Below, piece by piece: positions 1 through 64,000 of a stretch of 64,000 nucleotides of DNA. Under the pieces are notes generated by a model that made no database searches, was not told the origin of the DNA, and saw nothing but the letters and a program-made list of their open reading frames with translations. Within the stretch, counting starts at the first letter, position 1. Each line of letters starts with the position of its first letter. Location of the stretch: contig CP073750.1 in NCBI GenBank assembly GCA_024398135.1, forward strand, positions 1,612,001-1,676,000, written 5' to 3'. Source of the stretch: a bacterium SCSIO 12643. GTDB lineage: Bacteria; Bacteroidota; Bacteroidia; Flavobacteriales_G; Salibacteraceae. The translations under genes and the position numbers were made by a program.

Positions 1-1
1 C

Positions 2-202
2 GTTCTTTCACGATCACTTAAGCATGCTGAGACCATATTATCTGATCATCGATTTAAAAGAGTCCATCGCTCATTTATTATCAACACCCATAAAGTCTCC
101 AAATTTTATATTCAGGATGGTGGTTTTGTAAAAATCCTAAAAGAAAAAATACCCATTTCAAAATTTTTCGTTCAAAGAGCTTCTCAATTATTTAGCATTT
201 AA
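2..202 (+). CDS. LytTR-family response regulator, C-terminal fragment
   Basis: An open frame enters from the left edge and stops with TAA at 200-202, leaving 66 residues. The sequence RFKRVHRSFIINTHKV followed by an Ile-rich strand and KIPISKFF matches the end of a LytTR DNA-binding domain, where the basic HRS(F/Y)(I/L)(I/V)N motif precedes the last beta strands. In Bacteroidota this domain usually sits behind a CheY-like receiver and is paired with a LytS/YehU-type histidine kinase; neither is visible because the gene is cut by the window edge. The receiver domain is therefore inferred. Confidence 0.8.
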   Translation, partial: VLSRSLKHAETILSDHRFKRVHRSFIINTHKVSKFYIQDGGFVKILKEKIPISKFFVQRASQLFSI

Positions 203-412
203 CGCTCCTTATAAAATCATCACCCTAATTCATGAAACGAATCCCGTCACTCATGAAACCACCCTATTAATTCACACATAATCAATGTATTTTGAAAGCC
301 ACTAATTTATTTGCTGGTACATTTCGGGCTTACCTCCCATTCTATTAACTATTACGGAGCTTTCGGAAAATCCTTACAAAAGAGTACGCTATACTAATCA
401 AAATCATTTATT

Positions 413-3400
413 ATGAATTTTAATAACACCACGGATCATTTCTATGAATGGTCTTCTAACTTTTTACAATCCTTATTGATCTTCACCCTCCTCATAGGAG
501 CAAATTATTTACAAGCACAGGAATATGACGAATGGGCATTTGGATCAGGTGCAGGAATAAACATAAATACCAATGCTTTATTAAGTCCGGTTCCTACTGG
601 TTCAAGTTCAGGAAGAGAAGTCTCATATTGTGATGCTGCAGGAGATTTATGGTTTTATACTAAAGGAAATACGATTTACAACTATCAAACTGGTGCAGTT
701 TGTACCAGTTGTATTCCTGGAAACAATCGTAGAAAAGTAATTGTCCCTAAGGTTGGTGGAGCAAGCAATGAATTCTACATATTCACCGTTCCAACCGCAA
801 CTTCGACCAATACGGGACTGTCGTATCATGTATATAATGCAACGACCAATTCTATTTCAAGCACTGTTACATTGGGATTTTCTCCAGGTACATTTGGAGC
901 ACATTGTCAGGAAAGATTGGCTGCTGTGCCCCATTCAAACGGAACAGATTATTGGGTGGTTATAAAACCTAAAGTGGGTACAATTCCTGGTGCAACAGTA
1001 TTACCAACATTACCTGCTGGAACGACCAATTCAGATCTATATGCTTATCGCGTATCTTCTTCCGGTGTTGCAAACTCACCGGTGATCAGTGATGCTGGAT
1101 ATACCGCTGATATCAATCCTCAAACAAACTATCTGGGCCAGGCCAAATTCTCTCCAGACAAACAATATTTTGCCAGTGTGGAAAGAAAAACATTTTCAAC
1201 GGGCTTTACACATCTTTATAGATTCAATAGTGGCTCAGGTAAATTCCACCACATGTTTGCTTTACCTACACCAAGTAGCCAGTCAGCATATGGGTTATCA
1301 TTTAGTCCAAATTCAAAAGTTCTTTATACATTGACCAATGGGACTACCGGCACCTGGAGTGAAAAAATCATACAATATGATCTTGAAGATTTAGATTGTG
1401 ACCCAACTGCGACCCCTCCTTCCTGTGTTTTAACGATTTCTAGTGGGTCATCTACTCAAAAGGTTTCTGAATTTCAGTTGACCACAGATGGTAGGCTTTT
1501 AAAATCTAATGTTGGTTCAAATGCCATTGATGTTATCAGTAATCCAAATGAAATTGGTTGTGCCAATATACAGTACCTACCAAATAGTTTAACCGTTGGT
1601 ACAGGAGCAAATGTTTCTGGAGTAAGCTTACCAAACAACATTGATGGAGAGAAAAACAACAGCAGTGTATCTATTTTTACTTGTTCAAAAACATGTAGCA
1701 CAGCTACATTTTCATTTACTGGTGGTGCGGATATCATTACATGGAATTTTGGAGATGGGACAAGTATTTCAGGAAATCCTGACCTTGGTGGAACACCTCC
1801 ACAATCGCATACTTCAGGGACTTATTTTAGACCCGTACATCAATTCCCAAATGGAGGAGGAACATATACCGTTACAGCGTCCACAAGTACTTATTCTGTA
1901 AGTACAACTGTGACTATTCTAGGCATCACTCCAATTCAAGTGAGTTCTTCAAGTTTTCCGGTGTGTGCAGGAAATAATACTGCAGCAAACATTGCTGTAA
2001 CTAACTCTTCCGCTTTTTCTTCTATTTCATGGGTGGATTGCACTCCTCCAGGATTATCACCTCTCCCAAGTGCTACAGGAAATTCAGTAACCTTCTCCAC
2101 AGGGTCTATGTTAGCTGGAACTTATACTTATTGTCTGACAGGAATTTTAACAAATGGATGTACTGTAACAGAACAATATTCATTTGACATCACTCAGGGA
2201 GACTGGCCAAAAATCACCAATAATACTGCTTCATGGGATAAAGGCACATGTACCGCAACCGATAATCATGGTGACATTTATATGGGGGGTGAATTCGATG
2301 AAGAAACAGACTTTGATGGAATTACCGTATCTGGAAATCCAAATGCCAAAGTAAACGCCTATTTAGCTAAATACGAGTTATGTAACACAGTAGAATGGGT
2401 TGCTGTAGCCAGTTCTACCGATATGGTTACACGCACTTCTATGGATATCAATGAAAGTCTGGAACTTATATATGTTAGCGGAAGATGTCAGGATCAAACC
2501 ATATTTGAGTCGGGTATAGATATGAACGGTTCTCCTGTTTGTCCAACGTCTATTACCATTAATGGAAATGGAGTCTATGTGGCTATTTACGATTATGATG
2601 GTTGTCTGCAAGACGTACATATGGTGAACGACAACTCCAGCTTTATTCAAAACTCTGCACATGTTGCCGTATCCAGACCATCGATAAGTGGAGGTATTCA
2701 AGATCGCGTGTATCTGTCCATAAACGTTACCCCATTAAATGGATCAATTGAAAGATTACATGTGGTCGGGTATAGACAAGTTGGTACAAGCCTACTTACA
2801 CAATGGCAACAAAACCTAGAGTCTAAATTTGGAATTTATGCCGCTGATATTAGTGCTATAGGCAACACTATAGGTGTGACCGGAAAATTCTGGGGAGCAA
2901 TGTATTACTACAATCCAAATCAAACGCTTTTGGGTGCTAATGCAAGTGCTGCAAAATCTGAGGCATTTGTTATTGGTTTAAGAGATCAGGGAGGTGCTAG
3001 TGTATACAATCCAGAATTTACTGCGAGAATAAACAGATACTCACTCCCAAATGTGTATTCAGAAGGTACCGGTATCTATCTGGAAGATGAGTCTCAAATG
3101 TATTTATCCGGAAATTTTGATAACGATATTAAAGCGCCATTTAATATGGGAGGAACCAATATCCAGGTATATACTACCCCAGGAAATACTGCTGGCTACA
3201 TTTTCAGACTTAATGATAATAATTTCGTAACCAATCCGGATTGGTTTAGAACCATTTGGGCAGATAAAAAAATGACTGCAATGGATGTGATTACCAGATA
3301 TAATCACACTTATTTCGTAGGTAACTGGGAAGGACCCGAATTCTTTATTGACAATACAACTATTGATAATAATCTGGATAAAAACAAAATGTACATCTAT

Positions 3401-3949
3401 TGTATCGTAAATGATGGAACAATAACTTCTCCGTTGACTTATCTGAATTATTCACAAAACCTCTCCGGAGGCAACGATTTTATGACCCCAACAAGAATAT
3501 CATATGCCACCGAAAATATGTATGTGAGTGGATTCTTTCAGGGAGAATATGAGATGATCAATGACGTAGCGCAAAACTCAAGTATTCAGTCGACTACAGG
3601 TACACATAATAGTATGATGTGGAGATACTATTCTACTTCAAATAATGGGCAAGCATTTAAAAAGGAACAGCCAACATCTACAGTAAGCTTTAGAAAACAA
3701 GCTGAACAAATCATGGTATTCCCAAATCCGGCACATGAAGTATTTACAATTGATCTTCAAGAGTTTTCAAATGCCGAATCATTTAATGTATCTATTTATG
3801 ACATGACAGGTAAAATGGTTCATCAATCCAATTTCACATCTAACACAATGCGCATTGACGCCAATGAGTGGAAATCCGGATTGTATATGATCATGATTCA
3901 AAATGAAAATGAATCATACTCTAAGAAAATCATCATTGGAAGTCATTAA
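413..3949 (+). CDS. Large secreted PKD-domain protein with T9SS sorting domain
   Basis: A 1178-residue exported protein. A hydrophobic segment at about residues 16-36 ending LQAQ is a signal peptide. Residues ~45-420 carry repeated FSP(D/N)xK phrases (FSPDKQYF, FSPNSKVLY) typical of surface beta-propellers. A PKD domain lies near residues 425-505 with the hallmark WNFGDGTS. Residues ~595-1090 hold further propeller-like repeats (VSGRCQDQ, YLSGNFDND, YVSGFFQGEY). The last ~80 residues, starting at MVFPNPAHE, are a Por_secretion_tail (type A) domain, so export through T9SS and attachment to or release from the cell surface is expected. It stands alone with its own terminator. The substrate or partner cannot be told from sequence; an adhesin or surface-layer role is inference. 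Confidence 0.85.
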   Translation: MNFNNTTDHFYEWSSNFLQSLLIFTLLIGANYLQAQEYDEWAFGSGAGININTNALLSPVPTGSSSGREVSYCDAAGDLWFYTKGNTIYNYQTGAVCTSCIPGNNRRKVIVPKVGGASNEFYIFTVPTATSTNTGLSYHVYNATTNSISSTVTLGFSPGTFGAHCQERLAAVPHSNGTDYWVVIKPKVGTIPGATVLPTLPAGTTNSDLYAYRVSSSGVANSPVISDAGYTADINPQTNYLGQAKFSPDKQYFASVERKTFSTGFTHLYRFNSGSGKFHHMFALPTPSSQSAYGLSFSPNSKVLYTLTNGTTGTWSEKIIQYDLEDLDCDPTATPPSCVLTISSGSSTQKVSEFQLTTDGRLLKSNVGSNAIDVISNPNEIGCANIQYLPNSLTVGTGANVSGVSLPNNIDGEKNNSSVSIFTCSKTCSTATFSFTGGADIITWNFGDGTSISGNPDLGGTPPQSHTSGTYFRPVHQFPNGGGTYTVTASTSTYSVSTTVTILGITPIQVSSSSFPVCAGNNTAANIAVTNSSAFSSISWVDCTPPGLSPLPSATGNSVTFSTGSMLAGTYTYCLTGILTNGCTVTEQYSFDITQGDWPKITNNTASWDKGTCTATDNHGDIYMGGEFDEETDFDGITVSGNPNAKVNAYLAKYELCNTVEWVAVASSTDMVTRTSMDINESLELIYVSGRCQDQTIFESGIDMNGSPVCPTSITINGNGVYVAIYDYDGCLQDVHMVNDNSSFIQNSAHVAVSRPSISGGIQDRVYLSINVTPLNGSIERLHVVGYRQVGTSLLTQWQQNLESKFGIYAADISAIGNTIGVTGKFWGAMYYYNPNQTLLGANASAAKSEAFVIGLRDQGGASVYNPEFTARINRYSLPNVYSEGTGIYLEDESQMYLSGNFDNDIKAPFNMGGTNIQVYTTPGNTAGYIFRLNDNNFVTNPDWFRTIWADKKMTAMDVITRYNHTYFVGNWEGPEFFIDNTTIDNNLDKNKMYIYCIVNDGTITSPLTYLNYSQNLSGGNDFMTPTRISYATENMYVSGFFQGEYEMINDVAQNSSIQSTTGTHNSMMWRYYSTSNNGQAFKKEQPTSTVSFRKQAEQIMVFPNPAHEVFTIDLQEFSNAESFNVSIYDMTGKMVHQSNFTSNTMRIDANEWKSGLYMIMIQNENESYSKKIIIGSH

Positions 3950-3971
3950 CCCAATCATCATATCATAATGC

Positions 3972-4006
3972 AAGAGCTCATATAAAATTATATGAGCTCT
4001 TTTATT
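3972..4006 (+). terminator. Rho-independent terminator after the PKD/T9SS gene
   Basis: A near-perfect 13-bp inverted repeat (AAGAGCTCATATA / TATATGAGCTCTT) with a 4-base loop is followed by a T-rich run, 22 bases after the stop codon at 3949. Confidence 0.85.
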
Positions 4007-4081
4007 TTTACTTAATAATGCAATCATATAACCATAATGATTCAATGATTTAATCCCAACATTAGATTCATACAACACCTT

Positions 4082-4089
4082 TAAATTTG
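4082..4089 (+). promoter_or_regulatory. TAnnTTTG (-7) promoter box of olsF
   Basis: TAAATTTG matches the Bacteroidota -7 consensus TAnnTTTG exactly. Its final TTG is in frame with the downstream gene and could be mistaken for a start codon. Transcription should begin some 5-8 bases after the box, which makes the ATG at 4135 the first usable start. Confidence 0.6.
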
Positions 4090-4134
4090 ACCATCAACGT
4101 TATACGTGTTTTCTGTTTATCGATTCTCTTGAAC

Positions 4135-5943
4135 ATGATCAATGAAAAGACCACATTAGATTCCAAACAATCTCCGATGGATATCATTAAGATTGACAAA
4201 TTCAAATCGCTCACCGGGGTTAAAAATAATTTTCTAGCACAATCCGCTATGAAAGTTTTGGGATTAAATAAAATGAACTCGATTTATAATCAATCTTATC
4301 ATAAAGACGCTTCAATATTTCTGGAACAAATCAAAAATAATCTGGAGCTTGAAATTGAATTTGATCCTACTGACCTCAAAAACATCCCCAAAGAAGGCCC
4401 TTTTATTACCATTTCAAATCATCCTTTTGGAGGTATTGATGGTATACTGCTCCTGGAACTCTTACTAAAAGTTAGACCTGACTTTAAAGTACTTGGAAAT
4501 TACTTACTCTCTAATATTGAACCCATTCAAGACCAAATCATTCAGGTTGACCCTTTTCACCCAAAAGATCAAATTAACCTCAGTGGGATCAAACAAGCTT
4601 TGACTCATATTTCAACCGATCACCCCATAGGAATTTTCCCGGCAGGGGAAGTTTCTTCGTGGTCGGGTTTGAGAAAAGGAATCATCGATAAACCCTGGAA
4701 AAAATCCATCATTAAGTTCATTAAGCGCTGTGAAGTTCCTATTATCCCTATTTATTTTCATGGATCCAACAGTGTAGTTTTTAATGGACTTGGAGTTATT
4801 CACCCATTTTTGAGAACCCTCCAACTTCCACGTGAAGCCATCAAGCAAGGGCGTGGTCCTATTCAAATTAAAATTGGAAAACCGATTAGTGTAAAGCGTC
4901 AAAATAAGTTTACATCCAATGCACAATTTGGAGCCTTTCTTCGCTCTAAAACCTACATTCTGGGTACAGGGTTAAAATCCAATCTCTTTTTCAAAAAGAA
5001 GTTTTTCTTAAAAAAGCCCAAGCCCATAATTCACCAGACACCTCACCAACTTATTATTTATGATCTGGTTCAGATTCCTAAAGAAGACAAACTGTTCTCG
5101 GTTGGTCCTTTTGATTGTTTTTGCACCACCATAGAAAACATCCCGAATATCATTAGAGAAATTGGTCGTTTACGAGAAATTACTTTTCGGGATGTTGGGG
5201 AGGGAACCAATAAAGAATTAGATATTGACCAGTATGATATCTATTACAAACACCTATTCGTTTGGGAACGTGAAAAGCAAAAAATTGTTGGCGCCTATCG
5301 TGTAGGAAACGGCAAACAAATCATGGCTGAATACGGTAAAGCTGGCTTCTACATTTGCTCATTATTTAAAACCAGCCCGGAACTTAATCCGTTGTTAGCC
5401 TCTTCTATGGAACTGGGTCGTTCTTTTATTGTGCAGGAGTTCCAAAGGTCGGCAAGTGCTTTATTTATGCTTTGGAAAGGTATTTTATATTACACCATCA
5501 ACAATAAAGAATGTGATTACCTCATTGGCCCGGTAAGTATAAGCGGACGTTACAATAAGAACTCAAAAATGCTGATCGCTAATTATATTATTGAACATCA
5601 TTTTGATGAGCAACTAGCTGAATTTGTTAAACCCAGAAAACGTGTCAGATTCACGCGCTTGAACAACAAAACCAACTTCAATGCACTAAATAGTGAAACT
5701 TTAGAAGAATTAGATCGCGTGATCGAAGCCATTGAACCCGGTAAAGTCAAACTTCCGATTCTGCTAAAGAAATACTTAAAACAAAAAGCAAAAATTATTG
5801 GGTTCAATCGAGACCCACAGTTTAACAATGCTTTGGATGGATTTCTGGTTTTAAAACTTTCTGATCTGAACATTGAATTTGTAAAAGGCCTCTCTCAGGA
5901 CTTTGATGACGTTGAATTGTTAAGTCGGTTTAGTCAGAATTAA
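4135..5943 (+). CDS. olsF: Bifunctional ornithine-lipid synthase (acyltransferase-GNAT fusion, OlsF type)
   Basis: A two-domain protein of about 602 residues. The N-terminal half is a PlsC-like lysophospholipid O-acyltransferase with the acyltransferase motif NHPFGGIDG and the glycerol-phosphate-site motif IFPAGEVSSW, followed by IIPIYFHG. The C-terminal half (from about LREITFRDVGEG) is an OlsB-like N-acyltransferase of the GNAT fold that transfers an acyl chain from acyl-ACP to an amino acid. This fusion order (O-acyl first, N-acyl second) is that of OlsF described in Serratia and Flavobacterium, which makes ornithine lipids; glycine or other amino-acid lipids are possible in Bacteroidota. 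The open frame reaches back to a TTG at 4087, but that TTG belongs to a promoter box, so the ATG at 4135 (or 4177) is preferred. Expected at the inner membrane. Confidence 0.85.
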   Translation: MINEKTTLDSKQSPMDIIKIDKFKSLTGVKNNFLAQSAMKVLGLNKMNSIYNQSYHKDASIFLEQIKNNLELEIEFDPTDLKNIPKEGPFITISNHPFGGIDGILLLELLLKVRPDFKVLGNYLLSNIEPIQDQIIQVDPFHPKDQINLSGIKQALTHISTDHPIGIFPAGEVSSWSGLRKGIIDKPWKKSIIKFIKRCEVPIIPIYFHGSNSVVFNGLGVIHPFLRTLQLPREAIKQGRGPIQIKIGKPISVKRQNKFTSNAQFGAFLRSKTYILGTGLKSNLFFKKKFFLKKPKPIIHQTPHQLIIYDLVQIPKEDKLFSVGPFDCFCTTIENIPNIIREIGRLREITFRDVGEGTNKELDIDQYDIYYKHLFVWEREKQKIVGAYRVGNGKQIMAEYGKAGFYICSLFKTSPELNPLLASSMELGRSFIVQEFQRSASALFMLWKGILYYTINNKECDYLIGPVSISGRYNKNSKMLIANYIIEHHFDEQLAEFVKPRKRVRFTRLNNKTNFNALNSETLEELDRVIEAIEPGKVKLPILLKKYLKQKAKIIGFNRDPQFNNALDGFLVLKLSDLNIEFVKGLSQDFDDVELLSRFSQN

Positions 5944-5946
5944 GAA

Positions 5947-5975
5947 AACCACTCCCCTGACTTCAGGAAGTGGTT
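5947..5975. terminator. Bidirectional hairpin between olsF and acs
   Basis: AACCACT...AGTGGTT with an inner CCTG/CAGG pairing forms a bulged hairpin between two converging genes. An A-run on its left (read as T on the minus strand) and a T-rich right flank suit termination from both sides. Confidence 0.65.
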
Positions 5976-5998
5976 CTATATTTCATTCTATATACTAT

Positions 5999-7906
5999 TT
6001 AAAGCGCATTATCCATGATATCCTGAACAACTTCCGGATTTAATAGTGTAGAAGTATCTCCTAAATTGGAAGTATCCTTACCCGCAATTTTTCTCAAAAT
6101 TCTACGCATAATTTTTCCAGATCGTGTTTTAGGAAGTCCGCTGGTAAATTGAATTTTATCCAGTTTGGCAATCGGACCAATATGTTCTGTAATAATTTGA
6201 TTGATCTCTTTTCTCAAATTATCATGTAATCTTCCTTCACCTGTTTCTTTCAAGGTAACATATCCATACAATGCATTTCCTTTCACATCATGAGGGAAAC
6301 CCACAATGGCCGATTCTGCAACGGCCGGATGTTCGTTGATCACATCTTCTATTGGTGCTGTACCTAAATTATGGCCCGAAACAATAATGACATCATCTAC
6401 ACGTCCCGTGATTCTATAATATCCCACAGCATCTCTTAATGCCCCGTCACCGGTAAAATACTTATCCTCAAAGGCACTAAAATATGTATCTTTATATCGT
6501 TGATGATTTCCCCAAATAGTTCTGGCCATTGAGGGCCATGGATATTTAATACATAATCTTCCATCCACCTGCTTACCTTCAATTTCATTTCCATTTTCAT
6601 CCATTAATACCGGTTGAATTCCTGGTAATGGTAATGTGGCATATGTTGGAATGGTTGGTGTCACATATGGAATTGGGGACAACATAATGCCTCCGGTTTC
6701 TGTCTGCCACCAGGTATCTACAATTGGACTTTGTTTCTTGCCCACATTGTCGTTATACCAGTGCCACGCCTCTTCATTGATCGGTTCTCCAACAGATCCT
6801 AAAACTTTTAATGAACTTAAGTCATAACGATCTACGTGTTCTAAATTCTCTTTAGCCAATGCACGAATCGCAGTTGGTGCGGTATAAAACTGTGTGATCT
6901 TATGCTTCTCTACAATTTCCCAAAACCGTCCACAATCCGGATAACTCGGAACACCTTCAAACATTACTGTTGTGGCCCCATTGGCTAATGGCCCATATAC
7001 AATGTAACTATGTCCGGTAATCCAGCCAATATCCGCTGTACACCAGTAAATATCTTCATTTCTGTAGTTAAACACATTCTTAAATGTATAGGCCGTATAT
7101 ACCATATACCCTCCTGTCGTATGTACCATTCCTTTTGGCATTCCTGTCGAACCAGATGTATACAAAATAAACAATGGGTCTTCTGCGTCCATAATTTCCG
7201 GTGCACATTCTTTTGACGCACCATCCAGCAATGGTTGCAACCAATGGTCACATCCATCTTTCATAGTGATCTCTGACTGAATTCGTTTAGCTACCAAAAC
7301 ACTTTCCACACTTGGACAGTCTTCCAAAGCTTCATCAACTATACCTTTTAAATCAATAGTCTTTGCTCCACGATATGAACCATCAGAAGTAATCACCATT
7401 TTACAATCCGCATCATTAATTCGGGTAGACAATGCAGTAGATGAAAATCCAGCGAATACAACCGAGTGAATAGCTCCAATCCGGGCACAGGCCAAAACTG
7501 AAATAGCTAATTCAGGAATCATAGGTAAATAGATACATACCCGATCTCCTTTTCCAACTCCCTGATCTTTCAATACATTGGCAAACTGATTTACACGTTC
7601 ATGTAATTGATTATATGTGATGTGTTCCGCAGCTTCATTTGGATCATTAGGTTCAAATAAAATAGCCGTTTTATCTCCTTTGGTAAATAGGTGTCGATCT
7701 ATACAGTTTTCTGTAATATTAAGCTTTGCTCCTTCAAACCATTTTACTTCCGGAGTCTTAAAATCCCAACTCAACACATTATTCCATCGCTTTCTCCATA
7801 CAAAATGTTCTTCGGCTATTTCCTCCCAAAAATTCTCGGGTTCTCGTACTGATTTTCGGTATACTCTATAATACTCTTCTAAATGTTTGATATGATAATT
7901 ACTCAT
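5999..7906 (-). CDS. acs: Acetyl-CoA synthetase
   Basis: A 635-residue AMP-forming acetate-CoA ligase that activates acetate with ATP to acetyl-AMP and then acetyl-CoA. The P-loop-like ANL signature YTSGSTGMPKGMVHTTGGY, the adenylate-binding TWWQTETGG, the hinge region GRVDDVIIVSGHNLGT and the C-terminal catalytic lysine motif KTRSGKIMRR (a known acetylation site in the family) are all present. Length matches canonical Acs. It is transcribed alone toward the converging olsF gene and stands 93 bases from the pirin gene upstream. In Bacteroidota this enzyme feeds acetate into the TCA/glyoxylate pathways. Confidence 0.97.
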   Translation of the reverse strand: MSNYHIKHLEEYYRVYRKSVREPENFWEEIAEEHFVWRKRWNNVLSWDFKTPEVKWFEGAKLNITENCIDRHLFTKGDKTAILFEPNDPNEAAEHITYNQLHERVNQFANVLKDQGVGKGDRVCIYLPMIPELAISVLACARIGAIHSVVFAGFSSTALSTRINDADCKMVITSDGSYRGAKTIDLKGIVDEALEDCPSVESVLVAKRIQSEITMKDGCDHWLQPLLDGASKECAPEIMDAEDPLFILYTSGSTGMPKGMVHTTGGYMVYTAYTFKNVFNYRNEDIYWCTADIGWITGHSYIVYGPLANGATTVMFEGVPSYPDCGRFWEIVEKHKITQFYTAPTAIRALAKENLEHVDRYDLSSLKVLGSVGEPINEEAWHWYNDNVGKKQSPIVDTWWQTETGGIMLSPIPYVTPTIPTYATLPLPGIQPVLMDENGNEIEGKQVDGRLCIKYPWPSMARTIWGNHQRYKDTYFSAFEDKYFTGDGALRDAVGYYRITGRVDDVIIVSGHNLGTAPIEDVINEHPAVAESAIVGFPHDVKGNALYGYVTLKETGEGRLHDNLRKEINQIITEHIGPIAKLDKIQFTSGLPKTRSGKIMRRILRKIAGKDTSNLGDTSTLLNPEVVQDIMDNAL

Positions 7907-7999
7907 GTCTGTTCAAGTAGTTTTTATATTTCAATGTTCACGTTAAAGTGCGGAACAATTTACAAAGAATTTTGAGAGATCGAATCTTAAAAACTCATT

Positions 8000-9013
8000 T
8001 TACAACCCTTCCTCTCGATCTCCATTTGCAAACACAGCAAAGTGCTTTTTTTCACTTCCATGAACAGGGTCATGACCAGACCAGGGCCAACCACCAAATT
8101 GTGTTTTTTGATAATCCATAAATGCCTGTCGAATCTCATCTTCTGAGTTCATTACAAAGGGACCGTATAGGACTACCGGTTCATGTATAGGTTGACCTTG
8201 TAAAAACAGCAGATATGCATCTTCACTCCCGTTTTTCAATTGAATATCATTGGCACCTTTCAATTCGACACCTGAATGTGATCCAACCTCAACTTCAGCA
8301 ATCTCCATGTGATCACCCCCATAAAAAAACAACGTCCTATTGACATCACTTGTAGCTTTTGGCAGAGTCCATTTTGCTCCTGCTTCCATTCGAAGCATCC
8401 AAACCCGTACTTCATGACTAGATTCATTGGCCCAGGAATTTGGTGCACATGGGGGACTCCTAAACTCTTTATAGTCTCCTGATATTATGGTTAATTGTAT
8501 AGATTTTCCAGATGCATCCTGTTCTGAAATCTTTGGTACATCTTGCTTCCAAATCATGGCATAATGAGGTTCCACCATTTTGTCTTTTCGAGGGAGGTTG
8601 AGCCAAATTTGAAAAATCTCTAACGGGTTACCTTGATCTTGATTCAGCAAAGGAAACATTTCAGAATGCTGTACACCTTTTCCTGCAGTCATCCATTGTA
8701 CATCACCATCACCAAACCTGCCATAAGCGCCTAAAGAATCTGCATGATCTACCGTTCCTTCGGTCGTAATCGTAATAGTTTCAAACCCTCGATGCGGATG
8801 ATATGGAAATCCGGGAACGGTTTGCCCATGATACATTCTCCATCCATCTTTCAATACAAAATCTTCTCCCAGTCTACGTCCTTCCAAAGACGCATCCGGA
8901 CCTAAATTTGAATTTCCTTTTGGATATGCATCTGCATGATGCGCACAAAATAAAAACGGGTCCTGCGTTTCCCATGGGAATCCTAATTTAAATACCCGTA
9001 TTACATCTCTCAT
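8000..9013 (-). CDS. Pirin family protein
   Basis: A 337-residue bicupin. The pirin N-terminal signature is clear: HPHRGFETITITTEG followed by the metal-site region DVQWMTAGKGVQHSEMFP. The C-terminal cupin includes LFLQGQPIHEPVVLYGPFVMN. Pirins are iron-binding; some act as quercetinases and others as redox-sensing cofactors, and no specific role can be assigned here. It is 4 bases downstream of a 62-residue membrane protein gene and probably cotranscribed with it. Confidence 0.92.
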   Translation of the reverse strand: MRDVIRVFKLGFPWETQDPFLFCAHHADAYPKGNSNLGPDASLEGRRLGEDFVLKDGWRMYHGQTVPGFPYHPHRGFETITITTEGTVDHADSLGAYGRFGDGDVQWMTAGKGVQHSEMFPLLNQDQGNPLEIFQIWLNLPRKDKMVEPHYAMIWKQDVPKISEQDASGKSIQLTIISGDYKEFRSPPCAPNSWANESSHEVRVWMLRMEAGAKWTLPKATSDVNRTLFFYGGDHMEIAEVEVGSHSGVELKGANDIQLKNGSEDAYLLFLQGQPIHEPVVLYGPFVMNSEDEIRQAFMDYQKTQFGGWPWSGHDPVHGSEKKHFAVFANGDREEGL

Positions 9014-9017
9014 CCGT

Positions 9018-9206
9018 CTATAACCCTTCTTCTCGATTTTTGTATGCTGCCCAAATCAATCCCATTGAGATAAATCCGATGCCCATTCCAATCGCTCCAC
9101 CTACTGCTACATTCCCCATCAACATTCCTAATCCACCACCAACGAACATACATCCTACGAAAATAACTCCACCGATTTGTGATCCACTTTTTGTATTTTC
9201 TGCCAT
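9018..9206 (-). CDS. Small glycine-rich membrane protein
   Basis: A 62-residue protein that is almost entirely two glycine-rich hydrophobic helices (about residues 10-30 and 32-52) with GxxxG-like patterns. The tail NREEGL is identical to the C-terminal six residues region of the downstream pirin (DREEGL) only by resemblance. It precedes the pirin gene by 4 bases, suggesting one transcript. No family is recognised. Confidence 0.65.
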   Translation of the reverse strand: MAENTKSGSQIGGVIFVGCMFVGGGLGMLMGNVAVGGAIGMGIGFISMGLIWAAYKNREEGL

Positions 9207-9233
9207 AGCTTATATTGATTTTTTGTAAAGATA

Positions 9234-9271
9234 AAAAAATGCCTTTACTCTAATTTAAAGTAAAGGCATTT
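9234..9271 (-). terminator. Terminator of the 9297-10130 gene
   Basis: AAATGCCTTTACT and AGTAAAGGCATTT form a perfect 13-bp stem around a 9-base loop. On the minus strand the stem is followed by a run of seven T, directly downstream of the gene ending at 9297. Confidence 0.9.
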
Positions 9272-9296
9272 CTACAAAAAATTATGGATCAATGAA

Positions 9297-10130
9297 TTAT
9301 GGAGCCAATTGCTTTAATACATTTTTCAATATGGATTTATTGTAATAATCCATATCCCGATTCATCACATAAACCATACACTCTCCGGAATCTGCATTTA
9401 CCAACGTTTTGATAGATTGGCCAAAAAGGTATGGGGTATTAAAGTAAATCAATACTTTTTTTCCGGATAAAACCGCCTCATCTATTTCTTCTTGTGTAAC
9501 CACTTTCATATTGGAATTCCCAATCTTATCCATATCCTTTTTCTCTAAGGCCACATCCGATTTCAAAATATAAATAGGATATGTACCCACTTCAGATTTT
9601 TTTGATTTCAAATAGCTGTAACTAGTTGTTGGAATATTTAATTTTTCTCCATTGTAAGTTTTTGTGAATTTCACATTCTGACTTTTAATCAGTCGAGTTA
9701 GGATGGCTTCCAGGTTTTCACTTTCAAAGGCTTCTGCTGGAATAAAATCTTCAACGACAACAGGTTTGGCCGTAATCTTATTTTTCTTTTGCGTGATATG
9801 TTTATGTTGATTGTAACATACCAAAATATCAGCTGTTCCGCTACCTGCTTCAGTTTCAATATTGATTTCAAATACCCCCATCACATAATCTTCTTCATCT
9901 CCGGTATATGCCTGATATTCTTCAAATGTGATGAATGTATAATCAGAAAATGTCCAATACTCTGATACGATATCTTTGATCAGGATATTATAAGGCGATG
10001 CCTCGTTGGCCTGTAAAACGAATTTTACCCCGTTTTTTTTGGCGTCATCCACAACAGATTTAGCCTGTAGTGAATTTGTAAACAGCCCTAAAAAGGCCAT
10101 AACTAAAAAAGTAAGAAATGTATTTTTCAT
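9297..10130 (-). CDS. Exported protein of unknown function
   Basis: A 277-residue protein with a clear signal peptide (about residues 1-23, ending LQAKS). The mature part alternates short hydrophobic strands and charged stretches, with FVLQANEASPYN near the start, and lacks cysteines apart from VCYNQH and GECMVYVM. No lipobox and no T9SS tail are visible, so a periplasmic location is most likely. It is monocistronic with its own terminator. I do not recognise a family. Confidence 0.75.
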   Translation of the reverse strand: MKNTFLTFLVMAFLGLFTNSLQAKSVVDDAKKNGVKFVLQANEASPYNILIKDIVSEYWTFSDYTFITFEEYQAYTGDEEDYVMGVFEINIETEAGSGTADILVCYNQHKHITQKKNKITAKPVVVEDFIPAEAFESENLEAILTRLIKSQNVKFTKTYNGEKLNIPTTSYSYLKSKKSEVGTYPIYILKSDVALEKKDMDKIGNSNMKVVTQEEIDEAVLSGKKVLIYFNTPYLFGQSIKTLVNADSGECMVYVMNRDMDYYNKSILKNVLKQLAP

Positions 10131-10208
10131 AGATCAGTTTTTAATGTGACGGAAATTTACATCAAAGGGTTTTATCTATAAAAAAATTAGCCCGGACTTA
10201 GGTAAACC

Positions 10209-10841
10209 CTATTCCCATTTAGGCAACTGGTGTGGTCTGGCATAAGGTAAGTCCATCATTCGATTCAAAGCATAATATCTATTGAGTCCGGATACACCAA
10301 CATTTTGGGTCATCTCTAAATCCACATAACCATTGGCTGCCACAGCTTCATTTGGAATCATCAAATGCGCTACCTCACCAACAATCAAAGTGGTTTGATT
10401 ACTTTTTATGTCAATTTCTTCTTTAAAAGACAACCCTATTTTTATCCGAGACTCTAAAACAAACGGTGCTTTAAAACCTTCTAGATATTCCTCGTTCAGA
10501 TTACACATTTCAAATTCAGAAACATCGGCTTCAAACTTTGCTGAGGTATAATGAGATTGCTTGATAATACCCTGATGTACATGATTTATCGTAAACATTC
10601 CGGTCTCCTTAATATTCTCATAGGTATCTCTAATAACTTCATGTTTGGGACGTAAAATAAACCCCATTAAAGCAGGGCTTGAACCCAAATGTACCACCGA
10701 ACTAAAAACCGCCAGATTTGGAACTCCATCCTGAGATACAGTTCCAATCATATTGACTGATTTTATCCCAGAAATCGAGTTCATGATATTTAAGCGTCTC
10801 ACGTGATCCAGGTATTCAATATCTGATTTTGTAAAATGCAT
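10209..10841 (-). CDS. Flavin reductase family protein (FMN split-barrel)
   Basis: A 210-residue protein of the flavin reductase-like FMN-binding split barrel. Recognisable segments are INSISGIKSVNMIGTVS with PNLAVFSSV, the FMN-region MGFILRP, and MFTINHVHQGIIKQSHYTSA. Such proteins bind FMN and reduce flavins or carry out small redox reactions with NAD(P)H. The next gene upstream (SRPBCC, ending at 10844) is only 2 bases away, so the two are probably translated from one mRNA. Confidence 0.88.
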   Translation of the reverse strand: MHFTKSDIEYLDHVRRLNIMNSISGIKSVNMIGTVSQDGVPNLAVFSSVVHLGSSPALMGFILRPKHEVIRDTYENIKETGMFTINHVHQGIIKQSHYTSAKFEADVSEFEMCNLNEEYLEGFKAPFVLESRIKIGLSFKEEIDIKSNQTTLIVGEVAHLMIPNEAVAANGYVDLEMTQNVGVSGLNRYYALNRMMDLPYARPHQLPKWE

Positions 10842-10843
10842 AC

Positions 10844-11323
10844 TTAGTTCGATTTATACACTCCAAACCTTTTTTCAATGGCTTGTGTGCGGTAATTAAA
10901 TATTTCATTCAATTTGGGACGAATCATCATTCGATTTGCCATAGCCCCAATAATACCGAAGGGTGGCTGATATGAAACAATATCTTTCATTAACACTCCA
11001 TTTTCAATCGGTTCAATATGATGCTGATGATGCCACATTTTATATGGCCCTACACGTTGTTCATCTACAAAAAACTTATGATCTTCCACATGAGTTATTT
11101 CAGTGACCCATTGTGTTTCAATTCCCAAAACCGGCCTAACCAAATAACTAATAATCATTCCGGCATACATCTTTTCCGGTAACGATTTACTTGTAATATC
11201 GAAACCCATATAATCGGGAGTGATTTCTTTTAGATTTTTTGGCGAAGAAATAAAGTCCCATACTTCTTCCATGGAAGCGTTGACTTTCTGTGTATTCGTA
11301 AACTGATCAAATGCCATCTTCAT
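10844..11323 (-). CDS. SRPBCC (START-like) ligand-binding protein
   Basis: About 159 residues. The N-terminal FTNTQKVNASMEEVWDFIS and the C-terminal MIRPKLNEIFNYRTQAIEKRF are typical of the SRPBCC/polyketide-cyclase-like helix-grip fold, which encloses a hydrophobic ligand pocket. The open frame extends 11 codons upstream to 11356, but a TATTTTTG promoter box (minus strand, 11341-11348) lies inside that extension, so translation should begin at the ATG at 11323 (or 11317). It forms a two-gene unit with the flavin reductase. Ligand unknown. Confidence 0.85.
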   Translation of the reverse strand: MKMAFDQFTNTQKVNASMEEVWDFISSPKNLKEITPDYMGFDITSKSLPEKMYAGMIISYLVRPVLGIETQWVTEITHVEDHKFFVDEQRVGPYKMWHHQHHIEPIENGVLMKDIVSYQPPFGIIGAMANRMMIRPKLNEIFNYRTQAIEKRFGVYKSN

Positions 11324-11340
11324 TTTGTCTAACTTATTTG

Positions 11341-11348
11341 CAAAAATA
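11341..11348 (-). promoter_or_regulatory. TAnnTTTG (-7) promoter box of the SRPBCC-flavin reductase pair
   Basis: Minus-strand TATTTTTG fits the Bacteroidota -7 consensus. It lies 18 bases upstream of the ATG at 11323 and decides against the longer frame that begins at 11356. Confidence 0.5.
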
Positions 11349-11397
11349 TTAAACAAAATGGATTTTAGGGTAACTTATTCCTAAAGAGGTATCTTGC

Positions 11398-11907
11398 TTA
11401 ACGCGTTAATCTCGATATGATTTTCGCATGATTCGGATATTCCAAAGTCAATTGATCTGTGACAGCCAACTCAAAATCTCTAAAATCAAAACCTGGAGCA
11501 ACCGTACAACCAGCTAATGAGAACGCTCCATCAGATGCCACTTCAGATGCAAACCAATCACCAGCGCTTACTACATATTGTGGCACTTCTCCATTGGAAA
11601 AATCGCGGCCTATCTTAATTTTTTTATAGACACCTTCTTTGGAAATAATATGTAAATCAATAGGTGCCCCATCATAAAAGTGCCAAATCTCATCTTGTTG
11701 GATTCTATGAAACGCAGAAAAATTACCTGCAGTCAAAAGGAAATAAATACAAGTTGAAAAATTTCTCTCACCTTCTATTCTTAACCCCGACTCTTGCGGG
11801 TTTAACTTTCCCTGACTTCGATAAGTTTCTTTAAAATAACCTCCTTCAGGATGTGGTTCTAAATCCAGGGTCTTTATAATCTGTTTGATTTTTTCTGACT
11901 GCTCCAT
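11398..11907 (-). CDS. Cupin protein of the DUF985 family
   Basis: About 169 residues from the ATG at 11907 (MEQSEKIK); the longer frame to 11976 adds a basic hydrophobic stretch not seen in the family. The signatures LEPHPEGGYFKETYRS, STCIYFLLTAGNFSAFHRI, DEIWHFYDGAPIDLHII and VAPGFDFRDFELA are those of DUF985 cupins (yeast YML079w-like), a jelly-roll fold with an enclosed ligand site. An epimerase- or isomerase-like role has been suggested for the family, but the substrate is unknown. It stands 41 bases upstream of the SRPBCC gene on the same strand. Confidence 0.88.
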   Translation of the reverse strand: MEQSEKIKQIIKTLDLEPHPEGGYFKETYRSQGKLNPQESGLRIEGERNFSTCIYFLLTAGNFSAFHRIQQDEIWHFYDGAPIDLHIISKEGVYKKIKIGRDFSNGEVPQYVVSAGDWFASEVASDGAFSLAGCTVAPGFDFRDFELAVTDQLTLEYPNHAKIISRLTR

Positions 11908-12020
11908 AGAACCGCAAAATAAGAAAATCCTCACCCTATAGCTCCTAATAAGTTCAAGAAACATAAAATTCACCAATCGCTGAATAACATTTTTTTAGAA
12001 CAGCCCAATTCTATTTTCTC

Positions 12021-12028
12021 TACATTTG
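12021..12028 (+). promoter_or_regulatory. TAnnTTTG (-7) promoter box of the bacilliredoxin gene
   Basis: TACATTTG matches the Bacteroidota -7 element exactly. It lies 57 bases before the ATG at 12086, in the divergent region between the cupin and bacilliredoxin genes. Confidence 0.6.
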
Positions 12029-12085
12029 CATAGATTGAATTTAAACACGAACGACTCTCAACGGGAGTCCTAAAAATAAGAGATT

Positions 12086-12496
12086 ATGTATCCTCCTGAA
12101 TTAACAAAACCAATGGCTGAGGAATTAACCGAAGCAGGGTTCACACAATTATCGACTGCGGATGCAGTAAACGAAGAGCTTAAAAAAGACGGAACTGCTT
12201 TTGTGGTGATCAATTCTGTATGTGGTTGTGCAGCGGGTAGCGCAAGACCGGCTGCCAGAATTGCAATTACGAACGATAAAACTCCGGATAGATTATTGAC
12301 CGTATTTGCAGGTGTGGATGCTGAAGCTACTGCTCAGGCGCGTAAGTTTATGTTACCTTACCCTCCATCATCTCCATCTATGGCGGTATTTAAAGATGGT
12401 AGATTGGTTCACTTTTTAGAGCGCCATCACATTGAAGGAAATAGTGCGGAAACAATTGCTGAAAATTTAGCAGCTGCATTTGATGCTTTTTGTTAA
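12086..12496 (+). CDS. BrxA/BrxB family bacilliredoxin
   Basis: A 136-residue thioredoxin-fold protein of the BrxA/BrxB (YphP/YqiW) family. The N-terminal MYPPELTKPM and the active-site CGC motif in NSVCGCAAGSARPA are diagnostic. The cis-Pro region (PPSSPSMAVFKDG) and HFLERHHIEG are also family-typical. In Firmicutes these proteins remove bacillithiol from mixed disulfides; Bacteroidota homologues are common and some of these bacteria make bacillithiol, so a de-bacillithiolation or protein disulfide role is likely but inferred. Monocistronic, with its own promoter box and terminator. Confidence 0.93.
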   Translation: MYPPELTKPMAEELTEAGFTQLSTADAVNEELKKDGTAFVVINSVCGCAAGSARPAARIAITNDKTPDRLLTVFAGVDAEATAQARKFMLPYPPSSPSMAVFKDGRLVHFLERHHIEGNSAETIAENLAAAFDAFC

Positions 12497-12516
12497 AATT
12501 AAAAACGAAAGATTTC

Positions 12517-12549
12517 AAAAGCGTCTGAGGATTCTCAGACGCTTTTTTT
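12517..12549. terminator. Strong bidirectional terminator after the bacilliredoxin gene
   Basis: GCGTCTGAG and CTCAGACGC form a perfect 9-bp stem (12521-12529 / 12534-12542) with loop GATT, flanked by AAAA on the left and seven T on the right. It serves the bacilliredoxin gene and may also end the minus-strand operon that stops at 12556. Confidence 0.92.
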
Positions 12550-12555
12550 ATGATA

Positions 12556-13131
12556 CTATTTTTCAATTTGAAGTAGAGTCCTCTCTGTAGATTTCCCTAC
12601 TAATTCTACCAGATACAATCCATTTTCTAAACCAGATATATCAACAATGGAAGTTGGTTGCGATATAAACAAAACTTGCTTTCCAGACGTATCAAATACC
12701 CTAAGTGCTTTTTGTCCATCTGGAACATGAATAATATGACGGGCTGGATTTGGGTATATAAATGTTTTAGGTTGAATAAGCTCAGCAACCGCAACTGGTG
12801 TTTTTTTTATCACTTTAACCACCATACTTTCTCCAGTATTGGATTCTAGCCTTAATAAATACAGACCTGTTTTTAAAAAAGAAATATCGTAATTAAATTC
12901 ATGTTTTCCCGGCCAAATAATAGAGTCGTTTATTGGGGAAAATAAATTTCTACCAACTATATCATATAAATCCAAATTATATCTCCCAAATGACACTTTG
13001 ATATGGACATTTAATTGGTCTGCTGTAGGATTCGGATAGACGTACATAGTATCAATGTTCTGTGTTCTCACATTGCTTAAGGAAAGTAATAACCCAATAA
13101 TTAATACTATAGTTTTTAATCTATTCATCAT
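12556..13131 (-). CDS. Secreted protein with T9SS sorting-type domains (duplicate 1)
   Basis: About 191 residues from the ATG at 13131 (a frame to 13161 would overlap the upstream gene). A signal peptide of ~23 residues is followed by what look like two copies of a Por_secretion_tail-like beta-sandwich: the first starts YVYPNPTADQLNVHI, the second FIYPNPARHIIHVP and ends with GLYLVELVGKSTERTLLQIEK. A protein made almost only of sorting domains is unusual. It is a clear paralogue of the gene at 13554-14156 and ends the operon that starts at 17038. Function unknown. Confidence 0.8.
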   Translation of the reverse strand: MMNRLKTIVLIIGLLLSLSNVRTQNIDTMYVYPNPTADQLNVHIKVSFGRYNLDLYDIVGRNLFSPINDSIIWPGKHEFNYDISFLKTGLYLLRLESNTGESMVVKVIKKTPVAVAELIQPKTFIYPNPARHIIHVPDGQKALRVFDTSGKQVLFISQPTSIVDISGLENGLYLVELVGKSTERTLLQIEK

Positions 13132-13138
13132 CTTATTT

Positions 13139-13543
13139 TTAATGAGATTTAAACCATCCACTCACCCCAATAGTCTGATATACCCCATTTTCATCAAAGT
13201 CGAAATGAATATACATACAGTATTCCGAGTTTTCAGTAAAACATGTTCCAATGGTGTAATACATAAATTTATTCAACCTTACCTGATGGGATTCTCCAAA
13301 AAAATGTTTTATTTCTTCTTTGTTTTTACCCTCTAAACATTTATTCTCTGGTAACATATCTGAACAGAATTTTTCTGTCTCTTCTTGGATCAATATCACC
13401 AAGCCATTCGTATCAAACTGCCAATAATTTTCAACAAAAGCTTCCAATTTCTTATCACAATCTCCTACAGAATTCTGAGCTGCTAAATCAATATGGGATA
13501 AAGCTGCCATATGTACAACCATATAAAAAATAAAACTGCGCAT
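13139..13543 (-). CDS. Exported BamE/SmpA-like small protein (duplicate 1)
   Basis: A 134-residue protein with a signal peptide (about 1-22, ending LAAQ). The core CLEGKNKEEIKHFFGES...KFMYYTIG...YIHFDFDENGVYQ resembles the BamE/SmpA/OmlA lipoprotein fold, in which L-x-G-x-s-x-x-x-V-x-x-x-L/F-G-x-P is followed by a Tyr-Tyr strand. It is a paralogue of the gene at 14162-14575: both share CLxGKNKxE(I/V)Kxx FG, FDFDENG(V/I)Y and a GW(F/S)KS tail. The BamE-like assignment is by motif only. Confidence 0.72.
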   Translation of the reverse strand: MRSFIFYMVVHMAALSHIDLAAQNSVGDCDKKLEAFVENYWQFDTNGLVILIQEETEKFCSDMLPENKCLEGKNKEEIKHFFGESHQVRLNKFMYYTIGTCFTENSEYCMYIHFDFDENGVYQTIGVSGWFKSH

Positions 13544-13553
13544 AATAAAATAG

Positions 13554-14156
13554 CTAATGGGTAATCTTCTCTATTATTTGATATTGATATGCTTCATTTT
13601 CAGTTTTTATCTTTAAAAGATACATTCCATTTGATAAATTCGAACAATCAATAGTCAATCCAACTCCTTTAAAACACTCTAATATGCGACCATTCAAATC
13701 ATACACTTCTATTTCTTCGACACTCTGATTTCGAGAAAATATTATTCCTGATGTAGGATTAGGATATAAAACTTCCTCATCATTTAAGTCTAAAGTTTTT
13801 ACTGATAAAGGAAATTGAGATTTGGTCATTGTTATACCTTCTGTAATAACCCCATTAATGTATAACCATATGAGATATTTTGCGGGAGGTAATGTATCAA
13901 GATTTACCTTAACATCATGAACACCCGCTGATAATAATGAATCTTCAAATAGAACCACTTGCGAAGAACCATTTATTTTAAATGCCTTGAGCGAAACCGT
14001 ATCCGTAGAATATAGTTCAAAACTTATATTAATCGTATCATAAAATGGATTAGGATAACCTCCCATAATATTTGTATTCTGACCAATAACACCTATACAC
14101 GATATAGCAAATAGTAGTGTGAGTCTTATTTCTTTAATATAAATTTTCATATTCAC
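13554..14156 (-). CDS. Secreted protein with T9SS sorting-type domains (duplicate 2)
   Basis: A 200-residue protein with a signal peptide (about residues 8-26, ending GQNT). Like its paralogue at 12556-13131 it seems to consist of two sorting-domain-like sandwiches: the first around MGGYPNPFYDTINISFEL, the second around VLYPNPTSGIIFS, ending GMYLLKIKTENEAYQY. It lies 5 bases after the 137-residue lipoprotein gene and 10 bases before the 134-residue gene, within one transcript. Confidence 0.8.
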   Translation of the reverse strand: MNMKIYIKEIRLTLLFAISCIGVIGQNTNIMGGYPNPFYDTINISFELYSTDTVSLKAFKINGSSQVVLFEDSLLSAGVHDVKVNLDTLPPAKYLIWLYINGVITEGITMTKSQFPLSVKTLDLNDEEVLYPNPTSGIIFSRNQSVEEIEVYDLNGRILECFKGVGLTIDCSNLSNGMYLLKIKTENEAYQYQIIEKITH

Positions 14157-14161
14157 GATTC

Positions 14162-14575
14162 TTAATTTGACTTACTCCATCCACGAATTCCATTTGTCTT
14201 ATAGATTCCATTTTCATCAAAGTCAAAATAGAAATAAACACAATTTATTGAATCAACAGAATGGCATGTCGGATTGATATAATACCAAAATTTATTATCA
14301 CTAACTTTATTAGGAGTTCCGAAAAGCTTTTTTACTTCTTTCTTATTTTTCCCTGATAAACAATCTTTTTCAAACATATTTCCCATAAAAAAACTCATAT
14401 TAAAACTATCTGCTTTAACAACCTTATATTCCTCATTATATTCCCAATGTTCTTCAACCAATATTCTTAAAACATCATCACATTTATTTTTAGTAATACT
14501 ATTTTTTTGAATGGCGCAAGAAACAAACAATATCCAAACTAATAGTCCTACATTTTTTATCCTATTAAATACCAT
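14162..14575 (-). CDS. BamE/SmpA-like lipoprotein (duplicate 2)
   Basis: 137 residues. The start MVFNRIKNVGLLVWILFVSC ends in a lipobox (FVSC), so this copy is a lipoprotein, whereas its paralogue at 13139 has an ordinary signal peptide. The core CLSGKNKKEVKKLFGTPNKV followed by NKFWYYI and YFYFDFDENGIYKTNGI fits the BamE/SmpA pattern. The start codon follows the stop codon of the upstream metalloprotease gene with no gap (TAG-ATG), implying translational coupling. Confidence 0.75.
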   Translation of the reverse strand: MVFNRIKNVGLLVWILFVSCAIQKNSITKNKCDDVLRILVEEHWEYNEEYKVVKADSFNMSFFMGNMFEKDCLSGKNKKEVKKLFGTPNKVSDNKFWYYINPTCHSVDSINCVYFYFDFDENGIYKTNGIRGWSKSN

Positions 14576-17038
14576 CTACTGTTTAATTAACTTAAAGGAA
14601 TGTCTTTCTCCATATATTGTTAAAACACCCATAAAAATACCACTATGTTTAATTTGATTCAATAATATTTCATTTTTCCCGGTGGTTAATCTGATATTGT
14701 TTTGATTTTCTATGAGCTTTCCGGTAGCATCAAATATTTGCAAATTCGCTTCAGTCTCATTCGGAACTAAAACTTCCAATATTGGCTGTGTAATAAAAGG
14801 ATTGGGAATCACTCGTAAATTTACTGAAGAAACACCTACGCTAAAACGTTGATCCGACATTGGAACACTACAAAATGACTTGGGCAAAGGAAACATAGGA
14901 TAATCATTATCACTGCAATAACTATAATCTACCTGCTGACTCTGAGCTATGATATCCGATCCCGCAGATATATTAATCGGTTCAAAAAATATTTTACGCC
15001 TCCACCATACAATAGGGTTTTGAAAATCCTGTAATGATCCATACCACATTATATCGTCCTGTTGATTGACATGATTTAATAAATGTGCATGACCGAGTTC
15101 ATGTAAAGCTACTGCATAAAAATCATATTTTCCGGCTGGTTGATCTATTGTTCCAGTACTATCATAAAACCAACTATTGATGTTTTTAAATGTTATATCA
15201 ATATCATCAATAAAACTCAACTCTTCACCTCCTGGCCCTGAGCAGATCTCCCACCAGGCAGATGTCTCTGCCAAAACTGTGGATTGTTGGATTTGTCCCA
15301 TTCGCATCATAGAAACTCTATCTTCAACATCGGGCCAAACCCCAGTTTGTGCATCTATTTGCCATCGTACCTCTGTGGCACAAGTCCAGTCATGAAGCGC
15401 TTTCTCAATACATCTTTTAGCATTCACACTTATATTGGGATTTAGTATAAAAGAATATCCCAGATTTTGATGTATCCCATCTTCATCATATACACTATCT
15501 ACACCTGCCAAATGCACTTTACCCTTTTTATAATTATAAATAAAGTAATTCCTCCAAGAATATTCAATTTGAATCTCATCGAGCGTTTCAAAAATGTCTA
15601 ACCCTAAATCCTGTTGCACTATAATTTTCCCACTCCCAGGAATTTGCAATTGACTGACAGAAGTTGCGGTAATTGGTACGGTAGAAGGTACTCGCACTTC
15701 AATTACCGAATCATTCCAGGTTACAATATCATAATCATCTACTGTAATCAATGTTTGTCCTCCTGTATTTGCATTCCTAAAGGCGACCACACCCTTAGTA
15801 CTTCCAAAAAAATGCCCGTTAATGGTAATTACATCTCCGACTCCTCCTGCCACAGTTTTAGGATTAAAATCATCAATATTCATTAAACATAAATCAGAAT
15901 CTTCAGTATCCGTTGCATTTATATAAGAAATTTGTTTAAACGGACCGATTGCAGGTGTATTAGGATTTGATGTATAAAATGTGAAATTTTTCATCGATGA
16001 AACATCTGTAAATTCTATATCTGGAAGTTTATTACAATTCTGAACTTCCATTTTTACGTGAACTAATCTTTTAGGGTTAAAATCAATTAAAGCTCGATTT
16101 TGAGGGTTATTTGTTATTGACATTCCAATTGCCAACACACTAAATCCGGCATCATAAATACTTGGATCATTATAATCTGTTATTGAAGCTAACACTTCTC
16201 CTCTTTGTACTGTTATCTTATTTCTTGACACAATAGAATCTCCAAAAGCTAAAAAGTTATAATATAACTTAATATGTGCATTATCGAGATAGACTGGATT
16301 ATTTGCCGAAGCGGAAATAAATATGTCAAATTCAAACGTGGCCGTTCCATTTTTATGTGTTGTTCGCGCATTTTCGAATGTATACACAATAGTTCCATTA
16401 TCGGCAATTACATTGGCTGCTTTTTGATTGGAAATTTGCAAAAAATCATTGTAACGCTGTTCCTGAAGAACTCCATTTGGGAAAACACCTAAACAATCAG
16501 CTACATAATTAGGGTCTATAATCTCATATAGAGATTCAATACACTCAAAATTTATGTCTCCAATAGAAGTCGATATATAATGTTTAGAATAATCGTAATC
16601 AAAATACAGTCCATCTTCTAATTGAAATTGAAAAGCAGATGACACCGATGAATTGGGATCGGTTTCATAGACAACAGGTTTACATAAAAACATTCCCTTC
16701 TGTCCTTTAACAAACTCTGCATTATGTGATATTGACAAAGTTCTTGTTCCTACTGTTCCTCCACGAGTTACAACTTCTACATATTCGCCCTTATTTAACG
16801 TGACAATTTCTCCACTTTTCCAAACTTGAAAAACCTGAACTATATTCGAAGTATAAATATAGTTATGCGCTTCATTATAATAAGACTTGGAATAGACGAC
16901 TTCACCTTCGAATATATAGGAAGCATTTTGAATTCCGTTTAGAATCTGTTGATACACAAATGCACTATCGGTGATGACGGAACTCGCATGCGCAAACATA
17001 CCGTATAGTAAACCAACAAAGAGGATTATTTTTTTCAT
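14576..17038 (-). CDS. Secreted metzincin-type metalloprotease with IPT/TIG domain and T9SS tail
   Basis: An 820-residue exported protein (signal peptide ~1-18, ending FAHA). An IPT/TIG immunoglobulin-like domain occupies roughly residues 390-465 (INGHFFGSTKGVVAF). The protease domain (about 500-690) has the zinc site HELGHAHLLNH near residue 645, a HExxHxxxxxH metzincin motif in which the usual glycine is replaced by Leu, followed by the Met-turn DIMWYG. The last ~80 residues from VIPNPFITQ are a T9SS sorting domain. It is the first gene of a five-gene operon whose downstream pair is duplicated. Its substrate is unknown; extracellular proteolysis is well supported by the motif. Confidence 0.85.
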   Translation of the reverse strand: MKKIILFVGLLYGMFAHASSVITDSAFVYQQILNGIQNASYIFEGEVVYSKSYYNEAHNYIYTSNIVQVFQVWKSGEIVTLNKGEYVEVVTRGGTVGTRTLSISHNAEFVKGQKGMFLCKPVVYETDPNSSVSSAFQFQLEDGLYFDYDYSKHYISTSIGDINFECIESLYEIIDPNYVADCLGVFPNGVLQEQRYNDFLQISNQKAANVIADNGTIVYTFENARTTHKNGTATFEFDIFISASANNPVYLDNAHIKLYYNFLAFGDSIVSRNKITVQRGEVLASITDYNDPSIYDAGFSVLAIGMSITNNPQNRALIDFNPKRLVHVKMEVQNCNKLPDIEFTDVSSMKNFTFYTSNPNTPAIGPFKQISYINATDTEDSDLCLMNIDDFNPKTVAGGVGDVITINGHFFGSTKGVVAFRNANTGGQTLITVDDYDIVTWNDSVIEVRVPSTVPITATSVSQLQIPGSGKIIVQQDLGLDIFETLDEIQIEYSWRNYFIYNYKKGKVHLAGVDSVYDEDGIHQNLGYSFILNPNISVNAKRCIEKALHDWTCATEVRWQIDAQTGVWPDVEDRVSMMRMGQIQQSTVLAETSAWWEICSGPGGEELSFIDDIDITFKNINSWFYDSTGTIDQPAGKYDFYAVALHELGHAHLLNHVNQQDDIMWYGSLQDFQNPIVWWRRKIFFEPINISAGSDIIAQSQQVDYSYCSDNDYPMFPLPKSFCSVPMSDQRFSVGVSSVNLRVIPNPFITQPILEVLVPNETEANLQIFDATGKLIENQNNIRLTTGKNEILLNQIKHSGIFMGVLTIYGERHSFKLIKQ

Positions 17039-17278
17039 GGACTAAATATTTTAAAAGCAAGAATTAAACAAATTAAGTCGAAATATTTCAATTATGAAAT
17101 ATTTATTTCTTTTTAGGTTTTGAAACTTGATTTAGGTTAAACAAATTAATCACGTGAATATCATTTGTAAACACATATCAAAAAAGGTTAATTATACCTA
17201 TTTCAGTAAAACAGGTATTTTGCTCACTCATAATCTCATAAAATAATATGATGTATTCCTACGTTAGCACTTAAAGAA

Positions 17279-17857
17279 CTAATCGTTCAATAACTCTTCA
17301 GTCACTTTTTCTTCAACGGTATCCCTTACATCATCCAGCACCTCATCTATCTTGGAAGGATTGTACCAATCGGATTTTGTGATTAACGGAATGACAGCCT
17401 CAGTTATAGACATAATATTGGAATACGCGATAGACTCATTCAAGGTTTTACGTTTTACCAATGTTAAATTGGAATTCACAAAGTCAAACAGATAAAATAC
17501 AACACTCAAAATCACCACAGTTTTTAGCATAGAAAACACTCCTCCCATGATTTTATTAAGTGGAGCCAGCGCTACCATTTTAACTGCCTGATTCACAATT
17601 TTAGCCACCAGATGTACTCCAAAAATAATTCCCATAAAAGTGATGGTAAAAGCAGTAATTGAAATGTACTGCTCATCTATTTCCGTTTTCGTTTTCAACA
17701 ATTCTGCAACGATATCAGAGAAATAGATCGCACCTACTACACCCAAAATAAGCGCAACGAATGACGCCAGTACAATTACAAAACCTTTAGAAAAGCCTTT
17801 ATAAAAGGAATAGGCCAGGGCTATTAAAACAAATGCATCTATATAGTTAAAATCCAC
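17279..17857 (-). CDS. CvpA family membrane protein
   Basis: About 192 residues with four hydrophobic helices and the CvpA pattern: FVLIALAYSFYKGFSKGFV at the start and the NKIMGGVFSMLKTVVILSVV helix later. CvpA homologues are inner-membrane proteins linked to colicin V production and envelope stress. Two starts are possible: a GTG at 17887 overlapping the ferritin gene by 20 bases, or the GTG at 17857 (DFNYIDAFV) which follows the ferritin stop by 10 bases; the latter matches the family's N-terminus better. Cotranscription with ferritin is likely. Confidence 0.85.
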   Translation of the reverse strand: MDFNYIDAFVLIALAYSFYKGFSKGFVIVLASFVALILGVVGAIYFSDIVAELLKTKTEIDEQYISITAFTITFMGIIFGVHLVAKIVNQAVKMVALAPLNKIMGGVFSMLKTVVILSVVFYLFDFVNSNLTLVKRKTLNESIAYSNIMSITEAVIPLITKSDWYNPSKIDEVLDDVRDTVEEKVTEELLND

Positions 17858-17867
17858 TTCGAATGTT

Positions 17868-18407
17868 TTATCCCGCTGGATCCGCACTTGCTGAAGTCAC
17901 CACTAATTGGGCGATATCTCTATCAAACATGTAGATTCCACTTCCTGATTCGGTACCAATAATTTTTAACTTATCTAAAATTGTACGTGCCAATGCTTCT
18001 TCTTCCAGCTGTTCTGCTACATACCATTGTAAGAAATTATGTGTAGTGTAGTCTTTTTCTTGCAAAGTCAAATAAACCAATCCATTAATTTCATTGGTCA
18101 CTTTCATTTCATGACTTAAAAGCTCTTCAAAAACTGCTCTTAGGTTCTCAAAATTATGCGGTGGTTTTTCAATCATTGGAATCTCAATAGTCGCTCCTCT
18201 TTCGTTCATAAACTTCACCAATTTCAACATATGCTGACGTTCTTCATCGGCATGTTTGTACATAAAATTCGCAACTCCCTCAAAACCTTGTTGTTCAGCC
18301 CACACAGCCATTGACAAATAAACATTTGACGAAAAACCTTCTAATCTCACCTGCTCATTTAAGGCCGCTTCTACTTTCTTTGAAAACATAATTCTAATTT
18401 TTCCCAA
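17868..18407 (-). CDS. ftnA: Non-haem ferritin
   Basis: A 179-residue ferritin that oxidises Fe(II) and stores the iron in a 24-subunit shell. Ferroxidase-centre residues are visible: the Glu in AEQQGFEG, the ExxH of HADEERQHM, and a Glu-rich helix EQLEEEALA. The helix FLQWYVAEQLEEE is also typical. Length is that of bacterial FtnA. Probably transcribed together with the downstream cvpA gene. No iron-responsive operator could be identified. Confidence 0.93.
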   Translation of the reverse strand: MGKIRIMFSKKVEAALNEQVRLEGFSSNVYLSMAVWAEQQGFEGVANFMYKHADEERQHMLKLVKFMNERGATIEIPMIEKPPHNFENLRAVFEELLSHEMKVTNEINGLVYLTLQEKDYTTHNFLQWYVAEQLEEEALARTILDKLKIIGTESGSGIYMFDRDIAQLVVTSASADPAG

Positions 18408-18474
18408 AGGTAAAATAACCTTTTATTAATGCTATTCTAATCATCATTAAAAACGCTATTCAACAATATAAGTT

Positions 18475-18482
18475 TACATTTG
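18475..18482 (+). promoter_or_regulatory. TAnnTTTG (-7) promoter box of rnr
   Basis: TACATTTG matches the -7 consensus exactly. Its terminal TTG (18480-18482) is in frame with rnr and would give a false 29-residue N-terminal extension. Confidence 0.62.
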
Positions 18483-18566
18483 CAGTACAAAATCAAGTCT
18501 GCGAGATTTCAATCTGAAGATGAACTACTCATCCATCGCAGTTATTTAACCACCCAAAACAATTTC

Positions 18567-20708
18567 ATGGGAAGAAAAAAGAAAGGAAAGATTCATTCCA
18601 AAAAAGGGAAGAATCTAAAGAAGATAAAGAATCAAATTTTAGATGTTTTTATTGAAAACCCCAATAAAATACTCAACCACAAACAAATTTCAGCGCGATT
18701 AGGTTTTACCAGTTCCAGCGATAGAAATATCGTGATTAAAGCTCTTGGTGGCCTAAAAGCTGCACGTAAATTACAGGAGACTTCTCCTGGAAAATTTGCT
18801 ATGATTTCGGTTCCTAAGTTTATAGAAGGAAATATTGAATTGAAACGAAATGGAGTTGCATATGTCATCTCAGACCAAATGGAAGATGATGTATTTATTG
18901 CACCAAAATTCGTTCATCACGCCCTTGATGGAGATCGTGTAAAAGTAGCGCTATTGTCTAAAAGGCGTGGAAAAAGTCATTCGGGACAGGTCGTTGAAAT
19001 AATAGAACGTGCACAAACCAACTTTGTCGGTGTAATCGAGATTTCGAAGAATTTCGCATTTTTAATTCCGGATAAAGTGAACATGCCAGTAGATATTTTC
19101 ATTCCATTGAGCAAACTCAAAGGAGCGAAAAACGGTGAAAAGGTTATTGCAGCCATCACCGAATGGCCTAAAGACGCCTCCAGCCCATTCGGAGAAATTA
19201 TTGATGTGCTGGGTAAAGTGGGTGAAGCAGATACAGAAGCTTATTCCATTTTAGCACAATATGACTTACCGCATAGATTCCCGGATCATGTGGAACAGGA
19301 AGCTTCTAAAATAGCATTGACTATCAATGATGCCGAGCTTAAAAAAAGAAAGGATTATCGTAAAGTAACCACCTTTACCATTGACCCGGTAGATGCAAAA
19401 GACTTTGATGATGCACTATCATTCAAAAAGCTCGACAATGGAAATTATGAAGTTGGGGTACATATTGCGGATGTCACACATTATGTAAAAGAAGGGGATA
19501 TCATTGATCAGGAAGCCATTCAACGCGCAACTTCCGTCTATCTGGTAGATCGTGTAGTTCCGATGTTACCTGAAGTGCTTTCGAATGGTGTCTGTTCCCT
19601 GAGACCTAATGAAGACAAACTCACTTTTGCAGCCATATTTGAGATTACTCCTGATGCCAAAATCATAAAAACCTGGTTAGGACGTACCATCATTCATTCT
19701 GACCGAAGATTTACTTATGAGGCAGTTCAGGAGATTTTAGAAAGTGGAGATGGTGAATTTGTAGAAGAATTAACAATCTTGAACGATTTAGCTAAAACCA
19801 CAAGAAAAGCGCGTTTAGATCATGGCTCTATAGCATTCGATAAAGTGGAAGTTCGATTTAGATTGGATGAGAACAAAAATCCGGCTGGTGTATTCTTTAA
19901 AGTTCAAAAAGATGCACACAAACTGATTGAAGAATTTATGTTGCTTGCGAATAAAGCGGTGGCAGAAAGAATTGCAATTCCTAAAAAAGGAGAATCGGCT
20001 AAAACATTTGTGTATAGAATTCATGATAAACCTAATCCAGAAAAGCTTGTCGCATTTTCAGAGTTCATTCGCACATTTGGTTATAAGTTCAATGCAAATA
20101 CCGAAAATATTGCACATTCTATGAATAAACTCTTAATGGAAATTCAAGGTGAGCGTGAAGAAAATATGATTGAGCAACTCGCTATTCGTACGATGGCCAA
20201 AGCCGTATATAGCACACAAAATATTGGGCACTATGGTTTAGGATTTAAAAACTATACACACTTTACTTCACCTATTCGTAGATATCCGGATATGATGGTT
20301 CACAGACTCCTTCAAAGGTATTTGGATCATAAACCATCCGCGGATGAAAACACATATGAAAATTGGTGTAAGCATAGTTCGAATCAGGAACGAAAAGCAG
20401 CTGAAGCAGAAAGGGAATCCATTAAATACTTCCAGGTATTGTTCATGGAAAATGAGGTTGGTAAATCCTTTAGAGGCGTGATCTCCGGAGTCACAGAATG
20501 GGGCATTTATGTAGAGATCATTGAAAACAAATGCGAGGGTATGGTTCGTTTAAGAGAAATCAGTGGAGACTATTTCACATTTGATGATACGCAACATAGA
20601 ATTGTAGGACATAATACAGGTAAAATCTACCAACTTGGTGATGAAGTAGACATCACCGTAAAAGAGGCCGATTTAGCTAATAGAAGACTGGACTTTGTCT
20701 TGAATTAA
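18567..20708 (+). CDS. rnr: Ribonuclease R
   Basis: A 713-residue 3'-5' exoribonuclease of the RNB (RNase II/R) family. Order: basic winged-helix-like N-terminus (GRKKKGKIHSKKGK onward), cold-shock domains, RNB catalytic core with FTIDPVDAKDFDDALSF (the metal-binding aspartates) and HYGLGFKNYTHFTSPIRRYPD, then a C-terminal S1 domain (FRGVISGVTEWGIYVEI). RNase R degrades structured RNA, including rRNA and defective mRNA. The ATG at 18567 is chosen over an upstream in-frame TTG because that TTG is part of a promoter box and the family begins with the lysine-rich tract. Confidence 0.95.
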   Translation: MGRKKKGKIHSKKGKNLKKIKNQILDVFIENPNKILNHKQISARLGFTSSSDRNIVIKALGGLKAARKLQETSPGKFAMISVPKFIEGNIELKRNGVAYVISDQMEDDVFIAPKFVHHALDGDRVKVALLSKRRGKSHSGQVVEIIERAQTNFVGVIEISKNFAFLIPDKVNMPVDIFIPLSKLKGAKNGEKVIAAITEWPKDASSPFGEIIDVLGKVGEADTEAYSILAQYDLPHRFPDHVEQEASKIALTINDAELKKRKDYRKVTTFTIDPVDAKDFDDALSFKKLDNGNYEVGVHIADVTHYVKEGDIIDQEAIQRATSVYLVDRVVPMLPEVLSNGVCSLRPNEDKLTFAAIFEITPDAKIIKTWLGRTIIHSDRRFTYEAVQEILESGDGEFVEELTILNDLAKTTRKARLDHGSIAFDKVEVRFRLDENKNPAGVFFKVQKDAHKLIEEFMLLANKAVAERIAIPKKGESAKTFVYRIHDKPNPEKLVAFSEFIRTFGYKFNANTENIAHSMNKLLMEIQGEREENMIEQLAIRTMAKAVYSTQNIGHYGLGFKNYTHFTSPIRRYPDMMVHRLLQRYLDHKPSADENTYENWCKHSSNQERKAAEAERESIKYFQVLFMENEVGKSFRGVISGVTEWGIYVEIIENKCEGMVRLREISGDYFTFDDTQHRIVGHNTGKIYQLGDEVDITVKEADLANRRLDFVLN

Positions 20709-20717
20709 ATATGTGAT

Positions 20718-20746
20718 GTAAGTCGGAAATAAAATTTTCGACTTAC
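20718..20746. terminator. Possible hairpin between rnr and the converging gene
   Basis: GTAAGTCG and CGACTTAC form an 8-bp stem with a 13-base loop. It overlaps the stop codon of the minus-strand gene and lacks a clear T-run, so termination is only possible. Confidence 0.4.
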
Positions 20747-21231
20747 TGATTCTTTAAATGTTGGAGTAATCGGGTAATCTCATTGAACCACTTATCATCG
20801 GTCATGTATGCCCCTTTTTGGATCCACTCAAACATCTCCTGTTCACGAATATTCTGGTACTTTTTAGATGCGGTAAATACCTCTACCTCATCTCGCGTTA
20901 AACCTTCCTGAACTGATTCCTGGAATTTATTTGTATTTAGATTGATCTCAGAATTCGGTTTCACGCGAATTCCCTGTACCCAGGCTTCGTCATCTCTAAA
21001 TTCTATGGTTTTAAATTCTTTAGCACTTACATGTTCCAGATATTTACACTTTGATAAAGCCTGGTCATAAACCAAATCACTATAAATATCAATGATTTCT
21101 TCGGCTTTATCCAGCTCATCCGCTTTCATCTTTTGCCACAAATCCGCATCAATTCCCTGAGAAGCTAAAAAACGAATAAAATCATCTTTCAAATTCTCTA
21201 ATTCCGTATTACTTAATCTTTGATATTTCAC
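20743..21231 (-). CDS. Conserved hypothetical protein (probably DUF6495-like)
   Basis: A 162-residue soluble, acidic protein beginning MKYQRLSNTELENLKDDFIR with FLASQGIDADLWQKM and the helix IIDIYSDLVYDQALSKCKYL. This N-terminal pattern is common in a Bacteroidota-specific family that I believe is DUF6495; the match is from memory. No catalytic motif is visible. It lies 3 bases after the peroxiredoxin gene and is likely cotranscribed. Confidence 0.65.
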   Translation of the reverse strand: MKYQRLSNTELENLKDDFIRFLASQGIDADLWQKMKADELDKAEEIIDIYSDLVYDQALSKCKYLEHVSAKEFKTIEFRDDEAWVQGIRVKPNSEINLNTNKFQESVQEGLTRDEVEVFTASKKYQNIREQEMFEWIQKGAYMTDDKWFNEITRLLQHLKNQ

Positions 21232-21234
21232 CTA

Positions 21235-21774
21235 TTACTGATTTAGTTTCTCTAATATTTTTCGAGCTTCATCTACATGTTGTTCCGCATTACTCATAGA
21301 GTTAAATGTATATTGAACAACTCCTTCCTGATCTATCACAAATGTTACTCTACCCGGGATCAATCCCATAAATTCACCACCAACTCCAAATAACTCCTGA
21401 ACTTTACTTTCTTCATCAGACAACAATGTAAATGGGAGATTATATTTTTCTTTAAATTCCTGATGTGACTCTGGCGAATCCCCACTAATTCCTATGACCA
21501 AAGCATTCAAATCTGTAAAAACCTCAAAGTCATCTCTAAATTTACAGGCTTCTTTAGTACAGCCAGGAGTGTCATCCTTTGGGTAGAAATAAACAACCAG
21601 ATTCTTTTCGCCAACCACATCTTCCATTCGGTACAATTCACCATTCTGATCCATCAACTCAAACAATGGCATTTTATCACCAGGCTTTAGCGTCTCTGGT
21701 TCACTCGAAGAGCTACAACCCACACCGACAAAAACTAAAACAAGCAATAAAACGATTGGCAAATACCCTCTCAT
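21235..21774 (-). CDS. bcp: Lipoprotein peroxiredoxin of the PrxQ/Bcp family
   Basis: About 179 residues from the ATG at 21774, giving a lipoprotein signal MRGYLPIVLLLVLVFVGVGC with its Cys at the lipobox; a frame to 21825 adds residues that would bury the signal. The thioredoxin-fold domain has VVYFYPKDDTPGCTKEACKF, with the peroxidatic Cys in TPGCTKE and a resolving Cys five residues later as in PrxQ/Bcp enzymes. It reduces hydroperoxides using thioredoxin-type donors. Membrane anchoring outside the cytoplasm is less usual for Bcp but occurs in Bacteroidota. Confidence 0.9.
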   Translation of the reverse strand: MRGYLPIVLLLVLVFVGVGCSSSSEPETLKPGDKMPLFELMDQNGELYRMEDVVGEKNLVVYFYPKDDTPGCTKEACKFRDDFEVFTDLNALVIGISGDSPESHQEFKEKYNLPFTLLSDEESKVQELFGVGGEFMGLIPGRVTFVIDQEGVVQYTFNSMSNAEQHVDEARKILEKLNQ

Positions 21775-21839
21775 ATACCGAAAAATTTCAGCAAAAGTAG
21801 CGCAAAACCTAAAGATAGCTGTCACACTTTTTTAAATGC

Positions 21840-22517
21840 TCAGCAGATGAGTTTATAGCCGCATCCCCGGATGTTGATGATTTGAATATCGGGATCCATT
21901 TTGAGTTTTTTGCGAAGTTTTGTAATAAACACATCCATACTTCGGGCATTAAAAAAATCATCTGTTCCCCAAAGTTTGAGCAACGTTTCACTCCGGTCTA
22001 ATACCTGATTTCGTTTTTCACTTAAATGAAACAACAACATGGTTTCTTTATGGGTTAATGTTTGCTTTTGGTCCTTAAAACTTAATACCTGTGTTGTTTT
22101 ATTAAATGAATACTTACCTATCTGAATCTGCTCTTCTTCTTTGTGAATTTGAACTCTGGACAATAGTGATTGCATTCGTACAATGAGTTCTTCCATACTA
22201 AAAGGCTTCTTGATGTAATCATTTCCCCCATGTGAAAAACCTTCCAGCACATCTTTCGTTTGGGATTTAGAAGTTAAAAAAATGATTGGAGTTCGATGAT
22301 CTGTTACTCTGATCTTCTTTGCCAAAGTATACCCATCCATGATAGGCATCATTACATCCAATACCAGAATATCCGGATCATTCTCCAAATAAACATCATA
22401 CGCTTCTCTTCCATTAGGAGCATACAATACCTTAAAATCTCTGGTTTCCAGATTTTCTTTAATCAAAAAACCTAAAGATTCCTCGTCCTCTACTAACAAT
22501 ACTGTTGGCTTACTCAT
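21840..22517 (-). CDS. OmpR/RprY-type response regulator
   Basis: A 225-residue receiver plus winged-helix regulator. The phosphorylation site is the Asp in DILVLDVMMPIMDGY, with conserved Thr/Ser in IIFLTSKSQ and Lys in YIKKPFSMEEL. The C-terminal DNA-binding domain ends INIRGCGYKLIC, the typical Trans_reg_C wing. Its start overlaps the stop of the upstream histidine kinase gene by 4 bases (ATGA), so the pair is translationally coupled. The arrangement and sequence resemble RprY of Bacteroides. It may control the divergent GLPGLI/outer-membrane pair at 24053-27569. Confidence 0.92.
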   Translation of the reverse strand: MSKPTVLLVEDEESLGFLIKENLETRDFKVLYAPNGREAYDVYLENDPDILVLDVMMPIMDGYTLAKKIRVTDHRTPIIFLTSKSQTKDVLEGFSHGGNDYIKKPFSMEELIVRMQSLLSRVQIHKEEEQIQIGKYSFNKTTQVLSFKDQKQTLTHKETMLLFHLSEKRNQVLDRSETLLKLWGTDDFFNARSMDVFITKLRKKLKMDPDIQIINIRGCGYKLIC

Positions 22518-23938
22518 GGCAATATAATGGTGAAAATTGTTTGCTCAGATGAAGAGTTCAATTGCAATTCACCCAGATGTTTTTCAATAATTTTTTTGCA
22601 GTAATACAAACCAATCCCAAATCCTTTAACATCATGGATATTTCCCTTCTGAACCCGGTAAAATTTATCAAATACTAACTTCTGATCTTCTGGTGATATG
22701 CCAGAACCATTATCCTTCACCTGAATAATCACTTTTTCGTTTTCGCAATTCACCTCTATCGCAATACGATCTCCTCCATATTTGATCGCATTATCAATGA
22801 GATTATTCATCACATTTTCAAAGTGAAACGGATCTACACGCACTTCATTTTTTGTGTCTTTTATATGAAATGTAATACTTTTCTCACTGGTGGTAAACTG
22901 ATGCTTAGAGACCAAAGGTTCGAGTAAATCTTTTAAAACAATCTTTTCTATTTTGATGGTTAATTGATCCGTATCCAGCGTAGCGGTTTCCAACAACTTC
23001 TCTACCATAGTATACAATTTACTCAACTGTAGTTTAGAAATCTCAATGTACCTTTTATTCTTAACGGGGTCATTTGTTTCATTAAACGATTCCATACCCT
23101 GAAGCGCTGTGGAAATAGTGGTAATAGGTGTTTTAAACTCATGAGTAATATTACTAATCAAATCATTTTTGATCTCTGCCAGATGCTTTTGTTGACTAAT
23201 AATTCGCAACAAAATAAATAATGACCCGATGATCGCAATAGATAAGAACAATGACAATAAAATGCCTAATCCACTTTTTTGAAGTAATATCTTACTGGAA
23301 TTCGTAAATCGAATTTCTATTTCTTCATCATTCGGCAATAATGGTGATGATGCTTTAACCGATAAATAATCTGCAGACATCTGATCTAGTCCATATGTAG
23401 ACAACACCCTACTATTTGAAGGAACGGTTGATTTCAATACAATCCCAAAAGGGAAATCCCAGTTTTGTGCAGTAAAATCTTCATGGATCAACTTATGTAA
23501 AACGCCCAGATCAATGGAATCTTCCTGGATTGAAATCATAATTTTTGATGCCAATTGACGAATATGTCTTTCTTGAAATGAATCAGATTTTAAGATTAAA
23601 ACCTCTTTCTTGTACATGGTATCATGATTCATCAACTGTAATTCTTCACTCAAAATCCGAGAAGTCACCGTGTCCAATTCCGAAGCCTCAACAATCTGTC
23701 TGATTTGTGTTCTCCCGGAATGAAAGGAAGTATCGGTGATGTCAAAATCAAAATTTCGGGGATTTACCTGTTGCGCATAGTAGCTTTCTATAGCTTTATC
23801 TAACCGATTATGTACCTGATCTAAAAGTTCAATTTTATTGGCATTATAATGCACAACATTCCAATATGCCTGAATACTAATCGTGATCAGAATGGTCACC
23901 GAAAGCAACCCTATTATAGTTCTATTGGACAGTTTCAC
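22514..23938 (-). CDS. RprX-like sensor histidine kinase
   Basis: A 474-residue membrane kinase. Two transmembrane helices (about residues 7-27 and 222-245) enclose a ~190-residue periplasmic sensor. The dimerisation/phosphoacceptor box is NITHEFKTPITTIS; ATP-binding boxes are NNLIDNAIKYGG (N), VKDNGSGIS (G1), and GFGIGLYYCKKIIEKHLG (G2). It forms a two-component system with the overlapping response regulator. The signal sensed is unknown. Its promoter region (23939-24052) is shared divergently with the GLPGLI gene. Confidence 0.93.
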   Translation of the reverse strand: MKLSNRTIIGLLSVTILITISIQAYWNVVHYNANKIELLDQVHNRLDKAIESYYAQQVNPRNFDFDITDTSFHSGRTQIRQIVEASELDTVTSRILSEELQLMNHDTMYKKEVLILKSDSFQERHIRQLASKIMISIQEDSIDLGVLHKLIHEDFTAQNWDFPFGIVLKSTVPSNSRVLSTYGLDQMSADYLSVKASSPLLPNDEEIEIRFTNSSKILLQKSGLGILLSLFLSIAIIGSLFILLRIISQQKHLAEIKNDLISNITHEFKTPITTISTALQGMESFNETNDPVKNKRYIEISKLQLSKLYTMVEKLLETATLDTDQLTIKIEKIVLKDLLEPLVSKHQFTTSEKSITFHIKDTKNEVRVDPFHFENVMNNLIDNAIKYGGDRIAIEVNCENEKVIIQVKDNGSGISPEDQKLVFDKFYRVQKGNIHDVKGFGIGLYYCKKIIEKHLGELQLNSSSEQTIFTIILP

Positions 23939-24052
23939 AATTCAAATGTGGTCTTTATTTCACAATGGAACAAGGCATTAACAGTCGTTAACACTACTTA
24001 ACCAAAAGCCGAAAACGACATCAACACTTTTGTAAAAACAAAATGGACGACT

Positions 24053-24883
24053 ATGAAATTACAAAAACTAAACATTGGAATTCTAACCACTTTTCTAGCC
24101 TTAAACTTTCTTTCATCGGCTCAGGAAATTAAAGGCAAGGCCTTTTACAAATCTCAACAGAACATGGACATCTCATTGGATAGTACAATGGCTCCGGAAG
24201 AAGTGGCAATGATTCAAAAGATGATGCAGGAACAAATGAGAAACGATTACGTACTCACCTTCGACCACACTCAGTCTTTTTTCAAACAGAAAGAAAAACT
24301 GGACAATTCCAATCCCAACGCTTCTATTCAAATTATGGTAGTAACACCAGGAGGAAACGAACTGTATAAAAACATCAAAGAAAACAACTTCACCAGCGAA
24401 CGCGAATTATTTGGCAAACTATTCCTGGTTCAGGATACCTTACCTCAAATTGACTGGAAACTTACGGGAGAGACCAAGCAAATTGGACAGTATACGTGTT
24501 ATAAAGCAACTTATACCAGAATGTCGAGAGGTGGGTTCAAGATGGATTCAGAAAATGGAGAGTCTTTGATTCAACCAAAAGAGATTGTAACCACAGCATG
24601 GTATACTCCACAAATTCCTATTTCTGACGGGCCGGAAATGTATTATGGATTACCTGGACTAATTTTAGAAGTAATAGATGGAGATCGGGTCTTAATCTGT
24701 ACCAAAATCATATTAAACCCTGAAGAAGAATTGAGTATCCCTCAACCTAAAAAAGGGAAAAAAGTTACCTCTGCGGAATACGAAAAACTGATGGAGGAGA
24801 AACTACTGGAAATGCGAGAAATGAATAGAGGCGGTCAGAAAAAAGGACAGGGAGAATATCGCGAAATCACCATAGAAAGATAG
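24053..24883 (+). CDS. GLPGLI family secreted protein
   Basis: A 276-residue protein with a signal peptide (about 1-23, ending SSAQE). It carries the family's naming motif, MYYGLPGLILEV, at about residue 203, and the upstream W-K-L-T-G-E-x-K-x-I-G-x-Y-x-C-Y-K-A pattern. GLPGLI proteins (Porph_ging) are restricted to Bacteroidota and commonly sit beside TonB-dependent-receptor-like outer membrane proteins and RprXY-type regulators, as here. A role in peptide or metal stress has been suggested for relatives but remains unproven. The downstream barrel gene follows after 13 bases. Confidence 0.9.
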   Translation: MKLQKLNIGILTTFLALNFLSSAQEIKGKAFYKSQQNMDISLDSTMAPEEVAMIQKMMQEQMRNDYVLTFDHTQSFFKQKEKLDNSNPNASIQIMVVTPGGNELYKNIKENNFTSERELFGKLFLVQDTLPQIDWKLTGETKQIGQYTCYKATYTRMSRGGFKMDSENGESLIQPKEIVTTAWYTPQIPISDGPEMYYGLPGLILEVIDGDRVLICTKIILNPEEELSIPQPKKGKKVTSAEYEKLMEEKLLEMREMNRGGQKKGQGEYREITIER

Positions 24884-24896
24884 TCGTTACAACACC

Positions 24897-27569
24897 ATGA
24901 AAAAAGCCGTTACCATATTCGCATTTTTACTATTCTGTACTTCCGGGTTTTCACAATCTGTAACTATTTTCGGTACAGTAACCGATACTCTGGGTAAAGC
25001 CATGGAGCAAGCGAGTGTAATGGCTTTTAATCAAACGGATAGTACTGTAGCTGCATTTGGGTTTACAAATCGAAATGGTAGGTTCGCACTAAAAGTCGAC
25101 AACACAAAATCCTATTTCATCAGATGTAGCTATCTGGGTTTTGAAACTTATGAAAGCGCAATACAGCTCCAAAACGATTCCACACTTCTCTCTATTACTC
25201 TTCACGAATCACCTCAAAGTTTAAAAGGGTTTGAGGTGGTGGAAGAATTTCCGGTAACCATTTCCGGAGATACAATTATTTACAATACCGATGCTTTTAC
25301 CAATGGTCAGGAACGTAAACTGGGAGATGTTCTAAACAAACTTCCCGGGTTTGAAGTGAACAAAAATGGTTCGGTGACGGTACAGGGCAAAAAAGTAGAC
25401 AAGATACTGGTAGATGGAAAAGAGTTCTTTGATGGGGATAGTAAAATGGCGGTTCAAAACATCCCGGCTGATGTGATTGACAAAATAGACCTGTTAACCA
25501 ACTACAGTGAAATAGAGCAAATGAAAGGTCTAGGTTCTGATGAAAACCTCGCGTTAAATATTGAACTTAAGGATGGAAAAAAGAATCTATGGTTTGGTGA
25601 TATAGAAGTGGGTGGTGGAGCGCCCAATAAATATCTGATACACCCCAATATCTTTCATTATACTCCCAAGTCTAATATCAACTTTATTGGTGACGTCAAC
25701 AATATTGGAGAACAACCTTTTACCATGGAAGACTATTTTAAATTCAGCGGAGGTTTCTCCGGACTCTCTGATAATGGCTCGTCCGTCCAACTAAACTCTG
25801 ACGCATTGGGGTTAGCTTCTTTGCAAAACAATATGGCTCAAAATTCTATTTCTAATCTGGGTGCTTTAAATCTAAATTATCACCCCAATAAAAAATGGAA
25901 GTTTTCGGTATTTGGCATCCTAAACGGATTAAATAACACTATACAAACCAACAATTTGCGCACCTATATCCGTTCTTCTTCAGAACAAAACGAAATAAAC
26001 GAATCCGTTATTAACCAAAAATTAAAATCAACCCTTTTACGAGGAAAAGTAGATTATAAACCGAATCCAACATTACAGATGCGGTACAATGTCTTTTTAA
26101 AAGATGGAAACATTACTGATAATGATGACCGTAGCTATACATTTGGAACAGTACCTAACACCATTAATGAGATCAATACCAGAAAGCCCTTTACAATCGA
26201 TCAGAAATTTGATCTCTACAAAAATTTTGGAACCAGGAATATTATCTCAGCCAAGACCAACTGGGTCTTTAAAAAACAAAAATCCGATTACTTTCTTCAA
26301 TCTGATTCCAAACCATTTGACGGAATTCTCCCTCTTACCCATCAAATGAACCACAACATCTTTCAAGAGAAAGAAATCATTACCAATGAACTCAAAGGAA
26401 ATCTGGATTATTACTACATCATCAACCCCAGAAATCATTTAAACATCAGCTTAAACATTCATAAACTGAATCAGAGTTTCACTTCAGATATTCAAGAATT
26501 AGATAATGGAGATTTCATCTCTATCAATGAAGCGTTTGAAAATAACGCTACTTACGAATTTAAAGATCAAACTATAGCGCTGCATTATCGATCCAAAATT
26601 GGCAAACTCTCGGTAAGGCCAGGAGTCAATCTGCATATTTACCAAACGAACATCAATCAACACAAAAACGAAGTAAATCAAAATCAAACCCTGTTCCTCC
26701 CGGACCTTTATATGAAATACGCATTTCGTAAGACAAAAAGCATCTCCTTTAACTATGGCATGAAAACCGAATTTAGTGATATTTCTAACCTATCAACTGG
26801 TATTATCATTAGAAATTACAATAGTCTATTTAGAGGAAATAGTTTATTACAAAATCTATGGTATCAAGACTTCAGTTTGAACTATTCTAATTTCAATATG
26901 TTCAATCATATCAATACCTATGTCATATTCAACTATCAAAAAAGATATCGTGATATTAATGAGTCGGTCGCGTATCAGGATATCAATAGAATTTCTATTC
27001 CAACTAACGGACTCTTAGCCAATGAACGATTGATACTCATAGGTTCGTTAGAAAAGAAATTCCCTAAATGGAACTATCGACTAAAAGCTGATCTTAACTA
27101 TTTTGAATTTCAAAATACCGTAGAACAAATAGAAAATCAAAACACCAACTTCATCCAATCTTATCAGGCATTGGTAAAATCAAATTTTATAAAATCTCCT
27201 AATTTTTCCATTGGGGCAAAAAGTATTTGGGCCAATTATTGGAGTTCAGAATCACACCAACTATTTATTACTACCGAACCTTTTATCAATATGGAAATCG
27301 TTTTACCAAAAGGCCTTATCCTACTGGCAGAATACACTTATACGGATTATCGGGGTTCAAACAATAAAACGAATAGTCAATATGACTTTTTAGATGCGAC
27401 TCTATATTACCGAAAACCCGGAAGTCCCTGGGAATTTAAATTGACCAGCAAAAACATACTGAATACCCAATATATCAGGAGGGATCAATTTAGCGATAAC
27501 ATCATCAGTACATACCAATATTACGTGCAACCCAGATACGTTCTTCTAAGTGCTAAATATGATTTATAA
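24897..27569 (+). CDS. TonB-receptor-like outer membrane beta-barrel protein
   Basis: An 890-residue outer membrane protein: signal peptide (~1-20), a carboxypeptidase-D-like regulatory Ig domain (about 21-105, VTIFGTVTDTLGKAMEQASV), a plug-like domain (about 115-225) with RKLGDVLNKLPGFEVN and KKVDKILVDGKEFFDGD, then a long beta-barrel rich in aromatic and asparagine strands. It lacks an obvious TonB box at the mature N-terminus and ends in YDL rather than Phe. It is cotranscribed with the GLPGLI gene; the pair probably forms an envelope unit controlled by the divergent two-component system. Substrate unknown. Confidence 0.88.
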   Translation: MKKAVTIFAFLLFCTSGFSQSVTIFGTVTDTLGKAMEQASVMAFNQTDSTVAAFGFTNRNGRFALKVDNTKSYFIRCSYLGFETYESAIQLQNDSTLLSITLHESPQSLKGFEVVEEFPVTISGDTIIYNTDAFTNGQERKLGDVLNKLPGFEVNKNGSVTVQGKKVDKILVDGKEFFDGDSKMAVQNIPADVIDKIDLLTNYSEIEQMKGLGSDENLALNIELKDGKKNLWFGDIEVGGGAPNKYLIHPNIFHYTPKSNINFIGDVNNIGEQPFTMEDYFKFSGGFSGLSDNGSSVQLNSDALGLASLQNNMAQNSISNLGALNLNYHPNKKWKFSVFGILNGLNNTIQTNNLRTYIRSSSEQNEINESVINQKLKSTLLRGKVDYKPNPTLQMRYNVFLKDGNITDNDDRSYTFGTVPNTINEINTRKPFTIDQKFDLYKNFGTRNIISAKTNWVFKKQKSDYFLQSDSKPFDGILPLTHQMNHNIFQEKEIITNELKGNLDYYYIINPRNHLNISLNIHKLNQSFTSDIQELDNGDFISINEAFENNATYEFKDQTIALHYRSKIGKLSVRPGVNLHIYQTNINQHKNEVNQNQTLFLPDLYMKYAFRKTKSISFNYGMKTEFSDISNLSTGIIIRNYNSLFRGNSLLQNLWYQDFSLNYSNFNMFNHINTYVIFNYQKRYRDINESVAYQDINRISIPTNGLLANERLILIGSLEKKFPKWNYRLKADLNYFEFQNTVEQIENQNTNFIQSYQALVKSNFIKSPNFSIGAKSIWANYWSSESHQLFITTEPFINMEIVLPKGLILLAEYTYTDYRGSNNKTNSQYDFLDATLYYRKPGSPWEFKLTSKNILNTQYIRRDQFSDNIISTYQYYVQPRYVLLSAKYDL

Positions 27570-27574
27570 CAGAC

Positions 27575-28771
27575 CTAATACAAAAAATCGTGATACGGAA
27601 ATCTAGACGCATGAATACTCTTGGCCATTTGATAAAGATCTTCCCTCAACTCCTGAATATTCTCTTTTTTAGCCGCAGAAATAAACACACAATGATCTTC
27701 TAACTTGCTCATCCAACTCTTTTGCAAATCCACCAGAGATACATGGTGTTCAGCATCACCGGTATAATCGAACTCTCCTTCTCCCACAAAACTGTATGCA
27801 TCAATTTTATTGAACACTACAATGGTCGGTTTATCTTTACTCTCAATCTCAGCCAAAATATTGTTGACCGTATTGTAATGATCTTCAAAATTTGGATGAG
27901 AAATATCCACCACATGTAACAAGATATCCGCTTCACGCACCTCATCCAACGTAGACTTAAAGGACTCTACTAATTGTGTTGGCAGTTTACGAATAAACCC
28001 TACCGTATCGGTTAATAACGTTGGTAAATTATGAATCACTACTTTCCTAACCGTAGTATCTAATGTGGCGAAAAGTTTATTCTCAGCAAACACCTCAGAT
28101 TTGCTCAGGATATTCATCAAAGTAGATTTTCCCACATTAGTATATCCTACCAAAGCAATTCGCACCAGTTTACCTCTATTTTGTCTTTGGGTAAACATCT
28201 GCTTATCGATGGTTTTCAGCTTATTTTCCAGTACGGATATTTTCTTACGGATAGCCCTTCTATCGGTCTCAATTTCTTTTTCACCTGCTCCACCACGAGT
28301 AGAAGTGCCTCCTCTCTGACGTTCCAGGTGAGTCCACAAACGTGTCAGTCTTGGCAATAAATATTTAGAACGTGCCAGCTCCACTTGCGTTTTCGCCTGA
28401 GCAGTCTGCGCTCTAAACTGGAATATATCCAGAATAAGTAAGCTTCGGTCGTAAATTTTAATCTTTAATTCACGCTCTACATTACGCATCTGCGATGGTG
28501 TCAGATCATCATCAAAGATGACCACATCAATATCATTTTCCTTGATATAAGTTTGGATCTCTTCTAGCTTCCCTTTCCCTACAAAAGTTTTAAGATCTGC
28601 TTTAGATAGGGCTTGTGTGAATTTTTTAACCGTATCAATACGCATGGTATTGGCTAAAAAATCCAATTCATCCAAATATTCAGCTACTTTCTCAGCATTC
28701 TGAGCAGGTGTAACTAACCCAATTAAAATTGCTCTTTCGCGTACTGGCGCGGTGTCAAACATTTTACCCAT
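27575..28771 (-). CDS. hflX: GTPase HflX
   Basis: A 398-residue ribosome-associated GTPase. The HflX N-terminal domain includes VIFDDDLTPSQMRNVE; the linker has RGGTSTRGGAGEKEIETD; the G domain has Walker A GYTNVGKSTL, switch DTVGFIRKLP and the NKID guanine motif. HflX splits stalled or hibernating ribosomes during stress. Its start overlaps the upstream membrane gene by 8 bases, so the two are coupled. Confidence 0.96.
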   Translation of the reverse strand: MGKMFDTAPVRERAILIGLVTPAQNAEKVAEYLDELDFLANTMRIDTVKKFTQALSKADLKTFVGKGKLEEIQTYIKENDIDVVIFDDDLTPSQMRNVERELKIKIYDRSLLILDIFQFRAQTAQAKTQVELARSKYLLPRLTRLWTHLERQRGGTSTRGGAGEKEIETDRRAIRKKISVLENKLKTIDKQMFTQRQNRGKLVRIALVGYTNVGKSTLMNILSKSEVFAENKLFATLDTTVRKVVIHNLPTLLTDTVGFIRKLPTQLVESFKSTLDEVREADILLHVVDISHPNFEDHYNTVNNILAEIESKDKPTIVVFNKIDAYSFVGEGEFDYTGDAEHHVSLVDLQKSWMSKLEDHCVFISAAKKENIQELREDLYQMAKSIHASRFPYHDFLY

Positions 28772-29207
28772 TCAAATGACTCCAAGGAATTCTAATTAAG
28801 AATAGAACAAGAGCTATAGAGAAGAAAATAATCGCTGTTTTAAACTTATCTGCAGATTCAGTTTTTTTCTTCAACTTGATACGTCCAATGGTGATTAGGG
28901 TTACTCCAATAATCATGGTTAAAGGATGCTCCACCACCATCATTCTTAAATAAGAATCTTTCATTACGGCTCCCATATTTGCAAAATTGCCACTCATAGG
29001 ACCCACTGTTAATAATATAATTCCGATCAACAATTGAACGTGTGCTAAAATCATCACAATCAATGTTGTTTTATCTTCCATTACTCCAAATGCATCTCCA
29101 TTTGACTTTTTAAATGAAAATTTCCCAATAGTAAATACTAGAAATATCAGTATCCCAACCATTACAAAATAATGAGTCGAACGAAGTATTGCGAAAAAAG
29201 TATCCAT
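28764..29207 (-). CDS. Four-helix membrane protein (cytochrome-b-like)
   Basis: About 147 residues with four transmembrane helices and conserved histidines in helix 2 (MILAHVQLLIG) and helix 3 (VVEHPLTMIIG). This pattern is found in a small Bacteroidota family often labelled cytochrome B, in which the histidines could bind haem; that role is unproven. The open frame reaches a TTG at 29231, but this is the end of a TACATTTG promoter box, so the ATG at 29207 is the start. It is the first gene of a unit with hflX. Confidence 0.75.
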   Translation of the reverse strand: MDTFFAILRSTHYFVMVGILIFLVFTIGKFSFKKSNGDAFGVMEDKTTLIVMILAHVQLLIGIILLTVGPMSGNFANMGAVMKDSYLRMMVVEHPLTMIIGVTLITIGRIKLKKKTESADKFKTAIIFFSIALVLFLIRIPWSHLNG

Positions 29208-29228
29208 AGCTTTTGATTTAGTTGCAGG

Positions 29229-29236
29229 CAAATGTA
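29229..29236 (-). promoter_or_regulatory. TAnnTTTG (-7) promoter box of the membrane protein-hflX pair
   Basis: Minus-strand TACATTTG matches the consensus exactly, 21 bases before the ATG at 29207. The TTG of the box is in frame with the gene and would give a false start. Confidence 0.62.
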
Positions 29237-29304
29237 GAAAACCTGATTAGTTAGCGCAGAAAATTTAAGATTAGATTTATTTACGTTTACATAATTAAAT
29301 CATA

Positions 29305-30483
29305 TCACATTTTAAGTCCGAAAAATTCGCTTTTAGTATCTACCTTTAGTTTCGTACGGTTTTTAATGCTGTTCAATACGTTCTGACCCAAAAGCTTCTT
29401 ACGCCAACCTTCATCTAACGAAGTGTCAAAATATTCCAAATCCCACTTCATACGTTTAAACTTACTTCGGTCGATCACCAACTCGGGAGCTATCTTGTTC
29501 TGACTACAGATAATTTTAATTCCCAGATACAGAATATCCATCACAGCATCTATTCGTGGTTTTACCGGAACATTCCTGGCAATTAAACTCAAAACGCTTT
29601 TTTCTTCTTCGGTTTGCTCCTGCGCATATAGCTTTACAAAAGTGTCTCCATCTTTATCAATCACATGAGGAGGAATCAAACGATTATGATACAAATTCTT
29701 CTTTCCACCTTTTACGCCTTTCACAATATGATTGATCAGCTTTTTCTGGAGGATTCTTTCCTTTGGCTTATTCTTAGATTCTGCATTTTCAATACGCCAT
29801 TGATACAAACGCATTAAAAACAACTTTTCCTTGATATTGATTTTAGACAATAAATTATTCGCCAAAAACTCTTTATGCGGTGCAGTAGTATAACTTTCTT
29901 CAGCCTGTAATTTGTCAAACTCTTCACATACCCAATCTGACCTTTTCTTAGATTCTAATTTCTTAGTAATCTCTCGCCAAAGCCCTTCCAAATAAATCAC
30001 ATCATTCAGCGCATATTGCAACTGTTTTTTTGATATTGGTCTGGATTCCCAATCCGAAACAGCGGGTCCTTTATCTAATCTTACACGCAGCTCACCCTGC
30101 AACAAATTGGCAAATGAAATAGGATAACTGTATCCAATAAAACCTGCTGCAATCTGTGTATCAAAAACATTTCGTGGCAACACTTTATACTTCTGGAATA
30201 ACAATCTGTAATCGTTTTCACCCGCATGAGTGATTTTTACGATTTCAGGATTTTTAATCATCTCCAGAAAAAGATCAATATCCTCCAATGCAATAGAGTC
30301 AATCAGATAATGTCCATGCTCCGTGGCGACCTGAATCAAACATAAAATGGGATAATATGTTTTCTCTCCTATAAACTCTGTGTCAAACCCCATCCATGAA
30401 ATGCCTTTATTCACTTCATAGAACTCTTTCAAACTTTCAGGTGTATCAATATAAGTGTGTGGTGATGTTTGTGAATAATTCAT
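29305..30483 (-). CDS. rnd: Ribonuclease D-like 3'-5' exonuclease
   Basis: A 392-residue DEDD exonuclease with HRDC domain. Exo I has WMGFDTEFIGEKTYYP (Asp and Glu metal ligands), Exo II ITHAGENDYRLLF, and Exo III YALNDVIYLEGLW with the conserved Tyr and Asp. The HRDC-like region follows (about residues 210-290, KLFLMRLYQWRIENAES). RNase D trims the 3' ends of tRNA and other stable RNAs. It is monocistronic; 167 bases separate it from the divergent phoH gene. Confidence 0.92.
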   Translation of the reverse strand: MNYSQTSPHTYIDTPESLKEFYEVNKGISWMGFDTEFIGEKTYYPILCLIQVATEHGHYLIDSIALEDIDLFLEMIKNPEIVKITHAGENDYRLLFQKYKVLPRNVFDTQIAAGFIGYSYPISFANLLQGELRVRLDKGPAVSDWESRPISKKQLQYALNDVIYLEGLWREITKKLESKKRSDWVCEEFDKLQAEESYTTAPHKEFLANNLLSKINIKEKLFLMRLYQWRIENAESKNKPKERILQKKLINHIVKGVKGGKKNLYHNRLIPPHVIDKDGDTFVKLYAQEQTEEEKSVLSLIARNVPVKPRIDAVMDILYLGIKIICSQNKIAPELVIDRSKFKRMKWDLEYFDTSLDEGWRKKLLGQNVLNSIKNRTKLKVDTKSEFFGLKM

Positions 30484-30649
30484 GCCGCAAGGTACATTTT
30501 TTGAAAATTAAAATTTCAACGTAAACCAGATGCTTTAAAACTTGTTGAAATCTCGTTTATTTTAATGAAAAACATAACTTATGTTAACATAATATTTCGC
30601 GAGAATTTCCGACCTTTATAAGCAATTAACAACCATTTTAAACTGATAT

Positions 30650-31987
30650 ATGGCTAAGAAAAAAAAGCAAAACAAAATCTTTGTACTTGACACCTCGGTA
30701 ATCCTTTTCGACCATAACTCTATCCATAATTTCGAAGACAATGATGTTGCCATTCCCATCACGGTTTTAGAAGAACTTGACAATTTTAAAAAAGGTAGTG
30801 ATACCAAAAACTTTGAGGCACGTGAGTTTATTCGAACCTTAGATCGTTTGTCTGAAAGTCATTTATTGCAGGAATGGAACCAATTGAATGGGCCTGAGAA
30901 AGGCAGGTTCAAAGTGATCATGGAAGGTCAACAAGGACAAACCGAAGCAGATATCATTTTTGGAGGAAATAAAAACGACCATAAAATTCTAAATGCTGCG
31001 GTAAATCTGGCTGAAGAAAATCCTGAGAGTCTGGTCACTATGGTTTCTAAAGACATTAACCTAAGACTAAAAGCGAAAGCGGTGGGCATAAATGCTGCAG
31101 ATTATGAGACCGGAAAAATTAGCGACTTACAGCATCTGAGCACCGGTAAAAATCATATTCAGGATGTTCCCCAGGATATCATTGATAAACTTTTTAAGGA
31201 TGGAAAGATTCCTGAAGATCAAATTGACTTTATGGAACTCACCAACAACGAATATTATATTCTTCAAAGTTCTACCAATTCAGTTTTGGCGTATTTCAAT
31301 CCAATCGAGAAAGTGCTGGAGCGAATTGACAAACATAGTTGTTATGGGGTCACTCCAAGAAATGCGGAACAAACTTTTGCCGTACATGCCATTTTAAATC
31401 CGGACGTAAAACTGGTAACGTTACAAGGTGTTGCAGGAACGGGTAAAACTTTACTTTCTCTGGCATCCGCTATTGAAAGCAGAAGACAATTCAAGCAGAT
31501 TTATCTGGCTAGACCAATCGTGCCTTTGAGTAATAAAGACATCGGATATTTACCGGGTGATATTAAGTCTAAAATCAATCCTTATATGGAGCCGCTTTGG
31601 GATAACTTGAAGTTTATCAAAAACCAGTTTAGAGAAACGGATCCAAACTATCATCGAATTGAGGATATGGTTAACAAAGAAAAGATTGTAGTGACTCCAC
31701 TGGCATACATCCGTGGTAGAAGTTTAAGCAACGTCATCTTTATCGTTGACGAAGCGCAAAACCTCACACCACATGAGATCAAAACGATTATTACACGTGC
31801 TGGTGAAAACACGAAGATGATTTTCTCAGGTGATATCTACCAAATCGACACACCGTATTTGGACGAACATTCCAATGGACTTTCTTACCTGGTGGATCGT
31901 TTAAAAGGAAACGAAATCTTCGCCCACGTGACGCTTGAAAAAGGAGAACGAAGCGAATTGGCTAATCTGGCTGGTGAATTATTATAA
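30650..31987 (+). CDS. PhoH family protein (PIN-PhoH ATPase)
   Basis: A 445-residue PhoH2-type protein. The N-terminal PIN domain has KIFVLDTSVILFDHNSI and ITVLEELDNFKKG, with acidic residues of a nuclease site. The C-terminal PhoH ATPase has Walker A GVAGTGKTLLSL, the family stretch YLARPIVPLSNKDIGYLPGD and Walker B VIFIVDEAQNLT. In mycobacteria the PIN-PhoH fusion is an RNA-unwinding ribonuclease; the same activity is inferred here. Monocistronic with a strong terminator. Confidence 0.94.
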   Translation: MAKKKKQNKIFVLDTSVILFDHNSIHNFEDNDVAIPITVLEELDNFKKGSDTKNFEAREFIRTLDRLSESHLLQEWNQLNGPEKGRFKVIMEGQQGQTEADIIFGGNKNDHKILNAAVNLAEENPESLVTMVSKDINLRLKAKAVGINAADYETGKISDLQHLSTGKNHIQDVPQDIIDKLFKDGKIPEDQIDFMELTNNEYYILQSSTNSVLAYFNPIEKVLERIDKHSCYGVTPRNAEQTFAVHAILNPDVKLVTLQGVAGTGKTLLSLASAIESRRQFKQIYLARPIVPLSNKDIGYLPGDIKSKINPYMEPLWDNLKFIKNQFRETDPNYHRIEDMVNKEKIVVTPLAYIRGRSLSNVIFIVDEAQNLTPHEIKTIITRAGENTKMIFSGDIYQIDTPYLDEHSNGLSYLVDRLKGNEIFAHVTLEKGERSELANLAGELL

Positions 31988-31992
31988 GCATT

Positions 31993-32022
31993 AAAAAAGG
32001 CGCTCTTTGGAGCGCCTTTTTT
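31993..32022. terminator. Bidirectional terminator between phoH and bestrophin
   Basis: GGCGCTC-TTTG-GAGCGCC is a perfect 7-bp GC-rich stem flanked by six A on the left and six T on the right. The converging genes on both sides can use it. Confidence 0.93.
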
Positions 32023-32036
32023 GATTGATCAATATC

Positions 32037-33086
32037 TTACATCTGTATGTGATTCACTTCCTCAAACGGTTGTGGAATCTTTTCGTCATCTTCATCTATT
32101 ATTTGAAGAATATCTCTGGTAATTCCTCTAGAAATGGCTGAGATCGGCACATCATTTGGTGACCCTTCAAATGGATTCTCTCCGGCTAATCCAATACGCA
32201 ACATCGTATTAAACACCCAAATTACAATCACCGTAAAAGGAATGTTCAACCAAACAAAATACGAACTAATAAATGGATTGGTTTCTGCTAAACCCGCCCC
32301 CATTTTTGAGAATGTCGGAATAATCGCAAATGGTAAAACCCACATAAAAATATGCACAAAATGATATCCGATACTTCCATATTGCTTTGGATACGGGAAA
32401 TTCTTAATTCGTTCAGATTTACCTTGCAAAGCGGTTAACTCTTGCAACATTTCCTGGAGACGCAATAAAGAGAAATCCCAGAATTTCTTTTCATCCGTTA
32501 ATCTTCTAAAATGTTGAGATTGTAAATTAATAATCGCATTTGGTTTGTTGTCCTTAGACATCACATACTGAAACTCTTCTTTAGACAAATAACATGGCAA
32601 TTCTTCTTCTATGGGCGTCATGTATTCTGGAGTCACCCAATATTGATTATCATCCGAATCCTCACTCTTATAAGTGGTCTCCCACTTCTTTTTAGTACGC
32701 ATCGCGTACCTCAGTGCGGTTAACCAGGCAATATGTCTATTCGTAATGATTTTCAACTCTTCTAACTCCGGTTTCTTTGCATCCGTATTATGTACATAAA
32801 AACTGTCCTTAACGGTAATAATTAATGACCGGGATGTATTTACAATACCGCCCCAAATCTTACGCGCTTCCCAAATACGGTCGTATGCTGCATTATTCTG
32901 AAAACCGATCATAAATGCTACAGCCGTACCTACCAAACCTATCGGAGTAAATGGCACCTGTAACCATTTGATATTAAAATACTCAAACAAAACCGTAGCT
33001 ACTGCCGCAAATACAGTGAAAAAAATCAACTCTCGTTTGGTCCAATTTATAACTCCTTTAAACGGATATCTTCTTTGTGTATACAT
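32037..33086 (-). CDS. Bestrophin-like chloride/anion channel
   Basis: A 349-residue membrane protein of the bestrophin/UPF0187 family. Hydrophobic helices lie at about residues 20-65 and 228-285. The conserved stretch GTAVAFMIGFQNNAAYDRIWEARKIWGGIVN corresponds to the family's selectivity-region motif (GFRNxxAYxRWWEGR), and the C-terminus has GENPFEGSPNDVPI. Bacterial homologues form pentameric ion channels. Monocistronic, converging on phoH. Confidence 0.92.
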   Translation of the reverse strand: MYTQRRYPFKGVINWTKRELIFFTVFAAVATVLFEYFNIKWLQVPFTPIGLVGTAVAFMIGFQNNAAYDRIWEARKIWGGIVNTSRSLIITVKDSFYVHNTDAKKPELEELKIITNRHIAWLTALRYAMRTKKKWETTYKSEDSDDNQYWVTPEYMTPIEEELPCYLSKEEFQYVMSKDNKPNAIINLQSQHFRRLTDEKKFWDFSLLRLQEMLQELTALQGKSERIKNFPYPKQYGSIGYHFVHIFMWVLPFAIIPTFSKMGAGLAETNPFISSYFVWLNIPFTVIVIWVFNTMLRIGLAGENPFEGSPNDVPISAISRGITRDILQIIDEDDEKIPQPFEEVNHIQM

Positions 33087-33161
33087 TGATTGTCTTTTTT
33101 TGCTAAAAGTACAAGAATAATGAAAAAACTAAGATTGAATTCATATCAAATTAGATTGGTC

Positions 33162-33169
33162 TACTTTTG
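33162..33169 (+). promoter_or_regulatory. TAnnTTTG (-7) promoter box of the VF530 gene
   Basis: TACTTTTG matches the consensus. Only five bases separate it from the ATG at 33175, which would place transcription start at or near the start codon. Confidence 0.5.
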
Positions 33170-33174
33170 TTGCA

Positions 33175-33411
33175 ATGAAAAAAAATGAACATAAAACACC
33201 GCAAAGTCAACCCAAAAATCCATTACACGGGGTAAAATTGGCTGACATTTTAGAATTCCTTGTGGACGAATATGGATGGGACGAATTGGGTGATTTAATT
33301 GATATTAATTGCTTCCAAAACAACCCATCGATAAAATCATCCCTTAAGTTTTTGCGAAAATTTCCATGGGCCAGAGCCAAAGTAGAAAAACTGTATCTAG
33401 AAAGTATTTAA
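33175..33411 (+). CDS. VF530 family (DUF2132) small DNA-binding-type protein
   Basis: A 78-residue protein matching the VF530 family throughout: NPLHGVKLADILEFLVDEYG, then GWDELGDLIDINCF, and the C-terminal SLKFLRKFPWARAKVEKLY. VF530 from Vibrio fischeri has a DNA-binding-like helical fold; its function is unknown. The start codon lies right behind a promoter box, so the mRNA may be leaderless or nearly so. Confidence 0.9.
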   Translation: MKKNEHKTPQSQPKNPLHGVKLADILEFLVDEYGWDELGDLIDINCFQNNPSIKSSLKFLRKFPWARAKVEKLYLESI

Positions 33412-33419
33412 AAAACTTA

Positions 33420-35141
33420 TTAAAGCTTTACCAATTTTTGAATCCCTCGGTTTCTTCCACTCTGTACAGCTATAAAATACGCTCCAGACGGTATATGTGA
33501 TATATCTAATCTGGTGGAATTCTGATTTACGCTCGTTTTAAAGATTAGATTTCCAGATAAATCGAACAACATCACTTCCACATCTTCAAACACATCTACT
33601 TCTATAACCAGTGAACCGGATGTTGGATTTGGAAAAACATCAAATTCCACTTTACCCATCACGTCTTCTGTTCCAAGACTTAACGCCTGATCAAATTTGA
33701 GATAAAAAACATCTGATAGTCCCTGTGCGGAAAGCAGCGTCTTTGTTGAATCCGGATTAAAATCTATATCCCATCCACTGGAAAACCCTCCTGTGACCAA
33801 AAAACTTGTTGAGTTTAGCAAATTAACCTTTTCAGGATAAATATACCCATGAGAACCTCCACGCTTTGCCCAAACAAAATTCCCATTAGAATCTAATTTC
33901 TGAATATAATACTTGCCATCGGTCAAGATTAACGAATCCGATCCCGGATCAAAATCCACTGATCCATTGACAGCAGAAGTAGAATATAGATTCCCATCAT
34001 TATCTATCGCACTAACTGGCCCAGCAGATCCCTTCTGATCACCTTTAGCCCATAAAAAATCGCCAGAAGAATTTAACTTCAAAACAAATTGACTATACAT
34101 ACCAGAACTTGTCATCATAAAAGTTGATGTCGTATCAGGATCAAAATCAATTGTTCCTGTATAACCCCCACTAACATACACATTATTTGAATTATTAATA
34201 GCTACATTGGTAATAACCAAGCTCTCCCCAAAAACAAGTCCCATCGCAAATGCCCATTCCAAGTTGCCATTGGCATCCAGCTTAACGGTATAGTATAGTC
34301 CATCATCGGCAGGGCTTAAAACAAAACTATTAGGGCCAGGGTCAAAATCAGAAGGTTGAGTTAATTTGCCAACCATTATTATATCATTATTATGATCAAT
34401 TGCTAAATCATATATCGAAATTGACCCAGAGCCAGTGAATTGTTTTACCCAAATAAAATCTCCATCCTCATCCAGTTTAAGAGTGAACTGATCATGATTA
34501 TTTTGACTGGATAACAAGTTTAAAGTTGTGGAATCATAGTCAAAATCAACAGTCCCAGCAAAAATACCGGAAAGAATAATATCATCTAGATTATCCAACT
34601 GCAGTTTCATCACTCCAGAATATAAACTTCCTGTTGCATATTGTTGTCCCCAAATGAAATTTCCATTTGCATCCATTTTAACTAAAAACGTACTTGGACC
34701 TGATATTGTAGAGGTCAAATTAAATACACCTAAATTTGGATCTAAATCAATAGAACCTTTAAAAGAACCAGCAACATACACATTCCCATTCTGATCAAAA
34801 TCTATTGTACTACAAAGCGAACTACTTTGAGAAGGAGAAGAAAATATTTTCGCCCATACGAAACTACCCGTGGAATCTAACTTTTGAACATATGATGTTT
34901 TCACCGATATGGGTGAAGTATAAAAAAAACTATTTGGACCAGGATCAAAGTCAATATTTCCATAGAAGTAACCTACGGAATAGATATTACCATCCATATC
35001 AACTTTTGAATCTTCAAGCCTTATTTCCTGTCCCGAATTTCCCGTAGTGATCGCCCAATCCAATTTAGGTTGGATACTTTGACTAAAAGAAGCAGTAATA
35101 CTACAAATTACTAAAGCGCTAATTAGAATTAAATTTCTCAT
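33420..35141 (-). CDS. Secreted repeat protein with T9SS sorting domain
   Basis: A 573-residue protein with signal peptide (~1-20, ending ASFSQ) and a C-terminal T9SS domain from VFPNPTSGSLVIEV. Between them run about eight repeats of roughly 50-60 residues, each with NVYVAGSFKGSIDLDP-like strands followed by a FxLKLDxxGxFxW(A/G)K segment (for example TFLVKMDANGNFIWGQ). This is the SBBP/delta-60-type beta-propeller layout, and the D-F-D-P phrase recurs in nearly every repeat, suggesting metal-binding loops. A surface or released protein; target unknown. Confidence 0.85.
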   Translation of the reverse strand: MRNLILISALVICSITASFSQSIQPKLDWAITTGNSGQEIRLEDSKVDMDGNIYSVGYFYGNIDFDPGPNSFFYTSPISVKTSYVQKLDSTGSFVWAKIFSSPSQSSSLCSTIDFDQNGNVYVAGSFKGSIDLDPNLGVFNLTSTISGPSTFLVKMDANGNFIWGQQYATGSLYSGVMKLQLDNLDDIILSGIFAGTVDFDYDSTTLNLLSSQNNHDQFTLKLDEDGDFIWVKQFTGSGSISIYDLAIDHNNDIIMVGKLTQPSDFDPGPNSFVLSPADDGLYYTVKLDANGNLEWAFAMGLVFGESLVITNVAINNSNNVYVSGGYTGTIDFDPDTTSTFMMTSSGMYSQFVLKLNSSGDFLWAKGDQKGSAGPVSAIDNDGNLYSTSAVNGSVDFDPGSDSLILTDGKYYIQKLDSNGNFVWAKRGGSHGYIYPEKVNLLNSTSFLVTGGFSSGWDIDFNPDSTKTLLSAQGLSDVFYLKFDQALSLGTEDVMGKVEFDVFPNPTSGSLVIEVDVFEDVEVMLFDLSGNLIFKTSVNQNSTRLDISHIPSGAYFIAVQSGRNRGIQKLVKL

Positions 35142-35365
35142 AATAGGTTCTGGTTAAAGTCATTATAATGATTAACGTTTCTCAAAGTTAAATGGTTAGT
35201 CCATTTTTTGAGAAAATCTGTTTAAGCTCAAAAAACCACCTCAAATCCCATAAAATATCCGACCAAAACAATCCCGAATTTACCCCTTACATTTCTACGT
35301 CAAAATACCTACTTTCGCAATCTTTGAAACCAAGGGTATTATGCCTTTAATTTTCAGTCAACAAC

Positions 35366-38300
35366 ATGTCTAAATACAAAGAATACAAACAGTTAAATTT
35401 AACTGAAGTCGCGAACGAAGAGAACGAGTTTTGGAAAGCAAATGATATTTTCCAAAAAAGTATGGATGAACGCGAAGGTTCACCGGAATATGTGTTTTAT
35501 GATGGGCCTCCATCTGCAAACGGAAAACCTGGTATTCACCACGTAATTTCACGTACGTTAAAAGATTTGTTTTGTCGTTACCAAACGCAAAAAGGGAAGC
35601 AGGTTATCCGTAAAGCGGGTTGGGATACCCATGGACTACCTGTTGAACTTAAAGTGGAAAAAGAACTTGGGATCACCAAAGAAGATATCGGCACAAAAAT
35701 TTCTGTAGCTGAATACAATGAAGCTTGTCGCCAAACGGTAATGCAATATACCGAGGTTTGGGATGATCTTACCGATAAAATGGGATATTGGGTAGATATG
35801 GAAGAACCATATGTGACCTATAAAACCAAATATATTGAATCCGTTTGGTGGTTGTTGAAACAACTTCACGATAAGGACATGTTGTACAAAGGGTACACGA
35901 TCCAACCTTATTCTCCTAAAGCTGGTACCGGATTAAGTTCTCATGAACTGAACTTACCTGGAACCTATGTGGATGTGAAAGACACCACCGTTGTGGCGCA
36001 GTTCAATCTGATCAAAGACGATAAATTCAAATCATTGTTTAATGATTTGGAAGAAGTTTTTGCTTTAGCATGGACAACAACACCATGGACGCTTCCTTCG
36101 AATACCGCTTTAGCCGTTGGACCAAAAATCGAATATGTACTGGTAAAATCATTTAACCAATACACATTTGAACCAATGCATGTATTGGTGGCAAAAGCCC
36201 TGGTTTCAAAAGCTTTTAGCGGGAAATACTTTGAGGGAACTGACGAAGAAATCTCTAATTACGCTGCTGAAGATAAAAAGATTCCATATCAAATCGTTTC
36301 ATCGTTCACCGGAACCGATTTGGTAGATTTAAAATTCGAGCAACTACTTCCTTACGTACAACCAATGGAATCTCCGGAAGAAGCTTTCCGTATTATTCCT
36401 GGTGATTTCGTAACCACTGAAGATGGTACAGGTATCGTTCATATCGCACCGACTTTTGGTGCGGATGATGCGCAGGTAGCCAAAGCAGCTGGAGTACCGC
36501 CTATGTTGATCGAAGATGAAAACGGAAACCCTGTTCCATTGGTAGACCTACAAGGTAGATTTGTTTCTGCAATGGGAGAGTTTGCCGGGAAATACGTTAA
36601 AAACGAATATTACAATGATGGTGAAGCACCTCAACAAAGTGTAGATGTGGAGATTGCCATCAAATTAAAAACGGAAAACCGTGCATTTAAAGTTGAAAAA
36701 TACGAGCACAGTTATCCGCATTGTTGGAGAACAGATAAGCCAATTTTATATTACCCGTTAGATTCATGGTTTGTACGAGCGACTGCTAAAAAGGAGCGTA
36801 TGAGCGAATTGAACGACACGATTAACTGGAAGCCTAAAGCTACAGGTACAGGTCGTTTTGGAAACTGGTTGAAAAACTTAAATGACTGGAACTTATCGAG
36901 ATCTCGTTACTGGGGAATTCCACTTCCCATCTGGCAAACAGAAGAAGGAGATGAATCTATCTGCATTGGATCTGTAGAACAACTCAAAAATGAAATTGAC
37001 AAGTCTGTCGCAGCGGGAATCATGGATAAAAATCCATATGCTTCATTTGAAATCGGAAACATGTCCGATGAGAATTATGATGCTATAGATTTACACCGTC
37101 CATATGCTGATGATATCGTTTTGGTATCTTCAAATGGAGAACCTATGAAACGTGAATCAGACTTAATTGACGTATGGTTTGATTCAGGTTCTATGCCATA
37201 TGCACAGTGGCACTATCCTTTTGAAAACAAAGAAAAAATTGATGGTAATAAAGCATTCCCGGCTGATTTTATCGCTGAGGGTGTAGATCAAACACGTGGT
37301 TGGTTCTATACATTACATGCCATTGGGACCATGGTATTTGATTCTGTAGCATATAAAAATGTTATTTCAAATGGATTGGTTTTAGACAAAAACGGAGTGA
37401 AGATGTCTAAACGTTTAGGCAATACCATTGATCCGTTTGATACATTGAAAAACTATGGCCCGGATGCAACCAGATGGTATATGATTACCAATGCGCAACC
37501 ATGGGACAACCTGAAATTTGACCTGGATGGCATTACTGAAATCCAACGTAAGTTTTTCAGAGCATTACAAAACACCTATTCATTCTTCACGCTTTATGCG
37601 AATGTGGATGGATTTACATACGCTGAAGGTGATGTTCAGGACAGACCGGAAATTGATCAATGGATTTTAAGTAAATTAAACTCATTAGTGAAAAATGTAG
37701 ACGCTGCATATTCGGATTATGAACCAACCAAAGCAGGCCGTTTAATTCAGGAATTTGTTGTGGATCATTTATCCAACTGGCACGTACGTCTTTCACGTAA
37801 ACGTTTCTGGAGAGGTGATTATGGTCAGGATAAAATCTCTGCGTATCAAACATTGTATATGTGTTTAGAAACTATCGCAAAGATTTCTGCACCTATCGCG
37901 CCATTCTATAGCGATCGTTTGTTTAAAGACTTAAACGCAGTTACCGGAAAAGATACTTCTTTATCAGTGCATTTGGCATTATTCCCAGAAGTAAATGAAG
38001 AAGCGATTGATTTAGAGTTGGAAGAAAGAATGGAATTGGCACAGAAGATTTCATCTATGATTCTTTCTTTACGTAAGCGTGAAAACTTAAGAGTACGTCA
38101 GCCACTTCAAAAAGTGATGATTCCGGTTTTAGATGCCCATCAGCAATCACAAATTGAGGCTGTAGCTGATTTGATTAAGACCGAAACCAACATTAAAGAA
38201 GTTGCATTCATGGATGACGCTTCCGATATTTTAGTAAAAAATATCAAACCGAATTTCAAGACATTGGGACCTAAATTTGGTAAGCATATGAAGGCTATCG

Positions 38301-38764
38301 CGCAAGCAGTTGGTCAATTTACTAAAGAAGACATCCAGACGCTTGAAAGTCAAAAAGAAATGTCGTTGGATTTAGGTGCTGAAACGATCACCATTTCACT
38401 CGAAGATGTGGAAATCAGCACACAAGATATCGAAGGTTGGTTAGTGATGAATGATGACAAAATTACTGTGGCTTTAGACATCACAATTAGCACGGAATTA
38501 CATCAGGAAGGTATCGCCAGAGAATTAGTCAATCGTATCCAAAACATACGTAAAGACAACGGTTTTGAGGTGACGGATAAAATTAATATTGCGATTTTAA
38601 AACAAGATTTATTAAAATCTAGTGTGGATGCTAATTTGAATTATATTTGTTCGGAAACGTTGACAAACAACCTTACCTTTACAGATACACTTTCAAATGA
38701 AAACGCAATCGCGATAGAACTGGAAGAGGGATTGACAACTCAAATTGCGGTATCAAAAATTTAA
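35366..38764 (+). CDS. ileS: Isoleucyl-tRNA synthetase
   Basis: An 1132-residue class Ia synthetase. The HIGH-type motif appears as DGPPSANGKPGIHH near residue 47, the tRNA/editing region has WTTTPWTLPSNTALAVG, and the KMSKR loop is GVKMSKRLGNTIDP. The length and the motif variants resemble the longer lineage common in Bacteroidota rather than the E. coli-type enzyme, and no cysteine-rich C-terminal zinc finger is visible. It charges tRNA-Ile. It heads the ileS-dksA-lspA cluster typical of the phylum; dksA follows after 21 bases. Confidence 0.97.
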   Translation: MSKYKEYKQLNLTEVANEENEFWKANDIFQKSMDEREGSPEYVFYDGPPSANGKPGIHHVISRTLKDLFCRYQTQKGKQVIRKAGWDTHGLPVELKVEKELGITKEDIGTKISVAEYNEACRQTVMQYTEVWDDLTDKMGYWVDMEEPYVTYKTKYIESVWWLLKQLHDKDMLYKGYTIQPYSPKAGTGLSSHELNLPGTYVDVKDTTVVAQFNLIKDDKFKSLFNDLEEVFALAWTTTPWTLPSNTALAVGPKIEYVLVKSFNQYTFEPMHVLVAKALVSKAFSGKYFEGTDEEISNYAAEDKKIPYQIVSSFTGTDLVDLKFEQLLPYVQPMESPEEAFRIIPGDFVTTEDGTGIVHIAPTFGADDAQVAKAAGVPPMLIEDENGNPVPLVDLQGRFVSAMGEFAGKYVKNEYYNDGEAPQQSVDVEIAIKLKTENRAFKVEKYEHSYPHCWRTDKPILYYPLDSWFVRATAKKERMSELNDTINWKPKATGTGRFGNWLKNLNDWNLSRSRYWGIPLPIWQTEEGDESICIGSVEQLKNEIDKSVAAGIMDKNPYASFEIGNMSDENYDAIDLHRPYADDIVLVSSNGEPMKRESDLIDVWFDSGSMPYAQWHYPFENKEKIDGNKAFPADFIAEGVDQTRGWFYTLHAIGTMVFDSVAYKNVISNGLVLDKNGVKMSKRLGNTIDPFDTLKNYGPDATRWYMITNAQPWDNLKFDLDGITEIQRKFFRALQNTYSFFTLYANVDGFTYAEGDVQDRPEIDQWILSKLNSLVKNVDAAYSDYEPTKAGRLIQEFVVDHLSNWHVRLSRKRFWRGDYGQDKISAYQTLYMCLETIAKISAPIAPFYSDRLFKDLNAVTGKDTSLSVHLALFPEVNEEAIDLELEERMELAQKISSMILSLRKRENLRVRQPLQKVMIPVLDAHQQSQIEAVADLIKTETNIKEVAFMDDASDILVKNIKPNFKTLGPKFGKHMKAIAQAVGQFTKEDIQTLESQKEMSLDLGAETITISLEDVEISTQDIEGWLVMNDDKITVALDITISTELHQEGIARELVNRIQNIRKDNGFEVTDKINIAILKQDLLKSSVDANLNYICSETLTNNLTFTDTLSNENAIAIELEEGLTTQIAVSKI

Positions 38765-38785
38765 AGGAATTAAATTATTAAAATT

Positions 38786-39160
38786 ATGTCAGAAAAAAAT
38801 AGATACTCAGAAGCTGACCTAGCGGAATTTAGAGAATTAATAGAAGGCAAATTAGAAGAAGCACAAAGAGATTTGGACATGCTAAACGCTGCCATCTCAC
38901 ACGATAATAATGGTACTGACGATACATCTCCTTCATTCAAAATGATGGAAGATGGATCTGATACTTTAAGTAGAGAAGAGACGGCTCAGTTGGCAGCACG
39001 TCAAAAGAAATTTATCATTAGCTTAAAGAATGCTTTAATCCGTATTGAAAACAAAACTTACGGAATTTGTAGAGAAACTGGTAAACTGATCTCAAAAGAG
39101 CGTTTACGTGTAGTTCCTCATGCAACATTAAGTATTGAGGCTAAAAATAAAATGAGCTAA
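38786..39160 (+). CDS. TraR/DksA-type zinc-finger-like protein
   Basis: A 124-residue DksA-like protein: an N-terminal coiled-coil (FRELIEGKLEEAQRDLDMLN), a middle acidic segment (GTDDTSPSFKMMEDG), and the C-terminal region YGICRETGKLISKERLRVVPHA. Only one cysteine of the usual four-cysteine zinc site remains, as in other Bacteroidota members. The family binds RNA polymerase secondary channel and modulates transcription; that role is inferred. Located between ileS and lspA. Confidence 0.9.
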   Translation: MSEKNRYSEADLAEFRELIEGKLEEAQRDLDMLNAAISHDNNGTDDTSPSFKMMEDGSDTLSREETAQLAARQKKFIISLKNALIRIENKTYGICRETGKLISKERLRVVPHATLSIEAKNKMS

Positions 39161-39183
39161 TCTCGAGACAAAAATTCTTTCAG

Positions 39184-39825
39184 ATTAAAAATCAAAATTA
39201 CATCTCGAACTTAATCGTTCCGGCAATAGTTGCAGTTACGGTTTTGATTATCGATCAGTGGAGTAAAATTTGGGTAAAGACCAACATGTACATTGGTCAG
39301 GAGTACCAGATTACCGATTGGTTCTATATTCATTTCACGGAAAATCCGGGAATGGCATTTGGTATGGAACTCGGTGGAGATTATGGCAAGATTATTTTGA
39401 GTGTATTCAGAATTGTTGCTGTAATTGGGATTGGATGGTATATCGTTCGATCCAGCAAAGAAGGCGCGCATAAAGGCTTTTTGATTGCCATGGCATTTAT
39501 TTTTGCAGGCGCCTTAGGAAATATTCTGGATTCCGTTTTTTACGGACAAATTTTTACTGCTTCAAATGCACATATCGCTCAAACTGTTCCTTTCGGGGAA
39601 GGTTATGCCGATGTCCTCTATGGGAAGGTTGTAGATATGCTTTATTTCCCATTGTTCGATGGGTGGTTCCCAAGTTGGGTCCCAGTTTGGGGAGATGAAT
39701 ATTTTATGTTCTTCCGACCGGTATTTAACATCGCTGATTCCGCAATTACCATTGGCGTTATTTTGATTTTCATATTCCAAAAGTCCTTTTTTGCCGAACC
39801 GCAAGAAAAGGTCAAAGAAGAATAA
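39184..39825 (+). CDS. lspA: Lipoprotein signal peptidase (signal peptidase II)
   Basis: Aspartyl membrane peptidase that removes signal peptides from prolipoproteins. Catalytic Asp residues are in NILDSVFYG and FNIADSAITIG, and the conserved TENPGMAFG is present. The frame has no ATG that includes the first transmembrane helix: the first canonical codon is TTG at 39244, in the middle of that helix (VTVLIIDQWSKIW). Upstream in frame the codons read KNQNYISNLIVPAIVAVTV after an ATT at 39184, which is the expected LspA N-terminus with ATT in place of ATG. I therefore extend the gene to 39184; an ATC at 39160 is another possibility. Length is then 213 residues, normal for the phylum. Confidence 0.88.
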   Translation: MKNQNYISNLIVPAIVAVTVLIIDQWSKIWVKTNMYIGQEYQITDWFYIHFTENPGMAFGMELGGDYGKIILSVFRIVAVIGIGWYIVRSSKEGAHKGFLIAMAFIFAGALGNILDSVFYGQIFTASNAHIAQTVPFGEGYADVLYGKVVDMLYFPLFDGWFPSWVPVWGDEYFMFFRPVFNIADSAITIGVILIFIFQKSFFAEPQEKVKEE

Positions 39826-39968
39826 CTAATTAGTTTTCAACATCCAAACCCCTCACCCAGTCTTTAATACCCAGCCATTTTAACATTTATTAAATAATAT
39901 TAGAATTTGGCTAACACAATAAAATAGCTCAAATTTCGTAATTTGGTTCACACTTAATTGGGAGCTTT

Positions 39969-40157
39969 ATGTTGAACTTAACAAAGTATGTTTTAGAGAA
40001 GGTGAGCTTTGATAAAAAGCTTTTCAAGAAGGAGTTAATCAAAGCAACAAAAGCCTTAAAGAAAGAAGAATTAATGTTATTATATACCTGGGGTGTGGTT
40101 CAGTTTGCTTCTGAACACCAACAAATGGTAAAAGAGATTGTTTCTCCATTTATCTAA
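39969..40157 (+). CDS. Small conserved hypothetical protein
   Basis: A 62-residue basic protein, MLNLTKYVLEKVSFDKKLF followed by KELIKATKALKKEELMLLY, predicted all-helical and without a signal peptide. Short proteins of this shape recur in Flavobacteriales genomes, but no function is known to me. It stands alone between lspA and the converging queG. Confidence 0.65.
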   Translation: MLNLTKYVLEKVSFDKKLFKKELIKATKALKKEELMLLYTWGVVQFASEHQQMVKEIVSPFI

Positions 40158-40176
40158 CATTAATCAGAACCAATGT

Positions 40177-41109
40177 TTAATCGTGGCTTGAAATGAATTT
40201 AATATTTCGTTTCAAGCCCTTATTTTTTGTACGCATTACAGGTGTTCCCGCAAAGACTTTTAAGAAAACCTCATCTGTAATTTCTTCCCAATCCTTTTTA
40301 GAAAAATCTTTCCAGCCAACATGACGATTAAATGCGGGTTCCAGAGTTGGATTCGTATTTCTGGTCCAGGGACAAACATCCTGACAGATATCACAACCAA
40401 AAATCCAATTTTCCATTTGCCCTTTAAACTCGGTGGGAATTTCATTTCTCAATTCAATAGTCAAATATGAAATACACTTTTTAGCGTCCAATTGATATGG
40501 GGTATTTAAAGCATCGGTAGGACACGCCTCCACACAAAGGTTACAAGTTCTGCATAAATCCTTTACAGGGCTGGTAGTTTCCATTTCAACATCCAAAATC
40601 AATTCAGCCAAAAAAAACTGTGATCCCTTCTTACGATTTAAGACTAAAGTGTTTTTACCGATCCATCCTAATCCACTACGTTTTGCCCAGGCTTTTTCCA
40701 TCACCGGAGCAGAATCTACAAACGCACGACCATTCACTGCACCCACTTTTTCCTCAATGAAATGAAGTAATTCAATCAGTTTTTTCTTTAATACCTTATG
40801 ATAATCCTTTCCATATGCATACTTGGAAATTTTATAGGTATCATCTTGTGGGGCAGGCAATGCAGGCAAATATTCAAAACCTAAAGACACTACCGTTTGC
40901 GCACCTTCTACTAATTTAGTAGGATTCGTTCTCTTATCAAAATGGTTTTCCATCCAGGCCATCTCCCCATGAGATTGATCTTGTAACCACTTTTCCAAAA
41001 AACGCGCTTCCTCATCCAAAAACTCAGCTTTGGAAACACCGAATAAAGAAAAGCCTAACTGATAGGCTTTTTGCTCAATTTGTAACTGCTGTGAAGATGT
41101 TAACCTCAA
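40177..41109 (-). CDS. queG: Epoxyqueuosine reductase
   Basis: A 310-residue cobalamin- and [4Fe-4S]-dependent enzyme that performs the last step of queuosine tRNA modification, reduction of epoxyqueuosine. Two ferredoxin-type clusters are visible: [15 protein letters not shown] and [12 protein letters not shown]. The catalytic-region Asp is in [17 protein letters not shown]. It starts with TTG, overlapping the end of ruvB by 4 bases, so the two genes are coupled. Confidence 0.95.
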
Positions 41110-42128
41110 AACAAGGTAGATTGATCATATGGACGATTTCGTCCCAAATGCTTATACGCCATTTCAGTGACTTCACGCCCTCTGGATGTACGTTGTAAAA
41201 AACCTTCCTGAATTAAAAATGGTTCGTATACTTCTTCAATAGTTCCCGCATCTTCTCCTACTGCCGTAGAAACCGTGGTTAACCCTACCGGACCACCTTT
41301 AAACTTATCGATAATGGTAGCCAAAATCTTGTTATCCATTTCATCCAGCCCGTGTTTATCCACATTCAAGGCATCCAACGAATAATGTGTAATTTTTAAA
41401 TCGACCCTTCCATTTCCCTTGATTTGCGCAAAATCACGTACTCTTCGCAGTAATGCATTAGTAATCCTTGGAGTTCCTCTACTTCTGGATGCAATTTCAT
41501 GTGCGGCATCATAGTCAATCGCCACATTTAATATTTCAGCTGAACGCGTTACAATGGAAGCCAAAAGATCAGAATTGTAATACGCCAATCTGGAATTGAT
41601 CCCGAAACGCGCACGTAATGGTGCGGTTAAGGAACCTGACCGCGTGGTAGCTCCCACCAGAGTGAAAGGCTCCAATTCAATCTGCACTGATCTGGCATTG
41701 GGCCCGGAATCGATCATAATGTCAATTTTATAATCTTCCATCGCGGAGTATAAAAACTCCTCTACCACAGGTTTTAATCTGTGAATCTCATCAATAAACA
41801 AAACATCATTGGTTCCCAGATTTGTTAATAACCCTGCTAAATCACCAGGTTTATCCAATACAGGCCCAGAGGTGATCTTAATATCCACACCCAATTCATT
41901 GGCTATGATATTGGCTAAAGTTGTTTTCCCCAATCCCGGAGGTCCATGTAGTAATACATGATCCAATGCTTCATCACGCAACTTAGCCGCTTCAACAAAT
42001 ACTTTTAAGTTTTCTACCACATGATCCTGGCCAGTAAAATCACCAAATGATTTCGGTCTTAATACTTTCTCTAGATCTCTATCAGACCCTGATAGATTTC
42101 CCGGATCAGCGTTTAAATATTCGTTCAT
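41106..42128 (-). CDS. ruvB: Holliday junction branch-migration ATPase RuvB
   Basis: A 340-residue AAA+ motor. Walker A is [14 protein letters not shown], Walker [12 protein letters not shown], sensor 1 [19 protein letters not shown] with the arginine finger nearby, and the C-terminal winged helix ends [20 protein letters not shown]. It drives branch migration with RuvA and RuvC during recombination. The promoter box TACATTTG ends only 4 bases before its ATG, suggesting a very short or absent leader. Followed by queG. Confidence 0.97.
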
Positions 42129-42132
42129 ATAA

Positions 42133-42140
42133 CAAATGTA
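42133..42140 (-). promoter_or_regulatory. TAnnTTTG (-7) promoter box of ruvB
   Basis: Minus-strand TACATTTG matches the consensus exactly and is followed by TTAT and the ATG at 42128. No alternative downstream Met exists near the N-terminus. Confidence 0.55.
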
Positions 42141-42213
42141 ATAAAGACACCTTAGTCCATTTACCCTTTATGGGGTTATGTAAATAATTTGATCAAATAT
42201 TCTACAAATAGCA

Positions 42214-42864
42214 TCAAGCAACTTTAAAAATATAATTCACTTCTGAAGCCAATTGAACCTGAAGAATTTCTTCAAATTCCAGAGTATTCTTTTGTGCAAT
42301 GCTTTTAATTTTTGCCAAATCGCACCCATCCGATAAAATCATGTGTACCTCCGCACCTTTGATTTGAGGCAACTGCTGAAACAGCTTTTCAAAATATTCA
42401 TATTCTACCCCACAAAACCAGGCTTTTTCGGCTACGTTTTCCGGTTCTTTTGGATAGTATGGCGGGTTTATAAATACGTAATCAAAATCTTCTTTAGGCA
42501 CCTGGTCTAACAGGTCAGAATACAAAGCCCGAATGTCCAGATTCAATTGGGCACTTAGTTCCTTTAATGACCTCACAGCTACTTTATTAATATCTGAAGC
42601 CCAAACCTGCGCGCCCTTACTGGCTGCTAAAACAGAAATAATTCCACTGCCACATCCCAATTCTAAAACCCTTTTATTTTGAAGATTTAAAGTAGATATG
42701 AAATCCAAAAACACTTTGGTGCTCATGGTATTTTTAGGAGAAAAAACACCCGGTTGAACCATCGTATAAATATCCTTGTACACGAACTTTCTGGGCTTCC
42801 GATGATACCAGAAATGATACTTCGCGTATAACGGTTGAATGAGTTTTAGAATTCTCCTTTTCAT
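42214..42864 (-). CDS. SAM-dependent methyltransferase with NPPY motif
   Basis: A 216-residue Rossmann-fold methyltransferase. Motif I is ELGCGSGIISVLAASKG, the acidic motif II VWASDINK, and motif IV FINPPYYPKEPEN. NPPY enzymes methylate planar nitrogen groups (PrmC, MTS or N6-adenine/22-type RNA methyltransferases), so it may be a small PrmC/RlmG-like enzyme. Its start overlaps the stop of the upstream radical SAM gene by one base (TAATG). It is the last gene of a seven-gene minus-strand run; whether it shares that pathway is unclear. Confidence 0.85.
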   Translation of the reverse strand: MKRRILKLIQPLYAKYHFWYHRKPRKFVYKDIYTMVQPGVFSPKNTMSTKVFLDFISTLNLQNKRVLELGCGSGIISVLAASKGAQVWASDINKVAVRSLKELSAQLNLDIRALYSDLLDQVPKEDFDYVFINPPYYPKEPENVAEKAWFCGVEYEYFEKLFQQLPQIKGAEVHMILSDGCDLAKIKSIAQKNTLEFEEILQVQLASEVNYIFKVA

Positions 42865-44387
42865 TATTCTGAATAAAAACCCTGTATTTCCGGTTGACGA
42901 TATTTCCAGATCTTATGTAACGCTTTAATCTCATATGGATACTTATAAAAACCCGTTTGGTATCTCCAATGTGAAGCCCAATTTAACAGTCTCTTTTTAA
43001 AACCTTGAATTCTAAAATCTGAAACTGTTGGATACTTTCCATTTAAAACAGTTTCGAAATTTTTAATCGTATCAATCATATATGGTTTTAACCAGGGCGT
43101 TAAAGGATTTTTTCTTAAATCAAAGTGCTCCCAGCTCGGAGAAATCCAATCTTCCAATTTCTCTGGAAAATGGAACCCCGCATCAATAATCTGTTGATAG
43201 AGTTCCGAACCTTCAGTTGGCACCGGACTATAGAGATAAATTATAATTTCAGTATCAGGATTAATCTCTTTGATTTCTTTAATAAAATTGATATCCCATA
43301 AAATCTGTTCGTATACTTTTTCTTCTGTTTCAGCAGGCATTCCTAATACAAATGACATCTCAGGGATTATATCTACTCGTTTCATTCGAGCAGCAAACTC
43401 TTTGATCATTTGACCGGTTTGTGTCCCGCCTTTATTCATTTGCTTCAAGACCTCATCATTTCCCGTCTCCGCCCCTAGAAAAATCATTCTACATCCTGCT
43501 TTACGCATGAGCATCAGATCTTCATCTGAGTATCTATTAATCGTATCGATCCTACCTTCTCCCCAATATTGAATACCATCATTCATGATCAGTTTAGAAA
43601 ACTCCACTACACGCTTTTTGGAGGTAAAAAAATTATTGTCATGGAATTCGACTGCATCAATTCCATACTTTGACTTAAAGTATTGGAGATCCTTATAAAT
43701 GGCATCTGCAGACTTCCCTTTCCAACTCGCATTAAAAATGGGAACGATTGCACAAAATGAACAAGTAAACGGACATCCCATACTGGAATGATAGGACAAT
43801 GTATTTTGTCCCATGAAAGTTTTAGCCAGATAATTACGTAATGGATAATCTGTATTTAAACTTTGATAAGGTAAATCCGGTAATGCATCCTGATCTAATA
43901 ATCCCTCCTTAGCAGTTTTTATTATTTCTCCTTTCTGCGTTTTAAAAATTAAGTTTTTGATTTGTGATAAACGCTCATTTTCACCTGCCTCCAATGTTTC
44001 TATTAAAGATGGAAACGCAACATCGCCCGGACCTTTGATGATATAATTCACATACCCGGAGTCCAGGCAAACCTTATATTGATTGGAAGCAAAATATCCT
44101 CCCCAAATAGTCACGACATCAGAATATTCACTTTTTATCTCTTTCGTAAATGGAATGGCCTGACGGAGTTGCGGTCCCGGCATAACCGTACAGCAGAAAT
44201 ATTGGTATTCTCCTGTATTTAAGAGCGATTTGATTTTGGCTAAGGGTTCATCTTCCAGGTTTCCATCCACCAACGTATATCCATATTTATCATGAATAGA
44301 TGCTGCTACCTGCAATATAGAATTCGGAATTCTATGCTTCGCACTGGCACTCCTGGGATTGAATATGATTAGCTTATTATTTTCCAT
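42864..44387 (-). CDS. B12-binding-type radical SAM protein (1)
   Basis: A 507-residue protein with an N-terminal cobalamin-binding-like Rossmann domain (about 1-145) and a radical SAM domain from about residue 195. The [4Fe-4S] ligands are in SSMGCPFTCSFC. The next segment, VEFHDNNFFTSKKRVVEF, and the ring motif FLGAETGNDEVLKQM are typical. The classical DxHxxG cobalt-ligating motif is not visible (LVDGNLED stands there), as in many radical SAM partners. Related to the two other radical SAM genes at 45588 and 47756 but more divergent. 85 bases separate it from the upstream lipoprotein gene. The product of the reaction is unknown. Confidence 0.88.
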   Translation of the reverse strand: MENNKLIIFNPRSASAKHRIPNSILQVAASIHDKYGYTLVDGNLEDEPLAKIKSLLNTGEYQYFCCTVMPGPQLRQAIPFTKEIKSEYSDVVTIWGGYFASNQYKVCLDSGYVNYIIKGPGDVAFPSLIETLEAGENERLSQIKNLIFKTQKGEIIKTAKEGLLDQDALPDLPYQSLNTDYPLRNYLAKTFMGQNTLSYHSSMGCPFTCSFCAIVPIFNASWKGKSADAIYKDLQYFKSKYGIDAVEFHDNNFFTSKKRVVEFSKLIMNDGIQYWGEGRIDTINRYSDEDLMLMRKAGCRMIFLGAETGNDEVLKQMNKGGTQTGQMIKEFAARMKRVDIIPEMSFVLGMPAETEEKVYEQILWDINFIKEIKEINPDTEIIIYLYSPVPTEGSELYQQIIDAGFHFPEKLEDWISPSWEHFDLRKNPLTPWLKPYMIDTIKNFETVLNGKYPTVSDFRIQGFKKRLLNWASHWRYQTGFYKYPYEIKALHKIWKYRQPEIQGFYSE

Positions 44388-44472
44388 CCCTTCTATTTTT
44401 CACAATCTATATCGCCCAATTCCATTCTATTGATTTGATAAAAGTAACCATCCATTATATAACACCTAAACT

Positions 44473-45591
44473 TTAATTGATGTGATTCACCTCTTCTACC
44501 GAATATTCTCTAACCGAAGTCGATACGGAAAGCACTTCATATGGTGAGAAACTATTTACTTCTGATCTTCTATATACATCTCCTAAAAAAGGAAACTCCG
44601 CATAAGTCGTGGTAGATAACCCACTCAATTTACTTTCCACTACACTTAAAGGCATTCTCCATTCTTCACTTAATCTGGCTGCAGACGGATACATGAAAGA
44701 AATATATAACAGTTCCATTTGCGTATGATCTTGCTTCTTACCAAAATCAACTCCACCGTTAATTTGTAATTGTTTCTGAGTCAAATTAGAAGAAAACCAT
44801 TCTAATGTATCTTTCAATTGAAGATAGCTTAAAAAACCTGCTTTATCCTTTTGAGAGCTAAACAATGGTGAGATTCTACCTTCATGACACCACATACATT
44901 TAGCTGGTTTTCCAGCTTCCGAAAAACCAGGGTCAGATGCATTTATGCGGATACTATCCGCTCCATATACCCCAAATCGCAAATGTCCGTTCTCCATTAT
45001 CTCAACTGTTTCAAATTCCAAAACCTGTTCATTAATAGAGTCAATTTCTGCTGAGAGAAACAACTGACGCAGCCCTACTTGTTTTGAAAATGATATAATT
45101 CTATGCTTATTAGAAACCACTGAATTATTGACATATCCTTTTCTCATCTCCAATTGATAGTTGGCCATAACATCGGACAACCTCTTAGGTACGCCAGTTA
45201 TAGCATAATAATGTTCAGAGGCACCTAATATCAATGTTACATATCGCCCCAAATCAATGCCCCCGGTTTGTTGATACTCTTCAGATTGTTTTAGACTTTC
45301 ATGCAATTTTTTGATTTGATTCTTTGCATTCACAGAGAAACCCAGATCATCTAAATCCAATTGAAATCTTCTATTCTGATCTAAGGAAACAGCCAATTTA
45401 GATGCGGCTCCAATACTCCCCAAGGCCCAATTTAAACCCAGCATCACGTTTTCTTTGGTTTCCGAAGCGTAAGCCTGATTCCATTTCAAGGTAATGATGG
45501 TATTTGACTCAGGTTCAAAAACAGAATCATGCGTACACCCTGAAATTAATGTAATACCACATAGCACTATGAAGTAACTCCATTTCTTCAT
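44473..45591 (-). CDS. Lipoprotein with a single c-type haem motif
   Basis: About 372 residues from the ATG at 45591, which overlaps the upstream stop by 4 bases (ATGA). The signal sequence MKKWSYFIVLCGITLISGC ends in a lipobox. Near residue 230 the sequence KCMWCHEGRISPLF contains CxxCH, the covalent haem-c attachment site, with a Met-containing stretch further on. I recognise no family. Its place between two radical SAM genes suggests an electron-transfer or sensing role in the envelope linked to the same pathway; this is inference. Confidence 0.75.
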   Translation of the reverse strand: MKKWSYFIVLCGITLISGCTHDSVFEPESNTIITLKWNQAYASETKENVMLGLNWALGSIGAASKLAVSLDQNRRFQLDLDDLGFSVNAKNQIKKLHESLKQSEEYQQTGGIDLGRYVTLILGASEHYYAITGVPKRLSDVMANYQLEMRKGYVNNSVVSNKHRIISFSKQVGLRQLFLSAEIDSINEQVLEFETVEIMENGHLRFGVYGADSIRINASDPGFSEAGKPAKCMWCHEGRISPLFSSQKDKAGFLSYLQLKDTLEWFSSNLTQKQLQINGGVDFGKKQDHTQMELLYISFMYPSAARLSEEWRMPLSVVESKLSGLSTTTYAEFPFLGDVYRRSEVNSFSPYEVLSVSTSVREYSVEEVNHIN

Positions 45592-46970
45592 TTTGACCAT
45601 TTCATTAAAGTAGAGGCTGCTGTAGATTTTAATTTAAGTTTCCACTGATTCCAGCCTGCATGACCTTCTAATTGTGCTTTATGTGACGATACCTCATTTA
45701 CGATATATCTTACCGCATAATCATAATACTTCCTTGAATATGTCCGCTCAAAATCGATATCGCGATCTGTAGATGATTCCCAGGCTAAACTGGTTGTGAT
45801 TTGATTCTGAACCTGATTATACAGTCCTGTTCCTTTAATGGGATAAGCTACTGTAATTGTAAATTGATCCGGATTAGCCTGCTTTAAATATTCCACAGTT
45901 TGAAAAATATCTTCCTCGGTTTCTTTAGGATATCCCACCATAATAAATGTTCCGGTTTGGATCCCATAGTCTTTCGTCTTTATAATCATATCACGAACCA
46001 AATGTATATCTACCCTACGATCCATTTCATTAATGATTCGTTGCGAACCGCTTTCCGCACCAATCCAAATCTTGCTACATCCCATCTCCTGAAGTTGCTG
46101 TAAAACCTCATCATTCAATCTTTCCGCTCGTGTAATACATTCAAAAGGGATCTTGATTCCACGTTTTTTAAACTCCTGATATAATTCTCCTAACCATTTG
46201 TGGTTCACTGTAAACACATCATCCACAAACCACAACGAATCGGGATTATATTTTTCAATCAATAGTTCTATTTCATCCGCAACCAGGTTTGGAGATCTTC
46301 TACGATAACTTTTACCATATACCGCAGTACTACACCATTTACAAGTGTATGGGCACCCACGTTGCGTAGAAATATTTAGCGTATTTGTACCATGAAATTC
46401 TTTCCATACGTTAAGGTACTTTTCCAGGTCAATCGCATCTCGATCAGGCAATGGAAGCTGATCCATTTTCCTGATTTTTTCTCTGGGTTCCGTCCGAATA
46501 AAAGCTCCTTCTGAATTTTGATATGCAATCCCGGGGATATTAGAATAATCTTCCTGATTACAAATAGACTGACATAATTCTTGCATAGTTTGCTCTCCTT
46601 CTCCAATTACTAAATAATCCGCGCCAAATCGCAGATAATTTTCGTAATTATAGGTTACGTCCGGGCCACCCATCACAATTTGCATATGGTTTAATTCAGA
46701 CTGGGATTTAATCCATTGCATCAATCGAATGTTATTCACTTTAGTCATTAGATTGGCATAAATCGCAATGACACTGGGTTTATGTCTCAAAATATATTCC
46801 TGTTGTTCCTCGTAACTTGAAAATGTAGTATCAAAAACAGACACCTCGAAATCATGTTTCTTCAAGTAAGCTGAGATATACAACAGACCCAAGGGGGGAT
46901 ATGGGCGCATGATACTTTGCTCCACTTCATCCGTATGGATGAAATATCCATGTGTCAGTAAAACGTCCAT
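45588..46970 (-). CDS. B12-binding-type radical SAM protein (2)
   Basis: A 460-residue protein beginning MDVLLTHGYFIHTDEVEQS, with an N-terminal cobalamin-type domain (MRPYPPLGLLYISAYLKKHD; FEVSVFDTTF) and the radical SAM domain at about residues 190-400. Cluster ligands lie in STQRGCPYTCKWC near residue 205. WFVDDVFTVNHKWL and IWIGAESGSQRIINEM are conserved with the 481-residue homologue upstream. Directly abuts the methyltransferase gene. Such enzymes can perform methylations, ring formations or other radical chemistry on unactivated carbons. Confidence 0.9.
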   Translation of the reverse strand: MDVLLTHGYFIHTDEVEQSIMRPYPPLGLLYISAYLKKHDFEVSVFDTTFSSYEEQQEYILRHKPSVIAIYANLMTKVNNIRLMQWIKSQSELNHMQIVMGGPDVTYNYENYLRFGADYLVIGEGEQTMQELCQSICNQEDYSNIPGIAYQNSEGAFIRTEPREKIRKMDQLPLPDRDAIDLEKYLNVWKEFHGTNTLNISTQRGCPYTCKWCSTAVYGKSYRRRSPNLVADEIELLIEKYNPDSLWFVDDVFTVNHKWLGELYQEFKKRGIKIPFECITRAERLNDEVLQQLQEMGCSKIWIGAESGSQRIINEMDRRVDIHLVRDMIIKTKDYGIQTGTFIMVGYPKETEEDIFQTVEYLKQANPDQFTITVAYPIKGTGLYNQVQNQITTSLAWESSTDRDIDFERTYSRKYYDYAVRYIVNEVSSHKAQLEGHAGWNQWKLKLKSTAASTLMKWSK

Positions 46971-47756
46971 TTATTTTTTTATCAAATGAATTAAAAAATG
47001 ATCACTAAAAGCCGCCTTGCCAATACTATACTGACTTTTCTTATCCGCTGCCCTCATTCGGTCCAAAAGTTTTGGTCTGTTTTGAAACATTGGATTTAAA
47101 TAGGAGGGTGGTACATAAAATCCTATCGGACTAATTTGAATCGTTTCAAATCCTTTTGCCATTTGACTCAACTCTTGAGGTGCGTAATAATACGTCTTAA
47201 CTTGCTGGCCCTCTACATGGGCCCAAACACCTTCTTTCTGACTTCTACGGAAAGCAGCACTCCATTTTAACTTGCCTAAAAAATATAGGGACTCCCATAA
47301 ACACTTATTGGTCATGACAACCAAAACAAGATGGCCTCCAGATTTTAGTTTATTGTGAATTGACTTGAAAAAGCTTTGTAATTCTTTTGGGGATAAACAA
47401 TTTAGCCCTCCAAAATTGGAAAAAACCAAATCGTACAAATCATCTTGTAATTGATTCTGAATATCATTGATATCCAAAACTTCACATTTCACATTTGCAT
47501 ATGATTCTGTTTTTGATCTGGCTACTTCAACCATAGACCTGGATATATCCGTAGCCAATACATTACCCCCTTTTTCCGCCAAATACTTCGCATCCTCTCC
47601 GGTTCCACAGTTTAATTCCAGAACATTCCATCCCTGAATTTTTGAAAACTCTTTTTCTAAAGCATCATATACTAAATCGCGCTGTGCTACTCCGATAGCC
47701 GTTTTTGTAAAATCCGAATCATAACGACCGGCAATATGATCGAAATCCGGCCGCAT
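46971..47756 (-). CDS. Class I SAM-dependent methyltransferase
   Basis: A 261-residue methyltransferase: MRPDFDHIAGRYDSDFTKT at the N-terminus, motif I NVLELNCGTGEDAKYLAEKG, motif II VLATDISRSMV, and a post-motif LVFSNFGGLNCLSP. This is the UbiE/Coq5-like small-molecule or lipid methyltransferase type. It sits between two radical SAM genes with one-base overlap on one side and no gap on the other, so it is surely in the same transcript and probably the same pathway. Confidence 0.88.
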   Translation of the reverse strand: MRPDFDHIAGRYDSDFTKTAIGVAQRDLVYDALEKEFSKIQGWNVLELNCGTGEDAKYLAEKGGNVLATDISRSMVEVARSKTESYANVKCEVLDINDIQNQLQDDLYDLVFSNFGGLNCLSPKELQSFFKSIHNKLKSGGHLVLVVMTNKCLWESLYFLGKLKWSAAFRRSQKEGVWAHVEGQQVKTYYYAPQELSQMAKGFETIQISPIGFYVPPSYLNPMFQNRPKLLDRMRAADKKSQYSIGKAAFSDHFLIHLIKK

Positions 47757-49201
47757 TACGCTTTGTTACTCGATTTTTGAAGTTCTTGTTTGTATTTCGC
47801 AATGATGGGTTGATAATACATCTTTTTCATCCAGGCTTTTGCTCCTGAGATGGATATTCCATGTTTTCTCATATTCTCATCAGCCTGGGCACTTCGAAAT
47901 ACTTTATGTACATATCGATGGAGTACTTTATAATAATCCTGGTTAAACGTATTCTGAAACATTAATGCCAAATCATCCGAATCTTCCCAATTGGCCTTTT
48001 GACTCAACTGAGACTTCACTTTATCATAAAATTTTGTTCCTGGTAATGGATATGAAACACTCACCCCTATATCGTCCGGCATAAAATCCAACAGCATATC
48101 AATGGTAGATTCAATGTCTTTTTTGGTTTCTCCTAAATAACCGAATTGCAAGAAATACGCGACTCTAACACCTTTAGACTGCAACAACTGTGTGCTTTGC
48201 TTAATTTGCTCAATAGAAGTCCCTTTATCCATCGCATCCAGAATCTCTTGCGAGCCACTTTCCGCACCAATCCATACTTCATACAGACCTGATTCAACCA
48301 AAGCGTCAATGTTATCTTCTTTGAGCAACAAATCTGCACGACTTTGAATCTTATACTTAATAGCGATCTTAGCTTTCTGAAGCTCATCTCTAAAACGTTG
48401 TACCCATCCTGGTTTTAGTCCAAAAATATCATCACACATCCAAAATTTACGCACTCCAAATTGTGCCTTCAAATATTGAACCTCCTCCACAACTCTTTGT
48501 GGTGATCTGACATTATAACGCTGACCATATATTGGTTTGGCACACCAATTACACTTATATGGGCATCCTCTGGTAGTCGCAATATTTAAAGCAAAATCAT
48601 GTCCATTGGATTTCCAAATTTGCTTATAGGCATTTACATCCACCAAATCCCAGGCCGGTTGTGGCAATATATCCAAATCCTTTAAGACAGGCCTTTTACC
48701 TGTCTGTATTAATTCTCCGCTTCGATAAAAACAAATACCTTGAATCTCATCCAAACTGGTTTTATTCTCAAATGCATCAATCGTTTCTTTTAACGATAAC
48801 TCCCCTTCCCCTAAAAGCACGACATCTGCTCCCTGATCCAAATATTTTTGGAAATGATCCGTAGAGTCCGAACTGGATACAATAACCTTACATCCTCTAT
48901 CTCTGGCAAATCGAATCATTTTAAATGCTGCTTCACGCATATTCGTCAAGCACATTTTTGTCAAATAATTAAACCCATCATCGTATAACACCAAATACTC
49001 CGGATTTTGCACGTCAATTATCTGAACAATCTCCTCCGGTCCATCCTTTAAACACACATCAAACAAATCAACTTCATAGCCATTCTCCCGCAACCATGAA
49101 GCGGCATAGATCGTTCCTAACGGAGGATATGGCGTACCCATCTTCCACTGTTTTGGATCCAGACGATAATAATAACTATGACTAAACAGAACTTTGGACA
49201 T
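47756..49201 (-). CDS. B12-binding-type radical SAM protein (3)
   Basis: A 481-residue protein with the N-terminal MGTPYPPLGTIYAASWLREN and a cobalamin-like domain lacking DxHxxG (DLFDVCLKDG), then a radical SAM domain with ATTRGCPYKCNWC near residue 212. FWMCDDIFGLKPGWV and VWIGAESGSQEILDAM align with the gene at 45588. It lies 4 bases after the nucleotidyltransferase gene. It may be a paralogue that performs a parallel or successive step. Confidence 0.9.
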   Translation of the reverse strand: MSKVLFSHSYYYRLDPKQWKMGTPYPPLGTIYAASWLRENGYEVDLFDVCLKDGPEEIVQIIDVQNPEYLVLYDDGFNYLTKMCLTNMREAAFKMIRFARDRGCKVIVSSSDSTDHFQKYLDQGADVVLLGEGELSLKETIDAFENKTSLDEIQGICFYRSGELIQTGKRPVLKDLDILPQPAWDLVDVNAYKQIWKSNGHDFALNIATTRGCPYKCNWCAKPIYGQRYNVRSPQRVVEEVQYLKAQFGVRKFWMCDDIFGLKPGWVQRFRDELQKAKIAIKYKIQSRADLLLKEDNIDALVESGLYEVWIGAESGSQEILDAMDKGTSIEQIKQSTQLLQSKGVRVAYFLQFGYLGETKKDIESTIDMLLDFMPDDIGVSVSYPLPGTKFYDKVKSQLSQKANWEDSDDLALMFQNTFNQDYYKVLHRYVHKVFRSAQADENMRKHGISISGAKAWMKKMYYQPIIAKYKQELQKSSNKA

Positions 49202-49205
49202 ATGG

Positions 49206-50132
49206 CTATGCTACTGATTGAATTTCATTCATTTTTAACTCCAGAGCAGATATTCTTTGTTCATAACCCTCCAGCACCTTTTTCTGAAAATGACTCGGAT
49301 GGTGCTTGGAAACTCTTTTGGTCGTTTTCAATGCCACTTCAAAATCTTCCTTTTCAAAATAGGGGAACTTTTTCCTCCATCTCTTTAAAGTCAATTTCAT
49401 AAAAAAATCATCCAATATATCTCCCCACTTTAAATTCAAAATGGCTTCTAATGTCTTCTGTAAAAACCCCGGAGTAATCTCCATAGACCCTCGGTCAGGA
49501 TAGTCAATATAGTCCGGATAAAACGAACCGACCCATGCATTTTCTTGCATTAGGTTCTGATATAACTTTCTATTCACAATGGGCCATAAAGTCACTAGCT
49601 CCGTTGCAGTAAAACGATTTTTATGTTGGATTTCTAATGTCTCATCATCAATTAAATAATTGATACAGAAATATTTCCTTGAGTTTAGTAAAAACACTTT
49701 TTTGTATGCAATCAATAATGTTCTGGCAATCCATAACCGATTTGGCGCAGTGACAATAAAATAATCTATATCTCCATCTTCTGTCATCGTTCCTTTAGAC
49801 AATGAACCCGAAATAAAAACGCCTCTAACGTAAGGGAACTTCGCGATTAATCTGGATTTCTTAAAAGCCTGGTCAATATAAGCTTTTGCTCGCTGATCTC
49901 CTGATACACGATTATGGACCAGCGTCATATCATTTTTTAACGCATAAAAATCTTCTAACTGAAATATTAATTTCTCTCTTGTTAGCCAGAGTAATTCTTC
50001 ATCTAAATTTAATCGAATAGCAGGATCAACAAATTGTTCCAATTCCTGTCTATTCAAAGGGAAACTGAACACATCAAAATACGCCAATGCCTTTAATACA
50101 TTACTCATATTTGACTGTATAGTATGATTCAT
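49206..50132 (-). CDS. Nucleotidyltransferase-domain protein
   Basis: A 308-residue protein. The Pol-beta-type nucleotidyltransferase motif is clear: GVFISGSLSKGTMTEDGDIDYFIV (GS followed by DxD), preceded by a helix-turn-helix-like region with FPLNRQELEQFV. Such domains transfer NMP to a protein, antibiotic or lipid head group. It is the first gene of the seven-gene run. As a component of a MNT/HEPN toxin pair it would need a HEPN partner, which is not present, so a biosynthetic role is more likely. Confidence 0.82.
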   Translation of the reverse strand: MNHTIQSNMSNVLKALAYFDVFSFPLNRQELEQFVDPAIRLNLDEELLWLTREKLIFQLEDFYALKNDMTLVHNRVSGDQRAKAYIDQAFKKSRLIAKFPYVRGVFISGSLSKGTMTEDGDIDYFIVTAPNRLWIARTLLIAYKKVFLLNSRKYFCINYLIDDETLEIQHKNRFTATELVTLWPIVNRKLYQNLMQENAWVGSFYPDYIDYPDRGSMEITPGFLQKTLEAILNLKWGDILDDFFMKLTLKRWRKKFPYFEKEDFEVALKTTKRVSKHHPSHFQKKVLEGYEQRISALELKMNEIQSVA

Positions 50133-50349
50133 TTAAATAAAAATAACTGGATGTCTTACAAACCTATCGAAAACTCGGTTTAATTTTTAATATTCTCAAT
50201 TATTAAAACTAATTCCGATATTTTTTAACTCCGATAAAGCTAATCTCATTTACCGTATCCCACAATTAAAATTCCTCCTTTCTTCCAAAATATTTATACC
50301 ATATTTGCCCGCAATACAAAACAGGGTTTATTTAAACATTTAGAACTGT

Positions 50350-50357
50350 TATCTTTG
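50350..50357 (+). promoter_or_regulatory. TAnnTTTG (-7) promoter box of the PLP enzyme gene
   Basis: TATCTTTG matches the consensus and stands 13 bases before the ATG at 50371. Confidence 0.58.
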
Positions 50358-50370
50358 CGAACAAGACATC

Positions 50371-51870
50371 ATGCGTATGAATTTAGAAAAGTACTTCGAG
50401 CCATTTCGTAAAAACATTATTGGCAATGATCAATATTTTGAATCTCCATTCGGAAAACAAAAAATTGTATATGCAGATTGGACTGCGAGTGGTCGTTTAT
50501 ATGCACCTATTGAAGAGGCTTTGACTGATAAATTCGGTCCTTTTGTAGGGAATACCCATACCGAAACCTCCATTACCGGATGCACTATGACTGTGGCATA
50601 TCACAAATCTTTAGATATGATCAAATCACATGTGAATGCATCAGAAGATGATTACATTATTGCTTGTGAAAGTGGTATGACCGGAGTCATCAATAAATTC
50701 CAACGTATTTTAGGGTTTAAAATCCACGAAAACTTTAAGGGGCAAATTACAATTCCTGAGGAAGAGCGCCCTGTGGTTTTTATTACACACATGGAACATC
50801 ATTCTAATCATACCTCATGGCTAGAAACCATTGTGACGTTAGAGATTATTCACGAGTGTGAAAATGGGTTACCTGATCTAAAAAGTCTTGAAGTATTACT
50901 TGAAAAGTATAAAAACAGAAAAACAAAGATCGCTAGTGTTTCTGCCTGTTCTAATGTGACGGGTGTGGTGACTCCGTATCATGAAATCGCTAAAATGATG
51001 CACGAAAACGGGGGACATTGCTTTGTTGACTTTGCCTGTTCTGCTCCATATGTAGACATTAACATGCATCCGGAGAATGATTTGGAGACGTTAGACGCTG
51101 TATTCTTTTCTCCGCACAAATTCCTGGGAGGCCCTGGAACTCCGGGCGTTATGATCTTTAATAAGAAATTCTATAACAACGAAATTCCGGATATTCCAGG
51201 TGGCGGTACAGTTACATGGACAAATCCATGGGGTGGGCGCCACTATTTTGATGAAGTAGAAGTGCGTGAAGCTGGAGGAACTCCTCCATTTATGCAAACC
51301 ATCCGCGCGGCCATGTCCGTTCAGTTAAAAGAGGAAATGGGCGTAGAAAACATCATCAAAAGAGAAGAAGAAATTCTGGAACTTATTTTTGATCGCATCT
51401 GTGGAATTGATAATTTACATATTCTAGCCGGAGACTTAAAACATCGAATGGGTGTGGTTTCTTTCTACATTGATGATTTACATTTCAATTTGGGTGTTAA
51501 ACTACTAAACGACCGCTACGGGATTCAAATGCGAGGAGGTTGTTCTTGTGCAGGTACCTATGGGCATATTTTATTAGATATTCCACAAAACTTATCTAAT
51601 GAGATTACACAAAAAATTGATAGTGGAGATTACAGAATGAAACCGGGATGGATCCGATTTAGTATTCATCCAACCATGACCAATGACGAGATTGATTACA
51701 TCACTCAGGCATTAATTGATTTAGCTAAAAATCATAAAGTATGGGCCGAGGATTATGTCTATCATCCGGATAACAACGAATTCACACACAAAAATGGTGA
51801 AGCCAGTATTATGGATCATGTAGATTCCATATTTGCCAGTATTTCTACACTTCCGGTAAAACAAATCTAA
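50371..51870 (+). CDS. Class V aminotransferase-fold PLP enzyme
   Basis: A 499-residue PLP enzyme of the aminotransferase class V / cysteine desulfurase fold. The PLP lysine is in VFFSPHKFLGGPGTPGV, the phosphate/substrate region has THMEHHSNHTSWLE, and the Asp facing the pyridine nitrogen is in CFVDFACSAPY. Members include cysteine desulfurases and isopenicillin-epimerase-like enzymes; a cysteine-rich segment MRGGCSCAGTYG near residue 390 could carry the desulfurase-type catalytic Cys. The exact substrate is unknown. Its stop overlaps the VOC gene start (TAATG). Confidence 0.88.
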   Translation: MRMNLEKYFEPFRKNIIGNDQYFESPFGKQKIVYADWTASGRLYAPIEEALTDKFGPFVGNTHTETSITGCTMTVAYHKSLDMIKSHVNASEDDYIIACESGMTGVINKFQRILGFKIHENFKGQITIPEEERPVVFITHMEHHSNHTSWLETIVTLEIIHECENGLPDLKSLEVLLEKYKNRKTKIASVSACSNVTGVVTPYHEIAKMMHENGGHCFVDFACSAPYVDINMHPENDLETLDAVFFSPHKFLGGPGTPGVMIFNKKFYNNEIPDIPGGGTVTWTNPWGGRHYFDEVEVREAGGTPPFMQTIRAAMSVQLKEEMGVENIIKREEEILELIFDRICGIDNLHILAGDLKHRMGVVSFYIDDLHFNLGVKLLNDRYGIQMRGGCSCAGTYGHILLDIPQNLSNEITQKIDSGDYRMKPGWIRFSIHPTMTNDEIDYITQALIDLAKNHKVWAEDYVYHPDNNEFTHKNGEASIMDHVDSIFASISTLPVKQI

Positions 51871-52265
51871 TGGCAGGGAAAGTAGAAAATTTGGGTGGCG
51901 TATTTATTTACGCTCAGGATTCTAAAAAATTGGCTGACTGGTATTCAGCACATTTTGGGATGACGCACGAAACCTGGGGTGATAGTGGCGTATATTATAT
52001 CTCTTTCCCTTACAAAGAAGATAATGGAGACTCCAGATATTTTGCGTGGTCTATCATGCCATCAAAAGATTCTTTACCTCCTAAAACTCCAAAAGTTTTT
52101 ACGATTAATCTACGCGTAAGTGACCTGGAAGATTTGATTGTTCAACTGGAAAGTAAGGGAGTTCAGGTAAAACCTATGGAGATTCATGATGAGGGCAAAT
52201 TCGCATGGTGTCAGGATTTAGAGGGAAACCACATTGAATTGTGGGAAGATGTTACGCCTAATTAG
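51870..52265 (+). CDS. VOC family (glyoxalase/bleomycin-resistance-like) protein
   Basis: A 131-residue vicinal-oxygen-chelate protein: GGVFIYAQDSKKLADWYSAH, then FTINLRVSDLEDLIVQLESKG and the C-terminal FAWCQDLEGNHIELWE with the metal-binding Glu. It could be a lactoylglutathione-lyase-like or dioxygenase-like protein, or a ligand binder. It is translationally coupled to the PLP enzyme gene; GT87 follows 8 bases later. Confidence 0.88.
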   Translation: MAGKVENLGGVFIYAQDSKKLADWYSAHFGMTHETWGDSGVYYISFPYKEDNGDSRYFAWSIMPSKDSLPPKTPKVFTINLRVSDLEDLIVQLESKGVQVKPMEIHDEGKFAWCQDLEGNHIELWEDVTPN

Positions 52266-52273
52266 ATTCGAAA

Positions 52274-53437
52274 TTGAATTTCATTACGCAGATTAAAAAG
52301 CCGCATTGGATTGCGACCATTCTCACTTTTATTCTGGTGGGAATTTTTACTATTCAAAATTATGTGCTGGATACGTATGAAGTTAATGGGGTTACTGTCT
52401 CGTTCTACAATAATTATCTTATTTTCAAACAATCATTCTTTAGTTTGATTGAGAATCTAAATCTGTATACGAATCACCGACCGATTCATGTAGATTACTT
52501 TAAATACAGCCCGACATTCGCCCTGTTTTTTGGACTTTTTGCTCCAATTCCTATACTATTGGGTTTATTCATTTGGAATATGCTCAATGCTTTGGTTTTT
52601 TATGTCATATGGCAAATGGATCTCTCTAATCAAAAAAACAAGTTTTGGATTTGGGCCTTTTTGATCGTAGAATTTTTGACCAATGTACAAAGCTCGCAAA
52701 GTAATGGAATCATGGCCGGGTTAATCATCTTAGCATACTTATTCCTGGAAAAAAAGAATGTAGTTCTGGCCACTTTAATGGTCGTGCTATCCGTGTATAT
52801 AAAGCTTTTTGGATTAGTTGCATTTGCGCTATTCTTATTTTATCCCGATAAAATCAAAGCTATTTTATATGCAGCACTTTGGGGGATACTACTATTCTTA
52901 CTTCCATTAATTGTGGTAAGCCCTACTGAACTCATTCAACAATATGAAAACTGGCTCAACTTATTAATTATTGATGAGGCACGAGATTATAGTCCTTCTG
53001 TAATGGGCTGGTTAAACTCCTGGTTTCACATTTATCCATCTGGAAAGCTTTTGACCGGATTGGGTATTATTATGTTCCTTATTCCATTTACTCAGATCAA
53101 GAAATACTCAAATCCGGTATTTAAACAACTGATTTTAGCATCTATTCTGATCTGGGTTGTCATTTTTAACCATAAGGCCGAGTCTCCTACTTTTATCATC
53201 GCAGTTTCGGGAGTAGCAATTTGGTTTTTTTGTCAAAAACCAAACCCAATACATTGGGTATTGCTTATGCTTACTGTAGTATTTACGCAATTATCTCCTA
53301 CCGATTTATTCCCTCCCCACATTCGAAACGAGATCTTTATTCCATACGTGATTAAGGTTGTTCCGGTAATTCTAGTTTGGTTTAAGGTCATATACGATGC
53401 TACTTTTTTGAGATTGGAAGACACCAAAAAAGCATAA
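52274..53437 (+). CDS. GT87-like membrane glycosyltransferase
   Basis: A 387-residue integral membrane protein with about nine helices. The motif HVDYFKYSPTFALFFG after the first extracytoplasmic loop and SVMGWLNSW later match the DUF2029/GT87 family, polyprenyl-phosphate-sugar dependent mannosyltransferases. It begins with TTG at 52274 (MNFITQIKKPHWIA). Third gene of a probable operon with the PLP enzyme and VOC protein; the sugar acceptor is unknown. Confidence 0.8.
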   Translation: MNFITQIKKPHWIATILTFILVGIFTIQNYVLDTYEVNGVTVSFYNNYLIFKQSFFSLIENLNLYTNHRPIHVDYFKYSPTFALFFGLFAPIPILLGLFIWNMLNALVFYVIWQMDLSNQKNKFWIWAFLIVEFLTNVQSSQSNGIMAGLIILAYLFLEKKNVVLATLMVVLSVYIKLFGLVAFALFLFYPDKIKAILYAALWGILLFLLPLIVVSPTELIQQYENWLNLLIIDEARDYSPSVMGWLNSWFHIYPSGKLLTGLGIIMFLIPFTQIKKYSNPVFKQLILASILIWVVIFNHKAESPTFIIAVSGVAIWFFCQKPNPIHWVLLMLTVVFTQLSPTDLFPPHIRNEIFIPYVIKVVPVILVWFKVIYDATFLRLEDTKKA

Positions 53438-53525
53438 ATCTAAGGCATCTATTCACTATAGTTAGATCAACTATTCTTATCTTAAAGAGCGCTACCGCTT
53501 ATTCTAACTAAAAGTAAACTTCAAT

Positions 53526-53632
53526 AAAAAAACCACTAACTCAGCAGCTAGTGGTTTTCTCTTTAATCTCCATTTCTTCTTTCATTAACCAGTTGCCATT
53601 ATCGTTTTCTCTATAAATGACAACTTCATTAA
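53526..53632. repeat. Rhs-array repeat, copy A (terminator part only)
   Basis: Carries the hairpin AAAACCACTA...TAGTGGTTTT (53529-53558), which on the minus strand is followed by a T-run, and then the TTAACCAGTTGCCATTATCG block. It lacks the AATAATCAATGTTCTATG block seen in other copies. It closes the array on its left side and ends the candidate immunity operon at 53585-54349. The stop codon of the 113-residue gene lies inside the block. Confidence 0.8.
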
Positions 53633-53926
53633 AACAACTAGAACAATTGCCATTACCAGCATTCCCAACAAAGATGTATTTACTCTCTTAGCTAATTGAT
53701 TATGCTTTTCATCATCCTTATTAATATATCTCCTAATTGGAAATAGCCAAAACATCATATTCAATAAAGTAAATAAAACAATATTATCAGATTGCTTTAT
53801 TATCCCTTGCTCTTGCATTCTCCTACGAACACTATGTATTCTGAACTTATTATAAACTACAGTATAAAAGAAATAGCCCATAACAATCCAACAGATCAAC
53901 ATTAATATCATAGATAAACTATACAT
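53585..53926 (-). CDS. Small membrane protein, candidate immunity protein
   Basis: 113 residues with two to three membrane helices (MILMLICWIVMGYFFYTVVY; LFTLLNMMFWLFPI; LGMLVMAIVLVVLMKL). It follows the 158-residue gene without a gap (TAA-ATG). Its last residues IMATG and the stop are encoded by the array repeat (minus strand TAATGGCAACTGGTTAA), so the gene's 3' end is part of the shared homology. A protein against a pore-forming or membrane-targeted toxin is plausible, but no family is recognised. Confidence 0.6.
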   Translation of the reverse strand: MYSLSMILMLICWIVMGYFFYTVVYNKFRIHSVRRRMQEQGIIKQSDNIVLFTLLNMMFWLFPIRRYINKDDEKHNQLAKRVNTSLLGMLVMAIVLVVLMKLSFIEKTIMATG

Positions 53927-54349
53927 TTATTTTGATTCCTTTTTCGGTGGTGGATCTTTATGTAAGGTTTTAGCATAAACCCAACCTCTTGTGTAACTAC
54001 CTCCAAACCTGACTCCTCTATCATAATAACTTACAACATCTGCCAATAATCCATCTTTAGAATACCCCATCACATACACTGGGTTATATAACGGCACCGA
54101 TTTTAAAGGAAACTTTATCTCCGAGCTGATTCTCTTTTCTGTATTAAAATAATACTCTAAATAATAATCCTTGTATTCCAGACTTTCAATAATCAATACA
54201 CCATTATATGCCTCAAAAAAAGACTCATAACAATACATTTGGGGTTGTTTCTTAATATTCTCATGATAAGCCTTATCATATAAATATGAACCAACAATAA
54301 ACGACAGAATTAAAATAATTAATAAACTAATACTTTTTTTAATCTTCAT
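53927..54349 (-). CDS. Membrane-anchored small protein, candidate immunity protein
   Basis: About 140 residues from the ATG at 54349, with a signal-anchor (MKIKKSISLLIILILSFIVG) and a ~110-residue extracytoplasmic domain rich in Tyr (GVLIIESLEYKDYYLEYYF). The start codon overlaps the last codons of the Rhs remnant (AAAGATGAAGATTAA), the coupling expected of a toxin-immunity pair. Family not recognised. Because its partner tip has been lost it may now be an orphan. Confidence 0.6.
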   Translation of the reverse strand: MKIKKSISLLIILILSFIVGSYLYDKAYHENIKKQPQMYCYESFFEAYNGVLIIESLEYKDYYLEYYFNTEKRISSEIKFPLKSVPLYNPVYVMGYSKDGLLADVVSYYDRGVRFGGSYTRGWVYAKTLHKDPPPKKESK

Positions 54350-54695
54350 CTTTTTTATTTGCTTCTGCTTCATATGCCTGTTCCGCTTGTGTCTCACCCG
54401 CAACTGTATCTCCCTTTATATCACTATATCCAATAGAGTTATTCGCAAAAGTTGCATATTGGTTTATTGAAGAATTAGGCTTAGGATCTAAATTCCATCT
54501 TCTTCCTAAACGCGTATCATACTCCCAATACATTGCTGTAGTATGAGCTCCCAGAATTCCAGAAATCTCATCGTCCTTTTCTTGCCCATTCATACTGTAA
54601 TCATATTCTGTTGGACTAAAAGACCTCTATGGTTTAATAGAGAGTCAAATGGAAGTAGTCGCTAGTTGATATTACGTCTGCAATATACTAAACAC
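54339..54695 (-). pseudogene. Frameshifted Rhs C-terminal remnant with collapsed tip
   Basis: The right end encodes ADVISTSDY, then PFDSLL..., SPTEYDYSMNGQEKDDEIS and YDTRLGRRWNLDPKPN, that is, the conserved 3' end of a Bacteroidota Rhs core. At least two single-base shifts break the frame: one base is missing between GACTACT and TCCATTTGAC, and another shift falls before SPTEYDYSMN. After the core (NNSIGYSDIKGDT) only about 25 tip residues remain before the stop. The frame 54339-54593 alone is open. It is a dead donor cassette whose immunity-like genes survive. Confidence 0.75.
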
Positions 54696-54910
54696 AACAT
54701 CTACACACTAATAATCAATGTTCTATGTTTAGATTCTGATTGCAGTTTCTATATTCAGAAAAACTATTAACAAAAAACCACTAACTCTTCAGCTAGTGGT
54801 TTTCTTTATTCTTTAAGCGGTTGCCATTATCACCTCGCTATAAATGTTAACTTGACTATTCTTTTACACTCAACCTATCCAAGTATTATTCAGATGGTAA
54901 GCTACTTGGT
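54664..54910. repeat. Rhs-array repeat, copy B
   Basis: Contains, left to right on the plus strand: TTGATATTACGTCTGCAATATA (part of Rhs coding on the minus strand), the conserved block AATAATCAATGTTCTATGTTTAGATTCTGATTG...TATATTCAGAA, the hairpin AAAACCACTA...TAGTGGTTTT (54774-54803), GGTTGCCATTATC, CGCTATAAATGTTAACTT, and the junction element TTCAGATGGTAAGCTACTTGGTG (54888-54910) that encodes the C-terminus of the 155-residue gene. Confidence 0.82.
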
Positions 54911-55353
54911 GAATATGTAAATGCAATAATGTATAGAATGACAGAAATCAACCACAAAGCTATTCCGGACATTACACTCAATAAAGAACCATACAACAAT
55001 AAACCATTCATTAGTCCTGCATAAAAGAAAATTCCGATTACTAGCACGCCAAAAAACAAACCAAACCAAATCTTGTACATTTCCAACTTAATTACTCTTT
55101 TCAGCAAAAAAGCCATTATTGATATCTGAAAAACAACAAATGGATAATAAATCACACCTGTAGAACTAGATAAAAAACCAAGTCTTGCAAGAAGGTCTTT
55201 ACGTCCTATTTCTTGAAACTCAATATTAAAATAGTAATAATATCCATTTATTAAAGTAAATAAGTAAGCAAAACATAAAAGCAATGAACTAAACATAAGC
55301 AACACTACAACATCCTTTTCCCTTTTTATCATCTTTTTATTATAAAATAACAC
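54886..55353 (-). CDS. Four-helix membrane protein, candidate immunity protein
   Basis: 155 residues with four hydrophobic helices (VVLLMFSSLLLCFAYLFTLI; VIYYPFVVFQISIMAFLL; IWFGLFFGVLVIGIFFYAG; LSVMSGIALWLISVILYII). It begins 33 bases after the stop of the Rhs tip at 55387. Its C-terminus SPSSLPSE and stop lie in the array's junction element. By position it is the cognate immunity protein of that tip; a polytopic membrane immunity protein is unusual for a nuclease tip and hints at an envelope or membrane step. Confidence 0.6.
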   Translation of the reverse strand: MLFYNKKMIKREKDVVVLLMFSSLLLCFAYLFTLINGYYYYFNIEFQEIGRKDLLARLGFLSSSTGVIYYPFVVFQISIMAFLLKRVIKLEMYKIWFGLFFGVLVIGIFFYAGLMNGLLLYGSLLSVMSGIALWLISVILYIIAFTYSPSSLPSE

Positions 55354-55386
55354 TTCATTAAATAAATACCTTAATTAATTGGACCC

Positions 55387-56307
55387 TTAAGACCCTTTAG
55401 CATTATTATATCCATCAGAAATTGCTTGTTGATCCTCTTTAGAATCTGAATCATAATCTCCAGTTGCATTTGAATTTGCTTTTTCCAAAATGTATTCTAA
55501 ATCATCATCACCATTGAATCCCAATTTAAACATTGCCCCTCCCCATAAATAATTACCAAAGTCATGAAAGTTATACGCCTTGTCTCCATTATCATCAGTA
55601 TTAATAAAGAAGTTTACATCATGAGGATAAACTCCACCATTTACCTGATTAGGGTGATGGTACGACATTTTTCCTCTAACAAAATCTTGCATTAAAGGAT
55701 TAATACCATCCATAGCTCCTCCTCTACTTTCAATCTGAGCATAAGCATGACGTACGCCCCATGCTTTTTCTCCTCCTGACATTTTCTCTTCTGTCTTTTC
55801 TACATAATTATCCGATACAAAATGAACAATTGGCTCCGTACCATTATCTCCATACAATTGTTCTTGTTGATATATATTTTCTTCTACAAATCTTTTATCA
55901 TGTACCTGATCATTAAAAGCATACCTTTTCATTACACCATCATCAGTTTGAACCTGAAATCCATGAACTTGATCATCAACAATTATTTCTCCTTGATAAA
56001 CTCCCTCTGAATTAACAACATACCAATCCTCTCCATTTGGATCCATAACCAATATTGGACTATTTGCAGAAAAATGATATGGACTCCAAGATTCATACTT
56101 AGCTGCTTTTGGGTCAACACTCAGCCATCTCCCCACTCTAGGATCATAAATCCTAGCCCCAAAATCCAATGAGTTTCCGGTTCCCTTAACTTCATCATCC
56201 TTTTCCATACCGTTAAATCCATACCTGTAATCATCGCTACTCGCATTACGCATTGGCATCAATGATCCAAATGCATAATAATCTGCTGCGGAGATCACTT
56301 CGGCCAT
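55387..56307 (-). CDS. Displaced Rhs C-terminal cassette with type-44-like toxin tip
   Basis: 306 residues, open but without the Rhs body. Residues ~1-90 are Rhs core: AEVISAADYYAFGSLMPM, FNGMEKDDEVKGTG, GARIYDPRVGRWLSVDP and the boundary MDPNGED. The first ~60 codons are almost identical to the Rhs gene at the right edge. The tip (~210 residues) includes DFVRGKMSYHHPNQ, PHDVNFFINT and the segment FHDFGNYLWGGAMFKLGF, which recalls the (D)FGN-YGA segment of polymorphic toxin type 44; that match is from memory and tentative. Followed by a membrane immunity candidate. Probably silent unless recombined. Confidence 0.72.
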   Translation of the reverse strand: MAEVISAADYYAFGSLMPMRNASSDDYRYGFNGMEKDDEVKGTGNSLDFGARIYDPRVGRWLSVDPKAAKYESWSPYHFSANSPILVMDPNGEDWYVVNSEGVYQGEIIVDDQVHGFQVQTDDGVMKRYAFNDQVHDKRFVEENIYQQEQLYGDNGTEPIVHFVSDNYVEKTEEKMSGGEKAWGVRHAYAQIESRGGAMDGINPLMQDFVRGKMSYHHPNQVNGGVYPHDVNFFINTDDNGDKAYNFHDFGNYLWGGAMFKLGFNGDDDLEYILEKANSNATGDYDSDSKEDQQAISDGYNNAKGS

Positions 56308-56341
56308 ATAACCTTCAACGCCTGATGTCGATACCCAGCTT

Positions 56342-56585
56342 GGGTAGTTGATATCACGTTCGCAATATACAAATCACAACGGACACCCACCTAATAATCA
56401 ATGTTCTATATTTAGATTCTGATTGCGGTTTCTATATTCAGAATTACACGAAATAAAAAAAACACTAACTCTTCAGCTAGTGGTTTTCTTTTAATCTCTA
56501 TTTCTTCTTTCATAACTCAGTTGCCATTAGCGCCAAGCTATAAATGTCAACTTCACTTTTATTCAGATGGCAAGCTACTTGGGGT
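56342..56585. repeat. Rhs-array repeat, copy C
   Basis: TTGATATCACGTTCGCAATATAC, then AATAATCAATGTTCTATATTTAGATTCTGATTG...TATATTCAGAA, a hairpin with one unpaired base (AAACACTA...TAGTGGTTT, 56459-56486), CAGTTGCCATTAGCG, CTATAAATGTCAACTTCAC and the junction element TTCAGATGGCAAGCTACTTGGGG. The ATGTCAACTTC here supplies the start codon of the T9SS fragment at 56544. Confidence 0.82.
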
Positions 56586-57047
56586 GTTGCTGTAGGTTCG
56601 CAACCTGCATTATACAGAAACAGTGCAGGAGCTTCATTCCCGTATACCATCGCAAACATGGCTTCGATTACCGGTTCTACAGCTAGTTCAGGATACTATT
56701 ATTTCTTCTATAACTGGCAGGTTAAAGAATTGACCTGTCTCAGTCCAAGAATTAAGGTGGATGCTTTAGTAGACATTTGTGCAAGTGTCAATGAAAATGA
56801 TTTGACCAACAATGTTTCAATCTACCCAAATCCTACACAAAACGAGTTTAACATTGCTATTCCATCAATTTTAGCTAATAAAGGATTAAAAGCAACGATT
56901 ATCAATAGTGTGGGACAAGTGGTAGCCATTACTCCACTTCAAACTGAGAAAACATTAATCAATACCTCAAACTGGGCTAAAGGAATTTATTTAATTCAAA
57001 TTCCATTAGATGGTCAGGTTAATACCTATCGACTCATTGTAGATTAG
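56544..57047 (+). pseudogene. C-terminal fragment of a large T9SS protein trapped in the Rhs array
   Basis: The open frame begins in the array repeat (the first ~14 residues are repeat-encoded) and then continues as SQPALYRNSAGASFPY and WQVKELTCLSPRIKVDAL, the end of a large Bacteroidota surface protein, closing with a complete T9SS domain from VSIYPNPTQNEFNI. It has no signal peptide and could not be secreted. It lies on the opposite strand from the cassettes and keeps its own terminator. It therefore looks like the truncated 3' end of a resident gene, cut by insertion or expansion of the array. Confidence 0.75.
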
Positions 57048-57064
57048 ATCATGATATAAAAATT

Positions 57065-57094
57065 AAAAAGCCTCTGATTGATCAGGGGCTTTTT
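57065..57094 (+). terminator. Terminator of the T9SS gene fragment
   Basis: AAAAAGCCTCTGAT / ATCAGGGGCTTTTT forms a 14-bp stem (one G-T pair) with a two-base inner gap, followed by T. It ends 18 bases after the stop codon at 57047. Confidence 0.85.
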
Positions 57095-57100
57095 CGTTTA

Positions 57101-57249
57101 AATTCTATTTTTCTTTCATTAACCAGTTACCATTATCGCTTTCGCTATAAATGACAACTTTTATTCTTTATTTCTCATTTGACGAGCTGCTAGGGCAATT
57201 TGGCTTTTATTCTTTATTTATCATTTGGCAACCTGCTGGGGTAAATTTT
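57101..57249. repeat. Rhs-array repeat, copy D with internal 46-bp tandem duplication
   Basis: Begins with TTTCTTTCATTAACCAGTTACC and CGCTATAAATGACAACTT and lacks the hairpin and the AATAATCAATG block. Two tandem units follow: 57158-57203 and 57204-57249, each CTTTTATTCTTTATTTnTCATTTGrC...CTGCTrGGG. The second unit encodes the C-terminus (QQVAK) and stop of the 110-residue gene. Confidence 0.75.
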
Positions 57250-57553
57250 CACAATTTATTGTATCAACCCAATTCAATATCTTAATCGAATCTCTTGTAA
57301 ACTCTTTTTGTCCATAAATAAAAACAAGTTGAGGGTCTGGATACAACTCTATCCCCGTCATCAATTCTAAACTCAATAATTTATTTAATATTAAATCTTT
57401 CTCAACTTTTGAATAGTATGGTACCTTTCCATTTCTGTTCTTTTTAATATATTCAGAGGTTTCTATTAGTTCATCAACGATCTTTTTCTTTTCGTTAACA
57501 CAATAAGTACAACTTGTAAATAACCACAATATAATTATATAAATTAATTTCAT
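57221..57553 (-). CDS. Lipoprotein, candidate immunity protein
   Basis: 110 residues; MKLIYIIILWLFTSC ends in a lipobox. The mature domain is short and acidic-basic mixed (KKIVDELIETSEYIKKNRNG). It begins 11 bases after the stop of the Rhs tip at 57565 and so is its likely immunity partner; a lipoprotein implies that protection acts in the periplasm or envelope. Its end is encoded by the array repeat. No family recognised. Confidence 0.62.
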   Translation of the reverse strand: MKLIYIIILWLFTSCTYCVNEKKKIVDELIETSEYIKKNRNGKVPYYSKVEKDLILNKLLSLELMTGIELYPDPQLVFIYGQKEFTRDSIKILNWVDTINCENLPQQVAK

Positions 57554-57564
57554 TATTCTACTTT

Positions 57565-58524
57565 TTAATAACTAGGATAATCGTAAAAATGAAAATCCTT
57601 TACTTTATTTACCCCTAACTCTGGAGATTCGTCAAATTCTTGCATAGTTGTATCCCCATTTTTTTCCAAATAAAAGAATATGTTAATTCGTATATTACCG
57701 TTTACCCTATTCTCAGCGGGAATAGCAAAATTATCATGAGCTTCATTATATTCTGGAGGATATGACGTACTCCAGAATTCCTGTGGAATATTGGACATTT
57801 CTCCAGGATCTAAACCATATTCTGCTTTCTTATATTGTTCTATAGTCTCATGAATTATTACACCTGCACTCATAAGTCCACCTTCCCCAGCATCGTCAAA
57901 AGCTTCCACATCAGCCATATCTAACTTACCTGTAATCCAACTTCCTCCATTCGTTTCAGCGTCTCCCCATACAACTTCCATTCGTGCTATATATTGACCT
58001 ACAACTGCACTATTAAAATCATCATAAAAAGCTTTTCCTTTTTCACTAAGATTACTAACGCTACCTCCACCAATCGCGACTAACTCAACTTCAAAATTAT
58101 ACCCTAACCTATCATCTGTAACCAAATTAAACTTAACTTCAAACTGCCCCTCCAATGATGCATTAACCTTTTTCACATATGAATCATATGCCTGTTTTGA
58201 CTCAAATGAAAGTCTAATATACTTTCCTCCCTCATCAATAAAAATTACTGGATTATCAGCAACATAACAATAATCACTAATTTCAGGATACTCGCTAGCC
58301 AAAGGATCTAAACTCAACCATCTCCCTATCCTAGGATCATAAATTCTCGCTCCAAAATCTAAAGAGTTACTTGTTCCCTTGATTTCATTGTCATTCTCCA
58401 TACCGTTAAACCCATAACGATGCGCATCAGAAGTATAAGATCTTCCGGATTGTACGGAGCCAAAAGGATAATAGTCGGTAGTTGATATCACGTCTGAAAT
58501 ATACAAATCACAGCAACTATGCAC
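57565..58524 (-). CDS. Displaced Rhs C-terminal cassette with HExxE-containing tip
   Basis: 319 residues from a GTG; the true translation status is doubtful because the Rhs body is missing. Core part: SDVISTTDYYPFGSVQ, FNGMENDNEIKGTSNS, GARIYDPRIGRWLSLDP and the boundary IDEGGKY. The ~220-residue tip contains SAGVIIHETIEQYKKAEYG followed ~30 residues later by EYNEAHDNFAIPAENRV. This HE-x-x-E...H-x-x-A pattern also appears in the tip of the Rhs gene at the right edge, so the two tips may belong to one family with different ends. Immunity candidate: the lipoprotein at 57221. Confidence 0.72.
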   Translation of the reverse strand: MHSCCDLYISDVISTTDYYPFGSVQSGRSYTSDAHRYGFNGMENDNEIKGTSNSLDFGARIYDPRIGRWLSLDPLASEYPEISDYCYVADNPVIFIDEGGKYIRLSFESKQAYDSYVKKVNASLEGQFEVKFNLVTDDRLGYNFEVELVAIGGGSVSNLSEKGKAFYDDFNSAVVGQYIARMEVVWGDAETNGGSWITGKLDMADVEAFDDAGEGGLMSAGVIIHETIEQYKKAEYGLDPGEMSNIPQEFWSTSYPPEYNEAHDNFAIPAENRVNGNIRINIFFYLEKNGDTTMQEFDESPELGVNKVKDFHFYDYPSY

Positions 58525-58700
58525 CTAATAATTAATGTTCTATGTTTAGGTTCTGATTGCTGGTTCTATATTCAGAAAACATGAAACAAAAAACCACTAA
58601 CTTTAGCTAGTGGTTTTCTCTTTAATCTCTATTTCTTATTTCATTAACCAGTTGCCATTATCGCTACGCTATAAATATCAACTTCGCTTTTATTCTTGCT
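58479..58700. repeat. Rhs-array repeat, copy E
   Basis: TAGTTGATATCACGTCTGAAATATAC (minus-strand Rhs coding), AATAATTAATGTTCTATGTTTAGGTTCTGATTG...TATATTCAGAA, the hairpin AAAACCACTA...TAGTGGTTTT with a shorter loop (58588-58617), TTAACCAGTTGCCATTATCG and GCTATAAATATCAACTTCGC. Confidence 0.82.
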
Positions 58701-58727
58701 ACGTTAGCTATTTTCATTTAGCAAACT

Positions 58728-59345
58728 TTATAAAGGTACACCCACTTTATCTATAGCTGTTATATAGAATACTTTCGATTTATAAAACCTTATTAATGAT
58801 TTATCCTTTATATCAAAATTTGGAACTATAATTTGCTTGACACCTCCATATACGAAGCTAAAACTCAAATTATATATTTCATAATCAATTTCACAAAACG
58901 TAATGTCAGAAGATTTATGCACTTTATTATACTTTGAGACTTTTTCACAAAATTCATCAGAGTTTATTTTGAAATGTTTACCCTCAATGTCTTCAAACAT
59001 CTTATCCATTTCCAACGTATTCATGCATTCAAGTCCTTTACTTAGAATCTCTTTTCTTGTTTCATCAGATGGAAACAGGAATATTGTATCGTACGAAGCA
59101 ATAAAGCTTTGTCGATTTAAACGCACAAAGTAGGGAAAAATTCTGTACGGTTGTTCATGCCCATCACTGCATAAATTAAAAACACCAGACTTACATTTTT
59201 CACGGTATAAAATCAAATTTTCATCAAAAACCTTATCAATGACAACCTTTTCTTTATGAAACTGATTTTCAACAGAGTCAGAAGATTTTATAGTGCATCC
59301 TATAAATATGGGAAAAAATACCAATATGATCCTTAAAATGTACAT
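58728..59345 (-). CDS. Lipoprotein, orphan immunity candidate
   Basis: 205 residues; MYILRIILVFFPIFIGC ends in a lipobox. The mature part has two cysteines (KCKSGVFNLC region and FCEKV) and a Phe-rich beta pattern. Its ATG overlaps the stop of a small Rhs remnant (TAATG), the arrangement of a toxin-immunity pair whose toxin has been deleted. Family not recognised. Confidence 0.6.
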   Translation of the reverse strand: MYILRIILVFFPIFIGCTIKSSDSVENQFHKEKVVIDKVFDENLILYREKCKSGVFNLCSDGHEQPYRIFPYFVRLNRQSFIASYDTIFLFPSDETRKEILSKGLECMNTLEMDKMFEDIEGKHFKINSDEFCEKVSKYNKVHKSSDITFCEIDYEIYNLSFSFVYGGVKQIIVPNFDIKDKSLIRFYKSKVFYITAIDKVGVPL

Positions 59346-59515
59346 TATTTTATTGTTTGACGATTTTGCTTATCATTAATAATATTCATTGTATTCTGTT
59401 TAGTTGGAAAAACCATTCCAGACTTACCGCTTTGAAGTCCAATTTGATTATATTCATATTTAGTAGTGTTGTACGGAGCCAAAAGGATTATAGTCGGTAG
59501 TTGATATCACTTCCG
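59345..59515 (-). pseudogene. Collapsed Rhs tip remnant
   Basis: Minus strand reads EVISTTDYNPFGSVQHY then a stop, and in a second frame YEYNQIGLQSGKSGMVFPTKQ followed by NTMNIINDKQNRQTIK and stop at 59345. The first part is the Rhs core start shared by all cassettes; the second seems to be the last ~40 residues of a tip. The core middle and most of the tip have been deleted, leaving both ends joined. Confidence 0.65.
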
Positions 59516-59690
59516 CAAGATATATAACGGAATAAAACAACGCTAATAATCAGTGTTCTAAGTTTAGATTCCGATTCACGTTTCGTTATTCAGAATTACA
59601 CGAAACAAAAAACCACTAACTCAGTAGCTAGTGGTTTTCTCTTTAATCACTATTTCTTCTTTCAATAACCTGTTTGCCATTAGCATATTT
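59495..59690. repeat. Rhs-array repeat, copy F
   Basis: GTTGATATCACTTCCGCAAGATATATAAC, AATAATCAGTGTTCTAAGTTTAGATTCCGATT...TTATTCAGAA, hairpin AAAACCACTA...TAGTGGTTTT (59609-59638), and a worn AACCTGTTTGCCATTAGCA. It is the most diverged hairpin-bearing copy. The rest of the gap to 59770 is AT-rich with nothing recognisable. Confidence 0.8.
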
Positions 59691-59770
59691 ATCAGAAAAA
59701 ACAAATTATCAAAATGAATATAATTTTGATTTATCTTTCTATTATATCCAATTCTAGTATTAATATGTTT

Positions 59771-60076
59771 TTATTTATTCGGGCAAATTCCCCAATATGT
59801 TCCAGGGTTATTGTGACGCATATTACCTAAATCATTCAAATCTATATACATGGTATCACACTTACATCTTCTCGATTCTTTTCTTATTTGTTTTTTTAAT
59901 TCTACTTCAAAATCCACTATTTCTGTAAAAACGGAATCCGTATAAAATATAGTTTCACAAACCCCCTTCATTCCTTTATGTTCTTTTTCTAAAACTAATA
60001 ATACAGGTTGTTTGCACGAAAAAAGTGCTAAACAAATGATATAAAAAACAAACCATCTATAAAATATCTTAAACAT
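59771..60076 (-). CDS. Small lipoprotein, orphan immunity candidate
   Basis: 101 residues; signal VFYIICLALFSC ends in a lipobox. The mature part has a second pair of cysteines (RRCKCDTMYIDL) and ends with TYWGICPNK. An AAAGGAG Shine-Dalgarno-like sequence stands 8 bases before the ATG, strong for this phylum. Upstream (60099-60125) is a worn copy of the array junction element, so this gene probably came with a cassette whose Rhs part is lost. Confidence 0.6.
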   Translation of the reverse strand: MFKIFYRWFVFYIICLALFSCKQPVLLVLEKEHKGMKGVCETIFYTDSVFTEIVDFEVELKKQIRKESRRCKCDTMYIDLNDLGNMRHNNPGTYWGICPNK

Positions 60077-60098
60077 ATCAATCTCCTTTAACTTGAAT

Positions 60099-60125
60099 AT
60101 TTATGCCATAGGCTGCTGGAGGTTA
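60099..60125. repeat. Worn copy of the array junction element
   Basis: TATGCCATAGGCTGCTGGAGGTTAG resembles CATTTGGCAACCTGCTGGGGTAA of copy D. On the minus strand it reads LQQPMA-stop, comparable to the QQVAK-stop end of the 110-residue lipoprotein. Weak, but it lies at the expected place between two orphan immunity genes. Confidence 0.4.
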
Positions 60126-60210
60126 GCCCTCCCTAATGACAAATCAGTAATTTACAATGAGTTTGAAAACCAAAAACGTATTATTAAAATAAATTGTTTT
60201 AAAAAGGTTT

Positions 60211-60708
60211 TCATAAACTATATAAGACTCGCTCATATAAACCTCCCTTATAAACAATACTTAATAATACTTTGTTATCTAGGTAAACAAAGAAATCGGT
60301 ATACCCCTGCAAAGCATAAGTTTTCTTTTTTACTTTTCTTAAAGTCTCAAATGATAGAATTAATTCTACTTTCCCATCATTCTCTTTTGAAGTAATCCCA
60401 TGCAAGGTCACATAACAACAGTTATGCTTTCTATTAACCGTACTATCTACGATACTTAATTTATTACTAACCTTTTTATGAGAACTAAAAAAAACAGTAT
60501 CACTTATAAGGTAATATCTACGACAGCTTCCTAACTTTATTTCACTTAGTTCATTATAAAAATTAGTCACTATAGAATCTACTATAATAACTCCATTACT
60601 ATCTATCTGTTGAGAATTCAAATCATTTACGAACAACATAAAAAAAAGTAAAACTGACATTCCTCTATTTGCTAGTATTTCTACTGCTATTTTGTTGACT
60701 CTTTTCAT
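60211..60708 (-). CDS. Exported small protein, orphan immunity candidate
   Basis: 165 residues with a hydrophobic segment (MSVLLFFMLFVNDLNSQQ, starting at residue 17) that acts as a signal peptide; translation could also begin at 60660. The mature part has paired cysteines (LGSCRRYYLI; HNCCYVTLHG) and beta-rich sequence. It follows a decayed Rhs remnant (60738-60838) and ends close to the junction-element relic. Family not recognised. Confidence 0.6.
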   Translation of the reverse strand: MKRVNKIAVEILANRGMSVLLFFMLFVNDLNSQQIDSNGVIIVDSIVTNFYNELSEIKLGSCRRYYLISDTVFFSSHKKVSNKLSIVDSTVNRKHNCCYVTLHGITSKENDGKVELILSFETLRKVKKKTYALQGYTDFFVYLDNKVLLSIVYKGGLYERVLYSL

Positions 60709-60737
60709 TTTTTAATCGTTTTTATACGTTGCAACAA

Positions 60738-60838
60738 TTATGATAGCTTCATTTTGCTCAATTTACCTTCAGTCATTCTAAACTGTAATATAAGGTTCTG
60801 CTGTATCAGTTCTAGCGTGATTGATATCACATCAGAAA
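60738..60838 (-). pseudogene. Very short Rhs tip remnant
   Basis: Minus strand begins SDVISIT, the shared cassette start, then runs on as LELIQQNLILQFRMTEGKL and KMKLS before the stop at 60738. The core signature (FNG...DPR) is absent. It sits just upstream of the orphan gene at 60211-60708 and is read as the remains of its toxin partner. Confidence 0.5.
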
Positions 60839-61090
60839 TATATGTAACAAAATAAAACAACACTAATAATCAATGTTCTCTGTTTGGATTCTGATTATCG
60901 TTTCTTTATTCTGAAAACAAGCAACAAAAAACCACTAACTCAGCAGCTAGTGGTTTTCTCTTTAATCTCTATTTTTTTCTTTCATTAACCAGTTGCCATT
61001 AAGTTTTTCTAACCAGCACAGCTGATTGAAAAACTAAAATGTTCAACTTCGCTTTTATTCTTTATTCTGATGGCAAGCTAATTGGGGCTA
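60821..61090. repeat. Rhs-array repeat, copy G
   Basis: TTGATATCACATCAGAAATATATG, AATAATCAATGTTCTCTGTTTGGATTCTGATT...TATTCTGAA, hairpin AAAACCACTA...TAGTGGTTTT (60927-60956), TTAACCAGTTGCCATTA, then an inserted palindrome, AAATGTTCAACTTCGCTTTTATTC and the junction element CTGATGGCAAGCTAATTGGGG. It lies directly downstream of the expressed Rhs/immunity pair and is the copy most useful for exchange. Confidence 0.82.
61002..61035. repeat. Imperfect palindrome inserted in repeat copy G
   Basis: AGTTTTTCTAACCAGC-ACA-GCTGATTGAAAAACT forms a hairpin of about 15 bp. It replaces the TCGCTACGCTAT-like segment found in the other copies, so it is an insertion or substitution unique to this copy. Confidence 0.7.
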
Positions 61091-61173
61091 ACACATCCCC
61101 AAAAAACCATTGTTTTACACATTATTACGAATATTCGTAACCGCTATTTGGTTTTTAAATGAGAATCAGCACT

Positions 61174-61195
61174 GCATTTGGCGAGCTGTTGAAGG
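61174..61195. repeat. Array junction element beside the expressed immunity gene
   Basis: GCATTTGGCGAGCTGTTGAAGG is a copy of the CATTTGgC...CTGnTGGGG junction element and abuts the stop codon of the lipoprotein gene at 61196. It marks the 3' border of the expressed tip-immunity unit. Confidence 0.55.
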
Positions 61196-61567
61196 TCAAT
61201 CTTCTTCTCTACATTTAATCAAAAAAACTGGTACATTTTTAGAAAACACCAACTTGCTATTAATGAAAAAATTTGATTCATAAACTCGAATTTTTAATAT
61301 ATCATCTAACCCTTCCCAAGAAACTTCTGTTAAATTATTTTCAGCACAAGTTCTATTTTTCCTTTTAAGTATAATAATCGTATCTGACGTTCTTTTTAGA
61401 ACTCCTTTAAACCATAAGTAATCTTGAAAAATTAGACTATCGACTTCTATTACATTAACATCTTCTAATGTAACATCTTGATTTTGATTAGCATATCTAG
61501 TCCCCCTACAAGCATACAAACTTAGTGAACTAGCTAATAAAATAATCAGCATTAATTGTTTAATCAT
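61196..61567 (-). CDS. Lipoprotein, immunity candidate of the expressed Rhs toxin
   Basis: 123 residues; MIKQLMLIILLASSLSLYAC ends in a lipobox. Its ATG overlaps the Rhs stop codon (TAATG), so it is translated together with the toxin. The mature domain (VIEVDSLIFQDYLWFKGVLK; IIILKRKNRTCAENN) is unrecognised. Periplasmic-side anchoring implies that the toxin can act in or pass through the envelope. Confidence 0.68.
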   Translation of the reverse strand: MIKQLMLIILLASSLSLYACRGTRYANQNQDVTLEDVNVIEVDSLIFQDYLWFKGVLKRTSDTIIILKRKNRTCAENNLTEVSWEGLDDILKIRVYESNFFINSKLVFSKNVPVFLIKCREED

Positions 61568-64000
61568 TACTTTGGAATTTCAAGAACATTATACCATTGA
61601 GTCGTACCTTTTATCCTAGCTTGTAAGATAATAACATCTTGATTTGTTGTTACTCTGTTAAACTCTAACTCAACCTGAACTCTATCTAATGAATATGCTG
61701 CTTTATGAGAACTCTTATACGAGCTAGTATAATTTCCTCCAGGATCATTAGTTGCTCCTATATAGGCTTCATTTATTTCATGTATCAAAGTTTCCCCAGG
61801 TTTTTCCCCTATTATATTAGCTATAGCATTTATAGCTTCCATATTAATCCACTGAACAGCAACAGTAAAACCAGTATTTGGTATAACTGTACTTCCTTCG
61901 TATCCTGCAGGAACCAAAGGATAAGGACCTGTACCTTCTTTAGAATAATATGTCTTCTCTTTTGTAGTAGATAAATCTACTACCTTTTTATCATCATTAA
62001 TTGCCTCCAAGAGCTTTTTATCCTTTTCAGTAACAGCATCTCCTGTTGCATGCAACTCTCCATTTTCTCCGCGAGTAATATTCAAAGACGTTGAAGCATC
62101 TATCTTCTCTGTTGCTTCATCAGCATCTTCTCCTGTGACAAACACTTTTTCTCCTTTACCCTTATAGTCTATAACCGAAACCGGACTATTTTTAAAATAG
62201 GCATAGGGTGATTGCCAAGAATATTTATGAGCCCAAGGATCAACACTCAAAAACTTCCCAATTCTCGGATCATAAATCCTAGCCCCAAAATCCAATGAGT
62301 TACTTGTTCCCTTGATTTCATCATCCTTTTCATGTCCGTTAAACCCATACCTGTAATCATCCGTACTCGCATTACGCATTGGCATCAATGATCCAAATGC
62401 ATAATAATCCGCTGCAGAGATCACTTCGGCTAAGTATTCTACTCCTTCTACTTTCGGAGTTGGATCAGAGCTTTGCACACTTGAATTAGTCCCCAGGATA
62501 CCATCTCTACCATGGCTACTGTAATCCTTCACAACTTGGTTCACAATATTATCCATTGGATAATAACACTCTAGATTACTTTCACTGCCTGAAAGCCTCT
62601 TATTCATATAACTTTGTATTTGCTCTTGAGTTCTTGGAGTACTCCAAATTCTCACTTCATCCATTCCTCCTAAAGTTGGAGCTCCTGTCCAAGACTGTCC
62701 AATATTAAAAGACGTTCGTGTATGAGGAATCGCATTGTAAGTCAAATTATCAGTACCTCGCTCTACGCCATTTATATACCAGGTTACTGTTCCTGCTGTA
62801 ACATTTTTCACCACTGCAATATGACTCCATTCATTTTCTACTAATGGTACATTTGCTGTTAAATGATCATAATTTGTTCCATCACCGTAATAAAATTTTA
62901 AATATCCATTTTGAAAAACACCAATATGGCCAGCATTTTTCCACCAAAGTGAAATTAAATCATGACGATTAGCAAAGTCTTTTGGTTTCACCCACATCTC
63001 AATGGTCAGATCATTTGTGAAAGAACTTATCGTAGCATTTACACGAACGTAGTCATTTAAACCATCATTCACTTCTCCAAACTCTAAATATTTACGAGAG
63101 TAATCAGCTTTCTTTCTATCCGTCACCACACTTCTAACATTTCCTAAATGATCCTTTAACTCATAACTCTTCGCTCCCACTGTTCGTGTCGAAGATGTCA
63201 CCGTTGTATATGGATTCGGAGCAGTCACATTAAAATCCGTTTGGGTTTGTGACTTGGTAAACTGATAATTATTCACCGATACATTCGTTTGAGTCGCGAT
63301 CTCCTGGTTCATATTCTTATTCCCCAATCGATCCGACCCATATAATGGCACTTCTGATAGTTTTAATATCACATTATTCCCCACCGGTTTCTTGTCATAA
63401 ATAGCCATTACATTCCCGCTCGCATCGCGCAAGTAATACTGTTTCTTTATTAAGCCTCCTGAGTTAGTCAAAACTTCTTTGGTTATTCGGTTTCCCATCC
63501 CATCGTATTCAAATATAATGGTTTCTGATGAACCTATCACTCGTTTTACCTTACCAATTACATTCCACTCTATTTCCGTGTCATTATAATTATCATTCAC
63601 CAAATTCCCCATATCATCATATTCATAGTTCTCATCTCCTTGTGTCCCCATATGAAAATCTGATGTTCCAGAAGGAATCACAGAAGATGCATCTTCAATA
63701 TGATCCAGCCTGTTATTCACTCCAGGACTTACATATTGGTAATCCATATCATCCACTTTTCCTTGTGATGAAGTTCCATATCTATCCACTGTTTTGATAT
63801 TTCCATTCGCATCATAAGTAAATGACTCATCGTATCGTTTACCATCATCTAAATATTTCGCGCCATCCCACCATTTAAAATCGGAGTTTAATATTCGGTT
63901 TAATGCATCATATCGATAGACATTCATCTTCACATCGTACTCATCCATCGTTAATCCTCCGGTAAACGTATTGGTCAACCACGTACTAATATTTCCATTG
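61567..64000 (-). CDS. Rhs/YD-repeat polymorphic toxin with inserted LamG domain (5' end outside window)
   Basis: The frame is open to the right edge, so only the C-terminal ~810 residues are seen. YD repeats (YDALNRILNSD, EYDDMGNLVND, FEYDGMGNRITKE) lead to KSYELKDHLGNVRSVVTDRK. A LamG-like jelly-roll of about 200 residues follows (LTIEMWVKPKDFANR, WSHIAVVKNVTAGTVTWYI, MDEVRIWSTPRTQEQI), then the Rhs core resumes with AEVISAADYYAFGS, FNGHEKDDEIKGTSNSLDFG and YDPRIGKFLSVDPW. The tip begins near VIDYKGKG and has PGETLIHEINEAYIG and SSHKAAYSLDRV, a HExxE...H pattern shared with the cassette at 57565. Rhs shells enclose and release such toxic tips into competitor cells. The tip's activity is unproven. 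Confidence 0.9.
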   Translation of the reverse strand, partial: NGNISTWLTNTFTGGLTMDEYDVKMNVYRYDALNRILNSDFKWWDGAKYLDDGKRYDESFTYDANGNIKTVDRYGTSSQGKVDDMDYQYVSPGVNNRLDHIEDASSVIPSGTSDFHMGTQGDENYEYDDMGNLVNDNYNDTEIEWNVIGKVKRVIGSSETIIFEYDGMGNRITKEVLTNSGGLIKKQYYLRDASGNVMAIYDKKPVGNNVILKLSEVPLYGSDRLGNKNMNQEIATQTNVSVNNYQFTKSQTQTDFNVTAPNPYTTVTSSTRTVGAKSYELKDHLGNVRSVVTDRKKADYSRKYLEFGEVNDGLNDYVRVNATISSFTNDLTIEMWVKPKDFANRHDLISLWWKNAGHIGVFQNGYLKFYYGDGTNYDHLTANVPLVENEWSHIAVVKNVTAGTVTWYINGVERGTDNLTYNAIPHTRTSFNIGQSWTGAPTLGGMDEVRIWSTPRTQEQIQSYMNKRLSGSESNLECYYPMDNIVNQVVKDYSSHGRDGILGTNSSVQSSDPTPKVEGVEYLAEVISAADYYAFGSLMPMRNASTDDYRYGFNGHEKDDEIKGTSNSLDFGARIYDPRIGKFLSVDPWAHKYSWQSPYAYFKNSPVSVIDYKGKGEKVFVTGEDADEATEKIDASTSLNITRGENGELHATGDAVTEKDKKLLEAINDDKKVVDLSTTKEKTYYSKEGTGPYPLVPAGYEGSTVIPNTGFTVAVQWINMEAINAIANIIGEKPGETLIHEINEAYIGATNDPGGNYTSSYKSSHKAAYSLDRVQVELEFNRVTTNQDVIILQARIKGTTQWYNVLEIPK

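Follow-up and report, generated by a model that had tools for sequence, protein, structure and literature searches.

An operon of the bacterium SCSIO 12643 (Bacteroidota; Salibacteraceae) raises the question of what an apparently exported protein with a c-type haem site is doing among genes for radical SAM enzymes, which work in the cytoplasm. The operon lies within a stretch of 64,000 nucleotides of contig CP073750.1, referred to here as the window, and coordinates count from the first base of that stretch unless another locus is named. The gene at issue, here called HEM, occupies positions 44473..45591 of the minus strand and encodes 372 amino acids from an ATGA start; the longest frame, ORF 44473-45600(-), has 375 aa, and residue numbering follows this 375-aa ORF. 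The start is placed at M4 (45591), where the ATG shares bases with the TGA that ends the upstream B12-binding radical SAM gene (45588-46970), as a preliminary description of the locus had proposed in calling the two genes translationally coupled. That description had also named a lipobox and a single haem c site, and both can be read straight from the sequence. The lipobox Cys is C22 of LISGC (45535..45537, minus strand), and the haem c attachment site is CMWCH at residues 235-239 (C235-H239; 44884..44898, minus strand), within the conserved stretch GKPxKCxWCHE.

Organization of the operon

The operon spans 50132 down to 42214, and all seven of its genes lie on the minus strand. The first, NTase (49206..50132), encodes a nucleotidyltransferase domain protein (PF01909). 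It is followed by rSAM1 (47756..49201), a radical SAM protein with the motif CPYKCNWC and a sub-threshold B12-binding match; MT1 (46971..47756), a class I SAM methyltransferase; and rSAM2 (45588..46970), which joins a B12-binding to a radical SAM domain (CPYTCKWC) and overlaps the start of HEM. Beginning 85 bases past HEM are rSAM3 (42864..44387), another radical SAM protein (CPFTCSFC) whose B12-binding match is again sub-threshold, and then MT2 (42214..42864), also a class I SAM methyltransferase. Beyond MT2 stand genes that we take to be ruvB and a queG-like gene.

All three radical SAM neighbours match PF04055 and carry CxxxCxxC, and the B12-binding match is above cut-off in rSAM2 only. Their domain architecture is that of B12 radical SAM proteins of the BchE, HpnJ, PhpK and TIGR04295 types. 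Among the best 25 matches for each of the seven operon proteins scanned, none to NCBIfam was above its curated cut-off. Those of rSAM1, rSAM2 and rSAM3 to the B12 radical SAM families of that collection all fell below cut-off as well (best 25 of 26 to 52 for each), so no known reaction can be assigned to these enzymes. A search of the open-licence literature, covering titles and abstract openings among the matches listed, found no description of this gene set.

Conservation of the haem site

The preliminary description made its reading depend on conservation of the CxxCH among homologues, and the motif is indeed kept: CxWCHE stands in 61/61 homologue records, 59 of them distinct because the contigs of L002 and L003 recur as L031 and L041. 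The records comprise 10 from 60 relatives, among them that of the query itself, and 51 from a contig scan whose search patterns included AKCMWCHE. The 10 relatives' genomes were found without any motif-based seed, and CxWCH is present in all 10 despite identity down to 29-31%, with M, L, I or H at the second position. The conservation of CxWCH is not chance.

An alignment of 55 rows was assembled after setting aside six of the 61 records: L007 and L058, both truncated at contig ends, L060, whose frame is partial, L051, which is divided between frames, and the duplicates L031 and L041. It contains 21 invariant columns. Nine fall in the haem-motif stretch (G230, K231, P232, K234, C235, W237, C238, H239 and E240, each in 55/55 rows), seven precede it (W58, Y131, S160, R167, E197, N204 and G205), and the remainder are Y299, P305, E313, E335 and R345. 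There is one CxxCH per protein among the homologues listed. By thresholds of our own, 55/55 rows have a hydrophobic segment at the N-terminus and 39/55 a lipobox; in several of the 16 rows lacking the lipobox a Cys is suitably placed, and others have none. Judged from these sequences, the export signal looks universal and lipidation looks to be the rule. A C-terminal metal site (a pattern of HxxxE plus HxHxE) was considered and dropped, as the window protein is without its second part (T331).

HEM is present in 10/60 relatives, counting its own genome. The 51 loci of the contig scan bear Bacteroidota names, the hosts being Flavobacterium, Polaribacter, Crocinitomix, Aquimarina, Dokdonia, Mangrovimonas, Aureispira, Nubsella, Chitinophaga and MAGs. 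The distribution is patchy, since among 296 genomes drawn evenly from the phylum HEM was found in the own genome and at least one other, the latter probably the record of L032; this is a lower bound given that at most 6 candidates were scored per genome. One locus, L051:2009-9040, comes from a Flavobacterium MAG titled as a complete genome; there rSAM2 and HEM are each broken across frames and NTase has a short frame, in all likelihood through assembly errors.

Relation to known protein families

The earlier statement that HEM belongs to no recognised family holds, in that Pfam, NCBIfam and PDB sequence searches assigned none. With the whole family as query, the PDB search gave 0 matches at E <= 1, and with the domain it gave one, a cellulose hydrolase at E 0.89. 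Pfam searches of the 55 aligned members returned scattered weak matches, the commonest being DUF6402 (4/55, best E 0.038); a match to Peptidase_M57 (E 0.15) was rejected because it occurred in one member of 55.

Among the structural likenesses described below is cytochrome P460 (PF16694). PF16694 matched none of the 55 members at E <= 0.5, and profile comparison of HEM with P460 by hhalign was not significant, with probabilities of 1.5% and 0.8%. A widened P460 set raised this to 9.2%, a score also reached by 21/300 column shuffles that kept the motif and by 27/200 with the motif masked. Adding a score shift of +0.2 brought the P460 match to 66% and 89%, values that were discarded since the gain comes from the added score. 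A sequence-profile relation between HEM and P460 is not established, and HEM is not filed as a P460 member because no significant profile match was found. Sequence similarity within the P460/c'-beta superfamily is itself low (PMC11928373), so the failed profile match lowers the case for membership rather than the case for likeness.

The genome of SCSIO 12643 also encodes, elsewhere, a separate small lipoprotein-like protein of the P460 family (PF16694; L116, G000:C1:2993235-2993462), which scores 26.0 bits, or 28.6 with its frame neighbours, against a cut-off of 27. Three further Bacteroidota frames of 256-319 aa (L117, L118 and L119) have sub-threshold PF16694 matches and a C-terminal extension past the CxxCH. 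These three may represent forms intermediate between P460 and haem lipoproteins of larger size.

Predicted fold of the haem domain

An AlphaFold2 model of HEM, built on the family alignment, has a pLDDT of 91.5 and a pTM of 0.88, with the haem-motif stretch poorly modelled (mean pLDDT 58, residues 231-240). Five consecutive strands (155-157, 166-172, 180-186, 193-201 and 207-213) precede the CxxCH in the model. When the full model was compared with 995 chains by VIA-align, rows 1-6 were cytochrome c'-beta (three proteins) at Z 5.9-6.7 over 98-110 residues, and two NeP460 entries stood at ranks 8 and 13; all Z values here are below 8, where by the tool's own guidance a match may be merely a common arrangement. 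The domain alone (residues 126-284) was modelled with a pLDDT of 85.7 and a pTM of 0.82, falling below 50 in pLDDT around the haem motif. Its rows 1-9 were all c'-beta or P460 (four distinct proteins), at Z 5.3-6.8 over 100-111 residues with an rmsd of 3.3-3.9 Å, and the top non-haem row, at Z 5.1 over 62 residues, was tied with the lowest haem rows.

VIA-align compares chains and ignores cofactors. Its rows cover mainly residues 134-274, and no fold is claimed for the rest of HEM. Foldseek gave no match with E <= 0.001 for either the model or the domain, the rows shown being unrelated, and families missing from its lists are not thereby excluded. Every one of the top VIA-align rows is a haem c protein, all share a single fold, and the conserved haem site of HEM lies past the last strand; together these features would count for more than a middling Z on its own. 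A P460/c'-beta-like fold for the predicted beta-sheet haem domain (residues 134-271; 44788..45201, minus strand) is supported but not proven, and HEM most likely works like a beta-sheet c-type cytochrome, as a larger and exported variant of the single-haem kind.

In the c'-beta cytochromes (McCP-beta, 6hih; TtCP-beta, 7ead; NeCP-beta, 7s5o) the CxxCH for the single haem c also lies past the last strand of the beta-sheet. Unlike them, HEM is 375 aa long, extends beyond the domain at both termini and carries a lipoprotein signal, and its strands appear to carry conserved charged residues where c'-beta has a hydrophobic pocket. Sequence profiles establish no relation to c'-beta either. Cytochrome P460 is of the same fold class, the domain aligning with McP460 at Z 5.6 and with NeP460 at Z 4.2, both again under 8. 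HEM differs from P460 in its linkage to glycan and radical SAM genes and in having no Pfam match.

A candidate distal pocket

For McP460, PMC11928373 names Arg50 as the cap, Lys78 as the cross-linking residue and Asp102 as the carboxylate. In our own count on the P460 alignment, each of these three residues falls on a conserved block of its own; the blocks are consecutive and come before the one that runs into the CxxCH. By strand order, the matching strands of HEM bear R167 (55/55), E185 (54/55) and E197 (55/55), and the strand matched by the same order to that of the cross-linking Lys78 of P460 has no conserved Lys. In P460 proper, that cross-link joins the Lys to the haem meso carbon. The strand of the invariant E197 (45010..45012, minus strand; 55/55 rows) would thus be the counterpart of the P460 distal-carboxylate strand. 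Default hhalign with the widened P460 set places E197 on the Asp102 column of McP460, and under other settings the register moves by one strand. The arrangement would fit a pocket that is polar and enzyme-like but has no cross-linking Lys, for which R167, E185 and E197 are the candidates. A Met or His distal ligand, which the preliminary description had advised looking for, is not indicated, because the domain looks most like beta-sheet cytochromes whose distal site is open.

Conserved gene neighbourhood

The link to radical SAM genes, first proposed from the window alone, is backed by gene order and co-occurrence among the homologues' neighbours. NTase, rSAM1, MT1 and rSAM2 are contiguous in 29/51 HEM loci, and HEM stands next or next but one after this four-gene row in 27/51; many of the remaining loci are cut by contig ends or rearranged. 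Within the 36 HEM loci of at least 15 kb, NTase is found in 32, rSAM1 in 33, MT1 in 31, rSAM2 in 31, rSAM3 in 30 and MT2 in 26, along with a GT87 cluster in 32 and a multi-TM cluster, cluster 5, in 30. The gene directly before HEM, in the 50 loci having one, is rSAM2 in 20 and a member of multi-TM cluster 8 in 14, the order in those 14 being rSAM2, cluster 8, HEM. Additional radical SAM paralogues occur in L022:10339-11751, L053:2990-4405 and L098:1149-15111, the last locus having five radical SAM genes near HEM.

HEM is followed by rSAM3 on the same strand in 30 loci, and between the two lie genes of multi-TM cluster 5 (24 loci), GT87 cluster 3 (23) and GT2 cluster 6 (17). The GT87 name derives from members in L026 and L098, and the GT2 name from L026. 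Six members of cluster 5 that were scanned gave no Pfam match above cut-off; by eye the cluster looks like a polysaccharide flippase. Other genes above cut-off in HEM loci are GT4, GT9, FkbM, the NKWYS capsule family and an arylsulfotransferase, with PMT_2 and GDSL slightly under, and EpsG is above cut-off in L088, a core locus that lacks HEM. By association only, these neighbours point to a surface glycoconjugate.

The window operon itself contains neither a GT87 nor a flippase-like gene, and within the genus one genome (G002, locus L031) carries a cluster 5 gene and another (G001, locus L041) a cluster 3 gene. Two cluster 5 members used as queries gave no match in the SCSIO 12643 genome, and such empty answers show little by themselves; the GT87 gene of the same-genus cluster gave one distant match elsewhere in that genome (27% identity, E 9.5e-9). 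A GT87 membrane protein is encoded near the operon on the opposite strand (52274-53437, plus), and it is weakly similar to the GT87 of the relatives' clusters (E 0.001, 21% coverage).

NTase occurs in 23/60 relatives, comprising 10/10 with HEM and 13/50 without (Fisher p 1.5e-5, without kinship correction). It was also found in 8/9 hand-picked HEM genomes from the contig scan, the exception being the MAG of L059; for L054, L055 and L061 it lay in the genome outside the examined flank, and for L045 and L052 it was already visible at the locus. Six of the 13 NTase genomes without HEM show the NTase-rSAM core (L085, L087, L088, L089, L090 and L096), whereas L086, L094 and L095 have an NTase relative without a recognised adjacent radical SAM gene, and L084, L091, L092 and L093 are short contigs. 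The six HEM-less core loci, some of them cut by contig ends, contain no HEM, no cluster 5 and GT87 in one, and one of these genomes, G016, is 54% complete. Since these six have no HEM match, the NTase-rSAM core seems able to work without HEM; HEM accompanies the core, which is not restricted to genomes that have HEM.

Compartments and possible roles

The preliminary description saw a paradox in cytoplasmic, anaerobic-type radical SAM enzymes being linked to a haem c attached outside the cytoplasm. This paradox is weak, as the hosts of these radical SAM genes include Flavobacterium, Polaribacter and Dokdonia, which lead an aerobic life, and radical SAM enzymes are common in aerobes. Envelope glycan pathways, moreover, ordinarily proceed by cytoplasmic assembly and then export.

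The preferred reading, in which we infer a covalent haem, a glycoconjugate product and catalysis, is that HEM is an exported haem enzyme acting on an exported glycoconjugate whose precursor is made by the B12 radical SAM enzymes; it is put forward tentatively, its likelihood being somewhat short of even. Cytoplasmic NTase, rSAM1, MT1, rSAM2, rSAM3 and MT2 would most likely make or decorate the precursor of a surface glycoconjugate (a glycan or glycolipid). The precursor would then probably cross the inner membrane, a movement suggested by the GT87 and flippase-like multi-TM genes beside HEM in most relatives. HEM itself would be exported and usually lipid-anchored, with one covalent haem c held by His239 in the c'-beta/P460-like beta-sheet domain and with family-specific parts flanking that domain on both sides. 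Conserved polar residues would line its open distal site, and as a haem enzyme it would most likely act in the periplasm, either on the precursor or on some small oxidant or nitrogen species that the precursor requires. Attachment of haem c is probably possible in this host because its genome has two matches above cut-off to the cytochrome c assembly family PF01578 (frames of 1039 and 1042 aa).

Other roles have to be weighed against this one. B12 radical SAM enzymes are oxygen-sensitive, and HEM might protect or regulate their pathway as a periplasmic sensor or scavenger of gas (NO, O2 or CO) or of redox state rather than tailor a product. The c'-beta proteins fill the top structural rows, and gas binding is the role proposed for them (PMC11928373); a LacI-type regulator (identified by eye, cluster 10) flanks the cluster in 7/51 loci. 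No recurring periplasmic signalling partner was seen, however, among the clusters examined, in which part of the neighbours are annotated, and nothing here favours sensing over catalysis; this role is considered unlikely.

A single haem c motif in a protein that is usually lipid-anchored would also suit a cytochrome c that passes electrons to, or takes them from, an enzyme of the pathway in the envelope. The annotated part of the neighbours includes no membrane redox partner, and the near-invariant H130 and H292 belong to helices and not to the predicted beta-sheet part. Electron transfer is considered improbable. Just as doubtful is a structural lipoprotein of the glycan export or assembly machinery in which haem is merely stabilising. 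It could explain why GT87 and flippase-like genes are such frequent companions, with cluster 5 in 6/6 HEM loci of 16-19 kb against 0/6 HEM-less core loci (some contig-cut), but HEM is kept in the window operon without them, which also weakens any tie of HEM to the flippase and GT87 part solely, and the 21 invariant residues, many of them polar and spread across the protein, look more like an active site. Least probable is a CxWCH that serves without haem as a metal or disulfide site: CxxCH motifs occur in non-haem proteins too and the predicted model contains no haem, but the export signal in all rows, the assembly genes of the genome and top structural rows made up of haem c proteins of one fold argue against it.

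Implications

The exported-enzyme reading can be widened to the family as a whole, as a single-haem c enzyme family that places a beta-sheet fold in a larger lipoprotein and finishes in the periplasm a surface glycoconjugate begun by several B12 radical SAM enzymes; in this full form the proposal is a speculative one and rather unlikely as it stands. If true, it would mean a two-compartment pathway in which radical SAM and haem c chemistry are combined. The P460/c'-beta fold is described (PMC11928373) as unique to two families, with functions in hydroxylamine oxidation and gas binding. A Bacteroidota branch of that fold residing in glycan and radical SAM clusters would give it a biosynthetic role, and the same branch may offer a handle on the products of uncharacterised B12 radical SAM clusters.
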